From contig JABICB010000019.1 of NCBI GenBank assembly GCA_018652475.1, forward strand, positions 1-44,438: a stretch of 44,438 bases of DNA, read 5' to 3'. The stretch is from an archaeon (GTDB lineage: Archaea > Nanobdellota > Nanobdellia > SCGC-AAA011-G17 > PNOQ01). The notes beneath the pieces are model-generated. The model was not told where the DNA came from. It made no database searches and saw nothing but the letters and a program-made list of their open reading frames with translations. Shown here piece by piece: positions 1 to 44,438 of the stretch. The number at the start of each line of letters is the position of its first letter. Within the stretch, counting starts at the first letter, position 1. A program made the translations under genes and the position numbers.

Positions 1-4
1 AAAG

Positions 5-457
5 ATGGTGAATAAAAAAGCTATATCTCCCTTATTGGTAACTGTGTTATTAGTTGGTTTTACTATTGTTCTTTCTGCAGGCATTATGACTTGGACCAAA
101 ACTACTACTCAAAGTCAGATGGATATAGCTAAAGAATGGAGCGAAGCAGATTGGTATAGATTTAGTGCAAGATATCATGCCAGTTGTGATGATGCTATAA
201 ATTATTCTGTTTCTTGTGAGGGTGCAGGTTCTTCTTGTTATGTATTATTAGTAGAAAATAAAGAGTCTTCTTCTGTTGATTATGTAATTGAAACTTCTGG
301 TAATAAAGGTATTGAAATTTGTGGTCCGTTTAGTGTTGAACCATTTGCTTCAGAATTAGTTCAAGTAACTTATAATAATATAAGTGTAGGTATGCCAACT
401 TCAGATGAATGTCAGGGCTGCTGGTTAGAGGCAGAAATAGTCCCAGTTAATTCTTAA
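5..457 (+). CDS. type IV pilin-like secreted protein
   Basis: This is a 150-residue protein whose N-terminus resembles archaeal pilins and archaellins: a short basic start (NKKAISP) followed by one hydrophobic helix of about 20 residues (about 10-30). The rest is a small extracytoplasmic beta-rich domain with several cysteines (SCDD, SCEGAG, SCYV, ICGP, CQGC), which could form disulfides. The family is processed by a class III signal peptidase and assembled through the hydrophobic helix, so a pilus or surface subunit role is inferred. Only four bases lie upstream in the window, so its operon context cannot be seen. Its stop overlaps the end of the convergent diadenylate cyclase gene by four bases. 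Confidence 0.7.
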   Translation: MVNKKAISPLLVTVLLVGFTIVLSAGIMTWTKTTTQSQMDIAKEWSEADWYRFSARYHASCDDAINYSVSCEGAGSSCYVLLVENKESSSVDYVIETSGNKGIEICGPFSVEPFASELVQVTYNNISVGMPTSDECQGCWLEAEIVPVNS

Positions 458-1287
458 ATCTTCATTATTATTTTTCCGTTCTTAAAAACTCTAACTTTTC
501 CACCTGATGAAGATATGGTTATTGCTATCGCATTAGTTTGTTTTGTTATTGCGGCACAAGCTCTATGTTTTGTTCCAAATCCAGTTGCTAATTTTACTTC
601 AGAAGTATCAATATCAATGTAAGTTCCAGAACTAATTATTTGTCCTTCTGTATCTAAAATAAATGCCCCATCTAGTTGAGCAAATTCCTTTATAGTTTCC
701 TTAATGTCTGGATCTGTTATTTTTTGTTTTGTTTCGTAATTATAAAATGGATTAATGATTAACTGTTTCATATATCTGGTTAATTCCGAAGGTTCTCCTA
801 TGACAAATGCAGTTCCTATTTTCCTACCTTCTCTACCTTCTATCCCTATTTCTGATGCTAAATTTATTATTGATTCTATAACTTCAGAGTTTATTTTTTC
901 AGATAGTTTATGTTTACTTATTTTGAAAAAAATCTCATCAACATCAAATATAAAAATAACTCCGGTGTAACCAGCCCCCAAACTTCCATCTTCCACACAA
1001 ACTATTTTTTCACCTTGTTCAATATATTTTCTATTTATTGCACCTGTCAAAATATCTTTTATTGGAATCATGGAACCTGACTCTAGTTTTCTAATTTTAG
1101 TTTTGTATTCCGTTTTGTTATAAATTTTCGGGCTAGTTTTTTTAAATATGCTTACAGAAATATGTAGTTCATCAGATTCTTCATATTCTTCAGATCTAAC
1201 TTTTTCTATTGAAACTATTGCATCGGCTTTGATATCTTTTGCAATCTTTGTGGCTGCTGTTCCTATGAATGTTTCAATTGGTGGCAT
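454..1287 (-). CDS. dacZ: diadenylate cyclase, DacZ-type (DisA_N domain)
   Basis: This protein probably makes the second messenger c-di-AMP from two ATP. Its 277 residues divide into an N-terminal half resembling the pyruvate-kinase C-terminal-like domain of archaeal DacZ and a C-terminal DisA_N catalytic domain. In the catalytic half the DGA motif (LDGAFIL, near residue 206) and the nucleotide-binding motif GFGTKHRACA are visible. Known enzymes have RHR at the second site and here it reads KHR, a conservative change. c-di-AMP usually controls potassium or osmotic balance, but no transporter target is visible nearby. It converges on the pilin gene and lies downstream of trmI on the same strand, about 35 bases away. 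Confidence 0.85.
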   Translation of the reverse strand: MPPIETFIGTAATKIAKDIKADAIVSIEKVRSEEYEESDELHISVSIFKKTSPKIYNKTEYKTKIRKLESGSMIPIKDILTGAINRKYIEQGEKIVCVEDGSLGAGYTGVIFIFDVDEIFFKISKHKLSEKINSEVIESIINLASEIGIEGREGRKIGTAFVIGEPSELTRYMKQLIINPFYNYETKQKITDPDIKETIKEFAQLDGAFILDTEGQIISSGTYIDIDTSEVKLATGFGTKHRACAAITKQTNAIAITISSSGGKVRVFKNGKIIMKI

Positions 1288-1321
1288 ACTTTTGGTAAGT
1301 TTAATTTATTAAAAAGTGTTT

Positions 1322-2044
1322 CTATATTTTCCTAACAAATGTTAGGAATCCAGTGTGGCCGAGAATTTGAAATTCAGGGTGTATTGTTCTACCGTTAACT
1401 TTCCAAGGTCTTTCAATAGTTTCTATTACTTTCACCAATTTGAAATTTTTATTTGTTTTAATCGCTTCTACGAAGTCAGAAACTTGTGGTGTTGAAGGAG
1501 AATAACTGACTAAGTATCCTCCAGATTTTAATGCTTTTTCTGCATGTGGAATTACTTGCCAAGGTTCTGCCAAATCTAAGGAAATAAGGTCAACATCTTT
1601 TTCAGAAATTCCTTCATAAATATCTGCATCTTTTAGTTTAACATTTTTTAAATCTAAGGATTTTATATTTTTTTCAGCTATTTTCAAAAATTCAGGTCTT
1701 CTTTCATAACCATAAACAGTTTTCACAATATTAGCTAAATGGCAAGTGTTCATTCCTGAACCAACTCCTGCATCGATAACTTTGGAATTTTTATTTATTC
1801 CAGTATTAGCCATTATCTGTCCAATGTCTTTTGAATGCATTGCCTGTGGTCCTCTTTTTAGTTTGTCAGTATTATCTTTAAAGTTAGCTTCAGATACTAA
1901 GAATTCTTTATTCATGTGTGATTTTATAGGTTCTTCTGCAGTAGAAATATCATCTCCCTTTATTACTCCGTGTTGAGTATGTAAATCTCCTTCTATCCAA
2001 TAATATTTCTTTTCTTTTCCGAATAATACTTTTTTTATTTTCAT
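1322..2044 (-). CDS. trmI: tRNA (adenine-N1)-methyltransferase TrmI
   Basis: This is an S-adenosylmethionine-dependent class I methyltransferase of the TrmI family, which in Archaea makes m1A at tRNA positions 57/58. The 240 residues start with a small beta domain, followed by the family hallmark KRGPQAMHSKDIG and the SAM motif VIDAGVGSGMNT (about residues 90-101). The acidic ribose-binding residue is in YGYERRPE and the catalytic motif reads DLAEPW. Length matches the family. The next gene upstream on this strand is tRNA-Leu(CAA). Confidence 0.9.
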   Translation of the reverse strand: MKIKKVLFGKEKKYYWIEGDLHTQHGVIKGDDISTAEEPIKSHMNKEFLVSEANFKDNTDKLKRGPQAMHSKDIGQIMANTGINKNSKVIDAGVGSGMNTCHLANIVKTVYGYERRPEFLKIAEKNIKSLDLKNVKLKDADIYEGISEKDVDLISLDLAEPWQVIPHAEKALKSGGYLVSYSPSTPQVSDFVEAIKTNKNFKLVKVIETIERPWKVNGRTIHPEFQILGHTGFLTFVRKI

Positions 2045-2055
2045 TTTTTATAATA

Positions 2056-2139
2056 TGCAGGTGACAGGACTCGAACCTGCGTAGGCACTAAGCCAGTGGA
2101 TTTTGAGTCCACCCCGTTTGACCGCTCCGGCACACCTGC
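2056..2139 (-). tRNA. tRNA-Leu (anticodon CAA)
   Basis: The minus strand folds into a class II tRNA with a long variable arm. A 7-bp acceptor stem GCAGGTG/CACCTGC ends in discriminator A, and the T arm is GCAGG-TTCGAGT-CCTGT. The anticodon stem GTGGA/TCCAC encloses loop CTCAAAA, giving anticodon CAA, which reads UUG. CCA is not encoded and no intron is visible. Confidence 0.95.
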
Positions 2140-2166
2140 GTTATGTAATATTTTTGTAAACCTATC

Positions 2167-2176
2167 CTTTTATAAG
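2167..2176 (+). promoter_or_regulatory. TATA box of the ABC exporter operon
   Basis: CTTTTATAAG lies about 27 bases upstream of the ATG at 2198. In archaeal promoters transcription starts about 25-30 bases after the TATA box, so this mRNA is probably leaderless. Confidence 0.65.
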
Positions 2177-2197
2177 TTTTTTTAGATTTCGAAAAAT

Positions 2198-2869
2198 ATG
2201 GATAGCGTAATATCATTGAATAATGTTGGGAAAAGTTATGACATTGGTGATTATGAGTTACATGTTTTGAGAGATATCTCAGTTAGTATAAAAAAGGGTG
2301 AATTTGTTGCTATTAAAGGACCTTCTGGTGCTGGAAAAAGTACTTGGATGAATTTAATAGGTAGTTTAGATCTCCCAACCGAAGGCAGTATTATATTAGA
2401 TGGACACGATTTGTCTACATTGTCTGAAGAAGAGTTAGCAGTTCTTAGAAGTGATAAAATTGGTTTTGTTTTTCAAAATTTCAATTTGATTCCATCTTTA
2501 ACTGCATTTGAAAATGTTTCTATGCCTTTGATTTTTCAAGATGTTGAAAAAGAAGATAGAAATAAACTTGCAAGTACATTGTTAGAAAAAGTTGGACTAA
2601 AAGATAGAATGCATCATAAACCTTCTGAAATGTCTGGCGGTGAAAAACAAAGAGTTGCAATTGCTAGGGCATTAGTAAATGATCCCGATATTATTTTGGC
2701 TGATGAACCGACTGGAAATCTTGATTCAAAAACCGGAAAAGAAATTATCGAATTATTGATGGATCTTAATAAGAAAGGTAAAACTTTGATTATCATTACA
2801 CATGATGATAAAATAGCAAAATTAGCAGAGAGAGTGATAAATTTGAAAGATGGAGAAATAATAAGATGA
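2198..2869 (+). CDS. ABC transporter ATPase, MacB/LolD family
   Basis: This 223-residue nucleotide-binding subunit has Walker A GPSGAGKST at 41-49, a Q-loop at VFQNFNLIP (91-99), the signature MSGGEKQ at 145-151, Walker B IILADEP at 165-171 and the switch histidine in ITHDD. The order and spacing match the LolD/MacB/FtsE group, which powers extrusion of lipids, peptides or lipoproteins through FtsX-fold permeases rather than import. The last four bases overlap the start of the next gene, and the permease follows two genes on, so this is the first gene of a translationally coupled three-gene exporter operon. Confidence 0.93.
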   Translation: MDSVISLNNVGKSYDIGDYELHVLRDISVSIKKGEFVAIKGPSGAGKSTWMNLIGSLDLPTEGSIILDGHDLSTLSEEELAVLRSDKIGFVFQNFNLIPSLTAFENVSMPLIFQDVEKEDRNKLASTLLEKVGLKDRMHHKPSEMSGGEKQRVAIARALVNDPDIILADEPTGNLDSKTGKEIIELLMDLNKKGKTLIIITHDDKIAKLAERVINLKDGEIIR

Positions 2870-3708
2870 AATTAAAATTATTACTTTTAATTAGTTTACT
2901 TTTTGTTGGTTCTGTTGGTGCGATGAGTATTGAGTCTGTTGATTCTAATGAATTTGCTCCTGGCGAACAAGGGTTGATTAATATAAGATTTGAGAATGAA
3001 CATTCATTTGATATAATTGATGTTAATGTGCATTTGGATTTTTCTGGAGCTGAATTACCTTTTGCACCAGTTGATATGGGATCTAATGTCTTTATTGATG
3101 AGATAAATGATGGCGATGATGAACTTGTACAATTTAATATTGTGGTATTACCTAATGCGGAATTGAATATATACAGTGTTCCAGTCCACATAACTTATTT
3201 TGGAAATAATGAAACTTATGAAAGAGAAGATATGATTAGTATAATTGTTCACACTGATCCAATTCTTTCTGTTATTGTTTCTGAACCGGATTTTATTGTT
3301 GGAAATATTGCAGATGTAAATATCAAAATTATCAATGAAGGTTTAGCTGATGTTAAGTTTTTGAAAGTTAAATTAGGTAATAGTGATTTCTTTGATGTAT
3401 TATCTTCTTCTGAAATTTATGTTGGTGAACTTGATTCTGATGATTCTGATAAAGTTGAATTTAGTATCAGATTAAACAATGTTATTTCTGATAGTATTAG
3501 TATCCCAGTAAGTTTAGAATATTATGATTCTTCAAATAATCTTTACACAATGGGTGATAATTTAAGAATTAATGTTTATTCTGAAAAGGAAGCTAAAGAT
3601 TTAGGTTTGATTGTTAATGAAAAAAGTACTTGGTGGATATATCTGATTGTAGGATTTGTTATTTTTGCGATCTATAAACACAGGAAGAAAAAGAAACGAA
3701 AAAGATGA
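2866..3708 (+). CDS. membrane-anchored exporter-associated protein with beta-sandwich repeats
   Basis: The 280-residue protein has an N-terminal signal peptide (KLKLLLLISLLFVGSVGAM), two extracytoplasmic domains resembling the CARDB/S-layer-like beta-sandwiches of COG1361 proteins (about 25-130 and 135-235), a transmembrane helix near 255-272 and a very basic cytoplasmic tail (KHRKKKKRKR). It lies between the ATPase and permease genes, overlapping each by four bases, so it is very likely a subunit or partner of this exporter. Bacterial MacB works with the periplasmic adaptor MacA. This protein occupies the same genetic place but does not look like MacA, so an analogous role is inference. Confidence 0.75.
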   Translation: MKLKLLLLISLLFVGSVGAMSIESVDSNEFAPGEQGLINIRFENEHSFDIIDVNVHLDFSGAELPFAPVDMGSNVFIDEINDGDDELVQFNIVVLPNAELNIYSVPVHITYFGNNETYEREDMISIIVHTDPILSVIVSEPDFIVGNIADVNIKIINEGLADVKFLKVKLGNSDFFDVLSSSEIYVGELDSDDSDKVEFSIRLNNVISDSISIPVSLEYYDSSNNLYTMGDNLRINVYSEKEAKDLGLIVNEKSTWWIYLIVGFVIFAIYKHRKKKKRKR

Positions 3709-4922
3709 TTTCTGATTATTTTGTTTTTGCTCTGAAAAGTATAAGGCGAAGAGGTTTAAGATCTTGGCTTACTATGATTGGTATTTTCATAGGTATAGCT
3801 GCAGTAGTTTCTCTCATTTCTCTTGGGCAAGGACTTGAAGATTCTATAACTGGGCAGTTTGAAGAAATGGGATCTAATAAATTAACTTTGTTGGGCAAGG
3901 CAGGTTCTATTGTTTCTCCAATTGCTTCTTCTTTGGCAGATAAATCAATAACTGAAGATGATTTGAAGATAATTGGGGATGTCGGAGGGGTTGATTATAT
4001 TGTTAGTATGTTAATGAGTTCTTTAGTTGTAGAATTTGATGGTGAATTAAATAATTTATTTGTTTATGGTCTCCCTCCGAAAGAAAGTAATTTAGCTTTT
4101 GGTGGAATGTCTTCTTGGCAAGCCGAGCAAGGAAGATTACTTGAAGATTCTGACAAATATAAAATTTTTATTGGTGATGGAATTGCCCATGATACATTTT
4201 CAGAAGATCTTGAGATTAGAGATAAATTGGAAATGAATGGTGTCAATTTTAAAGTTGTTGGAATTTTAAAAAAAGTAGGTGGGCCAGATGATTATTCTAT
4301 TTATTTACCTTTGGGGGTTTTGAGAAATTTAGTTGATGAGCCAGAATTGGTTTCAATGGCTACTATTGTTGTTAAAGAAGATTTCGAACCTTCGTTAGTT
4401 GCTGAAGAAATAAGAAAAGAACTATATGATTATAGAAATGAAGATGAAAATTCTGCTACCTTTTCTTTATCTACTTCTGATGAATTGTTACAAACTATTG
4501 GCGATGTATTGAGTATAGTACAATGGATCTTAGTTGGTATTGCTGCAATTTCCTTATTAGTTGGTGGTGTTGGAATAATGAATACTATGTATACTTCTGT
4601 TGTCGAAAGAACTAGGGAAATTGGAATTATGAAAGCTACTGGTGCTAAGAACTCTGATGTGTTGATTTTATTTTTAATTGAATCTGGTATGTTGGGGATT
4701 TTTGGGGGGTTGATAGGAATAATTATTGGTGTTGGAATCAGTAAAGGCGTAGAATATATTGCTTATCAACAACTAGGTATTGATTTGTTAAAAGTTAGTA
4801 TCGATCCTTATTTAATTGGAGGTGCTTTATTATTTTCATTTGTGGTAGGATCTGTTTCAGGAGTTTTTCCAGCTAGACAAGCTGCTCGTTTGAAACCTAT
4901 TGATGCATTAAGGTATGAATAG
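3705..4922 (+). CDS. ABC transporter permease, MacB/FtsX family
   Basis: This 405-residue permease has the MacB-type layout: a first transmembrane helix near residues 20-42 (SWLTMIGIFIGIAAVVSLISLGQG), a large extracytoplasmic MacB_PCD domain (about 45-265), then an FtsX domain with three helices (about 275-300, 320-345 and 370-392). The segment VVERTREIGIMKATGAK is the conserved coupling region that contacts the ATPase, and the C-terminal FPARQAARLKPIDALRYE is the typical family ending. It overlaps the preceding gene by four bases. The substrate cannot be read from sequence. Confidence 0.92.
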   Translation: MISDYFVFALKSIRRRGLRSWLTMIGIFIGIAAVVSLISLGQGLEDSITGQFEEMGSNKLTLLGKAGSIVSPIASSLADKSITEDDLKIIGDVGGVDYIVSMLMSSLVVEFDGELNNLFVYGLPPKESNLAFGGMSSWQAEQGRLLEDSDKYKIFIGDGIAHDTFSEDLEIRDKLEMNGVNFKVVGILKKVGGPDDYSIYLPLGVLRNLVDEPELVSMATIVVKEDFEPSLVAEEIRKELYDYRNEDENSATFSLSTSDELLQTIGDVLSIVQWILVGIAAISLLVGGVGIMNTMYTSVVERTREIGIMKATGAKNSDVLILFLIESGMLGIFGGLIGIIIGVGISKGVEYIAYQQLGIDLLKVSIDPYLIGGALLFSFVVGSVSGVFPARQAARLKPIDALRYE

Positions 4923-4926
4923 AAAT

Positions 4927-4939
4927 CTTTTTATATATC
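4927..4939 (+). promoter_or_regulatory. TATA box of the RHS gene
   Basis: The sequence CTTTTTATATATC lies 18-30 bases upstream of the ATG at 4958, giving the RHS gene its own promoter with little or no 5' leader. Confidence 0.55.
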
Positions 4940-4957
4940 TTTTTTGTAATTTATTAT

Positions 4958-6076
4958 ATGAAAGAGAGTGTGTTATTTGTAATTTTTTTAATAATCTGTA
5001 TGCCTGTGGGTTTTGCTAAAAGTGTTGTTGTTGACAATATTAATGAAACTGAAATAATTATTGAGCCTTCAAGTATTACTCGTTATGTTTATGGCCTGGA
5101 TGGGATTGTTGCATCCATGGTTGATTCTGAAATTAATTATTTTCATTCTGATCGTATTAAGAGTAATCGATTGATAACAGATTATAGTGGTTTTGAAGTT
5201 AGTACTTTCAAATCTCTTCCTTTTGGACAGGAAGTTGAAAATAATGGAATCAGATTCGCCTTTGCAACTGGAAAAGAATTAGACCCTAGTGATTTATATT
5301 ATTTTGGTGCTCGTTATTATGATTCTAATTCGGGGAGATTTACGTCTGTTGATCCAGTAAAAGAAAATCATGCATATTCTTATGTTGATAATAATCCTAT
5401 GAATTTAGTTGATCCCACTGGAGAAAGTTTTTTTGAACCTTCTACAGTTAATTCATTGCTAACTTCATCTACAACTTGTGCAATTGCAGGTAATTGCGGA
5501 CCCCAAGTAATGATTCCTGATTTTGCAGATGCAGCGGCAGTGGGATGTCTTTTTCTTGCAGGAATTGCAGCATGGGGCATCTCGCAAGGATTGGGCCCTC
5601 AATTCCCAGATATTAATTTGCCAGATTTAGGGGATACAGGGGAGCAAGATAATACTGTCTCTTTATCTAAATCCATGAGTATTCCTAAATCAAAAACTAT
5701 TTCTCTGACTGAACCAATTACTCTTGAGCGCCAGAGGGTAATAACATATGGAAGAGTTATGACTAAACAAGAAGCTAAACTATTTGATTCTACAGGTGTC
5801 CTTGGTGGCGAAGGTGCAAGGGGTGAAGAAGGTCAGCTAGTTCCAGTTTTTCTTGCACCTCCTGGCATTATAAAAAGAACCCGGGGTTTATCTAATAATA
5901 AATTACAAGAATTTTATAGGGATATTGGTGGGAAAAATACTCAGCCAGGAAAACTTCAAGTACGTTTTTTTACAACATCATTTGTGCCAACTACTGATCC
6001 AATTCGTTCCAGATCTGGGAATATCTTTGAATTAAAATTTCCCCGGGGAACCCAAACAATTTCTGTTGAATATTAA
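4958..6076 (+). CDS. secreted mini-RHS protein with variable toxin-like C-terminus
   Basis: The 372-residue protein has a signal peptide (about 1-20), then a short RHS/YD-type segment (about 40-155). That segment ends in the RHS-associated core: YYFGARYYDSNSGRFTSVDP, then YSYVDNNPMNLVDPTGE. In RHS proteins this core is the boundary after which a variable toxin follows. Here about 215 residues follow: a cysteine-containing linker, a small hydrophobic Ala/Gly-rich segment, a Ser/Thr-rich spacer and a compact 110-residue domain beginning near VITYGRVMTKQEAK. The many YD repeats that form a complete RHS cage are missing. GC content rises in the 3' part (5590-6060), suggesting acquired DNA. The toxin fold is not recognised; an ADP-ribosyltransferase-like fold is only a guess. 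Convergent small genes downstream are candidate immunity genes. Confidence 0.8.
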   Translation: MKESVLFVIFLIICMPVGFAKSVVVDNINETEIIIEPSSITRYVYGLDGIVASMVDSEINYFHSDRIKSNRLITDYSGFEVSTFKSLPFGQEVENNGIRFAFATGKELDPSDLYYFGARYYDSNSGRFTSVDPVKENHAYSYVDNNPMNLVDPTGESFFEPSTVNSLLTSSTTCAIAGNCGPQVMIPDFADAAAVGCLFLAGIAAWGISQGLGPQFPDINLPDLGDTGEQDNTVSLSKSMSIPKSKTISLTEPITLERQRVITYGRVMTKQEAKLFDSTGVLGGEGARGEEGQLVPVFLAPPGIIKRTRGLSNNKLQEFYRDIGGKNTQPGKLQVRFFTTSFVPTTDPIRSRSGNIFELKFPRGTQTISVEY

Positions 6077-6157
6077 TATTTAATTAATTTTTTTATAAGT
6101 TATTTCTTTTTTTTTAAAATAGTAATCTGTCCTTGGATTTAATATTGATTTGTTTTT

Positions 6158-6559
6158 TTAAAATTCTTTTTTTATGATATCTTTATTTTTTTTTATTAAA
6201 CTTAACCCAGTAAGGGTTGCCTTTTTCAAATATGGATTTGAAATATATTTTTTTAAATATTCATAATTTTCAATGCTTTTATCTATTTCAGCAATACTAA
6301 TTATGGCATAAGGAGTTAAGGATTCATTTTTTTCTATAATACGTTTTAAACAGGGTTTTGCATTTTCTAGTTTTAATTTTCCAGTTAATAATATCCCAAA
6401 TAAATTTTCATCATAGTTTTCATTTGATAAATAATTTTGTACTATATTGTTTTTCTCTAATTTATTAATATAAATTATTTCTTCAACTAGTTTTACTTTG
6501 GAAAATATATCTGAATTACTATCAAATATTTTTTTAATTTCTCTCTCTAAATTATTCAT
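6158..6559 (-). CDS. small helical (HEAT-like) protein of unknown function
   Basis: The 133-residue protein is very AT-rich and predicted all-helical. Paired amphipathic helices around ENAKPCLKRIIEKNESLTPYA and ENYEYLKKYISNPYLKKATL resemble HEAT-type repeats. It has no signal peptide or catalytic motif. It is the last gene of a minus-strand operon, its start overlaps the stop of the preceding gene by four bases, and it ends 80 bases from the convergent RHS gene. Immunity to the RHS C-terminus is possible from position alone, but nothing in the sequence proves it. Confidence 0.6.
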   Translation of the reverse strand: MNNLEREIKKIFDSNSDIFSKVKLVEEIIYINKLEKNNIVQNYLSNENYDENLFGILLTGKLKLENAKPCLKRIIEKNESLTPYAIISIAEIDKSIENYEYLKKYISNPYLKKATLTGLSLIKKNKDIIKKEF

Positions 6560-6930
6560 TTATATTCTCCTAATTTAATAAAATATAAATTATAATTTTC
6601 CATAAATCCTATTGCTCTTTTATTATCTGTTCTATGCGTTATTAATTTTATTTTTTTTAAATTTTCTTTTTTTAAATTATTACTTTTTAAAAATTTTTGT
6701 CCAGTATAACTGCCCAAATAGTTCTCTAATTGATTTAAAAAGGAATTATCTTTTTTTCTAATTAAAAACACTCCATTTTGTTCTCCTTTACTATATCCTC
6801 TAAAGCCAAATTTCTCAATTGTTTCAATTGTTTTTTCTAACGATATTATGTCTTCTTTAATTATTTTTTTTGAAATATGCACATTCAAATTTTTTATATA
6901 AGAATTATAATCAGTAATATTTTTCTTCAT
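6556..6930 (-). CDS. unknown small cytoplasmic protein of the RHS-linked operon
   Basis: This 124-residue, lysine- and asparagine-rich protein matches no family I recognise. It has no signal peptide or transmembrane segment. A central part with alternating beta and helix (KFGFRGYSKGEQNGVFLIRK, later KIKLITHRTDNKRAIGFM) suggests a small alpha/beta fold. It is cotranscribed with the genes on either side, overlapping the HEAT-like gene by four bases and starting ten bases after the lipoprotein gene. Small proteins next to polymorphic toxins are often immunity proteins, which is the best positional guess. Confidence 0.55.
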   Translation of the reverse strand: MKKNITDYNSYIKNLNVHISKKIIKEDIISLEKTIETIEKFGFRGYSKGEQNGVFLIRKKDNSFLNQLENYLGSYTGQKFLKSNNLKKENLKKIKLITHRTDNKRAIGFMENYNLYFIKLGEYK

Positions 6931-6939
6931 TTTATCTAA

Positions 6940-7344
6940 TCAGTAAAAATAACTGCTCCTTTTTTTATCTTTTTTTATAGAATATTTATTTAAAATTTTT
7001 CTTTTTAGAAGTCCAGTTTCTTCTTTTGTAATCTTTTTGTCGTTATTAGTATCTGCTACTCTTATTATTTGTTCTAAATATTTTTTTTGTTTATATGGGT
7101 TAGTTACACCAGTTATGAAAGTAGTGGTAATTAGGTTTCCATTCCAAATTTGTTCTTTTTCATATGCTTTCATTGTTCCTGCCTTTATTGCAGCAATTAA
7201 GTACATCTCTGATAAATCTTCAATTTCATATTGTTGATTATGTATTTGAATTGTGTTGCAGGGTCGAGATACAGTTTCAAGATTAGTTGTTGCACATCCC
7301 GTTAAGAATGAACCTATTAATGCGTATTCTAATATTTTTTTCAT
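6940..7344 (-). CDS. lipoprotein with an EF-hand calcium-binding loop
   Basis: The 134-residue protein has an N-terminal lipobox-type signal (hydrophobic stretch ending LTGC, cysteine near residue 17), so it should be lipid-anchored outside the membrane. Near residues 98-109 it carries DTNNDKKITKEE, which matches the 12-residue EF-hand loop with acidic or Asn ligands at positions 1, 3 and 5 and Glu at 12. Such single loops occur in dockerins and in calcium-binding proteins outside eukaryotes. It overlaps the Crp-like gene by four bases, so it is translated with a regulator and a nucleotidyltransferase, an unusual company for a surface lipoprotein. Confidence 0.7.
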   Translation of the reverse strand: MKKILEYALIGSFLTGCATTNLETVSRPCNTIQIHNQQYEIEDLSEMYLIAAIKAGTMKAYEKEQIWNGNLITTTFITGVTNPYKQKKYLEQIIRVADTNNDKKITKEETGLLKRKILNKYSIKKDKKRSSYFY

Positions 7345-7997
7345 TTTTCATGTAACCTTTTTTTAACTTTTATTCTTGAATTTCCATAAGAAATAGAATT
7401 ACTATTTTTAATTGTCCTACTTACACTTTCTCTTGTTGTTCCTATCATTTTTGCTAGTGTTTTTTGATCAAGTTTTTTCATGGTAAAATAATCTTTTTCT
7501 TCTCTTCCAATCTGAGTGATGCAAGTATCAATAACATTATGAAGTTTATCTTCTAATGTTAAGTCATTCATATTTTTTATTAATCTATTTTGATAATTTG
7601 AAGCTAATTCATCTTGTAATCTAATTATATTTTGAGTAACTTTTGGATAATTAAAAATTATGTAATCTCTTTGATTTTTTGAAATTGTTAAAACTTTTGA
7701 ATTATCTTCTAATGAATGCCATTCTGTTTCAAAATTTTTAAATCCTATATCTGAAAACAAAGAGTTTTTTCCAAAAATTAAGGAATATGATATCTTATCT
7801 TTATTATCTATAACACTTTCTAAGTATGAACCATTAAGGACATAATATAAATTAAGTTTGTCTTTTTGAATTATAATTGATTTTTTGTTATTTTTGATAA
7901 TATTTAAATTATTATTTGCATATTTAAGAAATGATTCTTTTTCTGTGTACCTAACATTTTGTAATAAAGGGCATTTATCTTCTATCTTGTTTTTCAT
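7341..7997 (-). CDS. Crp/Fnr-type transcription regulator
   Basis: The protein has a divergent N-terminal cyclic-nucleotide-binding-like beta domain (about 20-115), a dimerisation helix (SNYQNRLIKNMNDLTLEDKL) and a C-terminal winged helix with the Crp-type signature (LDQKTLAKMIGTTRESVSRTIKN). The phosphate-binding cassette of cAMP-binding members is not recognisable, so its ligand is unknown. Crp-type proteins are uncommon in Archaea, which suggests transfer. I prefer the ATG at 7997 over one seven codons upstream because it directly follows the nucleotidyltransferase stop and has a GGTGGGGAG ribosome-binding site before it. A palindrome at the operon head (8840-8853) is its natural candidate operator. 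Confidence 0.8.
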   Translation of the reverse strand: MKNKIEDKCPLLQNVRYTEKESFLKYANNNLNIIKNNKKSIIIQKDKLNLYYVLNGSYLESVIDNKDKISYSLIFGKNSLFSDIGFKNFETEWHSLEDNSKVLTISKNQRDYIIFNYPKVTQNIIRLQDELASNYQNRLIKNMNDLTLEDKLHNVIDTCITQIGREEKDYFTMKKLDQKTLAKMIGTTRESVSRTIKNSNSISYGNSRIKVKKRLHEK

Positions 7998-7998
7998 A

Positions 7999-8778
7999 TT
8001 ACTCCCCACCAAAAACATTTGGATTTATTCTATATAAATTTTCAACAATTTGATTTTTCATAGGAGTAAGATTTCTATAATCGCTCAAAGATTCTAAGAA
8101 ATATTTTTTGTCTAATTTTTTATATATAGTTAATGCGTTTATATCAAATATGTCTGCATATAATCTAATTTTACTTATTGCTTTTTGTAAATCTGGCCCA
8201 TTCATATTAAATTGATTCAACATTAAGTCTTCTTTTTGACTTTCGATTGAGTTTTGTAAATGATGCAATTCTTTATTTTTTGGTTTTTTTAATCCATGTT
8301 TTAAAAAACTGTTTGATCTTAATACTTTATGAAGGATTATATCTTCAGTAGGAATTAATCTAATATGTCCGCCATTATATTTTACTTTTTGAGCATTAGC
8401 GTTTTCCCTTCCTGTTACTTTTCTTAACCATTCATATGAAGAAGTGCTTTTTCTCGGATATTGTAAAATTACCTTTTCATCCCCATTATCTAGGTTTATA
8501 TCGTATGTATATCTCTGTTTTTTCTTGGATGTTTTGTATCCTTTGTCTAATAATTCTTCTAATCCTCCAGCGATTACTTTTTGAAATTCAGTTAATGAAT
8601 ATTTTGGAATGCCATTCATGTCTATATCTGAACTAGGCCTATGTAAATTTTCTGGTAAGAAAAATTGTGTACTCATTCCACCTGCAAAGTACATTTTGTC
8701 ATTATAGTGATTAGAAATTGCACTATATACATCTTTAATGATGTTATCTTCTATAGTGTGTAAATATTTGCTTTTCAT
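7999..8778 (-). CDS. AbiEii/AbiGii-type nucleotidyltransferase
   Basis: The 259-residue protein shows the DUF1814 (AbiEii) nucleotidyltransferase pattern: FAGGMSTQFFL (GG then S) followed by HRPSSDIDM (R.S.DID), near residues 32-55. This holds the two metal-binding aspartates of the polymerase-beta fold. A later LIPTEDIILHKVL matches the downstream helix where a lysine completes the active site. AbiEii toxins transfer nucleotides and normally pair with an AbiEi winged-helix antitoxin. Here no AbiEi is seen, and the next gene instead encodes a Crp-type winged-helix regulator. It is the first gene of the five-gene minus-strand operon, with a TATA box at 8814-8824. Confidence 0.78.
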   Translation of the reverse strand: MKSKYLHTIEDNIIKDVYSAISNHYNDKMYFAGGMSTQFFLPENLHRPSSDIDMNGIPKYSLTEFQKVIAGGLEELLDKGYKTSKKKQRYTYDINLDNGDEKVILQYPRKSTSSYEWLRKVTGRENANAQKVKYNGGHIRLIPTEDIILHKVLRSNSFLKHGLKKPKNKELHHLQNSIESQKEDLMLNQFNMNGPDLQKAISKIRLYADIFDINALTIYKKLDKKYFLESLSDYRNLTPMKNQIVENLYRINPNVFGGE

Positions 8779-8813
8779 TTTTACTCTCTTTTGTAGTATT
8801 TTGATAATTAAGC

Positions 8814-8824
8814 TCTTTATAAAT
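8814..8824 (-). promoter_or_regulatory. TATA box of the AbiEii-like/Crp operon
   Basis: On the minus strand the sequence reads CATTTATAAAG, about 36-46 bases before the ATG at 8778. Transcription should start near 8790, giving a short leader. Confidence 0.6.
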
Positions 8825-8839
8825 GTTTCTATTATGTAG

Positions 8840-8853
8840 TCACTGGACAGTGA
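8840..8853. promoter_or_regulatory. perfect 14-bp palindrome, candidate operator
   Basis: TCACTG-GA-CAGTGA is a perfect inverted repeat with a two-base centre. It sits between two divergent TATA boxes, 16 bases upstream of the minus-strand box and about 5 bases upstream of the plus-strand box at 8859-8867. A site of this size and place is typical for a dimeric regulator. The Crp-type protein encoded in the operon is the obvious candidate, which is inference. Confidence 0.5.
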
Positions 8854-8858
8854 GTAAC

Positions 8859-8867
8859 AAATATATA
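8859..8867 (+). promoter_or_regulatory. TATA box of the GTPase-rlmE operon
   Basis: The sequence AAATATATA lies about 40 bases upstream of the ATG at 8904 and is the only good TATA-like element ahead of this operon. Confidence 0.45.
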
Positions 8868-8903
8868 CAAAACTTTTTTAATGGATAAAGTGTTTAATTC
8901 ATT

Positions 8904-9755
8904 ATGCCAATCAATGCAGGTTTCGAATTTCAAAGGTTAGAAGATGATTTAGCACATGCTGATTCTATTTCTGAAAAAGTAAGGATTTTACAGAAGATGT
9001 TACAAGTAGGTCCTAAACATAAAAGTGCAGAAAAATTAAGAAATGGGATCAAAAAACGAATTGTCAAGTATAAATCAATGTTACAAAAAGAAAAACAGGC
9101 TTCTAAGGGTAGTGGGGGCAGTATTTCTATCAAAAAAGAGGGTTCTGCTCAAGTTGTTTTGATTGGAGTAACTAATGTAGGTAAATCTACTTTATTAGCT
9201 AAATTGACTAATGCTAAGCCTTTAATTGCAGATTATGAGTTTACTACTGTGTTGCCAGAAGTTGGCACATTAAATTATAACGGAGTCATTATTCAAACTA
9301 TCGAGGTTCCAGCAATTACTGAAAATTTTTTAGATAAAGAACTAGGTCCTTCGTTTCTTAGTATTGCAAGGCATGCTGACTTAATTGTTATTGTTTCAAA
9401 AAAGAGGGAAGATGCGAAAATTATAAAGAATGAATTGATTGAAGCAGCAATACCCTTTAAGGGAATAATTGTAAAATCTACAGATGATCTTGAAAAAGTA
9501 AGGAAAAAAATTTGGTCAAAATTAGGTTTAATTTATGTTTTTACTAAAACTCCAGGTAAGAAAAAAGATTATCCTCCAGTTGCATTAAAAAAAGGTTCTA
9601 CAGTTAAGGATCTTGCAGAAGTAGTTCATAAAGATTTCATTAAGAAATTCAAATTTGCTAAAATATGGGGAGTTAGTGCAAAATTTGATGCTCAAACTGT
9701 GGGATTAACCCATGTTTTAAAAGAAGAAGATATTGTAGAGGTTCATATAAAATGA
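8904..9755 (+). CDS. DRG/Obg-type GTP-binding protein with TGS domain, degenerate
   Basis: The 283-residue protein follows the archaeal DRG layout (COG1163): a helical N-terminus (10-65), a G domain with P-loop GVTNVGKST at 88-96 and switch FTTVLPEVG, and a C-terminal TGS domain (about 205-283, ending ILKEEDIVEVHIK-like). The G domain is unusual. The G3 DxxG motif is replaced by EVPAI, and no clear NKxD is present where G4 should be (VKSTDD instead). Nucleotide binding may still occur through the P-loop, but normal GTP specificity is doubtful. It overlaps rlmE by four bases, so a role in ribosome assembly or translation is likely. Confidence 0.8.
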   Translation: MPINAGFEFQRLEDDLAHADSISEKVRILQKMLQVGPKHKSAEKLRNGIKKRIVKYKSMLQKEKQASKGSGGSISIKKEGSAQVVLIGVTNVGKSTLLAKLTNAKPLIADYEFTTVLPEVGTLNYNGVIIQTIEVPAITENFLDKELGPSFLSIARHADLIVIVSKKREDAKIIKNELIEAAIPFKGIIVKSTDDLEKVRKKIWSKLGLIYVFTKTPGKKKDYPPVALKKGSTVKDLAEVVHKDFIKKFKFAKIWGVSAKFDAQTVGLTHVLKEEDIVEVHIK

Positions 9756-10300
9756 AAGATAAATTTACTACTAAGGCATTTGCTGAAGGATATTTAGCTA
9801 GGAGCGTATACAAGCTTAAGGATATGCAAGGTAAATTCAGATTAATGAAAAGGGGAGATGATGTTTTAGATATAGGTGCTGCCCCAGGTAGTTGGACCCA
9901 GTATGCTGTTGAAATTGGTGCAAATGTTGATGCGATAGATATGAATAAATTCAAAGTTAGGGATGCAAAAATTATTGTTGCAGATATTATGTCAGATAGT
10001 ATTTATGAAAACCTAAAAAAATCTTATGATGTAGTAATTAGTGATGCTGCGCCACAAACTACAGGAATTTTGGATAATGATACCTATAATTCCTTTATGT
10101 TAAGTTCCAGGTCATTAGAGATTGTAAAAAAAGTTTTGAAAAAAGATGGTAAATTTGTTTGTAAAATTTTTCAAGGTTCTTATTATTCAGATTTTTGGAA
10201 AGAGATGAATAGTGTGTTTAGGCATGTAAAAACATTCAAACCAGTTGCTAGTAGAAAAAAGAGTAAAGAGACATATCTTATTGGACTCAATAAACTTTAA
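9752..10300 (+). CDS. rlmE: 23S rRNA 2'-O-methyltransferase RlmE (FtsJ)
   Basis: This SAM-dependent methyltransferase, 182 residues long, should methylate the ribose of the conserved A-loop uridine of 23S rRNA (U2552 in E. coli numbering). The SAM motif is VLDIGAAPGSWTQ and the K-D-K-E catalytic tetrad is visible as ARSVYKL, ISDAAPQ, FVCKIFQGS and SKETYL. Length fits the compact archaeal/bacterial form without a TRAM extension. It starts inside the end of the GTPase gene (four-base overlap), so the two are translationally coupled. Confidence 0.93.
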   Translation: MKDKFTTKAFAEGYLARSVYKLKDMQGKFRLMKRGDDVLDIGAAPGSWTQYAVEIGANVDAIDMNKFKVRDAKIIVADIMSDSIYENLKKSYDVVISDAAPQTTGILDNDTYNSFMLSSRSLEIVKKVLKKDGKFVCKIFQGSYYSDFWKEMNSVFRHVKTFKPVASRKKSKETYLIGLNKL

Positions 10301-10324
10301 ATAGTTCTTTTCAAATTAATCGTT

Positions 10325-10630
10325 ATGGTAAATGATAATATACAAATTCTAGGTCTTGAAAAGTTTGATGAAAAAGAACAAGAAAAAATAGTTGAATTTT
10401 CTGAATCTTATTATGAAAAGATTAATCGTAAAATTGAAGGTAGTTTAATTCTTCATGCTAAAAAACATCATAAGGATGGGGGTAGGTGTATGTATTCATT
10501 TCATGCAAAAGTTCAATTTCCAGATGGAGACTTAACTGTTAATGGCGATGATTGGATTTTATCTACTGCATTACATAAAACGCTAAAAAAGGTTGAAAAT
10601 CATATAGATCATAAATATAAAACTAATTAA
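10325..10630 (+). CDS. HPF/RaiA-like ribosome-associated protein
   Basis: The 101-residue protein resembles the ribosome hibernation promoting factor fold (beta-alpha-beta-beta-beta-alpha). The middle segment LHAKKHHKDGGRCMYSFHAKVQ looks like the central HPF strands, and the segment DWILSTALHKTLKKVENHI matches the characteristic second helix (aDwdl..ALhkAldklE). HPF proteins bind the decoding region of the small subunit and silence ribosomes in stasis. It lies between rlmE and pth2, two other translation genes, three bases from the latter. I could not confirm the family by search, and a generic RNA-binding protein of the same fold is possible. Confidence 0.65.
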   Translation: MVNDNIQILGLEKFDEKEQEKIVEFSESYYEKINRKIEGSLILHAKKHHKDGGRCMYSFHAKVQFPDGDLTVNGDDWILSTALHKTLKKVENHIDHKYKTN

Positions 10631-10632
10631 AA

Positions 10633-10977
10633 ATGGAATATAAACAAGTAATTTTGGTAAGGTCTGATTTGAAAATGTCCAAAGGTAAGGTCGCTGCTCA
10701 AGTTGCACATGCATCTACTGAGGCGACATTACGTAGTGATGATCAAAAAGTCAAGGCATGGCGTGCAAAGGGTATGAAAAAGGTTGTTTTGAAAGTTGAT
10801 GGTGAGAAAGATCTTTTGGAATTTAATCAATTTGCAAAAGATGCTAAACTTACTTCAGCTTTAATAACTGATGCTGGAAGAACAGAGATTGCTCCTGGTA
10901 CAATTACCTGTTTAGCTATTGGTCCTGGAAAGGAAGAGTTCATAGATAAGATTACTAGTAATCTTAAACTAATGTAA
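10633..10977 (+). CDS. pth2: peptidyl-tRNA hydrolase Pth2
   Basis: This is the archaeal/eukaryotic type of peptidyl-tRNA hydrolase, which releases prematurely dropped peptidyl-tRNAs. The 114 residues match the usual 110-120. Family marks are the start KQVILVRSDLKMSKGKVAAQVAHAS, including the conserved Lys and His, the strand SALITDAGRTEIAPG and the end TCLAIGPG. It starts three bases after the HPF-like gene and is likely in the same operon. Confidence 0.95.
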   Translation: MEYKQVILVRSDLKMSKGKVAAQVAHASTEATLRSDDQKVKAWRAKGMKKVVLKVDGEKDLLEFNQFAKDAKLTSALITDAGRTEIAPGTITCLAIGPGKEEFIDKITSNLKLM

Positions 10978-11041
10978 CTATGTAGTGATTACAAAATAGA
11001 AACCTTTATAAAAAAATAATTCTAACCATGTGTACTAAAAA

Positions 11042-11440
11042 ATGGTTGATAACTTGGATAAACTGGTTTTAGAACGAGATTTTGAAGGGATTGGTAGCTA
11101 TTTTTTTGATCAAGGTTATTCATTAGAACAAGTTAATGAGGAGTTTGGAAAATATTCTGAACATAAGGAATTATATTCATTATATCTTTCAGAGAAGATT
11201 TTTAATGAACGAAATGTTGAAAAAGATTATATAATCCCTAAATTTACTGAGAATCCTTCCGTTAGTGTTTGTTTAGCAAAATGTTGGATAAAGGAATTTC
11301 ATGAAAGAAATGATTTGTCCCTTCCGAAAGGATTCAGTAATAGAAACAGGAAACAGATTATGGGGATGTATCATGGGATGTTAAAACATTATGATATTTC
11401 ATTATATGATATAATCCCAAACGATAATTTTGATTATTAG
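11042..11440 (+). CDS. unknown protein paired with a predicted metallopeptidase
   Basis: This 132-residue cytoplasmic protein matches no family I recognise. It appears mainly helical, with an acidic first half (VDNLDKLVLERDFEGIGSYF) and a more basic second half (KGFSNRNRKQIMGMYHGML). A TATA box (CCTTTATAAA, about 11002-11011) precedes it, and the gene for the HEEAH protein begins ten bases after its stop, so the two should be cotranscribed. It could be an inhibitor, adaptor or substrate of the partner, but the sequence does not show which. Confidence 0.6.
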   Translation: MVDNLDKLVLERDFEGIGSYFFDQGYSLEQVNEEFGKYSEHKELYSLYLSEKIFNERNVEKDYIIPKFTENPSVSVCLAKCWIKEFHERNDLSLPKGFSNRNRKQIMGMYHGMLKHYDISLYDIIPNDNFDY

Positions 11441-11449
11441 GTAATAGAT

Positions 11450-12118
11450 ATGTTTTGGAAAAATAAAAGAAAAATAAAAGAAAACTTGGTAGAGCATCAT
11501 CTAAATAATCTTAGAACCTCAATTTATTTGTCTGAAGATTATAATGTCGATTATAAAGAATTTTTTCCAGTTCTAACAAATGGAAAATACCCTTCCAAAT
11601 TAGTTAAGATGGGTCAAAGTATTTATTATCCAGAAAGTAGTAAAGTTGAATTAATTCTTGCTCAATTGGGAATCAATGGGGAGTCTAGTGAGTTAAAATA
11701 CACATTAAAATTACCATATAAATTGAGATCTTTGAAAAAATTCAAGAATGATTATTCTTTTGTTGCAGGCCACGAGGAAGCGCATTTACTTTGTCTCACT
11801 GGAAATTCAAAAGTGTTACTTGATGAATATTGTAAATATTATAAGGGTAATGAAGAGTTTTTAGAAAAATTTACTGAGCGAAATGATAGATTATGTGATT
11901 TTGTTTTAACTGATGAACTTAATTCTTTTGAAACTTGTGAAGGTCATTTAAGAAATATTTATTCTGAGTGTCCTGAATTACATGAATTAGTTGCAGATGT
12001 GGGAGGACTTATATCTTTGAACAAAAAGTATGAATCTAATGAGCTTTCTTCAAGTGTTTTGTCATATTTTGAAAAAAGAGTTTTTAGTAGATTGGGAAAT
12101 AAATCTCATCGGAAGTAG
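11450..12118 (+). CDS. predicted zinc metallopeptidase (HEEAH)
   Basis: The 222-residue protein contains AGHEEAHLLCLTG (near residues 107-119), a HExxH zinc motif. About 75 residues later comes HELVADVGGL, where the Glu could be the third ligand as in gluzincins with an ExxAD-type helix. No signal peptide or membrane segment is present, so it should act in the cytoplasm. The rest matches no family I know. It follows the unknown 132-residue gene by ten bases. A regulated protease paired with its partner, in the manner of ImmA/IrrE systems, is one possibility but is inference. Confidence 0.6.
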   Translation: MFWKNKRKIKENLVEHHLNNLRTSIYLSEDYNVDYKEFFPVLTNGKYPSKLVKMGQSIYYPESSKVELILAQLGINGESSELKYTLKLPYKLRSLKKFKNDYSFVAGHEEAHLLCLTGNSKVLLDEYCKYYKGNEEFLEKFTERNDRLCDFVLTDELNSFETCEGHLRNIYSECPELHELVADVGGLISLNKKYESNELSSSVLSYFEKRVFSRLGNKSHRK

Positions 12119-12134
12119 ATTACTAAAATCGGAA

Positions 12135-12145
12135 GTTTTAAAAAC
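12135..12145 (+). promoter_or_regulatory. TATA box of 5S rRNA
   Basis: The sequence GTTTTAAAAAC lies centred about 25 bases before the 5S rRNA 5' end, the expected archaeal spacing. It gives the 5S gene its own promoter. Confidence 0.6.
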
Positions 12146-12164
12146 AACCTATATCAATCAAAAG

Positions 12165-12281
12165 TTAGGACGGCCATAGTGGATTGGATACACCTGCGCT
12201 CATTTCGAACTCAGAAGTTAAGCAATCTTACGTTCCAAGTTGTACTGTAATCTTATACGGGAACCTTGGAAAGTTGTCCAC
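12165..12281 (+). rRNA. rrf: 5S ribosomal RNA
   Basis: About 117 bases match archaeal 5S rRNA. The 5' strand TTAGGACGGCCATAG is followed by the conserved loop (TACACCTGCGCTCATTTCGAACTC), AGAAGTTAAGC, and the later GGGAACCTTGGAAAG. The two ends pair through GGAC/GTCC. The ends are judged from alignment by eye and may be off by a few bases. It stands alone, with its own promoter and a T-run after it, and is not linked to the 16S gene seen 31 kb away. Confidence 0.88.
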
Positions 12282-12287
12282 TTTTTT
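12282..12287 (+). terminator. T-run terminator after 5S rRNA
   Basis: Six consecutive T residues follow the 5S 3' end directly. Poly-T is the archaeal intrinsic termination signal. The next start codon follows immediately. Confidence 0.55.
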
Positions 12288-12950
12288 ATGGTAACTATTT
12301 TTAATAATTATAAAAAAATAAGAAGTGAAATTTCTAATGATGTAACTATAGTTGTTGCTGTTAAATCTAGGTCTAAAGAAGATATTATTCAAGTTATTTC
12401 TGCAGGTGCAACTGATCTTGGTGAAAATTATGTTCAAGAAGCAAGGGAAATGAAGGGGGTTTTCGAAAGTATATCTAATAAGATCAATTGGCATATGATC
12501 GGACATTTACAAACAAATAAAATTAATCATGCTTTGCCTATTTTTGATACTATTCAATCTGTTGATTCTTTTAAATTGGCTGAATCGTTAAATAAACGAA
12601 CTGATAAAATTCTTTCAGTTTATATTGAAGTTAATATTGCCGAAGAAGATTCTAAGGATGGAATTAAATTGGCAGAGATTGAGGAATTTATATCTTCTCT
12701 TTCAAATTTTTCAAATTTAAAAATTTGCGGTTTGATGTGTGTTGAGCCATATAGTCTAAATTTGGAAAAAGTTAGACCATATTTTAAAAAAATGAAAAAA
12801 ATGTTTGATAAATGTAAATTAATAGATCAAAGTAATCTGGATTTGAAGGTTCTTTCTATGGGTATGAGTAATTCTTACAAGGTTGCTATTGAAGAGGGAT
12901 CTAATATGGTTCGACTAGGTACTTGTATTTTTGGTAAAAGAACTTTTTAA
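12288..12950 (+). CDS. YggS/PROSC-family PLP homeostasis protein
   Basis: The 220-residue protein belongs to the YggS (PLPBP) family, a PLP-binding TIM-barrel protein that keeps free pyridoxal phosphate and amino-acid pools in balance. Motifs are VVAVKSRSKED (containing the PLP-binding lysine), DLGENYVQEA, WHMIGHLQTNK, the strand YIEVNIAEE, GLMCVEPY and near the end SMGMSNSYKVAIEEGSNMVRLG. The usual VAVSK reads VAVK, which a one-residue deletion explains. I chose the ATG at 12288: an in-frame ATG at 12240 would lie inside 5S rRNA. A TATA-like CTTATAC within the 5S gene (12252-12258) could drive a leaderless mRNA. Confidence 0.88.
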   Translation: MVTIFNNYKKIRSEISNDVTIVVAVKSRSKEDIIQVISAGATDLGENYVQEAREMKGVFESISNKINWHMIGHLQTNKINHALPIFDTIQSVDSFKLAESLNKRTDKILSVYIEVNIAEEDSKDGIKLAEIEEFISSLSNFSNLKICGLMCVEPYSLNLEKVRPYFKKMKKMFDKCKLIDQSNLDLKVLSMGMSNSYKVAIEEGSNMVRLGTCIFGKRTF

Positions 12951-12954
12951 GAAA

Positions 12955-12964
12955 AATTTATAAG
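12955..12964 (+). promoter_or_regulatory. TATA box of rpr2
   Basis: The sequence AATTTATAAG lies about 26 bases upstream of the ATG at 12986. It supports a leaderless transcript and decides between two in-frame starts. Confidence 0.6.
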
Positions 12965-12985
12965 CTTAATTTTGTAATGTTTTGT

Positions 12986-13291
12986 ATGGCTATTGGAAAA
13001 ACTAAATCTCAAGAAATTGCTAGAGAAAGAGTTAAAGAATTGTTTGAGCAGGCAGAAGAAATTTTTTCTAAAGATACAAAACTTGCAGATAGATATGTTA
13101 ATTTGGCTAGAAAGATTGCTATGAAAGTTAATCTCAAAATGCCTCGTGGTTTGAATAGAAAATTTTGTAAGTATTGTTATAGTTTTTTGAAGCAAGGTAT
13201 TAATTGTAGAGTTAGAACTCAAAAACATAATGTAGTTTATTCTTGTTTAGTCTGTAATAAACATATGAGATTTCCTCTCGCTAGAAAGTGA
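12986..13291 (+). CDS. rnp4: RNase P protein component 4 (Rpr2/Rpp21)
   Basis: The 101-residue protein is the archaeal Rpp21 homologue, a zinc-binding RNase P subunit that helps mature the 5' ends of tRNAs. The N-terminal helices contain IARERVKELFEQAEEIF and DRYVNLARKIAMKVNLKMP. The zinc ribbon has KFCKYCYSFL and YSCLVCNKHMRFP, supplying the four cysteines. The start at 12986 is preferred over the ATG three codons upstream because of the TATA spacing. Its 3' end overlaps the convergent SprT-like gene by 45 bases. Confidence 0.92.
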   Translation: MAIGKTKSQEIARERVKELFEQAEEIFSKDTKLADRYVNLARKIAMKVNLKMPRGLNRKFCKYCYSFLKQGINCRVRTQKHNVVYSCLVCNKHMRFPLARK

Positions 13292-13681
13292 TTTGTGTAG
13301 GTTCCACCATTGATTTTTTACCCATTGTTTTTCTAGGATTAATAATATTTCAAATCCTCTGAGTTTCAACTCTTTGTTCACTATGTTACCTTGATGGGGG
13401 TATCTGAATTGTTGTTGTCTGGGCGATTGAAAGCCGTGCATATAGTGAACTAATTCATGTGCAATAGTTAGGTCTATAATGTATTCAGGTACTTTATTAT
13501 CTCTAAAATAGCTGTTAATTAGTATTTGACTAGAACCATCTTTTTGTCTCGCTATATGTCCAAACTTATTTTTCCAAAATCTACCAAAATGAATATTTAC
13601 TTGATTTTCTTTTTCTACTTCCGGCATTAATTTTTGCCAGATAGTATTCATTCTATTATCTAACCAAATATTATCTCTCAT
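13247..13681 (-). CDS. SprT-like zinc metallopeptidase
   Basis: The 144-residue protein has a zincin motif HELVHYMHGF at residues 75-84 (HExxH) with a downstream histidine region (SPRQQQFRYPHQG) that could give the third ligand. Upstream strands (NVNIHFGRFWK-like, HIARQKDGSSQILINSYF) match the SprT/YgjP-type layout in which a beta-hairpin precedes the active-site helix. Related eukaryotic Spartan cleaves DNA-protein crosslinks, but for this small form only a protease role is supported. It lies just upstream of rpoN in the minus-strand direction of opposite flow: rpoN ends 15 bases before its start. Confidence 0.72.
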   Translation of the reverse strand: MRDNIWLDNRMNTIWQKLMPEVEKENQVNIHFGRFWKNKFGHIARQKDGSSQILINSYFRDNKVPEYIIDLTIAHELVHYMHGFQSPRQQQFRYPHQGNIVNKELKLRGFEILLILEKQWVKNQWWNLHKSLSSERKSHMFITD

Positions 13682-13695
13682 AAAAATAAAAAGAA

Positions 13696-13893
13696 TTAGA
13701 ACTTTTTAAATTTAGCCACTTCTTCTAATAAATCTACGTGGCCCATCATTAAAGCTCTACAACAATACCTATCAAGACCAAGATCATTTAATATTTCTCT
13801 TCTATCTTCTCCTGCTTCTATTCTTTTATTGTACTCTTCCCATAGGTGACCGATTGGTTTTCCACATGAAAAGCATCTTATTGGTATTATCAT
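13696..13893 (-). CDS. rpoN: DNA-directed RNA polymerase subunit N
   Basis: The 65-residue subunit RpoN (Rpb10 homologue) has the zinc-bundle motif PIRCFSCGKPIGHLWE and the second pair of cysteines in DRYCCRALMMGHVDL. I chose the ATG at 13893, since MIIPIRC is the invariant family start. A longer frame would reach into uS9. It is the last gene of the ribosomal-protein/RNA-polymerase cluster, 14 bases after uS9, as in many archaea. Confidence 0.96.
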   Translation of the reverse strand: MIIPIRCFSCGKPIGHLWEEYNKRIEAGEDRREILNDLGLDRYCCRALMMGHVDLLEEVAKFKKF

Positions 13894-13906
13894 TTTTATT
13901 GTATCC

Positions 13907-14299
13907 TTAACGATATGATTTTGTACGTTTTGCTCTAGCTTTAGAGTCATTTGGTTTACAAGCTTCTTTAAATCTAGTATCTGCTACTAATAAGTGTCTA
14001 TCGTAGTCTAAAAATGCTTGTTTAAGTGATTTTTTAGTTTCAACTAATGCCCTAGCAATTGCTAATCTTACTGCATTTGCTTGTGCTTGCCAGCCTCCAC
14101 CAACTACTTTAACTTTGATATCTAATTTGTTTATACTATCTCCTGCAATTAAAAGAGGTTCTGTGATTCTTAATTTAGCAATTTCTGGTTGATAATTTTC
14201 TAAAGGTATAGAGTTTATTCTAACTGAACCTTTACCAGCATTTATTGTTGCTTTTGCTATTGCTCTTTTTCTCTTTCCTGCTTTGTGTATAGTTTTCAT
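13907..14299 (-). CDS. rps9: small ribosomal subunit protein uS9
   Basis: The 130-residue protein begins with the archaeal KTIHKAGKRKRAIAKATI and ends with the conserved basic tail KARAKRTKSYR, whose last residues reach the P-site tRNA. The glycine-rich KVKVVGGGWQAQANAVRLAIARAL is the family core. It overlaps uL13 by four bases. Confidence 0.97.
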   Translation of the reverse strand: MKTIHKAGKRKRAIAKATINAGKGSVRINSIPLENYQPEIAKLRITEPLLIAGDSINKLDIKVKVVGGGWQAQANAVRLAIARALVETKKSLKQAFLDYDRHLLVADTRFKEACKPNDSKARAKRTKSYR

Positions 14300-14706
14300 T
14301 TTAGATTTTTACAAATTTCACCAACAGTGGTGTATTTTAAAATTTTTCCTTTTGTTATTTTTGCACTTTCGATTGTTTCTGGTTTTATTTCACTAAATTC
14401 TTTTGGAATTCCAATGTAACACATGATATTTTTAAATGCTTTGATTCCTTTATCTTGCTTATATGGTAACATGCCCCTTATTGCTCTTCTTACAAATCTA
14501 TCTGGCATTTTTTTGAAAAATGGTCCTTTTTGAGGATTTCCTCTAGCTACTCTTTCTTTATATTTTATTAATATAGTTTTTTTATCCCCAGTAACTATAA
14601 TGTTTTCACAATTTACTATGTCTATCTTCTCTCCAAGTAATGCTCTCTTACTGATTACTGTTGCGAATCTTCCTAATATTAAATCTGTACCGTCTATTAA
14701 AACCAT
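14296..14706 (-). CDS. rpl13: large ribosomal subunit protein uL13
   Basis: The 136-residue protein shows uL13 features: the start IDGTDLILGRFATVISKRALLGE, NCENIIVTGDK, and the RGNPQKGPFFKKMPDRFVRR and AIRGMLPY region. It lies two bases after eL18 and overlaps uS9 by four bases. Confidence 0.97.
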   Translation of the reverse strand: MVLIDGTDLILGRFATVISKRALLGEKIDIVNCENIIVTGDKKTILIKYKERVARGNPQKGPFFKKMPDRFVRRAIRGMLPYKQDKGIKAFKNIMCYIGIPKEFSEIKPETIESAKITKGKILKYTTVGEICKNLK

Positions 14707-14707
14707 T

Positions 14708-15055
14708 TTAACATATTATCCTTAATTTTTTTCCTTTCGGATCTTCTTTTATTGCTTCTTGTATTGTCATCACTTTAACTTTTTCTCTTGCTGTTTCTGA
14801 AGCTTGAAATGCAGCAATTTTTAAAGTGTGTTCTAGTTCTCCATCCCCTAATAATTTTCCAGGAATAACAACTAATTCATCTTTGTTTGTTACTTTGTTT
14901 AATTTTGATAAGTTCACTTTTCTTTTTCTTCTAGTTGGTTTTTCTAGTTCTTTTGCTATAGCTTTCCATGCCGGAGCATTCTCTTTCTCAGAATGAACTT
15001 TTAATTCAACTATTAAGTTCTTCAAGTGTTCGTTTGTGTGATTTGCTTTTTTCAT
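14708..15055 (-). CDS. rpl18e: large ribosomal subunit protein eL18
   Basis: This archaeal/eukaryotic-specific ribosomal protein of 115 residues contains APAWKAIAKELEKPTRRKR, VNLSKLNK, and VVIPGKLLGDGELEHTLKIAAFQAS, all eL18 marks. It begins the eL18-uL13-uS9-rpoN segment directly downstream of a tRNA-Leu gene, an arrangement also known from haloarchaea. Confidence 0.96.
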   Translation of the reverse strand: MKKANHTNEHLKNLIVELKVHSEKENAPAWKAIAKELEKPTRRKRKVNLSKLNKVTNKDELVVIPGKLLGDGELEHTLKIAAFQASETAREKVKVMTIQEAIKEDPKGKKLRIIC

Positions 15056-15064
15056 TTTTTCTTA

Positions 15065-15148
15065 TGCGGAGGACAGGACTCGAACCTGCGTAGGCACTAA
15101 GCCACATGGGCCTTAACCATGTCCGTTTGACCACTCCGGCACCTCCGC
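15065..15148 (-). tRNA. tRNA-Leu (apparent anticodon AAG)
   Basis: The minus strand gives a class II leucine tRNA with acceptor stem GCGGAGG/CCTCCGC, discriminator A and the same variable arm (TGGCTTAGTGCCTACG) as the two other tRNA-Leu genes here. The anticodon stem CATGG/CCATG encloses loop TTAAGGC, so positions 34-36 are AAG. Archaeal decoders of CUU/CUC normally carry GAG. This loop differs from a standard GAG loop (TTGAGGC) only at position 34. It lies inside the ribosomal cluster between rpoD and eL18. Confidence 0.9.
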
Positions 15149-15159
15149 GCCAGGGATCT

Positions 15160-15945
15160 TTATATCTTTTTTGATTTTTTTAATGATTTGGTAAAATCAT
15201 CCAATTTGCTATTTAGTTTTTCAATAGCTGTTTTTAATATTATTTCTGGAGTTAATTGTCCAAATGATTCTATATTAAATATAAATGTGTTTTTTTCATA
15301 ACCAACTTCTAATAATTCTTTATTAATATTTCCACATGCTTCATATAAATTATTTTTTAATAATGCATCTTTGTTTAACTTTCCCTCTACAAATGCTTGT
15401 TTTGGAAAGTTATCTTTTAATTTATTGAATTGTTTGTGTTCATTATTTATTTTTAATACTGGTTTGTTTTTGTATGAAATGATTCCCGGGATGTGTTTTG
15501 CATGATCTTTTCCTATTCCTAAGATTGCTGTTGCCTCTAATTTTATTTTTTGTGTATCTATTAATTTTATTATTGGCATTTTTGGGAAAACAGATTTTAC
15601 GTTTTCATCTGGAGATTCTAGTTCTTCAGCATATACTGTTTTTGGTCCTTCTGCTTTTAGTGTTAAAGTTACTTGACAAAGCGGGCATCCTTCTCCCTTA
15701 CATTTACAATCTTCTTTGAAGTTATAAAAACTTAAATCAGTTGTTAGGGGATTTAATCCAATTCTGTGTGCAACTATCTCATCATATAATGCTGAATCAT
15801 TTGCAAAGAAGTTTACTTCATCTACTGCAAGAGTAGGTACTTCTGACATCATGATTCTTCTTAGTGCATTAGCATAAGAGTGATCTGCTTCAGTTAATTC
15901 AAAGATTAAATTTTGCTCTGTTTTTTCAAGTATTGTTAGTTTCAT
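15160..15945 (-). CDS. rpoD: DNA-directed RNA polymerase subunit D
   Basis: The 261-residue subunit is the homologue of bacterial alpha N-terminal domain and eukaryotic Rpb3, needed for polymerase assembly. The N-terminus (FELTEADHSYANALRRIMMSEVPTLAVDEV) is diagnostic. In the middle, CKCKGEGCPLC supplies four cysteines of the ferredoxin-like insert that binds an Fe-S cluster in several archaea. I chose the ATG at 15945 because the family starts with a short MKL-strand. Upstream codons overlap uS11. It follows uS11 with almost no gap. Confidence 0.95.
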   Translation of the reverse strand: MKLTILEKTEQNLIFELTEADHSYANALRRIMMSEVPTLAVDEVNFFANDSALYDEIVAHRIGLNPLTTDLSFYNFKEDCKCKGEGCPLCQVTLTLKAEGPKTVYAEELESPDENVKSVFPKMPIIKLIDTQKIKLEATAILGIGKDHAKHIPGIISYKNKPVLKINNEHKQFNKLKDNFPKQAFVEGKLNKDALLKNNLYEACGNINKELLEVGYEKNTFIFNIESFGQLTPEIILKTAIEKLNSKLDDFTKSLKKSKKI

Positions 15946-15946
15946 C

Positions 15947-16354
15947 TTATACTCTTCTTCCTCTTTTACCGCCTTTCTTTCGGCAACCATCATGTGGTAC
16001 TGGTGTAACTTCTGATATTTTTCCTATTTTAATTCCTGATCTTGCTAATGTTCTTACTGCTGCTTGAGCTCCAGCGCCAGTAGTCATTGGACCATTATGT
16101 CCGCCAGGTGCTCTTATTCTTAAATGTAAAGCATTGATTCCTTTATCTAATGCATTTTCAGCAACCATTTTTGCTGCATTCATTGCTGCAGTTGGACTGC
16201 TTTCTAATCTATGTGATTTTGTAACCATTCCACCAGAGGATTTAGTTATAGTTTCTGTACCAGTAATGTCAGTTACATGAATTATAGTATTATTATAAGA
16301 AGAATATATATGAGCTATTCCCCATCTTAATTTTTTCTTTTTACTCTGTTCCAT
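15947..16354 (-). CDS. rps11: small ribosomal subunit protein uS11
   Basis: The protein shows [65 protein letters not shown] and the C-terminal [18 protein letters not shown], all uS11 marks. The start at 16354 (MEQSKKKK) is the best fit. The longer frame adds 15 lysine-rich residues that only mirror the end of the uS4 gene. It overlaps the uS4 3' end by 14 bases. Confidence 0.96.
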
Positions 16355-17021
16355 TTTCTTTCTCCTTTTTAACTGGTTTTTCTTCAGATTTTGATTCAAC
16401 TTTCACTTCTTCCTTTGTTTCAGTTGTTTTTAATTCTTCTTTAACTGGTTTTTCTTCAGATTTTGATTCAACTTTCACTTTGGTTTCTTTCTTTATTTCT
16501 TTAGTGTTTTCTATTGGTTTTTCTTCTACTATTCTTGCAAATGTTGAAGATGGTTTTAATGCAATCTGACTTTCTTCATTTGCTGAAACCATGTAAGAAG
16601 GTATTGTCACTTTTTTATTATTAATCATAATATGTCCATGAACAATCATTTGTCTAGCTTGATTAGCAGTGTTTGCTATTTTTTTCTTATGAACTTGTGT
16701 TTGTAATCTTCTATCTAAGAAATCTTTTGAAGTAAGATCCAAAATGTCTTCTATTTTTGCATCTTTTCCAATTAAATTATATTTTGTTAAACTTGCAAGT
16801 AAATTATCTTTTTCTAAGTTAGCTTGAGTAAAATTTTTAGCAGCAATTATTTTCTTAACTTGTGTTGTAACTTTTCTTAGTTTAGCAATACCTCTCCAAA
16901 TTTCTTGTTTATTTTTTAAACCGTACTCTTTAGTTAATTCCTTCTCTTCAACTATCCTTTCCTTTTGCCAAGGGTGAGAGGGCGTACTATATTGTTTTCC
17001 TTGTCTTTTTGTTTGTCCCAT
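16341..17021 (-). CDS. rps4: small ribosomal subunit protein uS4 with repeat-bearing C-terminal tail
   Basis: The first 170 residues are archaeal uS4: [20 protein letters not shown], the helical region, then the S4 RNA-binding domain [20 protein letters not shown] followed by [12 protein letters not shown]. After the usual end comes a low-complexity acidic/lysine tail of about 50 residues in which [12 protein letters not shown] occurs twice, encoded by a nearly perfect 41-base direct repeat. The tail is very likely disordered. It is part of the uS13-uS4-uS11-rpoD operon. Confidence 0.96.
16368..16480. repeat. direct repeat (2 copies, 72-base period) in the uS4 tail
   Basis: Copies at 16368-16408 and about 16440-16480 are identical over roughly 40 bases and 72 bases apart, i.e. 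exactly 24 codons, so the reading frame is preserved. Near identity at DNA level, not just protein level, suggests a recent duplication. Confidence 0.8.
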
Positions 17022-17034
17022 TCTTATTTGCTAC

Positions 17035-17511
17035 CTATTTTTTCTTTTTCTTAACACCAAGGCTCTTACCGCCTTTTTTGTTTCTAAAGTTTGATCTAGT
17101 TCTTTGTCCTCTTACAGGTAAGCCTACTGATAATCTTAATCCCCTGTAACTTTTTATTTTTTGTAATCTTTTATAATCAAATTCTTTTTGAAGTTTTAAA
17201 TCTATATTTACCAGATGTTTATCAGTTCCATCGTCTAAATCTTTTCTACGATTTAACATCCATTCAGGCATTCCTGCAGCACTTGGATTTTTTATGATCT
17301 CTTCAATTGAGTTTAATGTATTCTCATCAATGTCACCAATTTTTTCCGTATCTTTAAGTTTTAATACTGTACAAATTGCGTGAGATAGAGCGTGATTTAC
17401 TCCCCTTATTTTTTGTAATCCTCCATTTATAGTGGATTTACCGTTGATGTCAGTCATCAATATACGCACAACGTGCTTGAAATTTTTTTCGTTTTCGACC
17501 ATTTTACTCAT
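17035..17511 (-). CDS. rps13: small ribosomal subunit protein uS13
   Basis: The 158-residue protein starts with FKHVVRILMTDINGKSTING and contains the helix-two-turns-helix ALSHAICTVLKL and the basic C-terminus RGLRLSVGLPVRGQRTRSNFRNKKGG typical of archaeal/eukaryotic uS13. An internal ATG three codons on (17502) is an alternative start. It precedes uS4 with a 13-base gap. Confidence 0.96.
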   Translation of the reverse strand: MSKMVENEKNFKHVVRILMTDINGKSTINGGLQKIRGVNHALSHAICTVLKLKDTEKIGDIDENTLNSIEEIIKNPSAAGMPEWMLNRRKDLDDGTDKHLVNIDLKLQKEFDYKRLQKIKSYRGLRLSVGLPVRGQRTRSNFRNKKGGKSLGVKKKKK

Positions 17512-17557
17512 TAGTTGGTTTTTAGTGGGTTTAAAAATCTTTTGTTATTCTCATATA

Positions 17558-18133
17558 TTAAGCAGTAAAGATTTTGTGTTTGTCTTCGTTGTTTAATTCT
17601 ACAAGAATCCTTTTTAAAATTACATTTTTAGGATTAGGAACTAGTTTGACTCGCTCAGTTATATCGGCAAAAGATACAAAATCAGATTCTTCTCTTTCTT
17701 TTAAGATTTCCTCTGTATGTCTTTTTCCAATTCCTGGTAATAACTCTAATTGATGCATTCTCATATTTATTGGTCCTGCTTTATTAAAAAAGTTTAAAAA
17801 TTCTTCTTCCTTAGTGTCAATTAGTGTATTCACTGCGTCATCCAATTCCAACCTTGCTGTATTTGTTAATTTTGAAGGAGGTAATCTACCGATTATATGG
17901 TGTATTTTATCTCTTTTGCCTTCTCCAATATATACTTCTTCCAAGGGTTGTAGAAACTCGTCTTTTTTTGGAACTACTTCGAGTAGCGTAAATTTGTTAA
18001 GACCTATAGCTTGAGCTATTGCCGTCTTTTGATGTAACGGTCTCATATCTGTTGGATAACCATTTTTTAGGAAATCCAATATGAATGCTTTTTCCTCTCG
18101 CTCTATTTTCTTTCTTAACATTTTTAATCTCAA
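17558..18133 (-). CDS. DUF655 family protein
   Basis: The 191-residue protein belongs to DUF655, an archaeal family with a beta-rich N-terminal part (EEKAFILDFLKNGYPTDMRPLHQK, VYIGEGKRDKIHHIIGRLP) and a C-terminal helix-hairpin-helix domain (MRMHQLELLPGIGKRHTEEIL). Such HhH elements bind nucleic acid non-specifically. The gene regularly neighbours rpoF and eL21 in archaea, as here, so a role in RNA metabolism is inferred. The exact activity is unknown. Confidence 0.88.
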   Translation of the reverse strand: MRLKMLRKKIEREEKAFILDFLKNGYPTDMRPLHQKTAIAQAIGLNKFTLLEVVPKKDEFLQPLEEVYIGEGKRDKIHHIIGRLPPSKLTNTARLELDDAVNTLIDTKEEEFLNFFNKAGPINMRMHQLELLPGIGKRHTEEILKEREESDFVSFADITERVKLVPNPKNVILKRILVELNNEDKHKIFTA

Positions 18134-18141
18134 TATTTTTA

Positions 18142-18471
18142 TTATGCATATTTTTTCACTGTATCTAATATTTTTTGTAGATCTTCTGGTTTCAAAGTTA
18201 GATTTTCACCAGATAAAATTGTTCTTAAACTGTCTAAATCAATAGGCATAACGTTCAATATTAATGTGATGTGATATTCTGATAATCTTGTCAAATCTAA
18301 TTCTTCAAGATCTTTTCTTAGTTCATTATTTTTTTTGTCTTTTGTCACTATATTTAGAAATTCTTCTACTTTTTTCCCTCTGAAATTTAGTTCTTTATCT
18401 CTATCTTTTATTTCAACTAATTTATCTTTCATTTCTACAGTGCTTAAAGATTTTTTTGATATTATTTCCAT
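18142..18471 (-). CDS. rpoF: DNA-directed RNA polymerase subunit F
   Basis: The 109-residue protein is RpoF (Rpb4 homologue), which with subunit E forms the RNA polymerase stalk. The pattern VEEFLNIVTKDKKNN, LEELDLTRLSEYHITLILNVMPIDLDSLRTIL and a short terminal helix matches the HRDC-like fold. Position between eL21 and DUF655 is the conserved archaeal arrangement. RpoE is not in the window. Confidence 0.9.
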   Translation of the reverse strand: MEIISKKSLSTVEMKDKLVEIKDRDKELNFRGKKVEEFLNIVTKDKKNNELRKDLEELDLTRLSEYHITLILNVMPIDLDSLRTILSGENLTLKPEDLQKILDTVKKYA

Positions 18472-18472
18472 T

Positions 18473-18763
18473 TTATGCTTTTCTTAGATGAATTGGGTGG
18501 GATAATAATTTTTTCTTTTTATTTCCATCTTTAATGTCAACGTAATAATTTGATCCCTGTTTACCATTAATTACTCCGGCTTTCCCATAAAATCTTGGGT
18601 GAAAGGATCCTTTTTGTACTGCTGGCTCTAAAACAAGATAAACTTTTTCTCCATCTTCAAACTTGTGTGCAAATTTGCTAACGCTAATTTTCCCTTTAGT
18701 TCTAACTGTTTTTCTAAGCTTAGCTCTTGTTTTTCTTCTAAATCCACCTATTCTAGTTACCAT
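18473..18763 (-). CDS. rpl21e: large ribosomal subunit protein eL21
   Basis: The 96-residue protein begins RIGGFRRKTRAKLRKTVRTKGKIS and continues with the SH3-like core DGEKVYLVLEPAVQKGSFHPRFYGKAGVI, diagnostic for eL21. It is the first gene of the minus-strand ribosomal cluster, ending one base before rpoF starts. Confidence 0.96.
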   Translation of the reverse strand: MVTRIGGFRRKTRAKLRKTVRTKGKISVSKFAHKFEDGEKVYLVLEPAVQKGSFHPRFYGKAGVINGKQGSNYYVDIKDGNKKKKLLSHPIHLRKA

Positions 18764-18810
18764 TTTATTCTATTTAGTCCTATTCAGTCTATTTATAAAT
18801 GTTTTTATAA

Positions 18811-20778
18811 TTAAATTTTTTTTAATATATTTTCTAATGTCTTGTTTGTCAAGACAAATATATTTTTTCCCGAATTTGTCTCGATATTTTTTTTATTTGT
18901 AGTTACTTCTATTTTTAATTCGTATTTTTTTTGATTAGTTAATGTTAGTACTATTTTTTTGAAATCATCTACCTTATTTATCATGTCTTCAGTAAATTTT
19001 CCAATTAACTTTTTTAGTACTGATAATTGTATGGGGTCAAGATCTTCAAAATTTATTAATTCTATTAAATTTTTTCCTAAAATTATTGATTTGTTTAATT
19101 GTTTTACTACATAAGGTCCTTCTTTTTCATATCCTAATCTGTAGTAATATTCTTTTACTCCTACTCCAGAAATTACTACCATTTTTTTTTTCTTTCTTTC
19201 TTTGGCTATATTTTCTGCCCTTTTCATTAATTTTTTACCCCATCCTCTGTGTTGGACATTCCCTTCTGCACCTATTGATGTTGCAGTTCCATACACATGA
19301 AGTTCTCTGATTAATGCACTTTTAGAAGTAATTTCTTTTCTTAATGATTCTGAAGGAAATCTCATTCGTACAAATCCTATTAATATATTATTTTCAATAT
19401 CTTCTGCCGAAATAAAAAATTCTTTTCCACCTGAGGCATCATATTCATTAATTAATAGTTCAACTTTGTCCCAATTAATTTTTTTATCTCTTGGCTCCCT
19501 ACATCTAATACAATTACATTCAAAATTTTCTTTGTTTGTTATGTACTGCCTGAAGTTAGTCATTTCTACTCCTGCAGTCCATTGTTTGGTAGGTATATCT
19601 CTCTGAATTCTCATAATTCTACAATAATTTGGAACTTCTTTTTTGAATTCTATAATTATTTCTGCAGCTTTTTTTGCATTCAAGGGTTCAAACTTTCCTG
19701 ATTTATATTCATCATATAATAATGTTCCTTCGCTAACCATTGTAGGGTAAATTTTTAACATATCTGGTCGGAAATCTTTATTTGAAAATAAGTTTTTCAT
19801 TCCCTCAATATCTCTTTTTTTATCAGTTAATGGCAACCCTGGCATGTAATGTCCTGCAACTTTAAATCCTAAGTCTTTTAATTGTCTAATTGATTTTTTT
19901 GTATCTTCTACAGTGTGTCCACGATTAACTTTTTTTATAACATCTTCATATACACTCTGTATTCCTAACTCAATTCTTGTACAACCTAATTTTAACATTT
20001 GGTGTCCATGTTTTGTGAATCCATAATCTGGTTTGGTTTCTATGCATAATGCAACACATCTAATCTTCGCAGTTTCATTTTTTATTTGTTCTTCTTCTAA
20101 ATTACATTCACCTTTTATTGCTAATAATTTTTCTTGAATTCTTTTTGTTCTGTCTTTATCTTCAAAATTCAAGGTTGGTAATTCGTAAAATTCTTTAAAT
20201 TTCAGATAATTCAATTCTCCATCCTTATTAAAAAACAATTCTGAGAAATCATTTAATGCTTTAAAGGAGTATTTTGTAAATTCTTCTTGATATTCTAACT
20301 CGAAGGCAGGAAATGTTCCACCCATGAATATTAATTCTATTTTATCAAACTCATGACCTAATAATGCGTATTGTTCTAATCTATTAAAAATTTGAAGGTA
20401 AGGGTCAAAGTGATTTCTTATTCCCCTCATTGTTGCAGGTTCTCCTCCCGTATATGATTGAGGAACATTACCAAATTTACTATTGGGTCCCCCTGGGCAA
20501 TAAATACATTTTCCATGCGGACAAGGAATTGGTTTGGTCATTAAGGCTACTGGCGCAACTCCAGACATACTCCTTACTGGTTTAGTTAACATAAATTTTT
20601 TTAATTCTGATATTTTTTCATTTGGTGCATTAATCAATATTTCAATAATGCTTGGAAATTTTGTGGGATTATATTCTTTTGCAAGTTTATCTCTTAGTTG
20701 CATCACTTCCTTTTTTGTAGAAATTTTTCTTATTATTATTTCTTTTGCTACTAGTTTGCAAAACTCTATAGTTTCCAT
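18811..20778 (-). CDS. elp3: Elp3 tRNA U34 acetyltransferase with C-terminal extension
   Basis: Elp3 places carboxymethyl-type modifications on wobble uridines, using a radical-SAM cluster and an acetyl-CoA-binding GNAT domain. Visible are the Fe-S motif CPHGKCIYC (near 85), GGEPATMRGIRNHFDPYLQ, GCTRIELGIQSVYEDVI, HYMPGLPLTD and the GNAT part with GTATSIGAEGNVQHRGWGKKLM and YYYRLGYEKEGPYVVK. The usual protein ends there, at 520-550 residues. This one has 655, with about 95 extra residues rich in Lys, Asn and Thr after the GNAT domain. The start at 20778 has no nearby ribosome-binding site. Confidence 0.93.
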   Translation of the reverse strand: METIEFCKLVAKEIIIRKISTKKEVMQLRDKLAKEYNPTKFPSIIEILINAPNEKISELKKFMLTKPVRSMSGVAPVALMTKPIPCPHGKCIYCPGGPNSKFGNVPQSYTGGEPATMRGIRNHFDPYLQIFNRLEQYALLGHEFDKIELIFMGGTFPAFELEYQEEFTKYSFKALNDFSELFFNKDGELNYLKFKEFYELPTLNFEDKDRTKRIQEKLLAIKGECNLEEEQIKNETAKIRCVALCIETKPDYGFTKHGHQMLKLGCTRIELGIQSVYEDVIKKVNRGHTVEDTKKSIRQLKDLGFKVAGHYMPGLPLTDKKRDIEGMKNLFSNKDFRPDMLKIYPTMVSEGTLLYDEYKSGKFEPLNAKKAAEIIIEFKKEVPNYCRIMRIQRDIPTKQWTAGVEMTNFRQYITNKENFECNCIRCREPRDKKINWDKVELLINEYDASGGKEFFISAEDIENNILIGFVRMRFPSESLRKEITSKSALIRELHVYGTATSIGAEGNVQHRGWGKKLMKRAENIAKERKKKKMVVISGVGVKEYYYRLGYEKEGPYVVKQLNKSIILGKNLIELINFEDLDPIQLSVLKKLIGKFTEDMINKVDDFKKIVLTLTNQKKYELKIEVTTNKKNIETNSGKNIFVLTNKTLENILKKI

Positions 20779-20798
20779 ACTTTTTTCTAAATAGTAAC

Positions 20799-20809
20799 CT
20801 TTAAAAGTT
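20799..20809 (+). promoter_or_regulatory. TATA box of SRP RNA
   Basis: The sequence CCTTTAAAAGT lies about 26 bases upstream of the inferred SRP RNA 5' end, the expected distance for an archaeal promoter. Confidence 0.6.
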
Positions 20810-20829
20810 ATTTGGGTAATAAAAGTTAA

Positions 20830-21098
20830 GTAGGCTAGACCGGGTAGTTAGCTCTTACTTGTTACCACAAATGAGCTTTATGTGGGGTTGAAGCTTAGTT
20901 GAGGTATAAGATTCAATGAGTAGTCTTAACTCGTACGTTGATACTCTGCCCTATTTGGCGGGTGTTTTGGAGAACCAAGTCAGACCAGGAATGGAGCAGC
21001 TTTAATCTTTAATATTCGTGCTTTTAGGATCCAGAGAGGAGGAAAAGTTAAGATCAAGCTATTTGCTGGGTTTTATATCGATTACTGGGCATGCCTAC
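20830..21098 (+). ncRNA. ffs: 7S signal recognition particle RNA
   Basis: About 269 bases without a credible gene begin GTAGGC and end GCCTAC, closing helix 1. Inside is the conserved helix 8 element GTCAGACC-AGGAA-TGGAGCAGC, matching the GGAA tetraloop and the asymmetric loop bound by SRP54. SRP54 and FtsY are encoded 7-8 kb downstream. A TATA box precedes it and TTTTT follows. Exact ends are inferred from pairing. Together these form the co-translational protein export pathway. Confidence 0.87.
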
Positions 21099-21100
21099 AC

Positions 21101-21105
21101 TTTTT
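21101..21105 (+). terminator. T-run terminator after SRP RNA
   Basis: TTTTT follows the closing helix of the SRP RNA directly. It overlaps the last bases of the convergent minus-strand gene. Confidence 0.45.
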
Positions 21106-21571
21106 ATTCTGCTAAACTAGAAATAGTTTCACTTAAATTTTCTATTATTAAACCATACATTTTTTCTATAATTGATTCATAAATAGCTTCCTTTAGGGGC
21201 CCTGAACAAGAATCTAAGATACTACTTGTTTCCATTATATTCGTATTTTCTAAAAGTTCACACTTCATACCCTTTCCTTCGAATGAGTTTATTATTTCTG
21301 ATCCTGCATTTTGATCAACAGTGACTAATGTTATATGAATAATGCATAGTTCATTTTGTTTTCCTTCAATGTTGTATCTGAATAAATTATTATCTTCAGT
21401 AGTTGTAACTTTGGCAGTTTTACAATTTTCCAAAGCAGAATTAAAACAAGTCATATCTTCCTTACAATCTTTTTCATAATTTATAAAAAAGATTGTTGTA
21501 GAAATAATTAATATTAAAATTACTATTAAAAAATTTGATTTGGGATATGATTTTTTTTTAACTCTTTTCAT
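21104..21571 (-). CDS. membrane-anchored protein of unknown function
   Basis: The 155-residue protein has a basic N-terminus (KRVKKKSYPK), one transmembrane helix (about 14-30) and an outward domain with six or so cysteines (DCKEDMTC, ENCKT, ELCIIH, MKCELL, DSCSG), suggesting disulfides. The C-terminal helix ENLSETISSLAE is amphipathic. I recognise no family. It lies just downstream of dnaG on the same strand with a 40-base gap and may be cotranscribed. Confidence 0.65.
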   Translation of the reverse strand: MKRVKKKSYPKSNFLIVILILIISTTIFFINYEKDCKEDMTCFNSALENCKTAKVTTTEDNNLFRYNIEGKQNELCIIHITLVTVDQNAGSEIINSFEGKGMKCELLENTNIMETSSILDSCSGPLKEAIYESIIEKMYGLIIENLSETISSLAE

Positions 21572-21611
21572 ATCCCAAAATTGGAAATTATCTTTTATAA
21601 TTGTTTTGGTT

Positions 21612-22841
21612 TCATATATCTTCTTTTATTGAAATTTTAACAGATCTAGACATTGAACTAGGTACTTTAGTGTCCATTGCAATTAAGTGTTTAATCTTAC
21701 TTTTTTCTGCAACCTTCACTAAGTCTCTATCTATAGTTCCATCAAATACTACTGAATGAATAGTTGTTCCCAAATTCTTTATTGTAGTAGTTAATTCTGA
21801 TGTTGGTACTTTCCCAAGTATATTCTGCTCTTCATCCAAAAGATAAGCTCCCCTTGTTCCAGTCAAAGTTTTTAACATATCGCCAAATTCCTTACTTTCT
21901 GTTTTGTTCAATTTTGTTTTTGTTTGTATTCTATCAGTTTTTCTATAAGGTTTCTTTTTCTCATTTGATTTTTTTGTCAGTTTCGGTTTTTGATCATCCT
22001 TTCTACCTTTCTTCTGATCTAGTTTTAAATCTTTAACTGAGATTTGGCTTCTTAATGCTTTGTTAAGTTCTTTACTAGTTAGTTCTTCAACTTCCTTTCC
22101 ATCTGGAGCTTTTGTTACAAAATCAATATCTGCATTTTCAATTAAATCTTTAATAATCAGATCTCCCCCTCTATCTCCGTCAACAAAAGCAGTTATTGTT
22201 TTTGTTTTACTTAATTCAATTATTGTATCTGGAATATTAGAACCATTCATGGCGATTGCATTTTTTATTCCATGTTTAAGTAAATTCAAAACATCTGCTC
22301 TTCCTTCTACAACTATAATTTCTTCATAGTCGTCTAATCCAGGACATGCAGCTAATTTATCCTTACCATATTTAATTACTCCCATCATTCTAACTGAATG
22401 AAATACTTCATCAGTTAATTCTTTTGAATCTGGTAATGTTTCTTCTGTTAAATTTTTTAATAATTCTTTTGCTCTGTCTATAACAAAACTTCTTTTAGAG
22501 ATTCTTACATCTTCGATTCCAGTTACATTAACTTTTGCAATACAAGGTCCAATTTTATCTATTGTTTCAAGTGCTGCTCCAATCACTGCTGTTTCTGCTT
22601 TATCTAGGCTAGAAGGTATATCTATGTTTCCAATAGATTTTCTGTTTTTTGAACTCGTATTTACTTCTATTCTACCTATCTTTCCATTTTTTTGTAATTC
22701 TCTTAATTCTAAATCTGAGCCCAATAGGCCCTCTGTTTGTCCGAATATAGCTCCAATTACATCAGGTCTCTCTACATTTCCTTCAATTGAAATGTCTGCG
22801 TGAACTATGTATTTTGCAGCTGATATGCTTATTTTTCCCAT
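21612..22841 (-). CDS. dnaG: DnaG primase-like protein (archaeal)
   Basis: The 409-residue protein is the archaeal DnaG, which in several archaea associates with the exosome and RNA degradation rather than replication priming. The N-terminal domain begins KISISAAKYIVHADISIEGNVERPDVIGAIFGQTEGLLG. The Toprim domain shows EGRADVLNLLKHGIKNAIAMNG and AFVDGDRGGD with the metal-binding acidic residues. A lysine-rich linker (about 280-310) precedes a conserved C-terminal domain. Length and order match the family. Confidence 0.93.
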   Translation of the reverse strand: MGKISISAAKYIVHADISIEGNVERPDVIGAIFGQTEGLLGSDLELRELQKNGKIGRIEVNTSSKNRKSIGNIDIPSSLDKAETAVIGAALETIDKIGPCIAKVNVTGIEDVRISKRSFVIDRAKELLKNLTEETLPDSKELTDEVFHSVRMMGVIKYGKDKLAACPGLDDYEEIIVVEGRADVLNLLKHGIKNAIAMNGSNIPDTIIELSKTKTITAFVDGDRGGDLIIKDLIENADIDFVTKAPDGKEVEELTSKELNKALRSQISVKDLKLDQKKGRKDDQKPKLTKKSNEKKKPYRKTDRIQTKTKLNKTESKEFGDMLKTLTGTRGAYLLDEEQNILGKVPTSELTTTIKNLGTTIHSVVFDGTIDRDLVKVAEKSKIKHLIAMDTKVPSSMSRSVKISIKEDI

Positions 22842-23010
22842 TTTTTTATTTTCTCCCGATTATATCTTTAAAAATTTACAGAATTCTAAATTAAGATGTA
22901 CTATCTTATACTTTTTTAACCACTAAGGTTGTTAAATGAACGTGAACTGTTATTCTCTGCCATTTAAGGACTTTTTATGATTCTGTAAATTTTTTAAATT
23001 TATGATCTAA
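22842..23010. other. intergenic stretch with inverted repeats
   Basis: This part of the 287-base gap between dnaG and the next gene holds no credible protein. It contains a 7-base perfect inverted repeat TTAAATG (22932-22938)/CATTTAA (22961-22967) and a smaller AACC/GGTT hairpin just before it (22918-22930). Function is unknown. It could be part of a longer noncoding transcript with the hairpin at 23011-23090. Confidence 0.4.
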
Positions 23011-23090
23011 ATGTAGCCCGAGACACTAACCCCCAAACTCATAGCTTGATGTTATCATATGCTCCGTTGGGTATTCTCATGACGGGCTTT
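23011..23090 (-). ncRNA. candidate H/ACA-like guide RNA
   Basis: On the minus strand a hairpin closed by AGCCCG/CGGGCT (23083-23088 with 23015-23020) has an internal loop, an upper stem CCCAA/TTGGG and a terminal part, and is followed at once by ACAT, i.e. an ACA box. The total of about 75 bases fits a single-hairpin archaeal H/ACA RNA. A TATA-like TTTTTAAA (minus strand, about 23112-23119) lies about 25 bases upstream. The K-turn is not clear and I could not find a convincing target, so the assignment is tentative. Confidence 0.4.
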
Positions 23091-23128
23091 ATAATTAAGG
23101 TAAAAAACTAGTTTAAAAAGCTTTGGTT

Positions 23129-23620
23129 TTACTTAAATTTGTACATATTTAGGAAAAATTTTGTTTTATTGTATACTTCATGTACATTATTTGATAGATT
23201 TTTTTCATTTTTTTCATTTTTTGGAGTATTTATTATTTTATCATAAATTCCCCTAAAAAATAGTTGTAATGGATTTGAACTCCATTTTTCTTCATAATCT
23301 GATTCTATTCCTCCTTCGAAGTTCATACTTATTGTACCGCTTACTAATTTTTCTGTTTTTGTTGTGATAATCTTATAATCAGTTATTTTTATTCCAATAC
23401 CTATAATAAATTTTGTATAATCATCTATTTCTTTTTGTGCTTCCCATTTTATCTTGAGATTTCTTTTATCTTTTTTAAAAATATCATTATATTCTTTTTC
23501 AAATAAGGTATATCCTTGATGCTCAAACCATTCTTTCAAGGTTCTATATAATTCAATCATATTAAATTTAGATTTTTGCTTAATTCCTAATTCTTTTATT
23601 ATTAAATCAAATTCGCCCAT
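23129..23620 (-). CDS. unknown protein, tandem paralogue 3
   Basis: The 163-residue protein is related to its two upstream neighbours. Shared features are an N-terminal segment with a hydrophobic helix and 'MxELYRTLKxWFEHQGY', a middle strand KIKWEAQKEIDDYTKFIIGI-like, and a C-terminal region ending in a helix after an FFRGIYDKIINTPK-type segment. It has no signal peptide, no membrane segment and no catalytic motif. The family is not one I recognise. It is the most divergent of the three copies. Confidence 0.65.
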   Translation of the reverse strand: MGEFDLIIKELGIKQKSKFNMIELYRTLKEWFEHQGYTLFEKEYNDIFKKDKRNLKIKWEAQKEIDDYTKFIIGIGIKITDYKIITTKTEKLVSGTISMNFEGGIESDYEEKWSSNPLQLFFRGIYDKIINTPKNEKNEKNLSNNVHEVYNKTKFFLNMYKFK

Positions 23621-23655
23621 TCTTAACCATATTTTGTTTTATTTATTTATAAAGT

Positions 23656-24162
23656 TTAGTACTTATGTAATTCAAGGAATCCTTTTATTTCATCGTGTAA
23701 TGAATAAATCTTTTGATATAGTTCTATTTTTTTCCCTTCTATTCTATCTTGAATGATGTATTTATCATAAAACTGTTGTAATAATTCTTTATCTTTAAAT
23801 TTATTTTTATTGTCAGTAATCAGTGATGCGCTTAATCTCAATTCAAGATCTGCTTTGTCTGTTTCATACTCTTTTCCATCTTTAGTAATTTTTGTTTTTT
23901 TTAATCCAATTATGAAATAAGTTATTTCTATAACATAACTAAAATATTCACTTACTTTTTTCTCTCCACGCCATTTAATCTCAACTTGTTTTGCTCCACC
24001 TTTTATTCTTTCTACATATTTTTCTTCCCTAAAGGTTTTTTTTTCATCCCCGTATCCATTAAAATCTAACCAATATTTAATTGTTTTATATAATTCTCCC
24101 ATATCAAATGGGCCTTTCCACTTTATCTTTAATCCTTTACTTATTGGAATAGTTTTTGACAT
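23656..24162 (-). CDS. unknown protein, tandem paralogue 2
   Basis: The 168-residue protein starts with ISKGLKIKWKGPFDMGELYK, then TIKYWLDFNGYGDEKKTFRE. The mid part KQVEIKWRGEKKVSEYFSYV aligns with the same region of both neighbours, as does LELRLSASLITDNKNKFKDK near the end. All three look like an alpha/beta fold with alternating strands. It is separated from paralogue 3 by 35 bases and from paralogue 1 by 43 bases, so the three may be one transcript. Confidence 0.68.
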   Translation of the reverse strand: MSKTIPISKGLKIKWKGPFDMGELYKTIKYWLDFNGYGDEKKTFREEKYVERIKGGAKQVEIKWRGEKKVSEYFSYVIEITYFIIGLKKTKITKDGKEYETDKADLELRLSASLITDNKNKFKDKELLQQFYDKYIIQDRIEGKKIELYQKIYSLHDEIKGFLELHKY

Positions 24163-24205
24163 GTTAGAATATTAGAAAATTGATTTAATAAACATTTTGG
24201 TTTCT

Positions 24206-24688
24206 TTATGTGTGCATATCAATATTTAATTTTGCTAGGTCTCTTAATTCTGTTAGTTCAGCTAATAATTTTTTCTTATGTTTTTCTATTTTATTTCTAA
24301 TAATAAATGTATTATATATTTCTCCAAATACTTTCAAAAATTTTGTGTGTTTAAGTTTACTATTATAATCTGTAATTAAATCTGCAGTAAATGTTATTTG
24401 ATTAGATCCTGCTACATTACTCTCAGTTTTGTTTATTCTTCTTAATAAAAATTCTATTTTCGATTCATATTTTATATATTCATTAATATTTTTTTCTAAT
24501 GTCCAAACAATAATTATATCGTGTCCTGCTTTTTCCGATTTATCTGTGTGATCTTTTATTTGTACTAGATATTTTCTTTTTTTTGCTAAGGCCATAACTT
24601 CTTTTAGAAGTTTATCTAAATTGAATGTTCCTTCTTTTTTTAATCTAAATCCCTTTCCGAGATTTAATTTTATTTTATTTCCTATCAT
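24206..24688 (-). CDS. unknown protein, tandem paralogue 1
   Basis: The 160-residue first member of the tandem family has the segments LGKGFRLKKEGTFNLDKLLK, HDIIIVWTLEKNINEYIKYE and NQITFTADLITDYNSKLKHT, corresponding to the equivalent segments of paralogue 2. It starts eight bases after the stop of the CBS-domain gene and is probably cotranscribed with it. No function can be assigned from sequence. Confidence 0.68.
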   Translation of the reverse strand: MIGNKIKLNLGKGFRLKKEGTFNLDKLLKEVMALAKKRKYLVQIKDHTDKSEKAGHDIIIVWTLEKNINEYIKYESKIEFLLRRINKTESNVAGSNQITFTADLITDYNSKLKHTKFLKVFGEIYNTFIIRNKIEKHKKKLLAELTELRDLAKLNIDMHT

Positions 24689-24696
24689 TTTTAGAA

Positions 24697-25260
24697 TTAT
24701 AGTTCTTTATTTTCAGTTACTCCATCTCTGCATGCAATACATTTCCACATGCCTTTTACTTTCATTAGTTGGTGGTATGATCTACAACTTTGACATTTTC
24801 CTTCTACATAGTGTCTTTGTTCTGGTTTATCAGTACTTTCTCTTATTTTATATTTTTGTACAAAAATATCATATAAATCTGGATGAATTTTCATAACATC
24901 TTTATAAGTTAAAAGTCCTAGAATGTATCCATCAGATACAACGGGTAATCTTCTTACATCTTCCCTAGACATAGTATTGATTGCATTATATAGGTCATCT
25001 TCTCCAGAGATAGTAATTAAATTTTCTACTGAAGTCATAATTTCTTTTACAGGAGTAGTATTCTTTTTTTGTTGTGCAACTATTTTTGTTAAAAAATCTT
25101 TTTCAGTTACTATTCCTAGTAATTTCCCCTCTTCTTTTATTATTAAACTTCCAACGCCTTTCTCTGCCATCATTTCTGCACATTTTATTGCAGAATCATT
25201 TGCCGAAGCATATATTGGCGATCTCGTCATTGCATCGGAAACATTTATCCCCGTTTTCAT
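24697..25260 (-). CDS. CBS-pair protein with C-terminal zinc ribbon
   Basis: The 187-residue protein holds two CBS domains (about 8-58 and 70-125) with MTRSPIYASANDSAIKCAEM, GIVTEKDFLTKIV and a second copy with RRLPVVSDGYILGLLTYKDV. CBS pairs usually bind adenine nucleotides and act as energy sensors. After them comes a zinc ribbon GKCQSCRSYHQL-(~8)-WKCIACRDG with four cysteines. Such proteins occur in many archaea as standalone regulators whose partner is unknown. It heads the operon with the three paralogues. Confidence 0.88.
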   Translation of the reverse strand: MKTGINVSDAMTRSPIYASANDSAIKCAEMMAEKGVGSLIIKEEGKLLGIVTEKDFLTKIVAQQKKNTTPVKEIMTSVENLITISGEDDLYNAINTMSREDVRRLPVVSDGYILGLLTYKDVMKIHPDLYDIFVQKYKIRESTDKPEQRHYVEGKCQSCRSYHQLMKVKGMWKCIACRDGVTENKEL

Positions 25261-25336
25261 GATAGTATTATCTGTTTATTTTTATTAATAAGCATATCGT
25301 TTTAATAGAAGTCATATTTATCTTTTTAAACGAAGC

Positions 25337-25345
25337 CTTTATAAG
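25337..25345 (+). promoter_or_regulatory. TATA box of the thermosome gene
   Basis: The sequence CCTTTATAA lies about 55 bases upstream of the ATG at 25398, so the mRNA should have a leader of roughly 28 bases. A GAGG ribosome-binding site (25384-25387) precedes the start. Confidence 0.6.
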
Positions 25346-25397
25346 ATTTTTATATATTTCAAAAATATTAATTTTAAATTTATGAGGATAATTAAAA

Positions 25398-26999
25398 ATG
25401 TCAAATGATCAACCTGTTTACATAATGTCAGACGATACAAGAAGAACTTTGGGAAAAGATGCACAAAGAAATAATATTGCTGCTGCAAAATTAGTGGCAG
25501 ATACTATTAGATCTACTTTGGGTCCAAAGGGAATGGATAAAATGTTAGTAGATAGTATGAATGAAGTTACTATTACTAATGATGGTGTAACTATTTTAGA
25601 TGAAATGCAAATTGAACATCCTGCCGCTAAAATGGTTGTTGAAGTTGCAAAAACTCAAGAGAGTGAGGTTGGTGATGGTACTACTACTGCAGTTATCTTT
25701 GCAGGCGAACTTTTAAAAAATGCTGAAAGTTTATTGGATAAAGGCATCCACCCTACTTTAATAGCAAAAGGGTATAGGATTGCTGCAAGTAAATCTATTG
25801 AAATTTTGAATGAATTATCTGAAGAAATATCTGTTGAAGATAATATTTTATTAAAAAAAATTGCTATTACTGCCATGACTGGAAAGGGAGCGGAGATAGC
25901 CAAAGATAAGTTAGCTGAAATTTCTGTTGGCGCAATTAATCATATCATAGATGTGGATGAAAATATAGATACGGATAATATAAAAATTGAGAAAATAGCT
26001 GGAAGTCAAACCAGTGATTCCGAACTTATCAAGGGAATTGTGATTGATAAAGAACGTGTTCATTCTAATATGCCTCGTTTAATTGAAAATGCAAAAATTG
26101 CATTATTAAATTCACCTCTCGAAATTAAAGATACTGAAATTGATGCAAAGATTCAGATAACTGATCCCTCTCAACTTCAATCCTTTGTTGAACAAGAAGA
26201 AAAAATTCTTAAGAAAATGGTTGAACAAGTTGCAGCATCTGGTGCGAATGTTTTATTTTGTCAAAAAGGAATTGATGATTTTGCGCAACATTATCTTGCA
26301 AATCGAGGAATTTTTTCACTTCGTAGAGTGAGAGAATCTGATATGAAGAAATTATCGAGGGCTACTGGTGCAAGGATTACAAATAATCTTAATGAGTTAA
26401 CTGAAGCTGAATTAGGTCTTGCTGGGAAAGTAGAGGAAAAAAAGATTGGTAATGAAAATATGACTTTTATTACCAAATGTAATAATCCTAAGGCAGTTTC
26501 TATCTTGATTAGAGGAGCTACTGTCCATGTTATTGATGAAATCGAACGTGCGCTTATGGATGCAATTGGAGATTTGTCTACTGCCCTAAAAACAAAAAAA
26601 GTAGTTGCAGGTGCAGGATCTATAGAAATCGAATTAGCTAAACAATTGAGAGTTTTTGCAAATTCCTTGAAAGGAAGGGAACAACTTGCAGTTCAAACTT
26701 TTGCAAATTCCGTGGAAGTTATTCCTAGAACCTTGGCAGATAATTCTGGATTAGATTCTATTGATATTTTGACTGAATTGAATGTTAAACATGATGCTGG
26801 AGAAAAATGGGCAGGAATAAATGTTTTTGAAGGAAAAGTTACTGATGCTTGGGAGATGGGTGTTATAGAACCTTTAAAGATTAAAACTCAAGCAATAAGT
26901 TCTGCTTCAGAGGTTGCTGAGTTAATTTTAAGGATTGATGATATCATTGCAGCAGGTCCAAGTAAAGATCAACAAAATCCTTTACCAAATTATCCATAA
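25398..26999 (+). CDS. thsA: thermosome subunit (group II chaperonin)
   Basis: The 533-residue ATP-dependent chaperonin folds cytosolic proteins in a double ring. Marks are [44 protein letters not shown] (catalytic Asp of the ATPase), and late [16 protein letters not shown]. Length matches the usual 540-550. The common glycine/methionine-rich C-terminal tail is absent and the protein ends [12 protein letters not shown]. Only one chaperonin gene is seen in the window, so the ring composition is unknown. Confidence 0.96.
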
Positions 27000-27035
27000 G
27001 AAAAGTTTATAAAAAATTAATATTATATATTTAGT

Positions 27036-27668
27036 ATGTTTAAGTTATTTAAAAAAACAGAAAAAACAAAATTTGAATTACTTTTTCTAAAAATTGATTC
27101 AAATTTAAGTAAAGGTAATTTTAACAAAGCATTAGCAGATTATGCTTTATTATCTGATGAATATGCTAATTCTTCTCTTGAAGATAAAGAAAAATTTGAT
27201 GATTTATATTTTATTATGAGGGAACAATTAACACTTTATATGAAGATAAAAGAACTTTTATTATTAATTAAAGGGGAAGATTTAGATTTAATTCGCATTG
27301 GATTGGATACAATTTTCGAAGTTAGGCCTAAATTAAATGGAAATAATAAATTAATGAATTTTATTGATAAATACTATGTATACTGTCAAAAAATTTATAG
27401 ATATAAATTAGCTAAAAAACAATTCAACAATCAATTATCTGAAGTTTATCACCTTCTCAGAGAGGAATCTTTTGAATCTGCTTTGGAAGAACATAGAGAC
27501 CTTATTTTTTATTTTAATGAAATGGATAAATATTCTTCCAAAAGTACTGAATCGACTTATAAAAAAATTATTGAGTTAAAGGACCATATCAAGATTAGAT
27601 TATTGGAATCTAGGGCTTATTCTACTGAAGCAAAGTATACAAAAGTTAAAAAGAAGAAAAAAAGGTAA
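27036..27668 (+). CDS. helical protein of unknown function upstream of ftsY
   Basis: The 210-residue protein is predicted almost entirely helical, with helix pairs resembling TPR-like repeats (KGNFNKALADYALLSDEYAN, ESFESALEEHRDLIFYFNEM) and a lysine-rich C-terminus (YTKVKKKKKR). Its N-terminus MFKLFKK is like the FtsY N-terminus (MFKFLKK) in the next gene, a short basic amphipathic segment that could touch the membrane. No family is recognised. It lies 40 bases upstream of ftsY, with a TATA-like TTTATAAAA at 27006-27014. Confidence 0.65.
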   Translation: MFKLFKKTEKTKFELLFLKIDSNLSKGNFNKALADYALLSDEYANSSLEDKEKFDDLYFIMREQLTLYMKIKELLLLIKGEDLDLIRIGLDTIFEVRPKLNGNNKLMNFIDKYYVYCQKIYRYKLAKKQFNNQLSEVYHLLREESFESALEEHRDLIFYFNEMDKYSSKSTESTYKKIIELKDHIKIRLLESRAYSTEAKYTKVKKKKKR

Positions 27669-27707
27669 AACGCAACGTTTAAAAAATCTTATTTTTATTG
27701 AATTTTT

Positions 27708-28712
27708 ATGTTTAAGTTTTTAAAAAAGAAACTGTCTGGTGCAGTTGAAAATATAAGTAAAAAGGTAGAGGAATTGCCTTCTGATGAACTTGTTGAAGAT
27801 AGTTCTAAGGAGTTGGTTAATGATTCGAAAAAGAAAAAGACTATTTTTACTGAAATAAAAAAAAGTATTTCAACTAAAAAAATTACTGAATCTGAATTTG
27901 ATGATTTATTTTGGGAACTTGAATTAATTTTATTGGAAAATAGTGTTGCTATTGAAGTTATTGAAAAAATTAAAACTAATTTAAAATTGGATCTTGTTGG
28001 GATTTCAATTGAACGTAAAAAAATTAAAAAAATCATAGAAAAAAATCTGAATGAAGTTATTTCTAGTCTGTTCGAAGATAATGATTTTGATCTTATTGAA
28101 TCTATAAAGGGTCATAATGGACCTTATATTATTGTTTTCGTTGGAGTAAATGGGAGTGGAAAGACTACTAGTATTGCAAAAGTTGCAAAAATGTTAAAAT
28201 CTAATGGTTTGAGTTGTGTTTTATCTGCTGCAGATACATTCAGGGCTGCTGCAATAGAACAATTAGAGATACATGGTGAAAAATTGGGCATTGATGTTAT
28301 TAAGCATAAATATGGTGCTGATGCTGCCGCAGTAGCTTTTGATTCAATCCAGCATGCCAAATCAAAAAAACTAGATGTTGTTTTAATTGACACTGCCGGA
28401 CGATTACATAGTAATATTAATCTTATGGGCGAATTGAAAAAAATAATAAAAATTTCAAACCCAGATTTAAAAATATTTGTTGGAGAATCGATTACTGGAA
28501 ATGATTGTGTTGAACAAGCCGTAGCATTTAATGAAAATATTGAATTAGATGGTATTATTTTATCTAAGGCAGATATTGATGAAAAAGGTGGTGCAGCAAT
28601 TTCAATTAGTTATGTAACTGGAAAACCAATCTTATATTTTGGTACTGGTCAAAATTATGGAGATTTAGAAAAGTTTAATATGGATAAATTCTTTTCAAAT
28701 TTAGGATTATAA
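27708..28712 (+). CDS. ftsY: signal recognition particle receptor FtsY
   Basis: The 334-residue SRP receptor has an acidic/lysine N-terminal region (1-60), an N domain (to about 125) and a G domain with P-loop GVNGSGKTT, the family motif DTFRAAAIEQLE, and DTAGRLHSNINLMGEL. The specificity loop TKxD reads SKADIDEKGGAAISISYVTGKPI. A conserved segment normally DATTGQN reads VGESITGND. It pairs with SRP54 at the membrane to deliver ribosomes to the translocon. SRP54 follows after one base. Confidence 0.94.
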   Translation: MFKFLKKKLSGAVENISKKVEELPSDELVEDSSKELVNDSKKKKTIFTEIKKSISTKKITESEFDDLFWELELILLENSVAIEVIEKIKTNLKLDLVGISIERKKIKKIIEKNLNEVISSLFEDNDFDLIESIKGHNGPYIIVFVGVNGSGKTTSIAKVAKMLKSNGLSCVLSAADTFRAAAIEQLEIHGEKLGIDVIKHKYGADAAAVAFDSIQHAKSKKLDVVLIDTAGRLHSNINLMGELKKIIKISNPDLKIFVGESITGNDCVEQAVAFNENIELDGIILSKADIDEKGGAAISISYVTGKPILYFGTGQNYGDLEKFNMDKFFSNLGL

Positions 28713-28713
28713 A

Positions 28714-30057
28714 ATGGTATTAGAAAAACTTGGGGATGCATTGAAAAGTTCATTGAAAAAAATTACACAAAGTGTATTTTTTGATGAAAAATTAGTAAAT
28801 TCATTAATTAAAGATATTCAAAGAGCTTTATTGAAAGCAGATGTAAATGTTGAGTTAGTTTTTAAGTTAAGTAAAGATATAAAAAAACGTGCTCTTGATG
28901 AAAAATTACCCAAGGGAATTAGTCAAAAAGAATATTTAATTAAAATTGTATATGAAGAATTAGTAAAGTTTCTTGGTGGTAAAAAGAATGGTTTAGAAAT
29001 AAAAAAGAAAAAACCTTTCAAGATTATGATGGTTGGTTTGTTCGGTAATGGAAAAACTACAACTACTTCAAAAATAGCTAATTATTACAAAAAAAGAGGA
29101 TATAGTATTGCAATGGTTGGATTGGATGTTCATCGTCCTGCAGCTGCACAACAGTTAATGCAACTTGCTGAAAAATTAAGTTTACCTGTTTATGTTGATG
29201 TCGGTAATAAAGATCCAGTTAAAGTTTGGAACAAATTTTCTTCAGAGTTTACAAAATATGATATTTTGTTAATTGATACTGCTGGAAGAGATGCATTTTC
29301 TGAAAGTCTTGTTAAGGAAATTGAAAAATTAAATAAAAAAGTTAGTCCTGATGAAACACTATTAGTTATTAGTGCAGATATGGGTCAAACTGCAAAAAGA
29401 CAAGCTGAACAATTTCATGAAAGTTGTGGGGTTAATGGTGTTGTAGTTACAAAAATGGATGGAACTGCTAAGGGGGGTGGAGCAATAAGTGCATGTTCTG
29501 CTACTGGTGCGCCGGTCAAATTCATTGGTGTTGGTGAAAACTTTGATGATTTAGAAGAATTTAATCCAGAAGGATTTGTTGGTAGACTTTTAGGTATGGG
29601 TGATTTGGAAGCTCTCTTAGAAAAAGCTAAAGAAATCATGTCGGAAGATCAGGCAAAAGATATGACTGAAAAAATGATGAAAGGAGATTTCAATTTCTTT
29701 GATCTTTTTGAACAAATCAATGCTATGAAAAAAATGGGTTCTTTAAGTAAAATAGTTGATATGATTCCCGGAATGGGTGGAATGAAACTTCCAAAAGATA
29801 TGTTGGATGTTCAAGAAGATAAAATTCAAAAGTGGAAGCATATTATGGCTTCAATGACAAAAAAAGAATTAGAAAATCCTGATCTAGTTTTTAATAAATC
29901 TAGAATTGAAAGACTAGCTAGTGGTTCAGGTACAACTTCGAGTGATGTTCGTCAATTATTAAAACAATATCGTCAAGCGAAAAAAATGATGAAAAAAATG
30001 AAAGGTGGAAAGGGTGGCGATATGAAAAAAATGATGAAAAACATGGGGATGGGTTAA
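28714..30057 (+). CDS. srp54: signal recognition particle protein SRP54
   Basis: The 447-residue GTPase has an N domain (to about 90), a G domain (GLFGNGKTTTTSKIA, DVHRPAAAQQLMQLA, DTAGRDAF, TKMDGTAKGGGAISAC) and a methionine-rich M domain (about 310-447). The M domain contains MIPGMGGMKLP and the SRP RNA-binding helix region SGTTSSDVRQLLKQYRQAKKMMKKM. Length is normal. It works with the 7S RNA at 20830-21098 and FtsY. Confidence 0.96.
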   Translation: MVLEKLGDALKSSLKKITQSVFFDEKLVNSLIKDIQRALLKADVNVELVFKLSKDIKKRALDEKLPKGISQKEYLIKIVYEELVKFLGGKKNGLEIKKKKPFKIMMVGLFGNGKTTTTSKIANYYKKRGYSIAMVGLDVHRPAAAQQLMQLAEKLSLPVYVDVGNKDPVKVWNKFSSEFTKYDILLIDTAGRDAFSESLVKEIEKLNKKVSPDETLLVISADMGQTAKRQAEQFHESCGVNGVVVTKMDGTAKGGGAISACSATGAPVKFIGVGENFDDLEEFNPEGFVGRLLGMGDLEALLEKAKEIMSEDQAKDMTEKMMKGDFNFFDLFEQINAMKKMGSLSKIVDMIPGMGGMKLPKDMLDVQEDKIQKWKHIMASMTKKELENPDLVFNKSRIERLASGSGTTSSDVRQLLKQYRQAKKMMKKMKGGKGGDMKKMMKNMGMG

Positions 30058-30067
30058 TTTTATTAAA

Positions 30068-30685
30068 GTGTTAAAACGAATTATTCAGCAAGGTGCCGAG
30101 GCTGTTCTTTATAAAAAAGGTAAATATTTGATTAAAGATAGAATCGTAAAGAAATATAGGCACCCAGAAATTGATATGGCTAAGAGAAAATATCCTACTC
30201 GTAGGGAAGCTAAATTGTTAGTTAAATCAAAAAAAGTTGGTGTAAATGTTCCAGAATTAATATCTTCCGATGAAAAAAAAATGATGCTAGTTATGGAGTT
30301 CATTAAAGGAGATGTTTTAAAAAATACTTTGGATAATTATTCTTCTTCAAAAAGAGAAACTATTTGTAAAAAGATTGGTGAACAAGTTGCTATTTTACAC
30401 AAGAATGATATTATTCATGGAGATTTAACTACTTCAAATATGATATTAAAAAATGAAGAGGTTTTCATTATTGATTTTGGTCTTGGACAGGTTTCTAATA
30501 AGGTTGAGGCAATGGCTGTCGATATTCATTTGTTAAAACAGGCATTTGAAAGTAAACATTACAAGAATTATGAAAAGTTTTATTCTTATTTTTTGAAAGG
30601 TTATAAAAATAATAAAAATTTCAGATTAGTATTGGATCGATTAGAACAAGTGGAAAAGAGAGGAAGATACAAAAGGAAAAAATAA
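30068..30685 (+). CDS. bud32: Bud32-type (KEOPS) protein kinase
   Basis: The 205-residue minimal kinase/ATPase belongs to the KEOPS complex that makes t6A37 on ANN-decoding tRNAs. It has the glycine-poor loop IIQQGAEAVLY, VKKYRHPEID with the ATP-binding lysine, catalytic IIHGDLTTSNMIL and metal motif IIDFGLGQ, and the C-terminal basic ending. The start is GTG at 30068. Kae1, which is often fused to or next to Bud32, is not in the window. It follows srp54 by ten bases. Confidence 0.92.
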   Translation: MLKRIIQQGAEAVLYKKGKYLIKDRIVKKYRHPEIDMAKRKYPTRREAKLLVKSKKVGVNVPELISSDEKKMMLVMEFIKGDVLKNTLDNYSSSKRETICKKIGEQVAILHKNDIIHGDLTTSNMILKNEEVFIIDFGLGQVSNKVEAMAVDIHLLKQAFESKHYKNYEKFYSYFLKGYKNNKNFRLVLDRLEQVEKRGRYKRKK

Positions 30686-30689
30686 TAAT

Positions 30690-30699
30690 CTTTAAAAAG
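30690..30699 (+). promoter_or_regulatory. TATA box of tRNA-Gln
   Basis: The sequence CTTTAAAAAG lies 23-32 bases upstream of the tRNA 5' end. Confidence 0.55.
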
Positions 30700-30721
30700 A
30701 GAGGCATAATAAAAAGTTCAT

Positions 30722-30794
30722 AGTCCCGTAGTCTAGCGGTCAATGATTCGGCCCTTTGGAGGCCGAGACCCAGGTTCGAATCCTGGCGGGACTA
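30722..30794 (+). tRNA. tRNA-Gln (anticodon TTG)
   Basis: Acceptor stem AGTCCCG/CGGGACT with discriminator A, T arm CCAGG-TTCGAAT-CCTGG, and anticodon stem CGGCC/GGCCG around loop CTTTGGA give anticodon TTG, reading CAA and CAG. No intron, CCA not encoded. Confidence 0.93.
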
Positions 30795-30837
30795 TCTAAA
30801 TCTTTAAATATTTATTATTTCTATATTTTTAATTACA

Positions 30838-31095
30838 ATGCCAGAAGAAAAATTAATTGGAAAAGTTTTTTCTTATTTTAAAAAAATAGGTGTAGCTGCC
30901 GTAGAAATTACAAATGATGGTTTAATTGTTGGAGATAAGATTCTTATCATGGGTTCGATTACTAATTTTGAACAAGAAATCGAATCTATGCAGGTGGAAG
31001 GTAATGATATTGAAGAAATTTCAGCTGGAAAATCTGTTGGATTAAAGGTAACTGAAGATGTCCAGGTTGGAGATTTTGTTTACAAACTTATATGA
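30838..31095 (+). CDS. EF-Tu domain-2-like small protein
   Basis: The 85-residue protein resembles the beta-barrel domain 2 of translation GTPases: an opening strand IGKVFSYFKKIGVAAVEI, DGLIVGDKILIMG, and closing KSVGLKVTEDVQVGDFVYKLI. Standalone proteins like this are common in archaea and are annotated as elongation-factor-like or as relatives of the U32 peptidase C-terminal domain. They lack a G domain, so no GTPase activity is expected. Its role is unknown, though its position between tRNA-Gln and uS15 fits translation. Confidence 0.72.
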   Translation: MPEEKLIGKVFSYFKKIGVAAVEITNDGLIVGDKILIMGSITNFEQEIESMQVEGNDIEEISAGKSVGLKVTEDVQVGDFVYKLI

Positions 31096-31098
31096 AAA

Positions 31099-31111
31099 CA
31101 TTTATAAATAG
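31099..31111 (+). promoter_or_regulatory. TATA box of rps15
   Basis: The sequence CATTTATAAATAG sits 94 bases before the uS15 start codon. Transcription should begin near 31130, leaving about a 75-base structured leader. Confidence 0.6.
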
Positions 31112-31132
31112 TTTATCTTAGTTGAAATTCAA

Positions 31133-31190
31133 GGATAAGTCGGTTTATGACTCACTTATGCCAGAAATAGTTTTATTTCTATTTCTGTTA
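31133..31190 (+). promoter_or_regulatory. structured 5' leader of rps15 (two hairpins)
   Basis: Two stem-loops fill the leader. The first pairs ATAAGT (31135-31140) with ACTTAT (31154-31159) and has an inner AGTC/GACT alternative. The second has a perfect 9-bp stem CAGAAATAG (31162-31170)/CTATTTCTG (31179-31187) with an 8-base U-rich loop. Most mRNAs here appear leaderless, so this one stands out. Bacterial S15 binds and represses its own leader. Whether the archaeal protein does so here is inference. Confidence 0.5.
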
Positions 31191-31204
31191 GGAAAATAAA
31201 AAAA

Positions 31205-31660
31205 ATGGCAAGAATGTATTCAAGGAATAAAGGAAAAAGTGGAAGTACTAAACCTAGTGATACTAAGAAAAAATCATGGGTAAAGTATGGAACTAAGGAA
31301 GTAGAGAGTTTAATATTAAAATTAAATGAAGATGGATATAAACCTAGTAAAATTGGTACAATTTTAAGAGATAGTTATGGTATACCTGATGTAAAAGTTA
31401 TTACTGGTAAAAAAATAACTCAAATTTTGGAAAAAAATAAAATTGTTCCATTATTACCTGAAGATGTATCTTCATTAATTAAAAGAGAAATAGTTATCTT
31501 AGAACATATTGAAAAAAATAAACAAGATCAAACTGCAAGGCGTGGTTTAATTTTAACTGATAGTAAAATCAAAGCATTAGTTAGATATTATAAAAAAACA
31601 GGTCGTTTAGCAAAAGATTGGAAATATGATAAAAAGAAAGCTAAATTATTAGTAAACTAA
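31205..31660 (+). CDS. rps15: small ribosomal subunit protein uS15
   Basis: The 151-residue archaeal form has an extra N-terminal domain (MARMYSRNKGKSGSTKP, WVKYGTKEVESLILKLNEDGYKPSKIGTILRDSYGIPDVK) and the uS15 core EHIEKNKQDQTARRGLILTDSKIKALVRYYKKTGRL. A structured leader with its own TATA box precedes it. Confidence 0.96.
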   Translation: MARMYSRNKGKSGSTKPSDTKKKSWVKYGTKEVESLILKLNEDGYKPSKIGTILRDSYGIPDVKVITGKKITQILEKNKIVPLLPEDVSSLIKREIVILEHIEKNKQDQTARRGLILTDSKIKALVRYYKKTGRLAKDWKYDKKKAKLLVN

Positions 31661-31668
31661 TTTTTATG

Positions 31669-31692
31669 AAGTTGGCCATTTTTTGGCCACTT
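31669..31692. terminator. hairpin between rps15 and the convergent thioredoxin-like gene
   Basis: The sequence TGGCCA-TTTTT-TGGCCA (31673-31678 and 31684-31689), extended by AAG/CTT with one bulge, forms a stable stem-loop followed by T-rich DNA. It lies between two converging genes and can serve as a terminator in both directions. Confidence 0.5.
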
Positions 31693-31700
31693 AATTTTAT

Positions 31701-32018
31701 TTAACAATTAGATAGTTCTGTAAGTTTTGAAATTGATTGAACTCCTAAAATTATTGTTCCATCAGCTAATACCCATGCAGGGTATGCTTCAATGCCTGCA
31801 TTTATACACCATTGCCTGTCTTCAACACAGTCATGAAAATCTATATATTGAAATGAATTACCAAACATTTCTTTTTGAGTGTTACAATGTCCGCACCAAG
31901 ATGTTCCAGCCATAGAAATATTATTGGTAGTTATGCACTGTGCAAGTTCATCATAATTTGTTTGACATCCAGATAAGAGTATAGTTATTATCACCATTAA
32001 TACTAGTATTAGTTTCAT
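31701..32018 (-). CDS. thioredoxin-like lipoprotein
   Basis: The 105-residue protein has a lipoprotein signal ending LLSGC (cysteine near 18) and a thioredoxin-type active site TSWCGHCNTQKEMFG (about 39-53). It later has the cis-Pro position in EAYPAWVLADG and extra cysteine pairs (FHDCVEDRQWC and the final SNC). It resembles the thioredoxin-like domain found with VKOR-type enzymes and should work outside the membrane on disulfides. A VKOR/DsbB partner is not in the window. Cysteine-rich secreted proteins encoded nearby are possible substrates. Confidence 0.82.
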   Translation of the reverse strand: MKLILVLMVIITILLSGCQTNYDELAQCITTNNISMAGTSWCGHCNTQKEMFGNSFQYIDFHDCVEDRQWCINAGIEAYPAWVLADGTIILGVQSISKLTELSNC

Positions 32019-32107
32019 ATCTTGTTTATTTTCATTTATTTATTTAAGTTTTATTATTCTTACATAAATAGAAAGCTTTATTAATGATTTTTCAATCTTT
32101 TTTGACA

Positions 32108-32680
32108 ATGGCAAAAGTTAAGAAAGTCGGAATAAAGAAAAAGAAAAAATCATGGTTTAATATAATCTCTCCAAAATCATTTGGGAGTGTTGAATTAGGT
32201 GAAACTTTAGCAGTGGATAAGGCTGCAGTTGTTGGTAAAAATATAACTATGAATTTAAGTTTAATCACAAAGAGTGGAAAGGATCAAAAAGTTAATATGT
32301 CTTTTGTTGTAGAAGGTGTAAAAGAAGATAAAGCACACACAAAAGCTATTGGATTCAAATTAGAACCTTCTTATGTAAAGAGGATGGCTAGGAAAGGAAA
32401 GAGTAAGATAGCTAACTCATTCAATTTAAAATCAAAAGATGATATAGATTTAGTTTTAAAAGTTTTAATTATTACAAAAACTAAAATTACTCGTGGAGTA
32501 AGGGCTGATGTACATCATGCTTGTAAAAAATATGTAGAAGAACAAGTTACTAAATATTCATTTGAAAATTTATTAGGAGTTGTAGTATCTAAAGAACTTC
32601 AAGTAGCTATTAAAAAAGAGTTGAGTAGTAAGGTTTATCCTCTTTCTACGGTAGTTATTAAGGAAGTAAAATTAAAATAA
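32108..32680 (+). CDS. rps3ae: small ribosomal subunit protein eS1
   Basis: The archaeal/eukaryotic eS1 (190 residues from the chosen start) contains KKKSWFNIISPKSFGSVELGETLA, then NMSFVVEGVKEDKAHTKAIGFKL and RGVRADVHHACKKYVEEQVTKYSF. The start MAKVKKVG at 32108 is preferred. An upstream in-frame ATG at 32084 would add eight residues not typical of the family. Confidence 0.94.
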   Translation: MAKVKKVGIKKKKKSWFNIISPKSFGSVELGETLAVDKAAVVGKNITMNLSLITKSGKDQKVNMSFVVEGVKEDKAHTKAIGFKLEPSYVKRMARKGKSKIANSFNLKSKDDIDLVLKVLIITKTKITRGVRADVHHACKKYVEEQVTKYSFENLLGVVVSKELQVAIKKELSSKVYPLSTVVIKEVKLK

Positions 32681-32695
32681 TTTTATTTTATTTAT

Positions 32696-32768
32696 GCCTC
32701 CGTAGCTCAGTGGCTAGAGCAGCTGCCTTGTAAGCAGCAGGTCGTGGGTTCAAATCCCTCCGGAGGCT
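32696..32768 (+). tRNA. tRNA-Thr (anticodon TGT)
   Basis: Acceptor stem GCCTCCG/CGGAGGC with discriminator T, T arm GTGGG-TTCAAAT-CCCTC, and anticodon stem GCTGC/GCAGC around loop CTTGTAA give anticodon TGT, reading ACA and ACG. Confidence 0.93.
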
Positions 32769-32807
32769 TTTAGTTAATCTTATTAATTTCGTTTAGTTCT
32801 TTTTTTA

Positions 32808-33770
32808 ATGAGAAAATCATATTTTAGTAGTCCAACTGCTGCAGAGATAAAACGAACTAAGGAATTGTTTTCTGTAAGTGAAAAATATATAGATAGACTT
32901 CTTAATATTTCTGATACTCAGGCGTTGATAATTTCTGATAGTTTGATTCCTGAAGAATATGTTCCTTCAAGAAAATTTTTTAAACATGGAAGGGATGTGA
33001 AAATAAAACGTTTTAAAACTTTAGAACAAGTAATAGTAACTCAAGGTTATCCTTCTGAATCTAGAAAAACAGCATTTGATAATTTGTCTGATAATTTATT
33101 TAGCGGATATACATTTAAACCCATTGTTGGAACTGATAAAACAACTAAGAAAATACCTCTAGTTGAATGTTTTGAAGGTGCAAAACTTTATTGTTATGCA
33201 AATCAAGATACTGGAAATTTATTTGGGGCAGAGATTAATGTAAAACCTTATGATGATTCTAGTAAAGTTGTTTATGAAGGTGCAGAGATAATATTAAAAG
33301 TACCTTCTAGGGAAAAACAACATTCCAGATATGAATTCAAGTTTAGTTCAGTGCCTGTTGCAGATCATCAAAATAAATTTGGAATAGGGTATAGTATTAA
33401 AACAGATCATGTTTGTGGGAGTAAACGATTTAATATAAGATATAATAATATTTTATCACGGGATAAATCAAAAGTAGATAATTTTTGTGCACACGAAATT
33501 GCCGGTTATTTTTCAATAATAGATTCATATAAAGAATTCTCTTTAGTTCCTTATGAATTGAATCAGTTTGCGATACCTAATCCCTTTAGTATTGAATTCT
33601 ATAATAAATTAGACAACAATTGTCTGATTCAGAATGAGACTGATAAAAGACCAAGAAAATTGAATCGTGCTGAAAAGGAAATTTTATTATGGGAATTAGT
33701 TAAGGATGTTGGTCATGATGCTTTGTTCAAAACTAAAGGTAAATTAAGAGATTTTAGTTGGAATAGATAA
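32808..33770 (+). CDS. protein of unknown function between two tRNA genes
   Basis: The 320-residue protein matches no family I recognise. It has no signal peptide or membrane segment. The N-terminal part (1-70) is helical and basic. A central beta-rich stretch runs from about 105 to 210 (FKPIVGTDKTTKKIPLVECF, LFGAEINVKPYDDSSKVVYE, GAEIILKVPSREKQHSRYEF), and the C-terminal quarter is helical again. Cysteines and histidines are scattered without an obvious metal motif (GADHQNK is absent but DHQN, DHVCG and CAHE occur). It sits between tRNA-Thr and tRNA-Val, a common insertion neighbourhood, but no repeats mark an integration. Confidence 0.6.
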   Translation: MRKSYFSSPTAAEIKRTKELFSVSEKYIDRLLNISDTQALIISDSLIPEEYVPSRKFFKHGRDVKIKRFKTLEQVIVTQGYPSESRKTAFDNLSDNLFSGYTFKPIVGTDKTTKKIPLVECFEGAKLYCYANQDTGNLFGAEINVKPYDDSSKVVYEGAEIILKVPSREKQHSRYEFKFSSVPVADHQNKFGIGYSIKTDHVCGSKRFNIRYNNILSRDKSKVDNFCAHEIAGYFSIIDSYKEFSLVPYELNQFAIPNPFSIEFYNKLDNNCLIQNETDKRPRKLNRAEKEILLWELVKDVGHDALFKTKGKLRDFSWNR

Positions 33771-33802
33771 ATATAAAAATGATTTTTGTTGTTTAAGTTT
33801 AT

Positions 33803-33875
33803 GAGCCCGTGGTCTAGTGGTTATGGCGCCGCCTTGACTTGGCGGAGGTCGGGAGTTCGATCCTCTCCGGGCTCA
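33803..33875 (+). tRNA. tRNA-Val (anticodon GAC)
   Basis: Acceptor stem GAGCCCG/CGGGCTC with discriminator A, T arm GGGAG-TTCGATC-CTCTC, and anticodon stem CCGCC/GGCGG around loop TTGACTT give anticodon GAC, reading GUU and GUC. Confidence 0.93.
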
Positions 33876-33918
33876 TTTCTATCAAAACATTTATAAAATA
33901 AATAACTCATATTTAGTT

Positions 33919-35904
33919 ATGCAAAAAAGAGGGCAAGTAACGATTTTTATAATCTTAGGAATAGTAATTCTATCGTCAGTAGGTTTTGTTTATTTAGTAA
34001 AAAATGAATATTTTAAATCTGAGTTTGAAAAACAACGTGACAAAGCAATTGTTCCTGAACAATTAGCTCCAGTTAGTATGTTCTTGGATTCATGTATTGA
34101 ATCCTTGACAAAAGATGGTGCAAATTTAGTGGGTATAAATGGGGGTTATTATAATGGTTTACCTGAAGATATACTTCCTAGGTCCGTAGTTAATCCTTTT
34201 TCTAATTCTTTGGAAGTTGTAGGTGGGCTTGAAGTTCCATTTTGGTATTATGTTTCTGCAAATAATTTACAAATGAATCAAGTTCCTTCTCTTGAGAATA
34301 TTGAATCTGAAATAGGGGATTATCTTAGTGAAAATTTTTATGAGTACTGTATTGTTGAATTAAGTAGATTTGTTGAACAAGGTTATGGGATAGATATTGA
34401 ACTTGGCGGGGAAGTTGATGTAAATATAGAAGATACTCATATCGAAGTAATTTATGACCATGTTATTCAAGTAAGTTTGAATAATGTTACTTCTGTTCTT
34501 GAAACTCATTTTGCTGATGTCGATGTTAATTTAGGTAATCTGTATAATTCTGCAATTGCAATAATTGAAAAAGAAAATGATGAGTATTTTTTAGAAGAAA
34601 AAACTATAGATATTATGTCAGTATTTGATTCCATTCCTTATTCTGAAACTGAACTTACTTGTGAAGAGTTATCTTGGCCAAAACAAGAAGTAGTGTCTAA
34701 CTTCAAAAATATTGTTAGCGATAATATTCGTGGATTAAATATTGAAGGTACAAATTTTGAGCAAAATGCTGACTTATATGATTATTTTGTATTGGATACT
34801 AAAAAAATAAAGAATTTAGATAGTGCAACTTTTTCTTATTCAACTAATTGGCCTTTTGTTATTGATGTTGCTCCTGAAAAAAATGGTTTTTTAGTTGCCG
34901 ATGATATCACAAATGGAATTGCTGGTGAACTTGGCGATTTCTTGTATGGAATAATGTGTTTGAATACTTACAACTTTGTTTATGATGTAAAGTATCCAGT
35001 ATTAATAACTTTGATTGATAATGAAGGATATATTTTTCAGTTTGCTACAATGGTAGTAATAGATAATAATCAACCAAGGAAAAATACTGCAGATATAATT
35101 GATTATGGTTCAGATGGGGAACTTGGCGATACTTATTGTAGTAATTTAGTTATTGATTCAGAAGTTATTGTTCTTGATGCTGAAACCATGAGTGAAGTTC
35201 AAGGTGCAGAAATATTCTTTAAATGTTTCTCTACTGAATGTAGATTAGGTAACACTGATTTTTCAGGTAGTCTAAGTTCTAAATTTCCTCAATGTATGAA
35301 TGGCCTTATCAGTGCAAGTAAAGAAGGTTATTATAAGGGAAGTGAAGTTATGTCTACAAATGTTGAAACTCAAACAACCGTTTTTGTTCAACCTAAATAT
35401 GATTTGGATTATATAACTAAAGTTATTGATGGTAGTTCTATTAGAGATCTTTCTGAAGATGAACAAGTAATTTTCATGTTTGATAATTTGAATAATAATT
35501 TTGTAGTTAATGCAGAGGGAAATTCTGGGGAGATTGAACTTATTGCTGGAACTTATTTAGTTAAATCTTATTTATCTACAGGAGAAGATTATACTATTGA
35601 ATTGAAGGGAGATACTTTATCTAAATGTATAGAAGTTCCTAGGCCAAGTATGTTGGGCTTATTTTTCAAGAAAGAAGAATGTTTCGAGTTCGAATTAGAA
35701 GATATCGAATTGGATGAAACTATTATTGGTGGTGTAGAATTCGAGTTTATTATTAATAATTATGAGGTTGCTAATGCAGATACTATAACATTATATAGTG
35801 TTTTTGATAGGATACCTACTAAGCATGAAGATTTATCTCAAATATTTGAGAATATAAAACATAATCATTTGGAAGATTCATTTAGATATCCAATTTTCGA
35901 ATAA
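33919..35904 (+). CDS. large secreted protein with pilin-like N-terminus
   Basis: The 661-residue protein begins MQKRGQVTIFIILGIVILSS, a basic start plus one hydrophobic helix as in the pilin-like surface proteins of several DPANN genomes. The rest is exported. It contains a beta-domain near 410-480 (VIVLDAETMSEVQGAEIFFK, LISASKEGYYKGSEVM) that looks like a carboxypeptidase-regulatory/Ig-like fold. Cysteines are spaced in pairs. It ends two bases before the 1695-residue gene starts and should be cotranscribed with it, so the two products probably work together on the cell surface. Confidence 0.72.
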   Translation: MQKRGQVTIFIILGIVILSSVGFVYLVKNEYFKSEFEKQRDKAIVPEQLAPVSMFLDSCIESLTKDGANLVGINGGYYNGLPEDILPRSVVNPFSNSLEVVGGLEVPFWYYVSANNLQMNQVPSLENIESEIGDYLSENFYEYCIVELSRFVEQGYGIDIELGGEVDVNIEDTHIEVIYDHVIQVSLNNVTSVLETHFADVDVNLGNLYNSAIAIIEKENDEYFLEEKTIDIMSVFDSIPYSETELTCEELSWPKQEVVSNFKNIVSDNIRGLNIEGTNFEQNADLYDYFVLDTKKIKNLDSATFSYSTNWPFVIDVAPEKNGFLVADDITNGIAGELGDFLYGIMCLNTYNFVYDVKYPVLITLIDNEGYIFQFATMVVIDNNQPRKNTADIIDYGSDGELGDTYCSNLVIDSEVIVLDAETMSEVQGAEIFFKCFSTECRLGNTDFSGSLSSKFPQCMNGLISASKEGYYKGSEVMSTNVETQTTVFVQPKYDLDYITKVIDGSSIRDLSEDEQVIFMFDNLNNNFVVNAEGNSGEIELIAGTYLVKSYLSTGEDYTIELKGDTLSKCIEVPRPSMLGLFFKKEECFEFELEDIELDETIIGGVEFEFIINNYEVANADTITLYSVFDRIPTKHEDLSQIFENIKHNHLEDSFRYPIFE

Positions 35905-35905
35905 A

Positions 35906-38900
35906 ATGTATAATAAAAAAATAATATCTTTGTTTTGTATGTTTTTAATAATTGGATTGCCATTATCTTCTCTTAATGTTGAATCTTTAACTATTTTTGA
36001 TGAAGAAAATGTTGGCGAGGCAGTAGTTGTTAATGTTGCAGGTTATGAACCTATGACTATTAGTTCAGATTATTTACAAACTAAAGATTTTCCAGTTTAT
36101 GTCCACCTTACTGGAACAACTATGGGTAACTTTCTATTTGGTGATTCTACTGATGATGAAAATTCCTTAACTTCTTCCCCTTTATATCAAGGTATTAAAA
36201 TAAATAAAGTTATAATAACTCCAGAAAATTCTTCAAATCGTTATTTATCGGGCACACCTATTTATGTTCGTCCGCAAGGAAATGAATATGTCGTTTCTCC
36301 TGATGGTTCTTTTGATTTGGGTCATGCTATTGTCAATCTTAGGAGAACTAAGAATGAAGCAGATTTGCCAGAAAATTTAGATATAAATATGTCTGCTAGG
36401 ATTTATTTTGATACTGAGTCTGGTTTTGGGGGTATGTTCGGAGTTCAAGATCTTATTTTAAGTTCTAATTCTAATGAAGAAAATTGGTTGAGTGATGTTA
36501 CTTCACAATCAGAAAGTAAATTTTGGGGCGGAAAAGGATATGTTCGAGTAATTGAGATGAAAGAAGATCATATTGTTGTAACTATTTATGATGGTGCTCA
36601 TAAAGTTATTGCATCAAATTTAAAATTAGAGAGAGACAAAGAAGCAATTGGATTTTCCTTACCCGGTTCAAGTTCTATCTTTGGAGATAGGGCGCGTATT
36701 GAGTTGAAAGAGTTAGTTAATACTCAAACTTCTGCAACTCTTATCATTAAAAAAGGAGTTGCTGAGCCTTATGAAATTAGTTTATTTGAAGGGATGAGAT
36801 TATTTCCAGGTAGTGAATGGACTATAAAAAGTATTTTGGCTAGTGAAAATAAAATAATAATTAGGGATGGAAATAGTAATACTCGTGAACTATTTACCGT
36901 TGATTCTGTAGATAAATATGGTTCTTGTGAAGGGGTTGAGTTATTGAGTGATTCCGTTCTTGATTTTAGTAATTCTGAGTTAGAAAAGATTGATGCTTTT
37001 TCTTGGTATTGTACATCAATTAATGAATTTGAAGAGTCTGTCAGTTTATTATTATCTATGCAGATGAATAATTCTGTTAAAAAAGATTTAATTAATTCAT
37101 ATGCTAATATAGCTATTGCTTATGGAAATCTTGGTGCTTCTCAGTTACAACAAGAATATTTATGGAAGGCAGAGGAATTAAAATCAGGTTCACAAACTAG
37201 TGTTTCTTCAATGTTGAATTATATGCAACAACAAAATACCTATACTCTTTCTTTAAGTGGGGGTGTTGTTGGTCTTCAATCAATCACAACTTCGGATGAA
37301 GTTAGGACTGTGAATATAAAAATTGGTTCAGGAGATTTTGTTACATTGCATGAGGGAGATACATTCGGTAATCAAATCTCCGATGGAATTAAAACTTATA
37401 AATGGATGATAAGTAGTATTTCAGAACATAGGGTAGTAGTAGTAAAAAAATATGATGATTCTACAACTTCGGGCGCTAAGGGTATAATTGAAGGTAGAAA
37501 TGAATTAGATGGCCAGTCTACTTATGTTCAGGATATTGATACTCATCGTTCTGCAATTGTTAGTTTATTGCCCGGATCAGGGAGAGCATTCAGTGAGTCT
37601 AATTTCATGATTCATTTACCTATTGAAAAAAGAGCAATACAATGGACTCCTGAAGAGATAGATAATAAAATTGAATCTACTACAAAAAATATTGAAAAAA
37701 TTGATAATGTTGTAGATAAATTAGGTTCTTTAATTAAAGGTTGGAAAGTTGCTTGTATGTCTACCTTTGCAATTTTAGTTGTCAAGAATTCTTTCTTTCA
37801 AAGTCCTGATGCTAGGAGATTGGTTATGAGGAGCTGGACTGAGACTTGTAAAAAACAAGTTGAAGATGGCAACTTTGATAATATTGAAAAATGTTATGAT
37901 CAAAATAAAGATTTAATTGAACAACAAGTTGATGATTCCGAAGTTGCAGTTGATAAAGTAAAGGATGTAATGAAATCTTTTGAAGGCTTTGATAAACAGG
38001 CTTCAAGAAAATTAATATCTGATTCTATTAATAATGGACTTACAGAAAATGAATTAGAATTGTTGAATAAATATGGTGATTTTAGTGCAGAAGATGCGAG
38101 AGATTTGGTTTATATGTATGAATTTAATCAAACTATTTTTATTGATAAATTAAATGGTAATGATGGGTTAAAAACTAATTTGAATTTATATTCTAGTATT
38201 GAAACTGGTGCTAATAGTATAAATTCTGAAATTGAAAAAGAAGCATATGTTTATTCAAGATTACATCAAACTTCTTCAGTTATTAATATAAATTCTATTG
38301 GTCAATCTAGTGATGAGTTAGCAAAGGAATATTTAACTGATAATTATGGTACTACTAAACTTAATACAGCTACTCCTATTGATGATTTAATTAATGATGG
38401 GACTTTAAATTTTTATGGATATACTAATGGTGTTAAAAAATCTGATTTGCATAGGGTTGTTAATGATGATAATAATCCAGTTTTGATTGCTGGAAAAAGT
38501 ATCTATGCTGACTCTTCTGATAATTTGTATTTAATCAATAGGGATCCAAATACCTTGGATAATGATTATAATAAAAAGTTTATAGTTACTCCTCAAATTC
38601 AATATAATCAACAACATAAACCTTTTATTATCCCCCTTACTTTGAGGGCAGGAATATTTGAAAATTCAGATTATGCAAATTATTTATTAGTTGATTATGA
38701 TTCTAGTGGGAATCCTACTTCCTATAATGTATGGAATGTTGGAAGGGATGGAAAAATAGATGCATTCAAATCTAATACTAAGAACCTGGATGATGTATTG
38801 GTTGTTCATAATAGTGTTTTAAATATGAATCAACGTGCGTTTTCGGAAATATTAAAGAAATATAATGTTGCAAATGTAAAGGTGAGTGAAGGTCAAAAAG

Positions 38901-40993
38901 TTCCAGGAACAAATTATGTTGCAAGTTTTGCTGTTTCAAAATTACAAAGTTCTGCTACTCAATGCATGGATTTTATGAGTAAAGATGATTGTGATTTATT
39001 GTTTGGTGTTTGTGATCCTGTTATGTGTCCAACATCAAGATTTAATTTTGGGGGAGAGTGGCCAGTTAGTAATGTTGTTCAAACTGGAATAGTTGGAAGT
39101 TTATTTTTAGGTCTTCCTAATTTTGGACCAAAAGAACCCTTGCCTATTTGTTTAACTGGAATTCACGCAGGGTTACAAAATATTAAGAGTTTATTACAAG
39201 GTTATAATGAGTGTTTGAATACTGCAAAGGTTAGTGGAGAATCGGTAGGTATTTGTAATACTATTCGGTCTGTCTATGTTTGTGAGTTGATGTGGAGGGA
39301 GGCTTTGGCATTTTTCAATGTTCATGGAAAAGTTATGAGTTTTATTTCAAATAAGTTATTTGGTAAAAGTACTGGCGGAGGAGAGTATTTATCTTGGAAA
39401 TCAAGTTGGGGTAATTTACAAGATTCAGTTAGTTTCTTTACAAAGGATTATGCGACAAGTGCATTTTCCTCTTACACCTCTAGGAGTACTGAAGAGTTAG
39501 GAACTGAAGTTTGTAAGGCCGCAATTTTTGCAAAAACTCCGGGGATAGGAGAGTTCTTTTCACAATTAACTGAGATAGAAAGTCCAGTTCAGTTTACTGC
39601 TTGGTTTGATGAATTAGAATATACCAGTTCACCAACAATAGGTTCAGATAGTCTGCAATCAATCTATAGAGTTTATTATCATATTTATGCTGGTGAATCT
39701 CAAGATGTTAGATATTCAGTTTATCTTAAGGGGCCAAATAAATATAATTTTTATGTAACTAATCCAGATGGGATTCAAACTAGATTATTCATAGAAAAAG
39801 GTTCTTATGCTGATGAAAGTTATACTGTGACTGGAGATTCCGGCTATAATGAAATTTGTGTAGAATATAATGGTATAACAAGTTGCGGATTTGGCAAGTC
39901 AACTAGTGAATTTTCATTAAATTATCTTAATGATAAAATTATCAAGGATGAGATCAGTAGGGATATAAATTCTGCAGTAGATTGTGCACCTGATTCTCCA
40001 AGGGTCAGCCCTAGTCTCGGAGGAATAATTGCTCCTGCTAATTATGGTTTGTTAAATACTGGATTAATCAGGGTGTGTTCAGTTGTTGATCCGGGAAATG
40101 GGATGGGTTCTGGTCAGTGGGAAATTGTTGGAAATTGCGGTAGTGATTCTGAGGGTAGGTCATTAGGATATTGTTGGTTAGATACTGAAACTTTTCAATT
40201 AAATAATATTAAAGATAGGAAAGATATCATTGATGATATTAGTGATGATTATATTGAAGGTGCGCAAGATGATATTCTTAATTCTTCTGATGCAGATGCT
40301 ATGTTGGATACAATATATAGTACTGCAATGACTTCGGGTAAGTTCAGATTAACTTCGACAGAAATAAAACAGATTAGAGATATAATCTACTATAATCATG
40401 ATCCTTTCGTAAATGCGAGGGCACATAGATTTATTGGTCATACCTATCATGGTTTTGCTATAGAGTTGAATAAATTTATCAGTATGACTAACTCAAAAAA
40501 TTCAAATTGTATAATTAAATATGATTTTGATTGGAGTGTAGGTATGATTTTGGCCGAGTACAAACCAATTAGTTTCAAGTATGATACTAATTGGCAATGG
40601 TCTTGGAAAAATCTTTTTAATAAAGCAACTCCAAATATTGTTTCAAAATGTAGTATGCAACCTGGTGTAAATAATCCAAATAGGTGGTACTCTGTTCAAG
40701 GGGATCAAATAATAAAATGTTATGGTGATAATTATCATCTTAGTACTACACCTAGTGCAGATAACGGAGGGGATGATGTGAGATTTCTTTATTCAAGTAT
40801 TTTTTCAGAATTATCAAAGAATGATTTTAAAACTGGATTAAATTCTTTAGTTACTTTTGCTAAGAGTGGAAAAGGTGATGATGATGAATTGCATGTTTAT
40901 ATAGGTAAAGATAAAAAAGGAACTATTAAACATAATCAAATTAAAAATAATCCAAATGCAGCAATACAAAAAATAATCAATTGGTGCAGTTAA
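35906..40993 (+). CDS. giant secreted multi-domain surface protein (1695 aa)
   Basis: The protein has a signal peptide (about 1-27). The first 560 residues are beta-rich, with two similar modules (AEPYEISLFEGMRLFPGSEWTI near 290 and IKIGSGDFVTLHEGDTFGNQI near 470) separated by a helical repeat region. Residues 570-800 are largely helical, with a hydrophobic stretch WKVACMSTFAILVV near 612. From about 1015 comes a cysteine-rich block (CMDFMSKDDCDLLFGVCDPVMCP), then a large C-terminal region with further beta domains and two more cysteine groups. I recognise no enzyme domain. Size, export and pairing with the preceding gene suggest an S-layer, adhesion or secretion-associated role, but the function is unknown. 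Confidence 0.72.
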   Translation: MYNKKIISLFCMFLIIGLPLSSLNVESLTIFDEENVGEAVVVNVAGYEPMTISSDYLQTKDFPVYVHLTGTTMGNFLFGDSTDDENSLTSSPLYQGIKINKVIITPENSSNRYLSGTPIYVRPQGNEYVVSPDGSFDLGHAIVNLRRTKNEADLPENLDINMSARIYFDTESGFGGMFGVQDLILSSNSNEENWLSDVTSQSESKFWGGKGYVRVIEMKEDHIVVTIYDGAHKVIASNLKLERDKEAIGFSLPGSSSIFGDRARIELKELVNTQTSATLIIKKGVAEPYEISLFEGMRLFPGSEWTIKSILASENKIIIRDGNSNTRELFTVDSVDKYGSCEGVELLSDSVLDFSNSELEKIDAFSWYCTSINEFEESVSLLLSMQMNNSVKKDLINSYANIAIAYGNLGASQLQQEYLWKAEELKSGSQTSVSSMLNYMQQQNTYTLSLSGGVVGLQSITTSDEVRTVNIKIGSGDFVTLHEGDTFGNQISDGIKTYKWMISSISEHRVVVVKKYDDSTTSGAKGIIEGRNELDGQSTYVQDIDTHRSAIVSLLPGSGRAFSESNFMIHLPIEKRAIQWTPEEIDNKIESTTKNIEKIDNVVDKLGSLIKGWKVACMSTFAILVVKNSFFQSPDARRLVMRSWTETCKKQVEDGNFDNIEKCYDQNKDLIEQQVDDSEVAVDKVKDVMKSFEGFDKQASRKLISDSINNGLTENELELLNKYGDFSAEDARDLVYMYEFNQTIFIDKLNGNDGLKTNLNLYSSIETGANSINSEIEKEAYVYSRLHQTSSVININSIGQSSDELAKEYLTDNYGTTKLNTATPIDDLINDGTLNFYGYTNGVKKSDLHRVVNDDNNPVLIAGKSIYADSSDNLYLINRDPNTLDNDYNKKFIVTPQIQYNQQHKPFIIPLTLRAGIFENSDYANYLLVDYDSSGNPTSYNVWNVGRDGKIDAFKSNTKNLDDVLVVHNSVLNMNQRAFSEILKKYNVANVKVSEGQKVPGTNYVASFAVSKLQSSATQCMDFMSKDDCDLLFGVCDPVMCPTSRFNFGGEWPVSNVVQTGIVGSLFLGLPNFGPKEPLPICLTGIHAGLQNIKSLLQGYNECLNTAKVSGESVGICNTIRSVYVCELMWREALAFFNVHGKVMSFISNKLFGKSTGGGEYLSWKSSWGNLQDSVSFFTKDYATSAFSSYTSRSTEELGTEVCKAAIFAKTPGIGEFFSQLTEIESPVQFTAWFDELEYTSSPTIGSDSLQSIYRVYYHIYAGESQDVRYSVYLKGPNKYNFYVTNPDGIQTRLFIEKGSYADESYTVTGDSGYNEICVEYNGITSCGFGKSTSEFSLNYLNDKIIKDEISRDINSAVDCAPDSPRVSPSLGGIIAPANYGLLNTGLIRVCSVVDPGNGMGSGQWEIVGNCGSDSEGRSLGYCWLDTETFQLNNIKDRKDIIDDISDDYIEGAQDDILNSSDADAMLDTIYSTAMTSGKFRLTSTEIKQIRDIIYYNHDPFVNARAHRFIGHTYHGFAIELNKFISMTNSKNSNCIIKYDFDWSVGMILAEYKPISFKYDTNWQWSWKNLFNKATPNIVSKCSMQPGVNNPNRWYSVQGDQIIKCYGDNYHLSTTPSADNGGDDVRFLYSSIFSELSKNDFKTGLNSLVTFAKSGKGDDDELHVYIGKDKKGTIKHNQIKNNPNAAIQKIINWCS

Positions 40994-41011
40994 TTCTAAA
41001 AAATATTTATA

Positions 41012-41095
41012 TGCAGGAGACAGGACTCGAACCTGCGTAGACACTAAGCCACTAGGTCCTAAGCCTAGCCCGTTTGACCACTCCGGCACTCCTGC
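41012..41095 (-). tRNA. tRNA-Leu (anticodon TAG)
   Basis: The minus strand gives a class II tRNA with acceptor stem GCAGGAG/CTCCTGC, discriminator A and the same variable arm as the other two tRNA-Leu genes. Anticodon stem CTAGG/CCTAG around loop CTTAGGA gives anticodon TAG, reading CUA and CUG. Confidence 0.94.
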
Positions 41096-41137
41096 ATTAT
41101 TGAATTAAACTCTAATCTGTATTTAAAAAAGTTACCA

Positions 41138-42304
41138 TTATACATATAACTCTATTATGTCTAAATGTTTTAATTTATGTTCCTTGCCAATAATCTTTTT
41201 TGTTTTAACATCTATTGCTTTGATAAAATTTTTACCAAAATCTGTGTGTAATCTATAAGCAAAATCTAAGGCAGTTGAACCATTTTTTAATAAAAAACAA
41301 TCTGGTAAAACATTTCCTTTTGAATCTTCTAGTTTGTTTGCTCCACCAGGATGGATCGCAATATAATCTAAAATATTTAATGTGATTTCATTTAGTATTT
41401 TTTGTAAACCAGTACTATCTACTAAAACATTTTTTTTAATAAACTCTAATGCATTAGTTTGTTTATCAGTTAAATCTCCTTTAATTTCGAAATGTTTTTC
41501 TCCAGGTATATAATCTATCATATCATGTTTTTCTGCTTCCTTTAGCGCTAATTCTGACTCTGCTGAGCAACTAATTATAGTATAGTTGGGAAATTCTTTT
41601 TTCAGTCTTTCAAAGTTTTCTTTTGCACCTGGAACATCAATTTTATTTGCTGCAATAATAATTGGTTTACTCATCTCTCTTAATTGGGTAGCTAATTTAT
41701 TTAGATCTGAATCGTTCCACTTTTTTGGATTTTCATCTAAATCTTTTATTGAATCTTTAACCATATTTTCAGTTACTTTTAGTCCTGAAAGTTGTTTAGT
41801 TATTTCTTTATGGATTTCTTTATTTGTTAAAGATCTTGCAAACTTTTCCCAACCTTTTTTTATAATTCTTAAATACCACATATCTAATTCAAATTCTAAA
41901 AATCTTATATCTTCTGAAGGATTATAACTTAATGCATTAACAGCTTCACCTTTTTCATTGGTTGAACCTGAAACATCTATTACATGAATTAGGGCATCTG
42001 CCTGATTGAAATCATCTAAAAATTGATTTCCCATTCCTTTTCCTTCGTGTGCGCCAGGAACAATTCCTGCAACATCTAAAATTTCTATGGGGACAAATCT
42101 AAAATTTCCTTGAACATATCCCTCTCTTGGATTTGCTGTTTTATCAAAATCATTAGCAATATCTTTTATTTTTACATAACCCATTCCATGATTTGGTTGG
42201 ATGGTAACGAAAGGATAATTTCCTATTTCAATATCTGCTTGTGTTGCAGCCTTGAAAAAAGTAGATTTTCCACAATTTGGTTTACCAACAATTCCGATTA
42301 ACAT
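41138..42304 (-). CDS. YchF/Obg-family GTP-binding protein with TGS domain
   Basis: The 388-residue archaeal YchF-type P-loop protein (COG0012) has GIVGKPNCGKSTFFKAATQA (P-loop), NYPFVTIQPNHGM, DVAGIVPGAHEGKGMGNQFLDD (G3), NKIDVPGAK (G4) and a C-terminal TGS domain ending LDIIELYV. YchF proteins often prefer ATP, but this member keeps NKID, so GTP is likely. A role on ribosomes in translation or stress response is known from relatives. It stands alone on its strand. Confidence 0.92.
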   Translation of the reverse strand: MLIGIVGKPNCGKSTFFKAATQADIEIGNYPFVTIQPNHGMGYVKIKDIANDFDKTANPREGYVQGNFRFVPIEILDVAGIVPGAHEGKGMGNQFLDDFNQADALIHVIDVSGSTNEKGEAVNALSYNPSEDIRFLEFELDMWYLRIIKKGWEKFARSLTNKEIHKEITKQLSGLKVTENMVKDSIKDLDENPKKWNDSDLNKLATQLREMSKPIIIAANKIDVPGAKENFERLKKEFPNYTIISCSAESELALKEAEKHDMIDYIPGEKHFEIKGDLTDKQTNALEFIKKNVLVDSTGLQKILNEITLNILDYIAIHPGGANKLEDSKGNVLPDCFLLKNGSTALDFAYRLHTDFGKNFIKAIDVKTKKIIGKEHKLKHLDIIELYV

Positions 42305-42354
42305 ATAGTTTTTAATTTAGAATATTTTTTAAAGTATTCTATTATTGAGATTGC

Positions 42355-42819
42355 ATGTATTTATTCGGACACTTAATAACAGCATGGATATTTGGTTTGA
42401 TAATTCAATTTTTTAGTGGAACTGAACTTTCAATTTTTGCATGGGTGTTATTATTCTTTGGAAGTGTATTGCCTGATTCTGATTTATTTTATCAATGGTT
42501 TTTCAATTTTAAAATTCATAGGACTATAACTCATTCATTATTATTTATTTTATTTGTATATTTATTGGCTAATTTAATTAGTACTAACTTTGCTGCAGTG
42601 TTTTTAGCTACTGGAGTTTTCAGTCATATCTTCATTGATATGTTTTCTTCTCGTCGAGGAGTGATGTTATTGTGGCCAATCAGATTAGATATTTCTGCAT
42701 ATGGTATTAACAGATCAATTATTTCTACTTATACTATTCATTCCTTTTTTAATAAATATTTTATATTATTATTCAGGGATTTTGTTTATGGCATGATCTG
42801 GTTATTTTTTTTAATTTAA
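42355..42819 (+). CDS. YdjM-like membrane protein (predicted metal-dependent hydrolase)
   Basis: The 154-residue integral membrane protein has about four hydrophobic helices. Conserved polar residues of the YdjM/DUF457 family are visible: the first helix start FGHLITAWIFGL with its His, FFGSVLPDSDLFYQWF, HRTITHSLLFILFVYLL and HIFIDMFSSRRGVMLLWP. His and Asp at these places are thought to bind metal, by analogy to phospholipase-like enzymes. The substrate is unknown, perhaps lipid. It precedes the tRNA-Ile gene. Confidence 0.85.
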   Translation: MYLFGHLITAWIFGLIIQFFSGTELSIFAWVLLFFGSVLPDSDLFYQWFFNFKIHRTITHSLLFILFVYLLANLISTNFAAVFLATGVFSHIFIDMFSSRRGVMLLWPIRLDISAYGINRSIISTYTIHSFFNKYFILLFRDFVYGMIWLFFLI

Positions 42820-42833
42820 TTTTCTGATGGAAA

Positions 42834-42844
42834 CTTTTAAATAG
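42834..42844 (+). promoter_or_regulatory. TATA box of tRNA-Ile
   Basis: The sequence CTTTTAAATAG lies 29-39 bases upstream of the tRNA 5' end. Confidence 0.5.
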
Positions 42845-42872
42845 AATCTTTTTATCTTTTTAATTTAGTTGC

Positions 42873-42991
42873 GGGCCCGTAGCTTAGCCTGGTTTATAGC
42901 ACTGGTCTTATATGACGATAGTTGGGAAATAAAACATCCAATTATTTGCTAGGAACACCAGAGGTCGGGAGTTCAAATCTCCTCGGGCCCA
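42873..42991 (+). tRNA. tRNA-Ile (anticodon TAT) with 43-base intron
   Basis: Acceptor stem GGGCCCG/CGGGCCC, discriminator A and the body GGGCCCGTAGCTTAGCCTGG match archaeal isoleucine tRNAs. The anticodon stem is CTGGT/ACCAG. A 43-base intron (42913-42955) sits at the usual 37/38 position. The exon/intron junctions can form a bulge-helix-bulge: helix CTTA/TAGG, 5' bulge TAT and 3' bulge AAC. Splicing would leave loop CTTATAC, i.e. anticodon TAT for codon AUA. Most archaea instead decode AUA with a modified CAT anticodon. Confidence 0.85.
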
Positions 42992-43009
42992 CTAGTCTGT
43001 TTTAGTAAA

Positions 43010-43019
43010 GCTTAAAAAG
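43010..43019 (+). promoter_or_regulatory. TATA box of tRNA-Glu
   Basis: The sequence GCTTAAAAAG lies 27-36 bases upstream of the tRNA-Glu 5' end. Confidence 0.55.
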
Positions 43020-43045
43020 AGAACTGCAACTGATAAAATAATAAT

Positions 43046-43120
43046 GCTCCTTTGGTGTAGTCCGGCCAAGCATTTCGGCCTTTCGCGCCGAGGACCCGGG
43101 TTCGAATCCCGGAGGGAGCA
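43046..43120 (+). tRNA. tRNA-Glu (anticodon TTC)
   Basis: Acceptor stem GCTCCTT/AGGGAGC (one G-T pair), discriminator A, T arm CCGGG-TTCGAAT-CCCGG, and anticodon stem TCGGC/GCCGA around loop CTTTCGC give anticodon TTC, reading GAA and GAG. Confidence 0.93.
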
Positions 43121-43144
43121 TTTTATTTAAGGAAAAAAACAACA

Positions 43145-43249
43145 ATGAAACGAAGCTCTAGAAGATGGAAGAAAAAAGGTCAAATGCGTTGGAAGTGGCA
43201 ACGTAAGAGATTACGAAAAGAAAAACGAAGACGTAGAAATAACAAGTAG
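43145..43249 (+). CDS. rpl41e: large ribosomal subunit protein eL41 (34 codons)
   Basis: A tiny reading frame codes for 34 residues, of which 20 are Arg or Lys. Its second half, MRWKWQRKRLRKEKRRRRNNK, is a good match to eL41 (a 25-residue single basic helix bridging the two ribosomal subunits). The first 13 residues (KRSSRRWKKKGQ) would be an extension; the internal ATG at 43184 would give the usual length. It lies 24 bases after tRNA-Glu and 190 bases before 16S rRNA. Genes this short are normally missed in annotation. Confidence 0.72.
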   Translation: MKRSSRRWKKKGQMRWKWQRKRLRKEKRRRRNNK

Positions 43250-43442
43250 TAAACAGAAGTTTTATAAATGACCAAGAGGTTCAGTTTCAACGTTAGAAAA
43301 GAGTAATCTTTTTTGACATCGACACTTGATAATAAAAGTGTTTCATGAGTACCTTAATGAATATTAGGTATGATGTATGAGTAAAAGCAATTTTAGTGAA
43401 ATTATGTCATTACTAAAAGAAAAAAGTTTTGCGATAGTTATA
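43250..43442 (+). promoter_or_regulatory. 16S rRNA promoter and leader
   Basis: A strong TATA box GTTTTATAAAT lies at 43259-43268, so transcription should begin near 43295, about 150 bases before the 16S gene. The leader has two small hairpins: CACTT/AAGTG around 43326-43348 and ACCTTAAT/ATTAGGT at 43351-43370. The usual long processing stem flanking 16S cannot be judged because the 3' side is outside the window. Confidence 0.55.
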
Positions 43443-44438
43443 ATTCCCGTTGATCCTGCGGGAGGCTACTGCTATCGGGTTTCGAATTAGACATGCAAGT
43501 TAGAGATTCTTCGGAGTCTCGGCGAAAGGCTCAGTAACACGTCGATAATCTGCCCTTGGATTCAGGATAATCTCGGGAAACTGAGGATAATACTGAATAG
43601 AAGAAAGATACTGGAATGTTCTTTCTTTGAAACGTAAGGTCCAAGGATGAGTCGGCGGCTGAATAGGTTGTTGGTGAGGTAACGGCTCACCAAGCCGATG
43701 ATCAGTAGGGGAGATGAGAGTCTTGGCCCCGAGAAGGGCACTGAGATACTGGCCCTAGTCCTAAGGGATGCAGCAGTCACGAAACCTTTACAATGCACGA
43801 AAGTGTGATAAGGGGAGCCCGAGTGCCTTGCCAAAGGTAAGGCTTTTGTTAAGTGTAAAAAGCTTGACGAATAAGTGGTGGGAAATACCGGTGCCAGCCG
43901 CCGCGGTAACACCGGAGCCACAAGTGGTAGCCATGTTTATTGGGCCTAAAGCGTTCGTAGCCTGTTTAGTAAATCTTTTGTGAAATTGTTGGGCTTAACC
44001 TAACAGCGTGCAAAAGACACTACTTTACTTGAGACTGGAAGAGGACAGAGGTATTCCAGGGGAAGCGGTTAAATGCTATAATCCCTGGAGGACCACCAAT
44101 GGCGAAGGCATCTGTCCAGTACGGGTCTGACGGTGAGGAACGAAGGCTAGGGGAGCGATCCGGATTAGATACCCGAGTAGTCCTAGCTGTAAACGCTGCG
44201 AGCTAGAAGGGACATATTCTTTGTGGATATGTACGTTCTAAATGAAGATGTTAAGCTCGCCGCCTGGGTAGTATAGTCGCAAGGCCGAAACTTAAAGGAA
44301 TTGGCGGGAGCTCACTACAAGGGGTGCGGCGTGCGGTTTAATTCGAATATACACAGGAAATCTCACCAGGAGCGACGGCAGGATGAAGGTCAGATTGAAG
44401 GTTTTACCTGACGACGGCCATGCACCTCCTCTCGGCTC
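43443..44438 (+). rRNA. rrs: 16S ribosomal RNA (5' part, cut by the window end)
   Basis: The gene starts ATTCCCGTTGATCCTGCGGGAGG and contains the archaeal signature GTGCCAGCCGCCGCGGTAAC (530 loop), GGATTAGATACCCGAGTAGTCC and AAACTTAAAGGAATTGGCGGGAG. It runs off the window at about two thirds of the gene. No intron or insert is apparent in this part. The exact 5' end is inferred from homology. Whether 23S follows cannot be seen. Confidence 0.97.

What the first reader, a model, noticed from the sequence alone, without database searches (positions are those of the whole stretch)
4958..6076. Secreted mini-RHS protein with an unassigned toxin-like C-terminus in a DPANN-like archaeon
The sequence shows a signal peptide, the diagnostic RHS-associated core ending (YYFGARYYDSNSGRFTSVDP, then NPMNLVDPTGE) and about 215 more residues after the core, where polymorphic toxins carry their effector. 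It is known that RHS proteins are normally giant cages; this one has only about 115 residues of RHS sequence. It is inferred that this is a stripped-down, exported toxin used against neighbours or the host cell of a symbiotic archaeon. The last 110 residues match no toxin family I recognise.
Basis: partly seen in the sequence, partly recalled or inferred. Interest (0 to 1): 0.75.

Follow-up and report, generated by a model that had tools for sequence, protein, structure and literature searches.

The report
Swappable mini-RHS toxin with immunity gene
A tiny-genome archaeon and its relatives each carry about 4 to 10 short exported proteins that share one self-cleaving RHS adaptor but end in different effector domains; the one in this window ends in a new toxin-like domain with its own matching immunity-type gene next door, which suggests that very small archaea run an exchangeable toxin arsenal.

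Summary
Window 4958-6076(+) is a 372-aa protein with a signal peptide, about 115 residues of RHS core and a 217-residue C-terminus. The RHS part is the C-terminal plug (aspartyl-protease domain) of RHS cages, ending at the Gly just after the cleavage-site Asp; that Asp (D152), D132, R119 and G155 are invariant in 41 family cores. The genome has five such core ends with five different C-termini; seven of nine genomes of the family hold 41 C-termini in 38 unrelated groups. Within genomes, DNA identity falls from 66-78% to about 33% at the codon after the core. At one orthologous locus the N-terminus and core are kept while the C-terminus and the convergent gene behind it are exchanged; four other genomes lack the gene. 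The window's last ~118 residues are a new domain ("T"). T recurs without RHS in other archaea of the class, tail-to-tail with a partner whose homologue is window 6556-6930(-); in two genomes T is decayed and the partner intact. Best reading: a Sec-exported polymorphic toxin system with a plug-only RHS adaptor and convergent immunity genes. Toxicity, target, delivery and T's enzyme class are unproven; some C-termini look adhesive. New variant of a known kind.

The parts
4958..6076 (+). mini-RHS gene, 372 aa
4958..5017 (+). putative Sec signal peptide (residues 1-20)
   Evidence: sequence; relatives also start with hydrophobic leaders; no predictor was run
5069..5422 (+). RHS C-terminal plug (residues ~38-155); ends at the processed end of solved RHS/TcC shells
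   Evidence: D132, D152, R119, G155 invariant in 41 of 41 cores
5351..5353 (+). codon of D132, first conserved Asp
5411..5413 (+). codon of D152, which lines up with D1338 of P. laumondii Rhs1 (D1338N abolishes cleavage)
   Evidence: PMC8636562
5423..5719 (+). start of the exchanged C-terminus: linker with a hydrophobic segment (about residues 191-212)
   Evidence: sharp DNA boundary at the codon after G155; hydrophobic segment seen by eye
5720..6073 (+). T domain (residues 255-372), putative toxin of an undescribed family
   Evidence: window-left-out profile E=3.5e-15
6158..6559 (-). helical 133-aa gene between T and the immunity candidate; same position as a HEAT-like gene in G037 and other loci, homology not shown
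6556..6930 (-). candidate cognate immunity/antitoxin gene, 124 aa
   Evidence: window-left-out profile E=2.8e-16
6940..7344 (-). small lipoprotein with an EF-hand-like stretch, same minus-strand cluster; role unknown
7341..8018 (-). Crp/Fnr-like regulator, same cluster; link to the system not shown
7999..8778 (-). AbiEii-like nucleotidyltransferase, same cluster; link to the system not shown

Best explanation
The gene encodes one member of a multi-copy, Sec-exported polymorphic toxin system. A conserved N-terminal part (signal peptide plus the RHS C-terminal plug, a self-cleaving aspartyl protease) works as a common export and release adaptor. The ~200-residue C-terminus is the exchangeable effector. 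Shown: multi-copy repertoire, conserved plug with conserved catalytic Asp, swapped C-termini with a sharp DNA boundary, cassette presence/absence and replacement at one locus, and a T domain that recurs beside a cognate partner gene (window 6556-6930) in unrelated contexts. Inferred: export by Sec, cleavage after D152-P-T-G155, release of the C-terminus at or outside the cell surface, poisoning of neighbours or the host, protection by the 6556-6930 product, and swapping by homologous recombination between near-identical plug sequences. T may be an enzyme of ADP-ribosyltransferase type (R ... F-T-T ... E-x-K-F-P-x-G-T pattern); this last point is only a lead.
For: Five core ends with five different C-termini in G000, four of them cut by contig ends as expected of repeats. 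41 C-termini in 7 genomes fall into 38 groups by BLASTP and phmmer. Within-genome DNA identity in the last 30 nt of the core is 66-78% and in the next 30 nt 31-36%. C-termini are richer in G+C than cores, Wilcoxon p=2e-5; window 39% against 32%. Orthologous locus in four genomes: N-terminus and core conserved (z 9-33), C-terminus unrelated (z -0.6 to 1.9) except one pair (z 14), and only that pair shares the convergent neighbour gene; four other genomes have the flanking genes without an RHS gene. Cores cluster by genome: 9 changes against 27.6 in shuffles. T and partner: profiles built without the window find both in it (E=3.5e-15 and 2.8e-16); the partner search found three further genomes, two with T tail-to-tail and one with a T relic; co-occurrence 9 of 10 and 10 in 371 genomes, P~3e-16; T decayed with intact partner in G011 and G382. 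Plug mapping to solved RHS structures and the catalytic Asp.
Against: No activity, export or cleavage was measured. Some C-termini are not obviously toxic (fn3-like plus Por_Secre_tail/FlgD-like domains). Several copies abut housekeeping genes with no candidate immunity gene. Outside the window T occurs in proteins that show no signal peptide by eye, so it could be an intracellular toxin-antitoxin or regulatory module. T orphans without the partner exist (G343, G161). The homology of the gene lying between T and the partner is not shown. Both structure predictions failed, pLDDT 35 and 42.
Confidence: 0.7

Rival explanations
1. A host-attachment and surface-remodelling repertoire: the mini-RHS proteins display variable adhesion or hydrolase domains used by a small symbiont to bind or loosen the host envelope, not to poison competitors.
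For: Three copies carry fn3-like plus Por_Secre_tail/FlgD-like C-termini. Others show weak similarity to transglutaminase-like DUF553, DUF4846 and DUF1402. One neighbour is an L,D-transpeptidase. One subfamily has N-terminal stalks rich in N-I/L/F-T sequons, suggesting glycosylated surface proteins.
Against: It does not explain the conserved T/partner pair, T decay beside an intact partner, exchange of the convergent neighbour together with the C-terminus, or the PT-TG pre-toxin match in one copy.
Confidence: 0.22
2. T plus its partner is an ordinary intracellular toxin-antitoxin or regulatory module of this archaeal class, and its fusion to an RHS protein in the window is an incidental, perhaps non-functional, capture.
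For: At the other loci T is a short or coiled-coil protein without RHS and without an evident leader; the pair is tail-to-tail.
Against: The window fusion is a full open reading frame with leader and intact plug, it sits in a family where every complete copy carries some C-terminus, and the partner is kept nearby.
Confidence: 0.25
3. Silent cassette store: most copies are orphan RHS-CT reservoirs that recombine into one active long RHS protein.
For: Plugs are nearly identical within genomes, and long RHS-like proteins exist in some relatives (L064, L068; L061).
Against: Complete copies carry their own start codon and leader peptide; no TEN_YD-shell match in any of the nine genomes of the family.
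Confidence: 0.12
4. Assembly artefact or pseudogene fragments of large RHS genes.
For: Several G000 copies end at contig ends; two copies (G000 C5 and G001 C14) have a stop inside the core.
Against: The window copy is internal to a 44-kb contig with intact flanks; dozens of complete 340-450-aa copies occur in independent genomes.
Confidence: 0.02

Closest known systems
Rhs polymorphic toxins (bacterial; e.g. P. laumondii Rhs1, PMC8636562; Tse5, RhsA)
   Same: Rhs-associated core with conserved plug and catalytic Asp, variable C-terminus right after the DPxG motif, adjacent immunity genes, different G+C in the C-terminus
   Different: No YD-repeat cage (about 115 residues against about 1,000), Sec-type leader instead of a T6SS adaptor, immunity-type genes convergent rather than co-directional, archaeal, many copies in a genome under 1 Mb
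Polymorphic toxin systems of archaea (Zhang 2012, PMC3482391; Makarova 2019 mBio, cited by others but not held here)
   Same: Exported protein with exchangeable C-terminal domains; Methanosarcina acetivorans is reported to have classical stalked RHS toxins
   Different: PMC3482391 calls such systems generally absent in most archaea and most immunity superfamilies absent there; a plug-only RHS repertoire in tiny archaeal genomes was not found in the papers searched
Orphan rhs-CT modules of enterobacteria (own knowledge; cf. PMC3967940, title and abstract only)
   Same: Core end plus C-terminus repeated as cassettes, recombination through the core
   Different: Here the complete copies have their own signal peptide and start codon
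Toxin-antitoxin modules
   Same: T plus a small partner gene conserved as a pair with patchy distribution and decay of one member
   Different: Genes tail-to-tail, overlapping by about 4 bases at several loci, not a co-directional operon; no known toxin or antitoxin family matched

Membership tests
Rhs cage toxins | Rhs-associated core domain | tested here: met
   TIGR03696 E=8.1e-18; profile hits Rhs/TcC/teneurin-like PDB chains up to E=4e-20
Rhs cage toxins | long YD-repeat shell that encloses the toxin | tested here: not met
   372 aa in all; the profile maps only to the last ~100-125 residues of solved shells; no TEN_YD-shell in 9 genomes
Rhs cage toxins | conserved catalytic Asp and self-cleavage | tested here: inconclusive
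   D152 lines up with D1338 of Rhs1 and is invariant, 41 of 41; cleavage itself cannot be tested here
Polymorphic toxin systems | conserved N-terminal part with different C-termini in relatives | tested here: met
   41 C-termini, 38 groups; DNA boundary
Polymorphic toxin systems | C-terminus exchanged at the same locus | tested here: met
   four-genome locus, empty in four others
Polymorphic toxin systems | specific immunity gene next to the toxin | tested here: inconclusive
   T/partner association at 10 loci, so the gene pairing is met for the window; immunity function itself was not tested and many other copies have no obvious candidate
Polymorphic toxin systems | C-terminus is toxic | not testable with these tools
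   needs expression experiments
Type II toxin-antitoxin (T and partner) | co-directional two-gene operon of known toxin/antitoxin families | tested here: not met
   convergent arrangement; no family match
ADP-ribosyltransferase toxins (T domain) | R, S/T and E motifs on an ART fold | tested here: inconclusive
   R12 invariant, F84 and E104 nearly invariant, but no Pfam/PDB match and the fold prediction failed

The most novel reading that the evidence does not exclude
A lineage of tiny-genome archaea has reduced the RHS toxin to its self-cleaving plug and uses it as a universal release adaptor for a recombining arsenal of ~200-residue effectors, guarded by tail-to-tail immunity genes of undescribed families, including the new T/partner pair, and aimed at host or neighbour cells.
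Probability: 0.4. Interest if true: 0.85.

Novelty: new variant of a known kind. Interest (0 to 1): 0.7.

Why it matters
Small symbiotic archaea have very few genes, yet these relatives spend about four to ten on one exchangeable exported family, which points to strong, changing selection from hosts or competitors. A plug without a cage would be a natural minimal form of the RHS release module and makes the question 'what does the cage do?' directly testable. The T/partner pair is a candidate new toxin-immunity family, and convergent immunity genes would be missed by scans that assume a co-directional downstream gene.

Tried and rejected
Structure prediction of the T domain alone (pLDDT 35.4) and of the mini-RHS domain with two bacterial relatives (pLDDT 41.6) failed, so no fold search was run. 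Loci from the genome search were not handed to the structure tool because its stated rule does not list them. No relatives of T, the partner or the mini-RHS in viral contigs; none of T in plasmids or phages or of the partner in plasmids. The hit to residues 22-75 of the C-terminus in G016 lies in an unrelated secreted protein and was dropped. The gene between T and the partner (6158-6559) resembles in position the HEAT-like gene of G037, but a profile without the window does not find it. A long RHS shell in the same genomes that could act in trans was looked for with TEN_YD-shell and not found, although long RHS-like proteins exist in G005 and G006. The main archaeal polymorphic-toxin survey (Makarova 2019, PMC6509191) is not held.

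Full report
Observation. The Rhs-associated core matches at E=8.1e-18 over residues 88-155. Residues 156-372 match nothing meaningful in Pfam, NCBIfam, PADLOC, PHROGs or the PDB. The organism is archaeal by its rRNA and SRP RNA, with a 0.53-Mb, 92%-complete genome.

What the RHS part is. A profile of eight mini-RHS cores matches 27 distinct PDB sequences, mostly at the last 100-125 residues of the shell: for instance residues 580-689 of the 690-residue YenC2 chain, 1026-1151 of 1152 in 8h8a and 1751-1878 of 1879 in 8qja. In 7pq5 (Rhs1/Tre23) the match ends at residue 1341, so window D152 falls on D1338; PMC8636562 describes residues 1263-1357 as the C-terminal plug, an aspartyl protease domain, and reports that D1338N abolishes C-terminal cleavage. 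D132, D152, R119 and G155 are identical in 41 of 41 cores from seven genomes (one core, L051, is probably the same gene as L052 split by a contig end). The protein is therefore leader + plug/protease + C-terminus, without the barrel. That the leader exports it and that it cleaves itself are inferences.

The repertoire. The genome has five core ends; four lie at contig ends, which is what near-identical repeats do to an assembly. In the family, seven of nine genomes have the gene, with about 4 to 10 copies each; over the wider relatives 16 of 145 genomes do. After the core there are 41 C-termini, nearly all of 186-278 aa. By BLASTP and phmmer they fall into 38 groups: one of three (fn3/Por_Secre_tail type), one of two, and 36 singletons. 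Recognisable ones include PT-TG pre-toxin (E=1.3e-6), Por_Secre_tail (5e-7) and FlgD_ig (3.6e-8); DUF4846 (1.6e-6) and transglutaminase-like DUF553 (0.0014) stay below their curated cut-offs. The rest are unknown.

Exchange. Within genomes the DNA of the core's last 30 nt is 66-78% identical and the next 30 nt only 31-36%. C-termini are richer in G+C than cores (p=2e-5), the window's 39% against 32%. The core tree groups copies by genome (9 changes against 27.6 shuffled), also for the orthologous locus described next, where three of the four cores sit with their own genome's other copies; this is what gene conversion gives. At that locus, seen in G003, G006, G007 and G008, flanking genes, the N-terminus (44-58% identity) and the core (59-70%) are conserved. 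The C-termini are unrelated (z -0.6 to 1.9) except G003-G007 (z 14), and only that pair also shares the convergent gene that abuts or overlaps the RHS 3' end. In G000, G001, G002 and G004 the two flanking genes are present without an RHS gene. C-terminus and neighbour therefore appear to travel together as a cassette.

The window's C-terminus. Residues 255-372 (T) have relatives elsewhere in the order and class. Profiles built without the window find T in it at E=3.5e-15 and the neighbour 6556-6930(-) at E=2.8e-16 among 5,803 reading frames. The neighbour's family was found by its own homology, and T was then seen convergent to it at G037, G151, G156 and G342. Searching the phylum with the neighbour's profile gave three further genomes: two have T tail-to-tail, overlapping by 4 bases, and the third has a relic. 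In 371 genomes each family occurs in 10 (T counted at E below 1e-10), together in 9 (P~3e-16), plus the G382 relic. In G011 and G382 only the last 46 and 27 residues of T remain beside an intact neighbour, the decay pattern expected if T is harmful and the neighbour protective. T also occurs as orphans (G343, G161). Outside the window T has no RHS and no evident leader: it is a 108-118-aa protein or the end of a longer, mostly helical protein. Only in the window is it joined to an exported adaptor. Nearly invariant R, F and E residues and the ending E-x-K-F-P-x-G-T recall ADP-ribosyltransferases, but this is a resemblance from memory; prediction failed and no family matched.

Mechanism. Most likely the protein is exported by Sec, held at the surface or released, and cut by its plug after G155, freeing a ~24-kDa effector whose last ~118 residues are toxic; the 6556-6930 product protects the producer's kin. 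How the effector would enter a target is unknown; a hydrophobic stretch around residues 191-212 is a candidate. Shown: architecture, conservation, exchange, pairing. Inferred: export, cleavage, toxicity, immunity, target. The main rivals are an adhesion or surface-remodelling repertoire, favoured by the fn3/Por_Secre_tail copies and the sequon-rich stalks of one subfamily, and an intracellular toxin-antitoxin module captured by chance; these may coexist with toxins in one system.

What is known. PMC3482391 describes polymorphic toxin systems as generally absent in most archaea, with Methanosarcina acetivorans as a classical RHS exception, and most immunity superfamilies as absent in archaea. 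Full-text searches joining RHS with DPANN gave no paper; the 2019 archaeal survey could not be read. I therefore rate it a new variant of a known kind: it shows the sequence hallmarks of polymorphic toxin systems that could be tested, but lacks the cage that defines canonical Rhs toxins.

Noticed in passing
window 6158-8778 (-): A tight, mostly overlapping minus-strand cluster (helical gene, immunity candidate, EF-hand lipoprotein, Crp/Fnr-like regulator, AbiEii-like nucleotidyltransferase) lies beside the RHS gene and may be a small conflict island.
   Followed up: partly
L010:1-867 (G000 contig C16 start), L073:3490-4518, L066:3443-4471: Three mini-RHS copies in three genera end in an fn3-like domain plus a Por_Secre_tail/FlgD-like domain, a type IX secretion sorting-type tail in archaea.
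   Followed up: partly
L013:14199-14999 (G000 contig C4 end): Mini-RHS copy whose C-terminus resembles transglutaminase-like DUF553, with Cys, His and Asp in catalytic-like positions.
   Followed up: partly
L067, 6-602 bases beyond the RHS end at 3486 (minus strand; G006): An L,D-transpeptidase (YkuD, E=1.4e-10) with a leader peptide is convergent to a mini-RHS gene in an archaeon.
   Followed up: partly
L061, 620-6523 bases beyond the end of the RHS gene L061_13534_14718 (G005): A 1,967-aa protein with an RHS-like start follows a mini-RHS copy; a possible full-length counterpart.
   Followed up: no
L008:1-145 (G000 contig C5) and L050:2465-3600 (G001 contig C14): Two mini-RHS copies carry a stop codon inside the conserved core with the frame open after it; decaying copies or assembly errors.
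   Followed up: no
L058, L065, L072, L080: One mini-RHS subfamily has ~100-residue N-terminal stalks made of N-I/L/F-T repeats, dense N-glycosylation sequons.
   Followed up: partly
L008:2219-2509 and 5004-5318 (G000 contig C5): Two near-copies of one phosphatase-like gene lie within 3 kb, near RHS material.
   Followed up: no
L105:2734-3060 and L106:3112-3447: T-domain orphans of 108 and 111 aa beside housekeeping genes with no partner gene.
   Followed up: partly

Follow-up and report, generated by a model that had tools for sequence, protein, structure and literature searches.

A tRNA-Leu gene with an A34 (AAG) anticodon at the rpoD locus and its apparent recurrent replacement of tRNA-Leu(GAG) in archaea

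Introduction

A tRNA-Leu gene with adenosine at the first anticodon position (A34, anticodon AAG) has been found next to rpoD in an archaeal genome. The window in which it lies, that is, the whole stretch of DNA analysed here, is 44,438 nucleotides long. The A34 of this gene is real and inherited rather than a sequencing error, since the same change is present in at least 83 related genomes. The gene probably encodes a functional and essential tRNA-Leu in which G34 mutated to A34 in place, A34 stays unmodified and the codon CUC is read by A-C wobble. Isolated archaeal A34 genes were known before (PMC6000648); a recurrent, lineage-wide replacement is new.

According to one paper, A34 tRNA genes are missing from every archaeal genome sequenced to date (PMC7668247); another likewise describes A34 tRNAs as absent in archaea (PMC11066159). 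A survey of 167 genomes reported a few isolated A34 genes, including a tRNA-Leu-AAG of Ferroplasma acidarmanus that arose from GAG through a single substitution (Wu et al. 2018, PMC6000648). The first-pass annotation of the window had stated that archaea normally read CUU and CUC with G34 and generally lack the A34-to-inosine system. A general lack of A34 holds for most archaea (PMC7668247, PMC11066159); it fails for the part of the phylum described below, as it does for the published Ferroplasma case (PMC6000648).

The tRNA-Leu gene and its neighbours

Seven tRNA genes were called by ARAGORN in the window, one of them a tRNA-Leu with the anticodon AAG. The gene, its anticodon loop and the two adjoining genes are as follows.

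15065..15148, minus strand: tRNA-Leu(AAG), type II, A34 (ARAGORN, sequence, Rfam and fold)
15110..15116, minus strand: anticodon loop U32 U33 A34 A35 G36 G37 C38 (sequence; the A34 pattern match begins TTAAGGC)
15160..15993, minus strand: rpoD (RNA polymerase subunit D), upstream neighbour, which marks the orthologous locus (NF001988, 280 bits; synteny)
14708..15055, minus strand: ribosomal protein L18e, downstream neighbour (NF003079, 126.9 bits)

The anticodon arm reads ACAUGG-UUAAGGC-CCAUGU and A34 is unambiguous; the A34 pattern matched at 15080-15116 of contig C14 of the genome to which the window belongs (G000, the window genome). The AAG anticodon in a TTAAGGC loop and the gene order rpoD-tRNA-eL18 had both been noted in the first-pass annotation. 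The former is borne out by ARAGORN and the sequence, the latter by the two profile scores listed above. The cloverleaf is both the minimum-energy and the centroid structure of the tRNA, the long variable arm is present, the body is intact and the score against the Rfam tRNA model is 52.9 bits (gathering threshold 29). The gene therefore has what a functional archaeal tRNA-Leu should have, namely an intact type II cloverleaf and a leucine anticodon without premature decay.

Leucine tRNAs of the window genome and of a single-contig relative

The window genome is archaeal and comprises 525,744 bases on 20 contigs (92% complete, ~0.53 Mb). An Rfam search found 32 tRNAs in it, and the leucine anticodons that could be read are UAA, UAG, CAA and AAG. 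Two of these tRNAs lie in the window in addition to the AAG gene.

41011..41096, minus strand: tRNA-Leu(UAG), the other tRNA of the CUN box (ARAGORN)
2056..2139, minus strand: tRNA-Leu(CAA), decoder of UUG (ARAGORN)

No leucine GAG or CAG anticodon was found by Rfam and ARAGORN among the readable anticodons of this 92%-complete genome, and the AAG tRNA is the only candidate found there that matches CUU and CUC. Some expected tRNAs (e.g., Ala and His) were left unnamed by ARAGORN, pointing to gaps, introns or disrupted genes, and a GAG copy may have been missed in the window genome itself. This does not apply to a relative, G371, which consists of a single contig of 710,724 bases and whose Rfam tRNA hits were read for anticodons. 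Its leucine set is AAG, UAG, UAA and CAA, and GAG is absent from its fully read tRNA set. A second tRNA-Leu(GAG), proposed earlier as a check, was thus found in neither genome.

The proline set of G371 consists of AGG and UGG, without GGG. The tRNA-Pro(AGG) gene (L336:2935-3009; G371:C1, about 238219-238293), beside which UGG is the only other proline tRNA, is a second archaeal A34 tRNA in that genome next to Leu(AAG). In another genus, g79 (family f28), 12 sampled genomes matched a Pro(AGG)-like pattern. The archaeal avoidance of A34 thus seems to have loosened in at least two codon boxes in this phylum. Other non-leucine A34 calls (Phe aaa and Thr agt, from ARAGORN with introns allowed) look like wrongly placed introns and were dropped.

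Two further tRNA sequences of the window genome were recorded. An intron-containing tRNA at 42873-42991 of the window (plus strand; 55.4 bits with Rfam) was missed by default ARAGORN. Its loop reads CUUAUA, which suggests Ile(UAU). The intron can be delimited in more than one way, and with introns allowed ARAGORN calls the gene Ser(UGA). A similar gene in G371 (L345) was named Ile(UAU), an anticodon reported to be rare in archaea (PMC6000648). A low-scoring tRNA-like sequence (42.8 bits), uncalled by ARAGORN, lies at approximately L074:597-669 (G000:C5:1097-1168).

Spread of A34 through the phylum

The nearest rpoD relatives in public contigs, JABHIB010000011.1 and NZCT01000018.1, are independent assemblies from other species, and both have a tRNA-Leu(AAG) adjoining rpoD. 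At the level of the order, a strict tRNA-Leu pattern found A34 in 31 of 103 genomes and G34 in 10. A second pattern, applied to a phylum sample of 371 genomes, found A34 in 66 and G34 in 27. When both lists are joined, tRNA-Leu(AAG) is present in 83 genomes from 18 family groups and tRNA-Leu(GAG) in 32, numbers that are lower bounds, as the patterns were strict and most genomes of the phylum were matched by neither. The two states are mutually exclusive, with none of the 83 and 32 genomes carrying both. A reversed-pattern control gave zero matches in all genomes scanned.

Comparison of the locus in relatives had been suggested at the outset, and A34 recurs beside rpoD in independent assemblies. 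This bears on the alternative that the base is an error of sequencing or assembly or that the gene is a decayed pseudogene, which the metagenomic origin of the assembly could favour; the earlier annotation had left sequencing error as an option. The same base at the same locus in many independent assemblies and species, with single-contig genomes among the 83, speaks against it, as do the intact cloverleaf and the lack of any other CUU/CUC copy in G000 or in single-contig G371. Its probability is close to nil, and for the clade it is refuted.

Replacement at one locus

The gene rpoD is found immediately upstream of tRNA-Leu in most A34 genomes and in most G34 genomes, and in both, position 32 typically lies 35-150 bases from the rpoD stop. 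Because rpoD adjoins the tRNA in both states, A34 and G34 belong to orthologous genes at a single locus. This common synteny identifies the A34 gene as the same gene as the G34 tRNA of the relatives, as in a case of the Ferroplasma type, and favours a change in place over an A34 gene derived from a UAG copy.

Both states occur within narrow groups. In family f9, the G34 genomes are G016 and G062 and the A34 genomes G060, G061 and G063. G082 is a G34 genome of family f12, to which the A34 genomes G079 and G081 also belong, and genus g141 combines G183 (G34) with G338 and G413 (A34). An RpoD tree of 68 rows has 8 state changes on the best tree, of which at least 3 are forced by strongly supported branches. 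This count gives no direction; the usual archaeal state is G34 (PMC6000648). The replacement of G34 by A34 is recurrent and has lasted across families.

The anticodon loop differs at a second position. Among the genes that adjoin rpoD, 38 of 42 with A34 have A or C at position 38, against 0 of 21 with G34, all of which have G or U there (Fisher p = 4.6e-13, without correction for relatedness). Kinship-corrected contrasts yielded three pairs, all concordant and too few for significance. In all tRNA-Leu genes read, C32-A38 and U32-C38 prevail in A34 loops, combinations that are also those of UAG loops; GAG loops have U32-G38 or U32-U38. Decoding and superwobbling are known to respond to the 32-38 pair (PMC10853795), so it is plausible that the change at position 38 is a compensating one. 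The mean GC of the locus is 0.32 for A34 versus 0.43 for G34, and these AT-richer A34 loci are in keeping with a conversion of G34 to A34 under AT pressure where CUU is the main codon.

Decoding of CUU and CUC

The CUN codons form a four-codon leucine box. As all of them mean leucine, loose reading by A34 inserts no wrong amino acid. In the mechanism proposed here, an in-place mutation would turn the usual archaeal G34 into A34 in genomes that are reduced and AT-rich. A34 would then form a Watson-Crick pair with the last base of CUU, the dominant codon, and would read CUC through an A-C wobble that needs no deamination, with tRNA-Leu(UAG) reading CUA and CUG. The switch at loop position 38 from G/U to A/C that accompanies the change at position 34 would probably tune the loop. 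We infer that the tRNA is essential, that A34 is unmodified and that CUC is decoded by A-C wobble. Unmodified A34 with relaxed wobble had been one of the options raised by the earlier annotation, and it is the best one remaining, on evidence of absence.

Precedents for such reading exist. C-ending codons are read by unmodified A34 in Salmonella tRNA-Pro AGG and Mycoplasma tRNA-Thr AGU (cited in PMC3711424), and a tRNA-Gly of M. mycoides with A34 reads all four codons (PMC10853795). Against it, an unmodified A34 tRNA built on a Methanocaldococcus jannaschii body (AAG, CUU target) was shown in E. coli to prefer U to C (PMC11066159). The window genome shares with the Mycoplasma situation an A34 that replaces G34 in a four-codon box, a reduced AT-rich genome and no recognisable TadA.

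The codon usage of these genomes is compatible with reading of the C-ending codon by plain A34. The 20 A34 genomes sampled have a third-position GC of 0.12-0.31, and their CUU codons outnumber CUC about 4- to 10-fold. The window genome has 775 CUU, 106 CUC, 493 CUA and 115 CUG codons, counted in open reading frames that were called mechanically and at loci some of which overlap the window. Judged by the other C-ending codons of four-codon boxes, CUC is not depleted. The measure used has a mean of -0.14 in the A34 set versus +0.13 in the G34 set and shows no difference between them (MWU p = 0.375); the two sets differ in base composition. Inosine at position 34 would explain the use of CUC equally well.

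Could A34 be converted to inosine? The enzyme would be an archaeal one unlike TadA, or a repurposed deaminase of the dCMP or guanine type, and I34 would read CUU, CUC and CUA. The A34 genes of bacteria and eukaryotes nearly always yield I34 in the mature tRNA, and G34 is lost when I34 is used (PMC8879553). Furthermore, CUC is not depleted in A34 genomes, and TadA-like deaminases scoring 56-89 bits occur in some relatives. The first-pass annotation had raised a TadA-like deaminase and a search for one. The search of the window genome for two deaminase families hit a single protein, in which an NTPase is joined to a deaminase domain.

L071:1417-2424 (G000 contig C16), minus strand: NTPase-dCMP/dCTP-type deaminase fusion (profile search)

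The fusion protein scores 32 bits against the TadA model NF008113 (cut-off 150), 76.9 bits against ComEB and 140.7 bits against the anti-phage dCTP deaminase NF041025, far below the cut-off of 400. Profile searches of the window genome thus found no deaminase of the TadA/ADAT type, the enzyme of an I34 system. Across 80 genomes, no TadA match passed the cut-off, and A34 genomes showed no enrichment for TadA-like genes. TadA-like genes at >=50 bits are present in 7 of 55 A34 genomes versus 8 of 25 G34 genomes. At E<=1e-6 the TadA profile has no match in 42 of the 55 A34 genomes, whereas it matches in 12 of 14 control genomes. A34 does not track a TadA-like gene, and a TadA-like enzyme acting on A34 is left unsupported. 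Several of the TadA-like proteins that were read end in a tail of the REEC-LF type, which may be that of guanine deaminases rather than of TadA. The usual substrate of TadA is tRNA-Arg(ACG), and none was seen among the tRNAs read. On balance, conversion to inosine is the main rival explanation, though rather unlikely. Profile searches leave room for an unrelated deaminase; an A34 tRNA deaminase of such descent, acting on tRNA-Leu and perhaps also on the tRNA-Pro AGG of some relatives, is doubtful.

The U34 of the other CUN-box tRNA matters as well, and the window encodes an enzyme that may act on it.

18811..20778, minus strand: Elp3, U34-modification enzyme (TIGR01211, 650.7 bits)

Because Elp3 is encoded in the window, the U34 of tRNA-Leu(UAG) is probably modified, and Elp3, if active on this tRNA, would limit its reading of CUC. 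Another modification of A34 (e.g., 2'-O-methyl) might set decoding, or tRNA-Leu(UAG) might superwobble over CUN, with AAG serving mainly CUU. The UAG tRNA is present, and in mycoplasmas an entire box can be read by a tRNA with unmodified U34 (PMC10853795). Against this stand Elp3, which suggests a modified and restricted U34, and the AAG gene itself, which many lineages have preserved intact and whose loop covaries. Either variant is very unlikely. Unmodified A34 reading CUU and, by wobble, CUC is the most likely explanation.

Comparison with known systems

No description of a lineage-wide A34 replacement in archaea was found in the open-licence literature searched. Matched A34 and G34 relatives at one syntenic locus make several questions directly testable. 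Why is A34 avoided? Can unmodified A34 carry a codon box in a cell? Position 38 is suggested as a compensating position of the loop. If inosine were the true state, a new deaminase must exist, and if that enzyme were unrelated to TadA, wobble inosine would have an independent origin in Archaea.

Three known systems resemble this one in part. The tRNA-Leu(IAG) of Lactobacillales is also encoded with AAG (PMC13249217). There AAG becomes inosine, whereas the window genome has no recognisable TadA. The Mycoplasma tRNA-Thr(AGU) and the tRNA-Arg(ACG) of Mollicutes without TadA share an encoded A34, a four-codon box and a reduced AT-rich genome and, for Arg, the lack of TadA (PMC3711424). These are bacterial cases in Thr and Arg boxes, and decoding by the Thr tRNA was tested by experiment. 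The closest parallel is Ferroplasma acidarmanus, an archaeon in which tRNA-Leu(AAG) likewise replaces GAG through a G-to-A change at the first anticodon base (PMC6000648). In Ferroplasma this was a species-specific gain, seen in one species in 167 genomes; here the replacement is recurrent and family-wide, belongs to another phylum and is accompanied by covariation at position 38.
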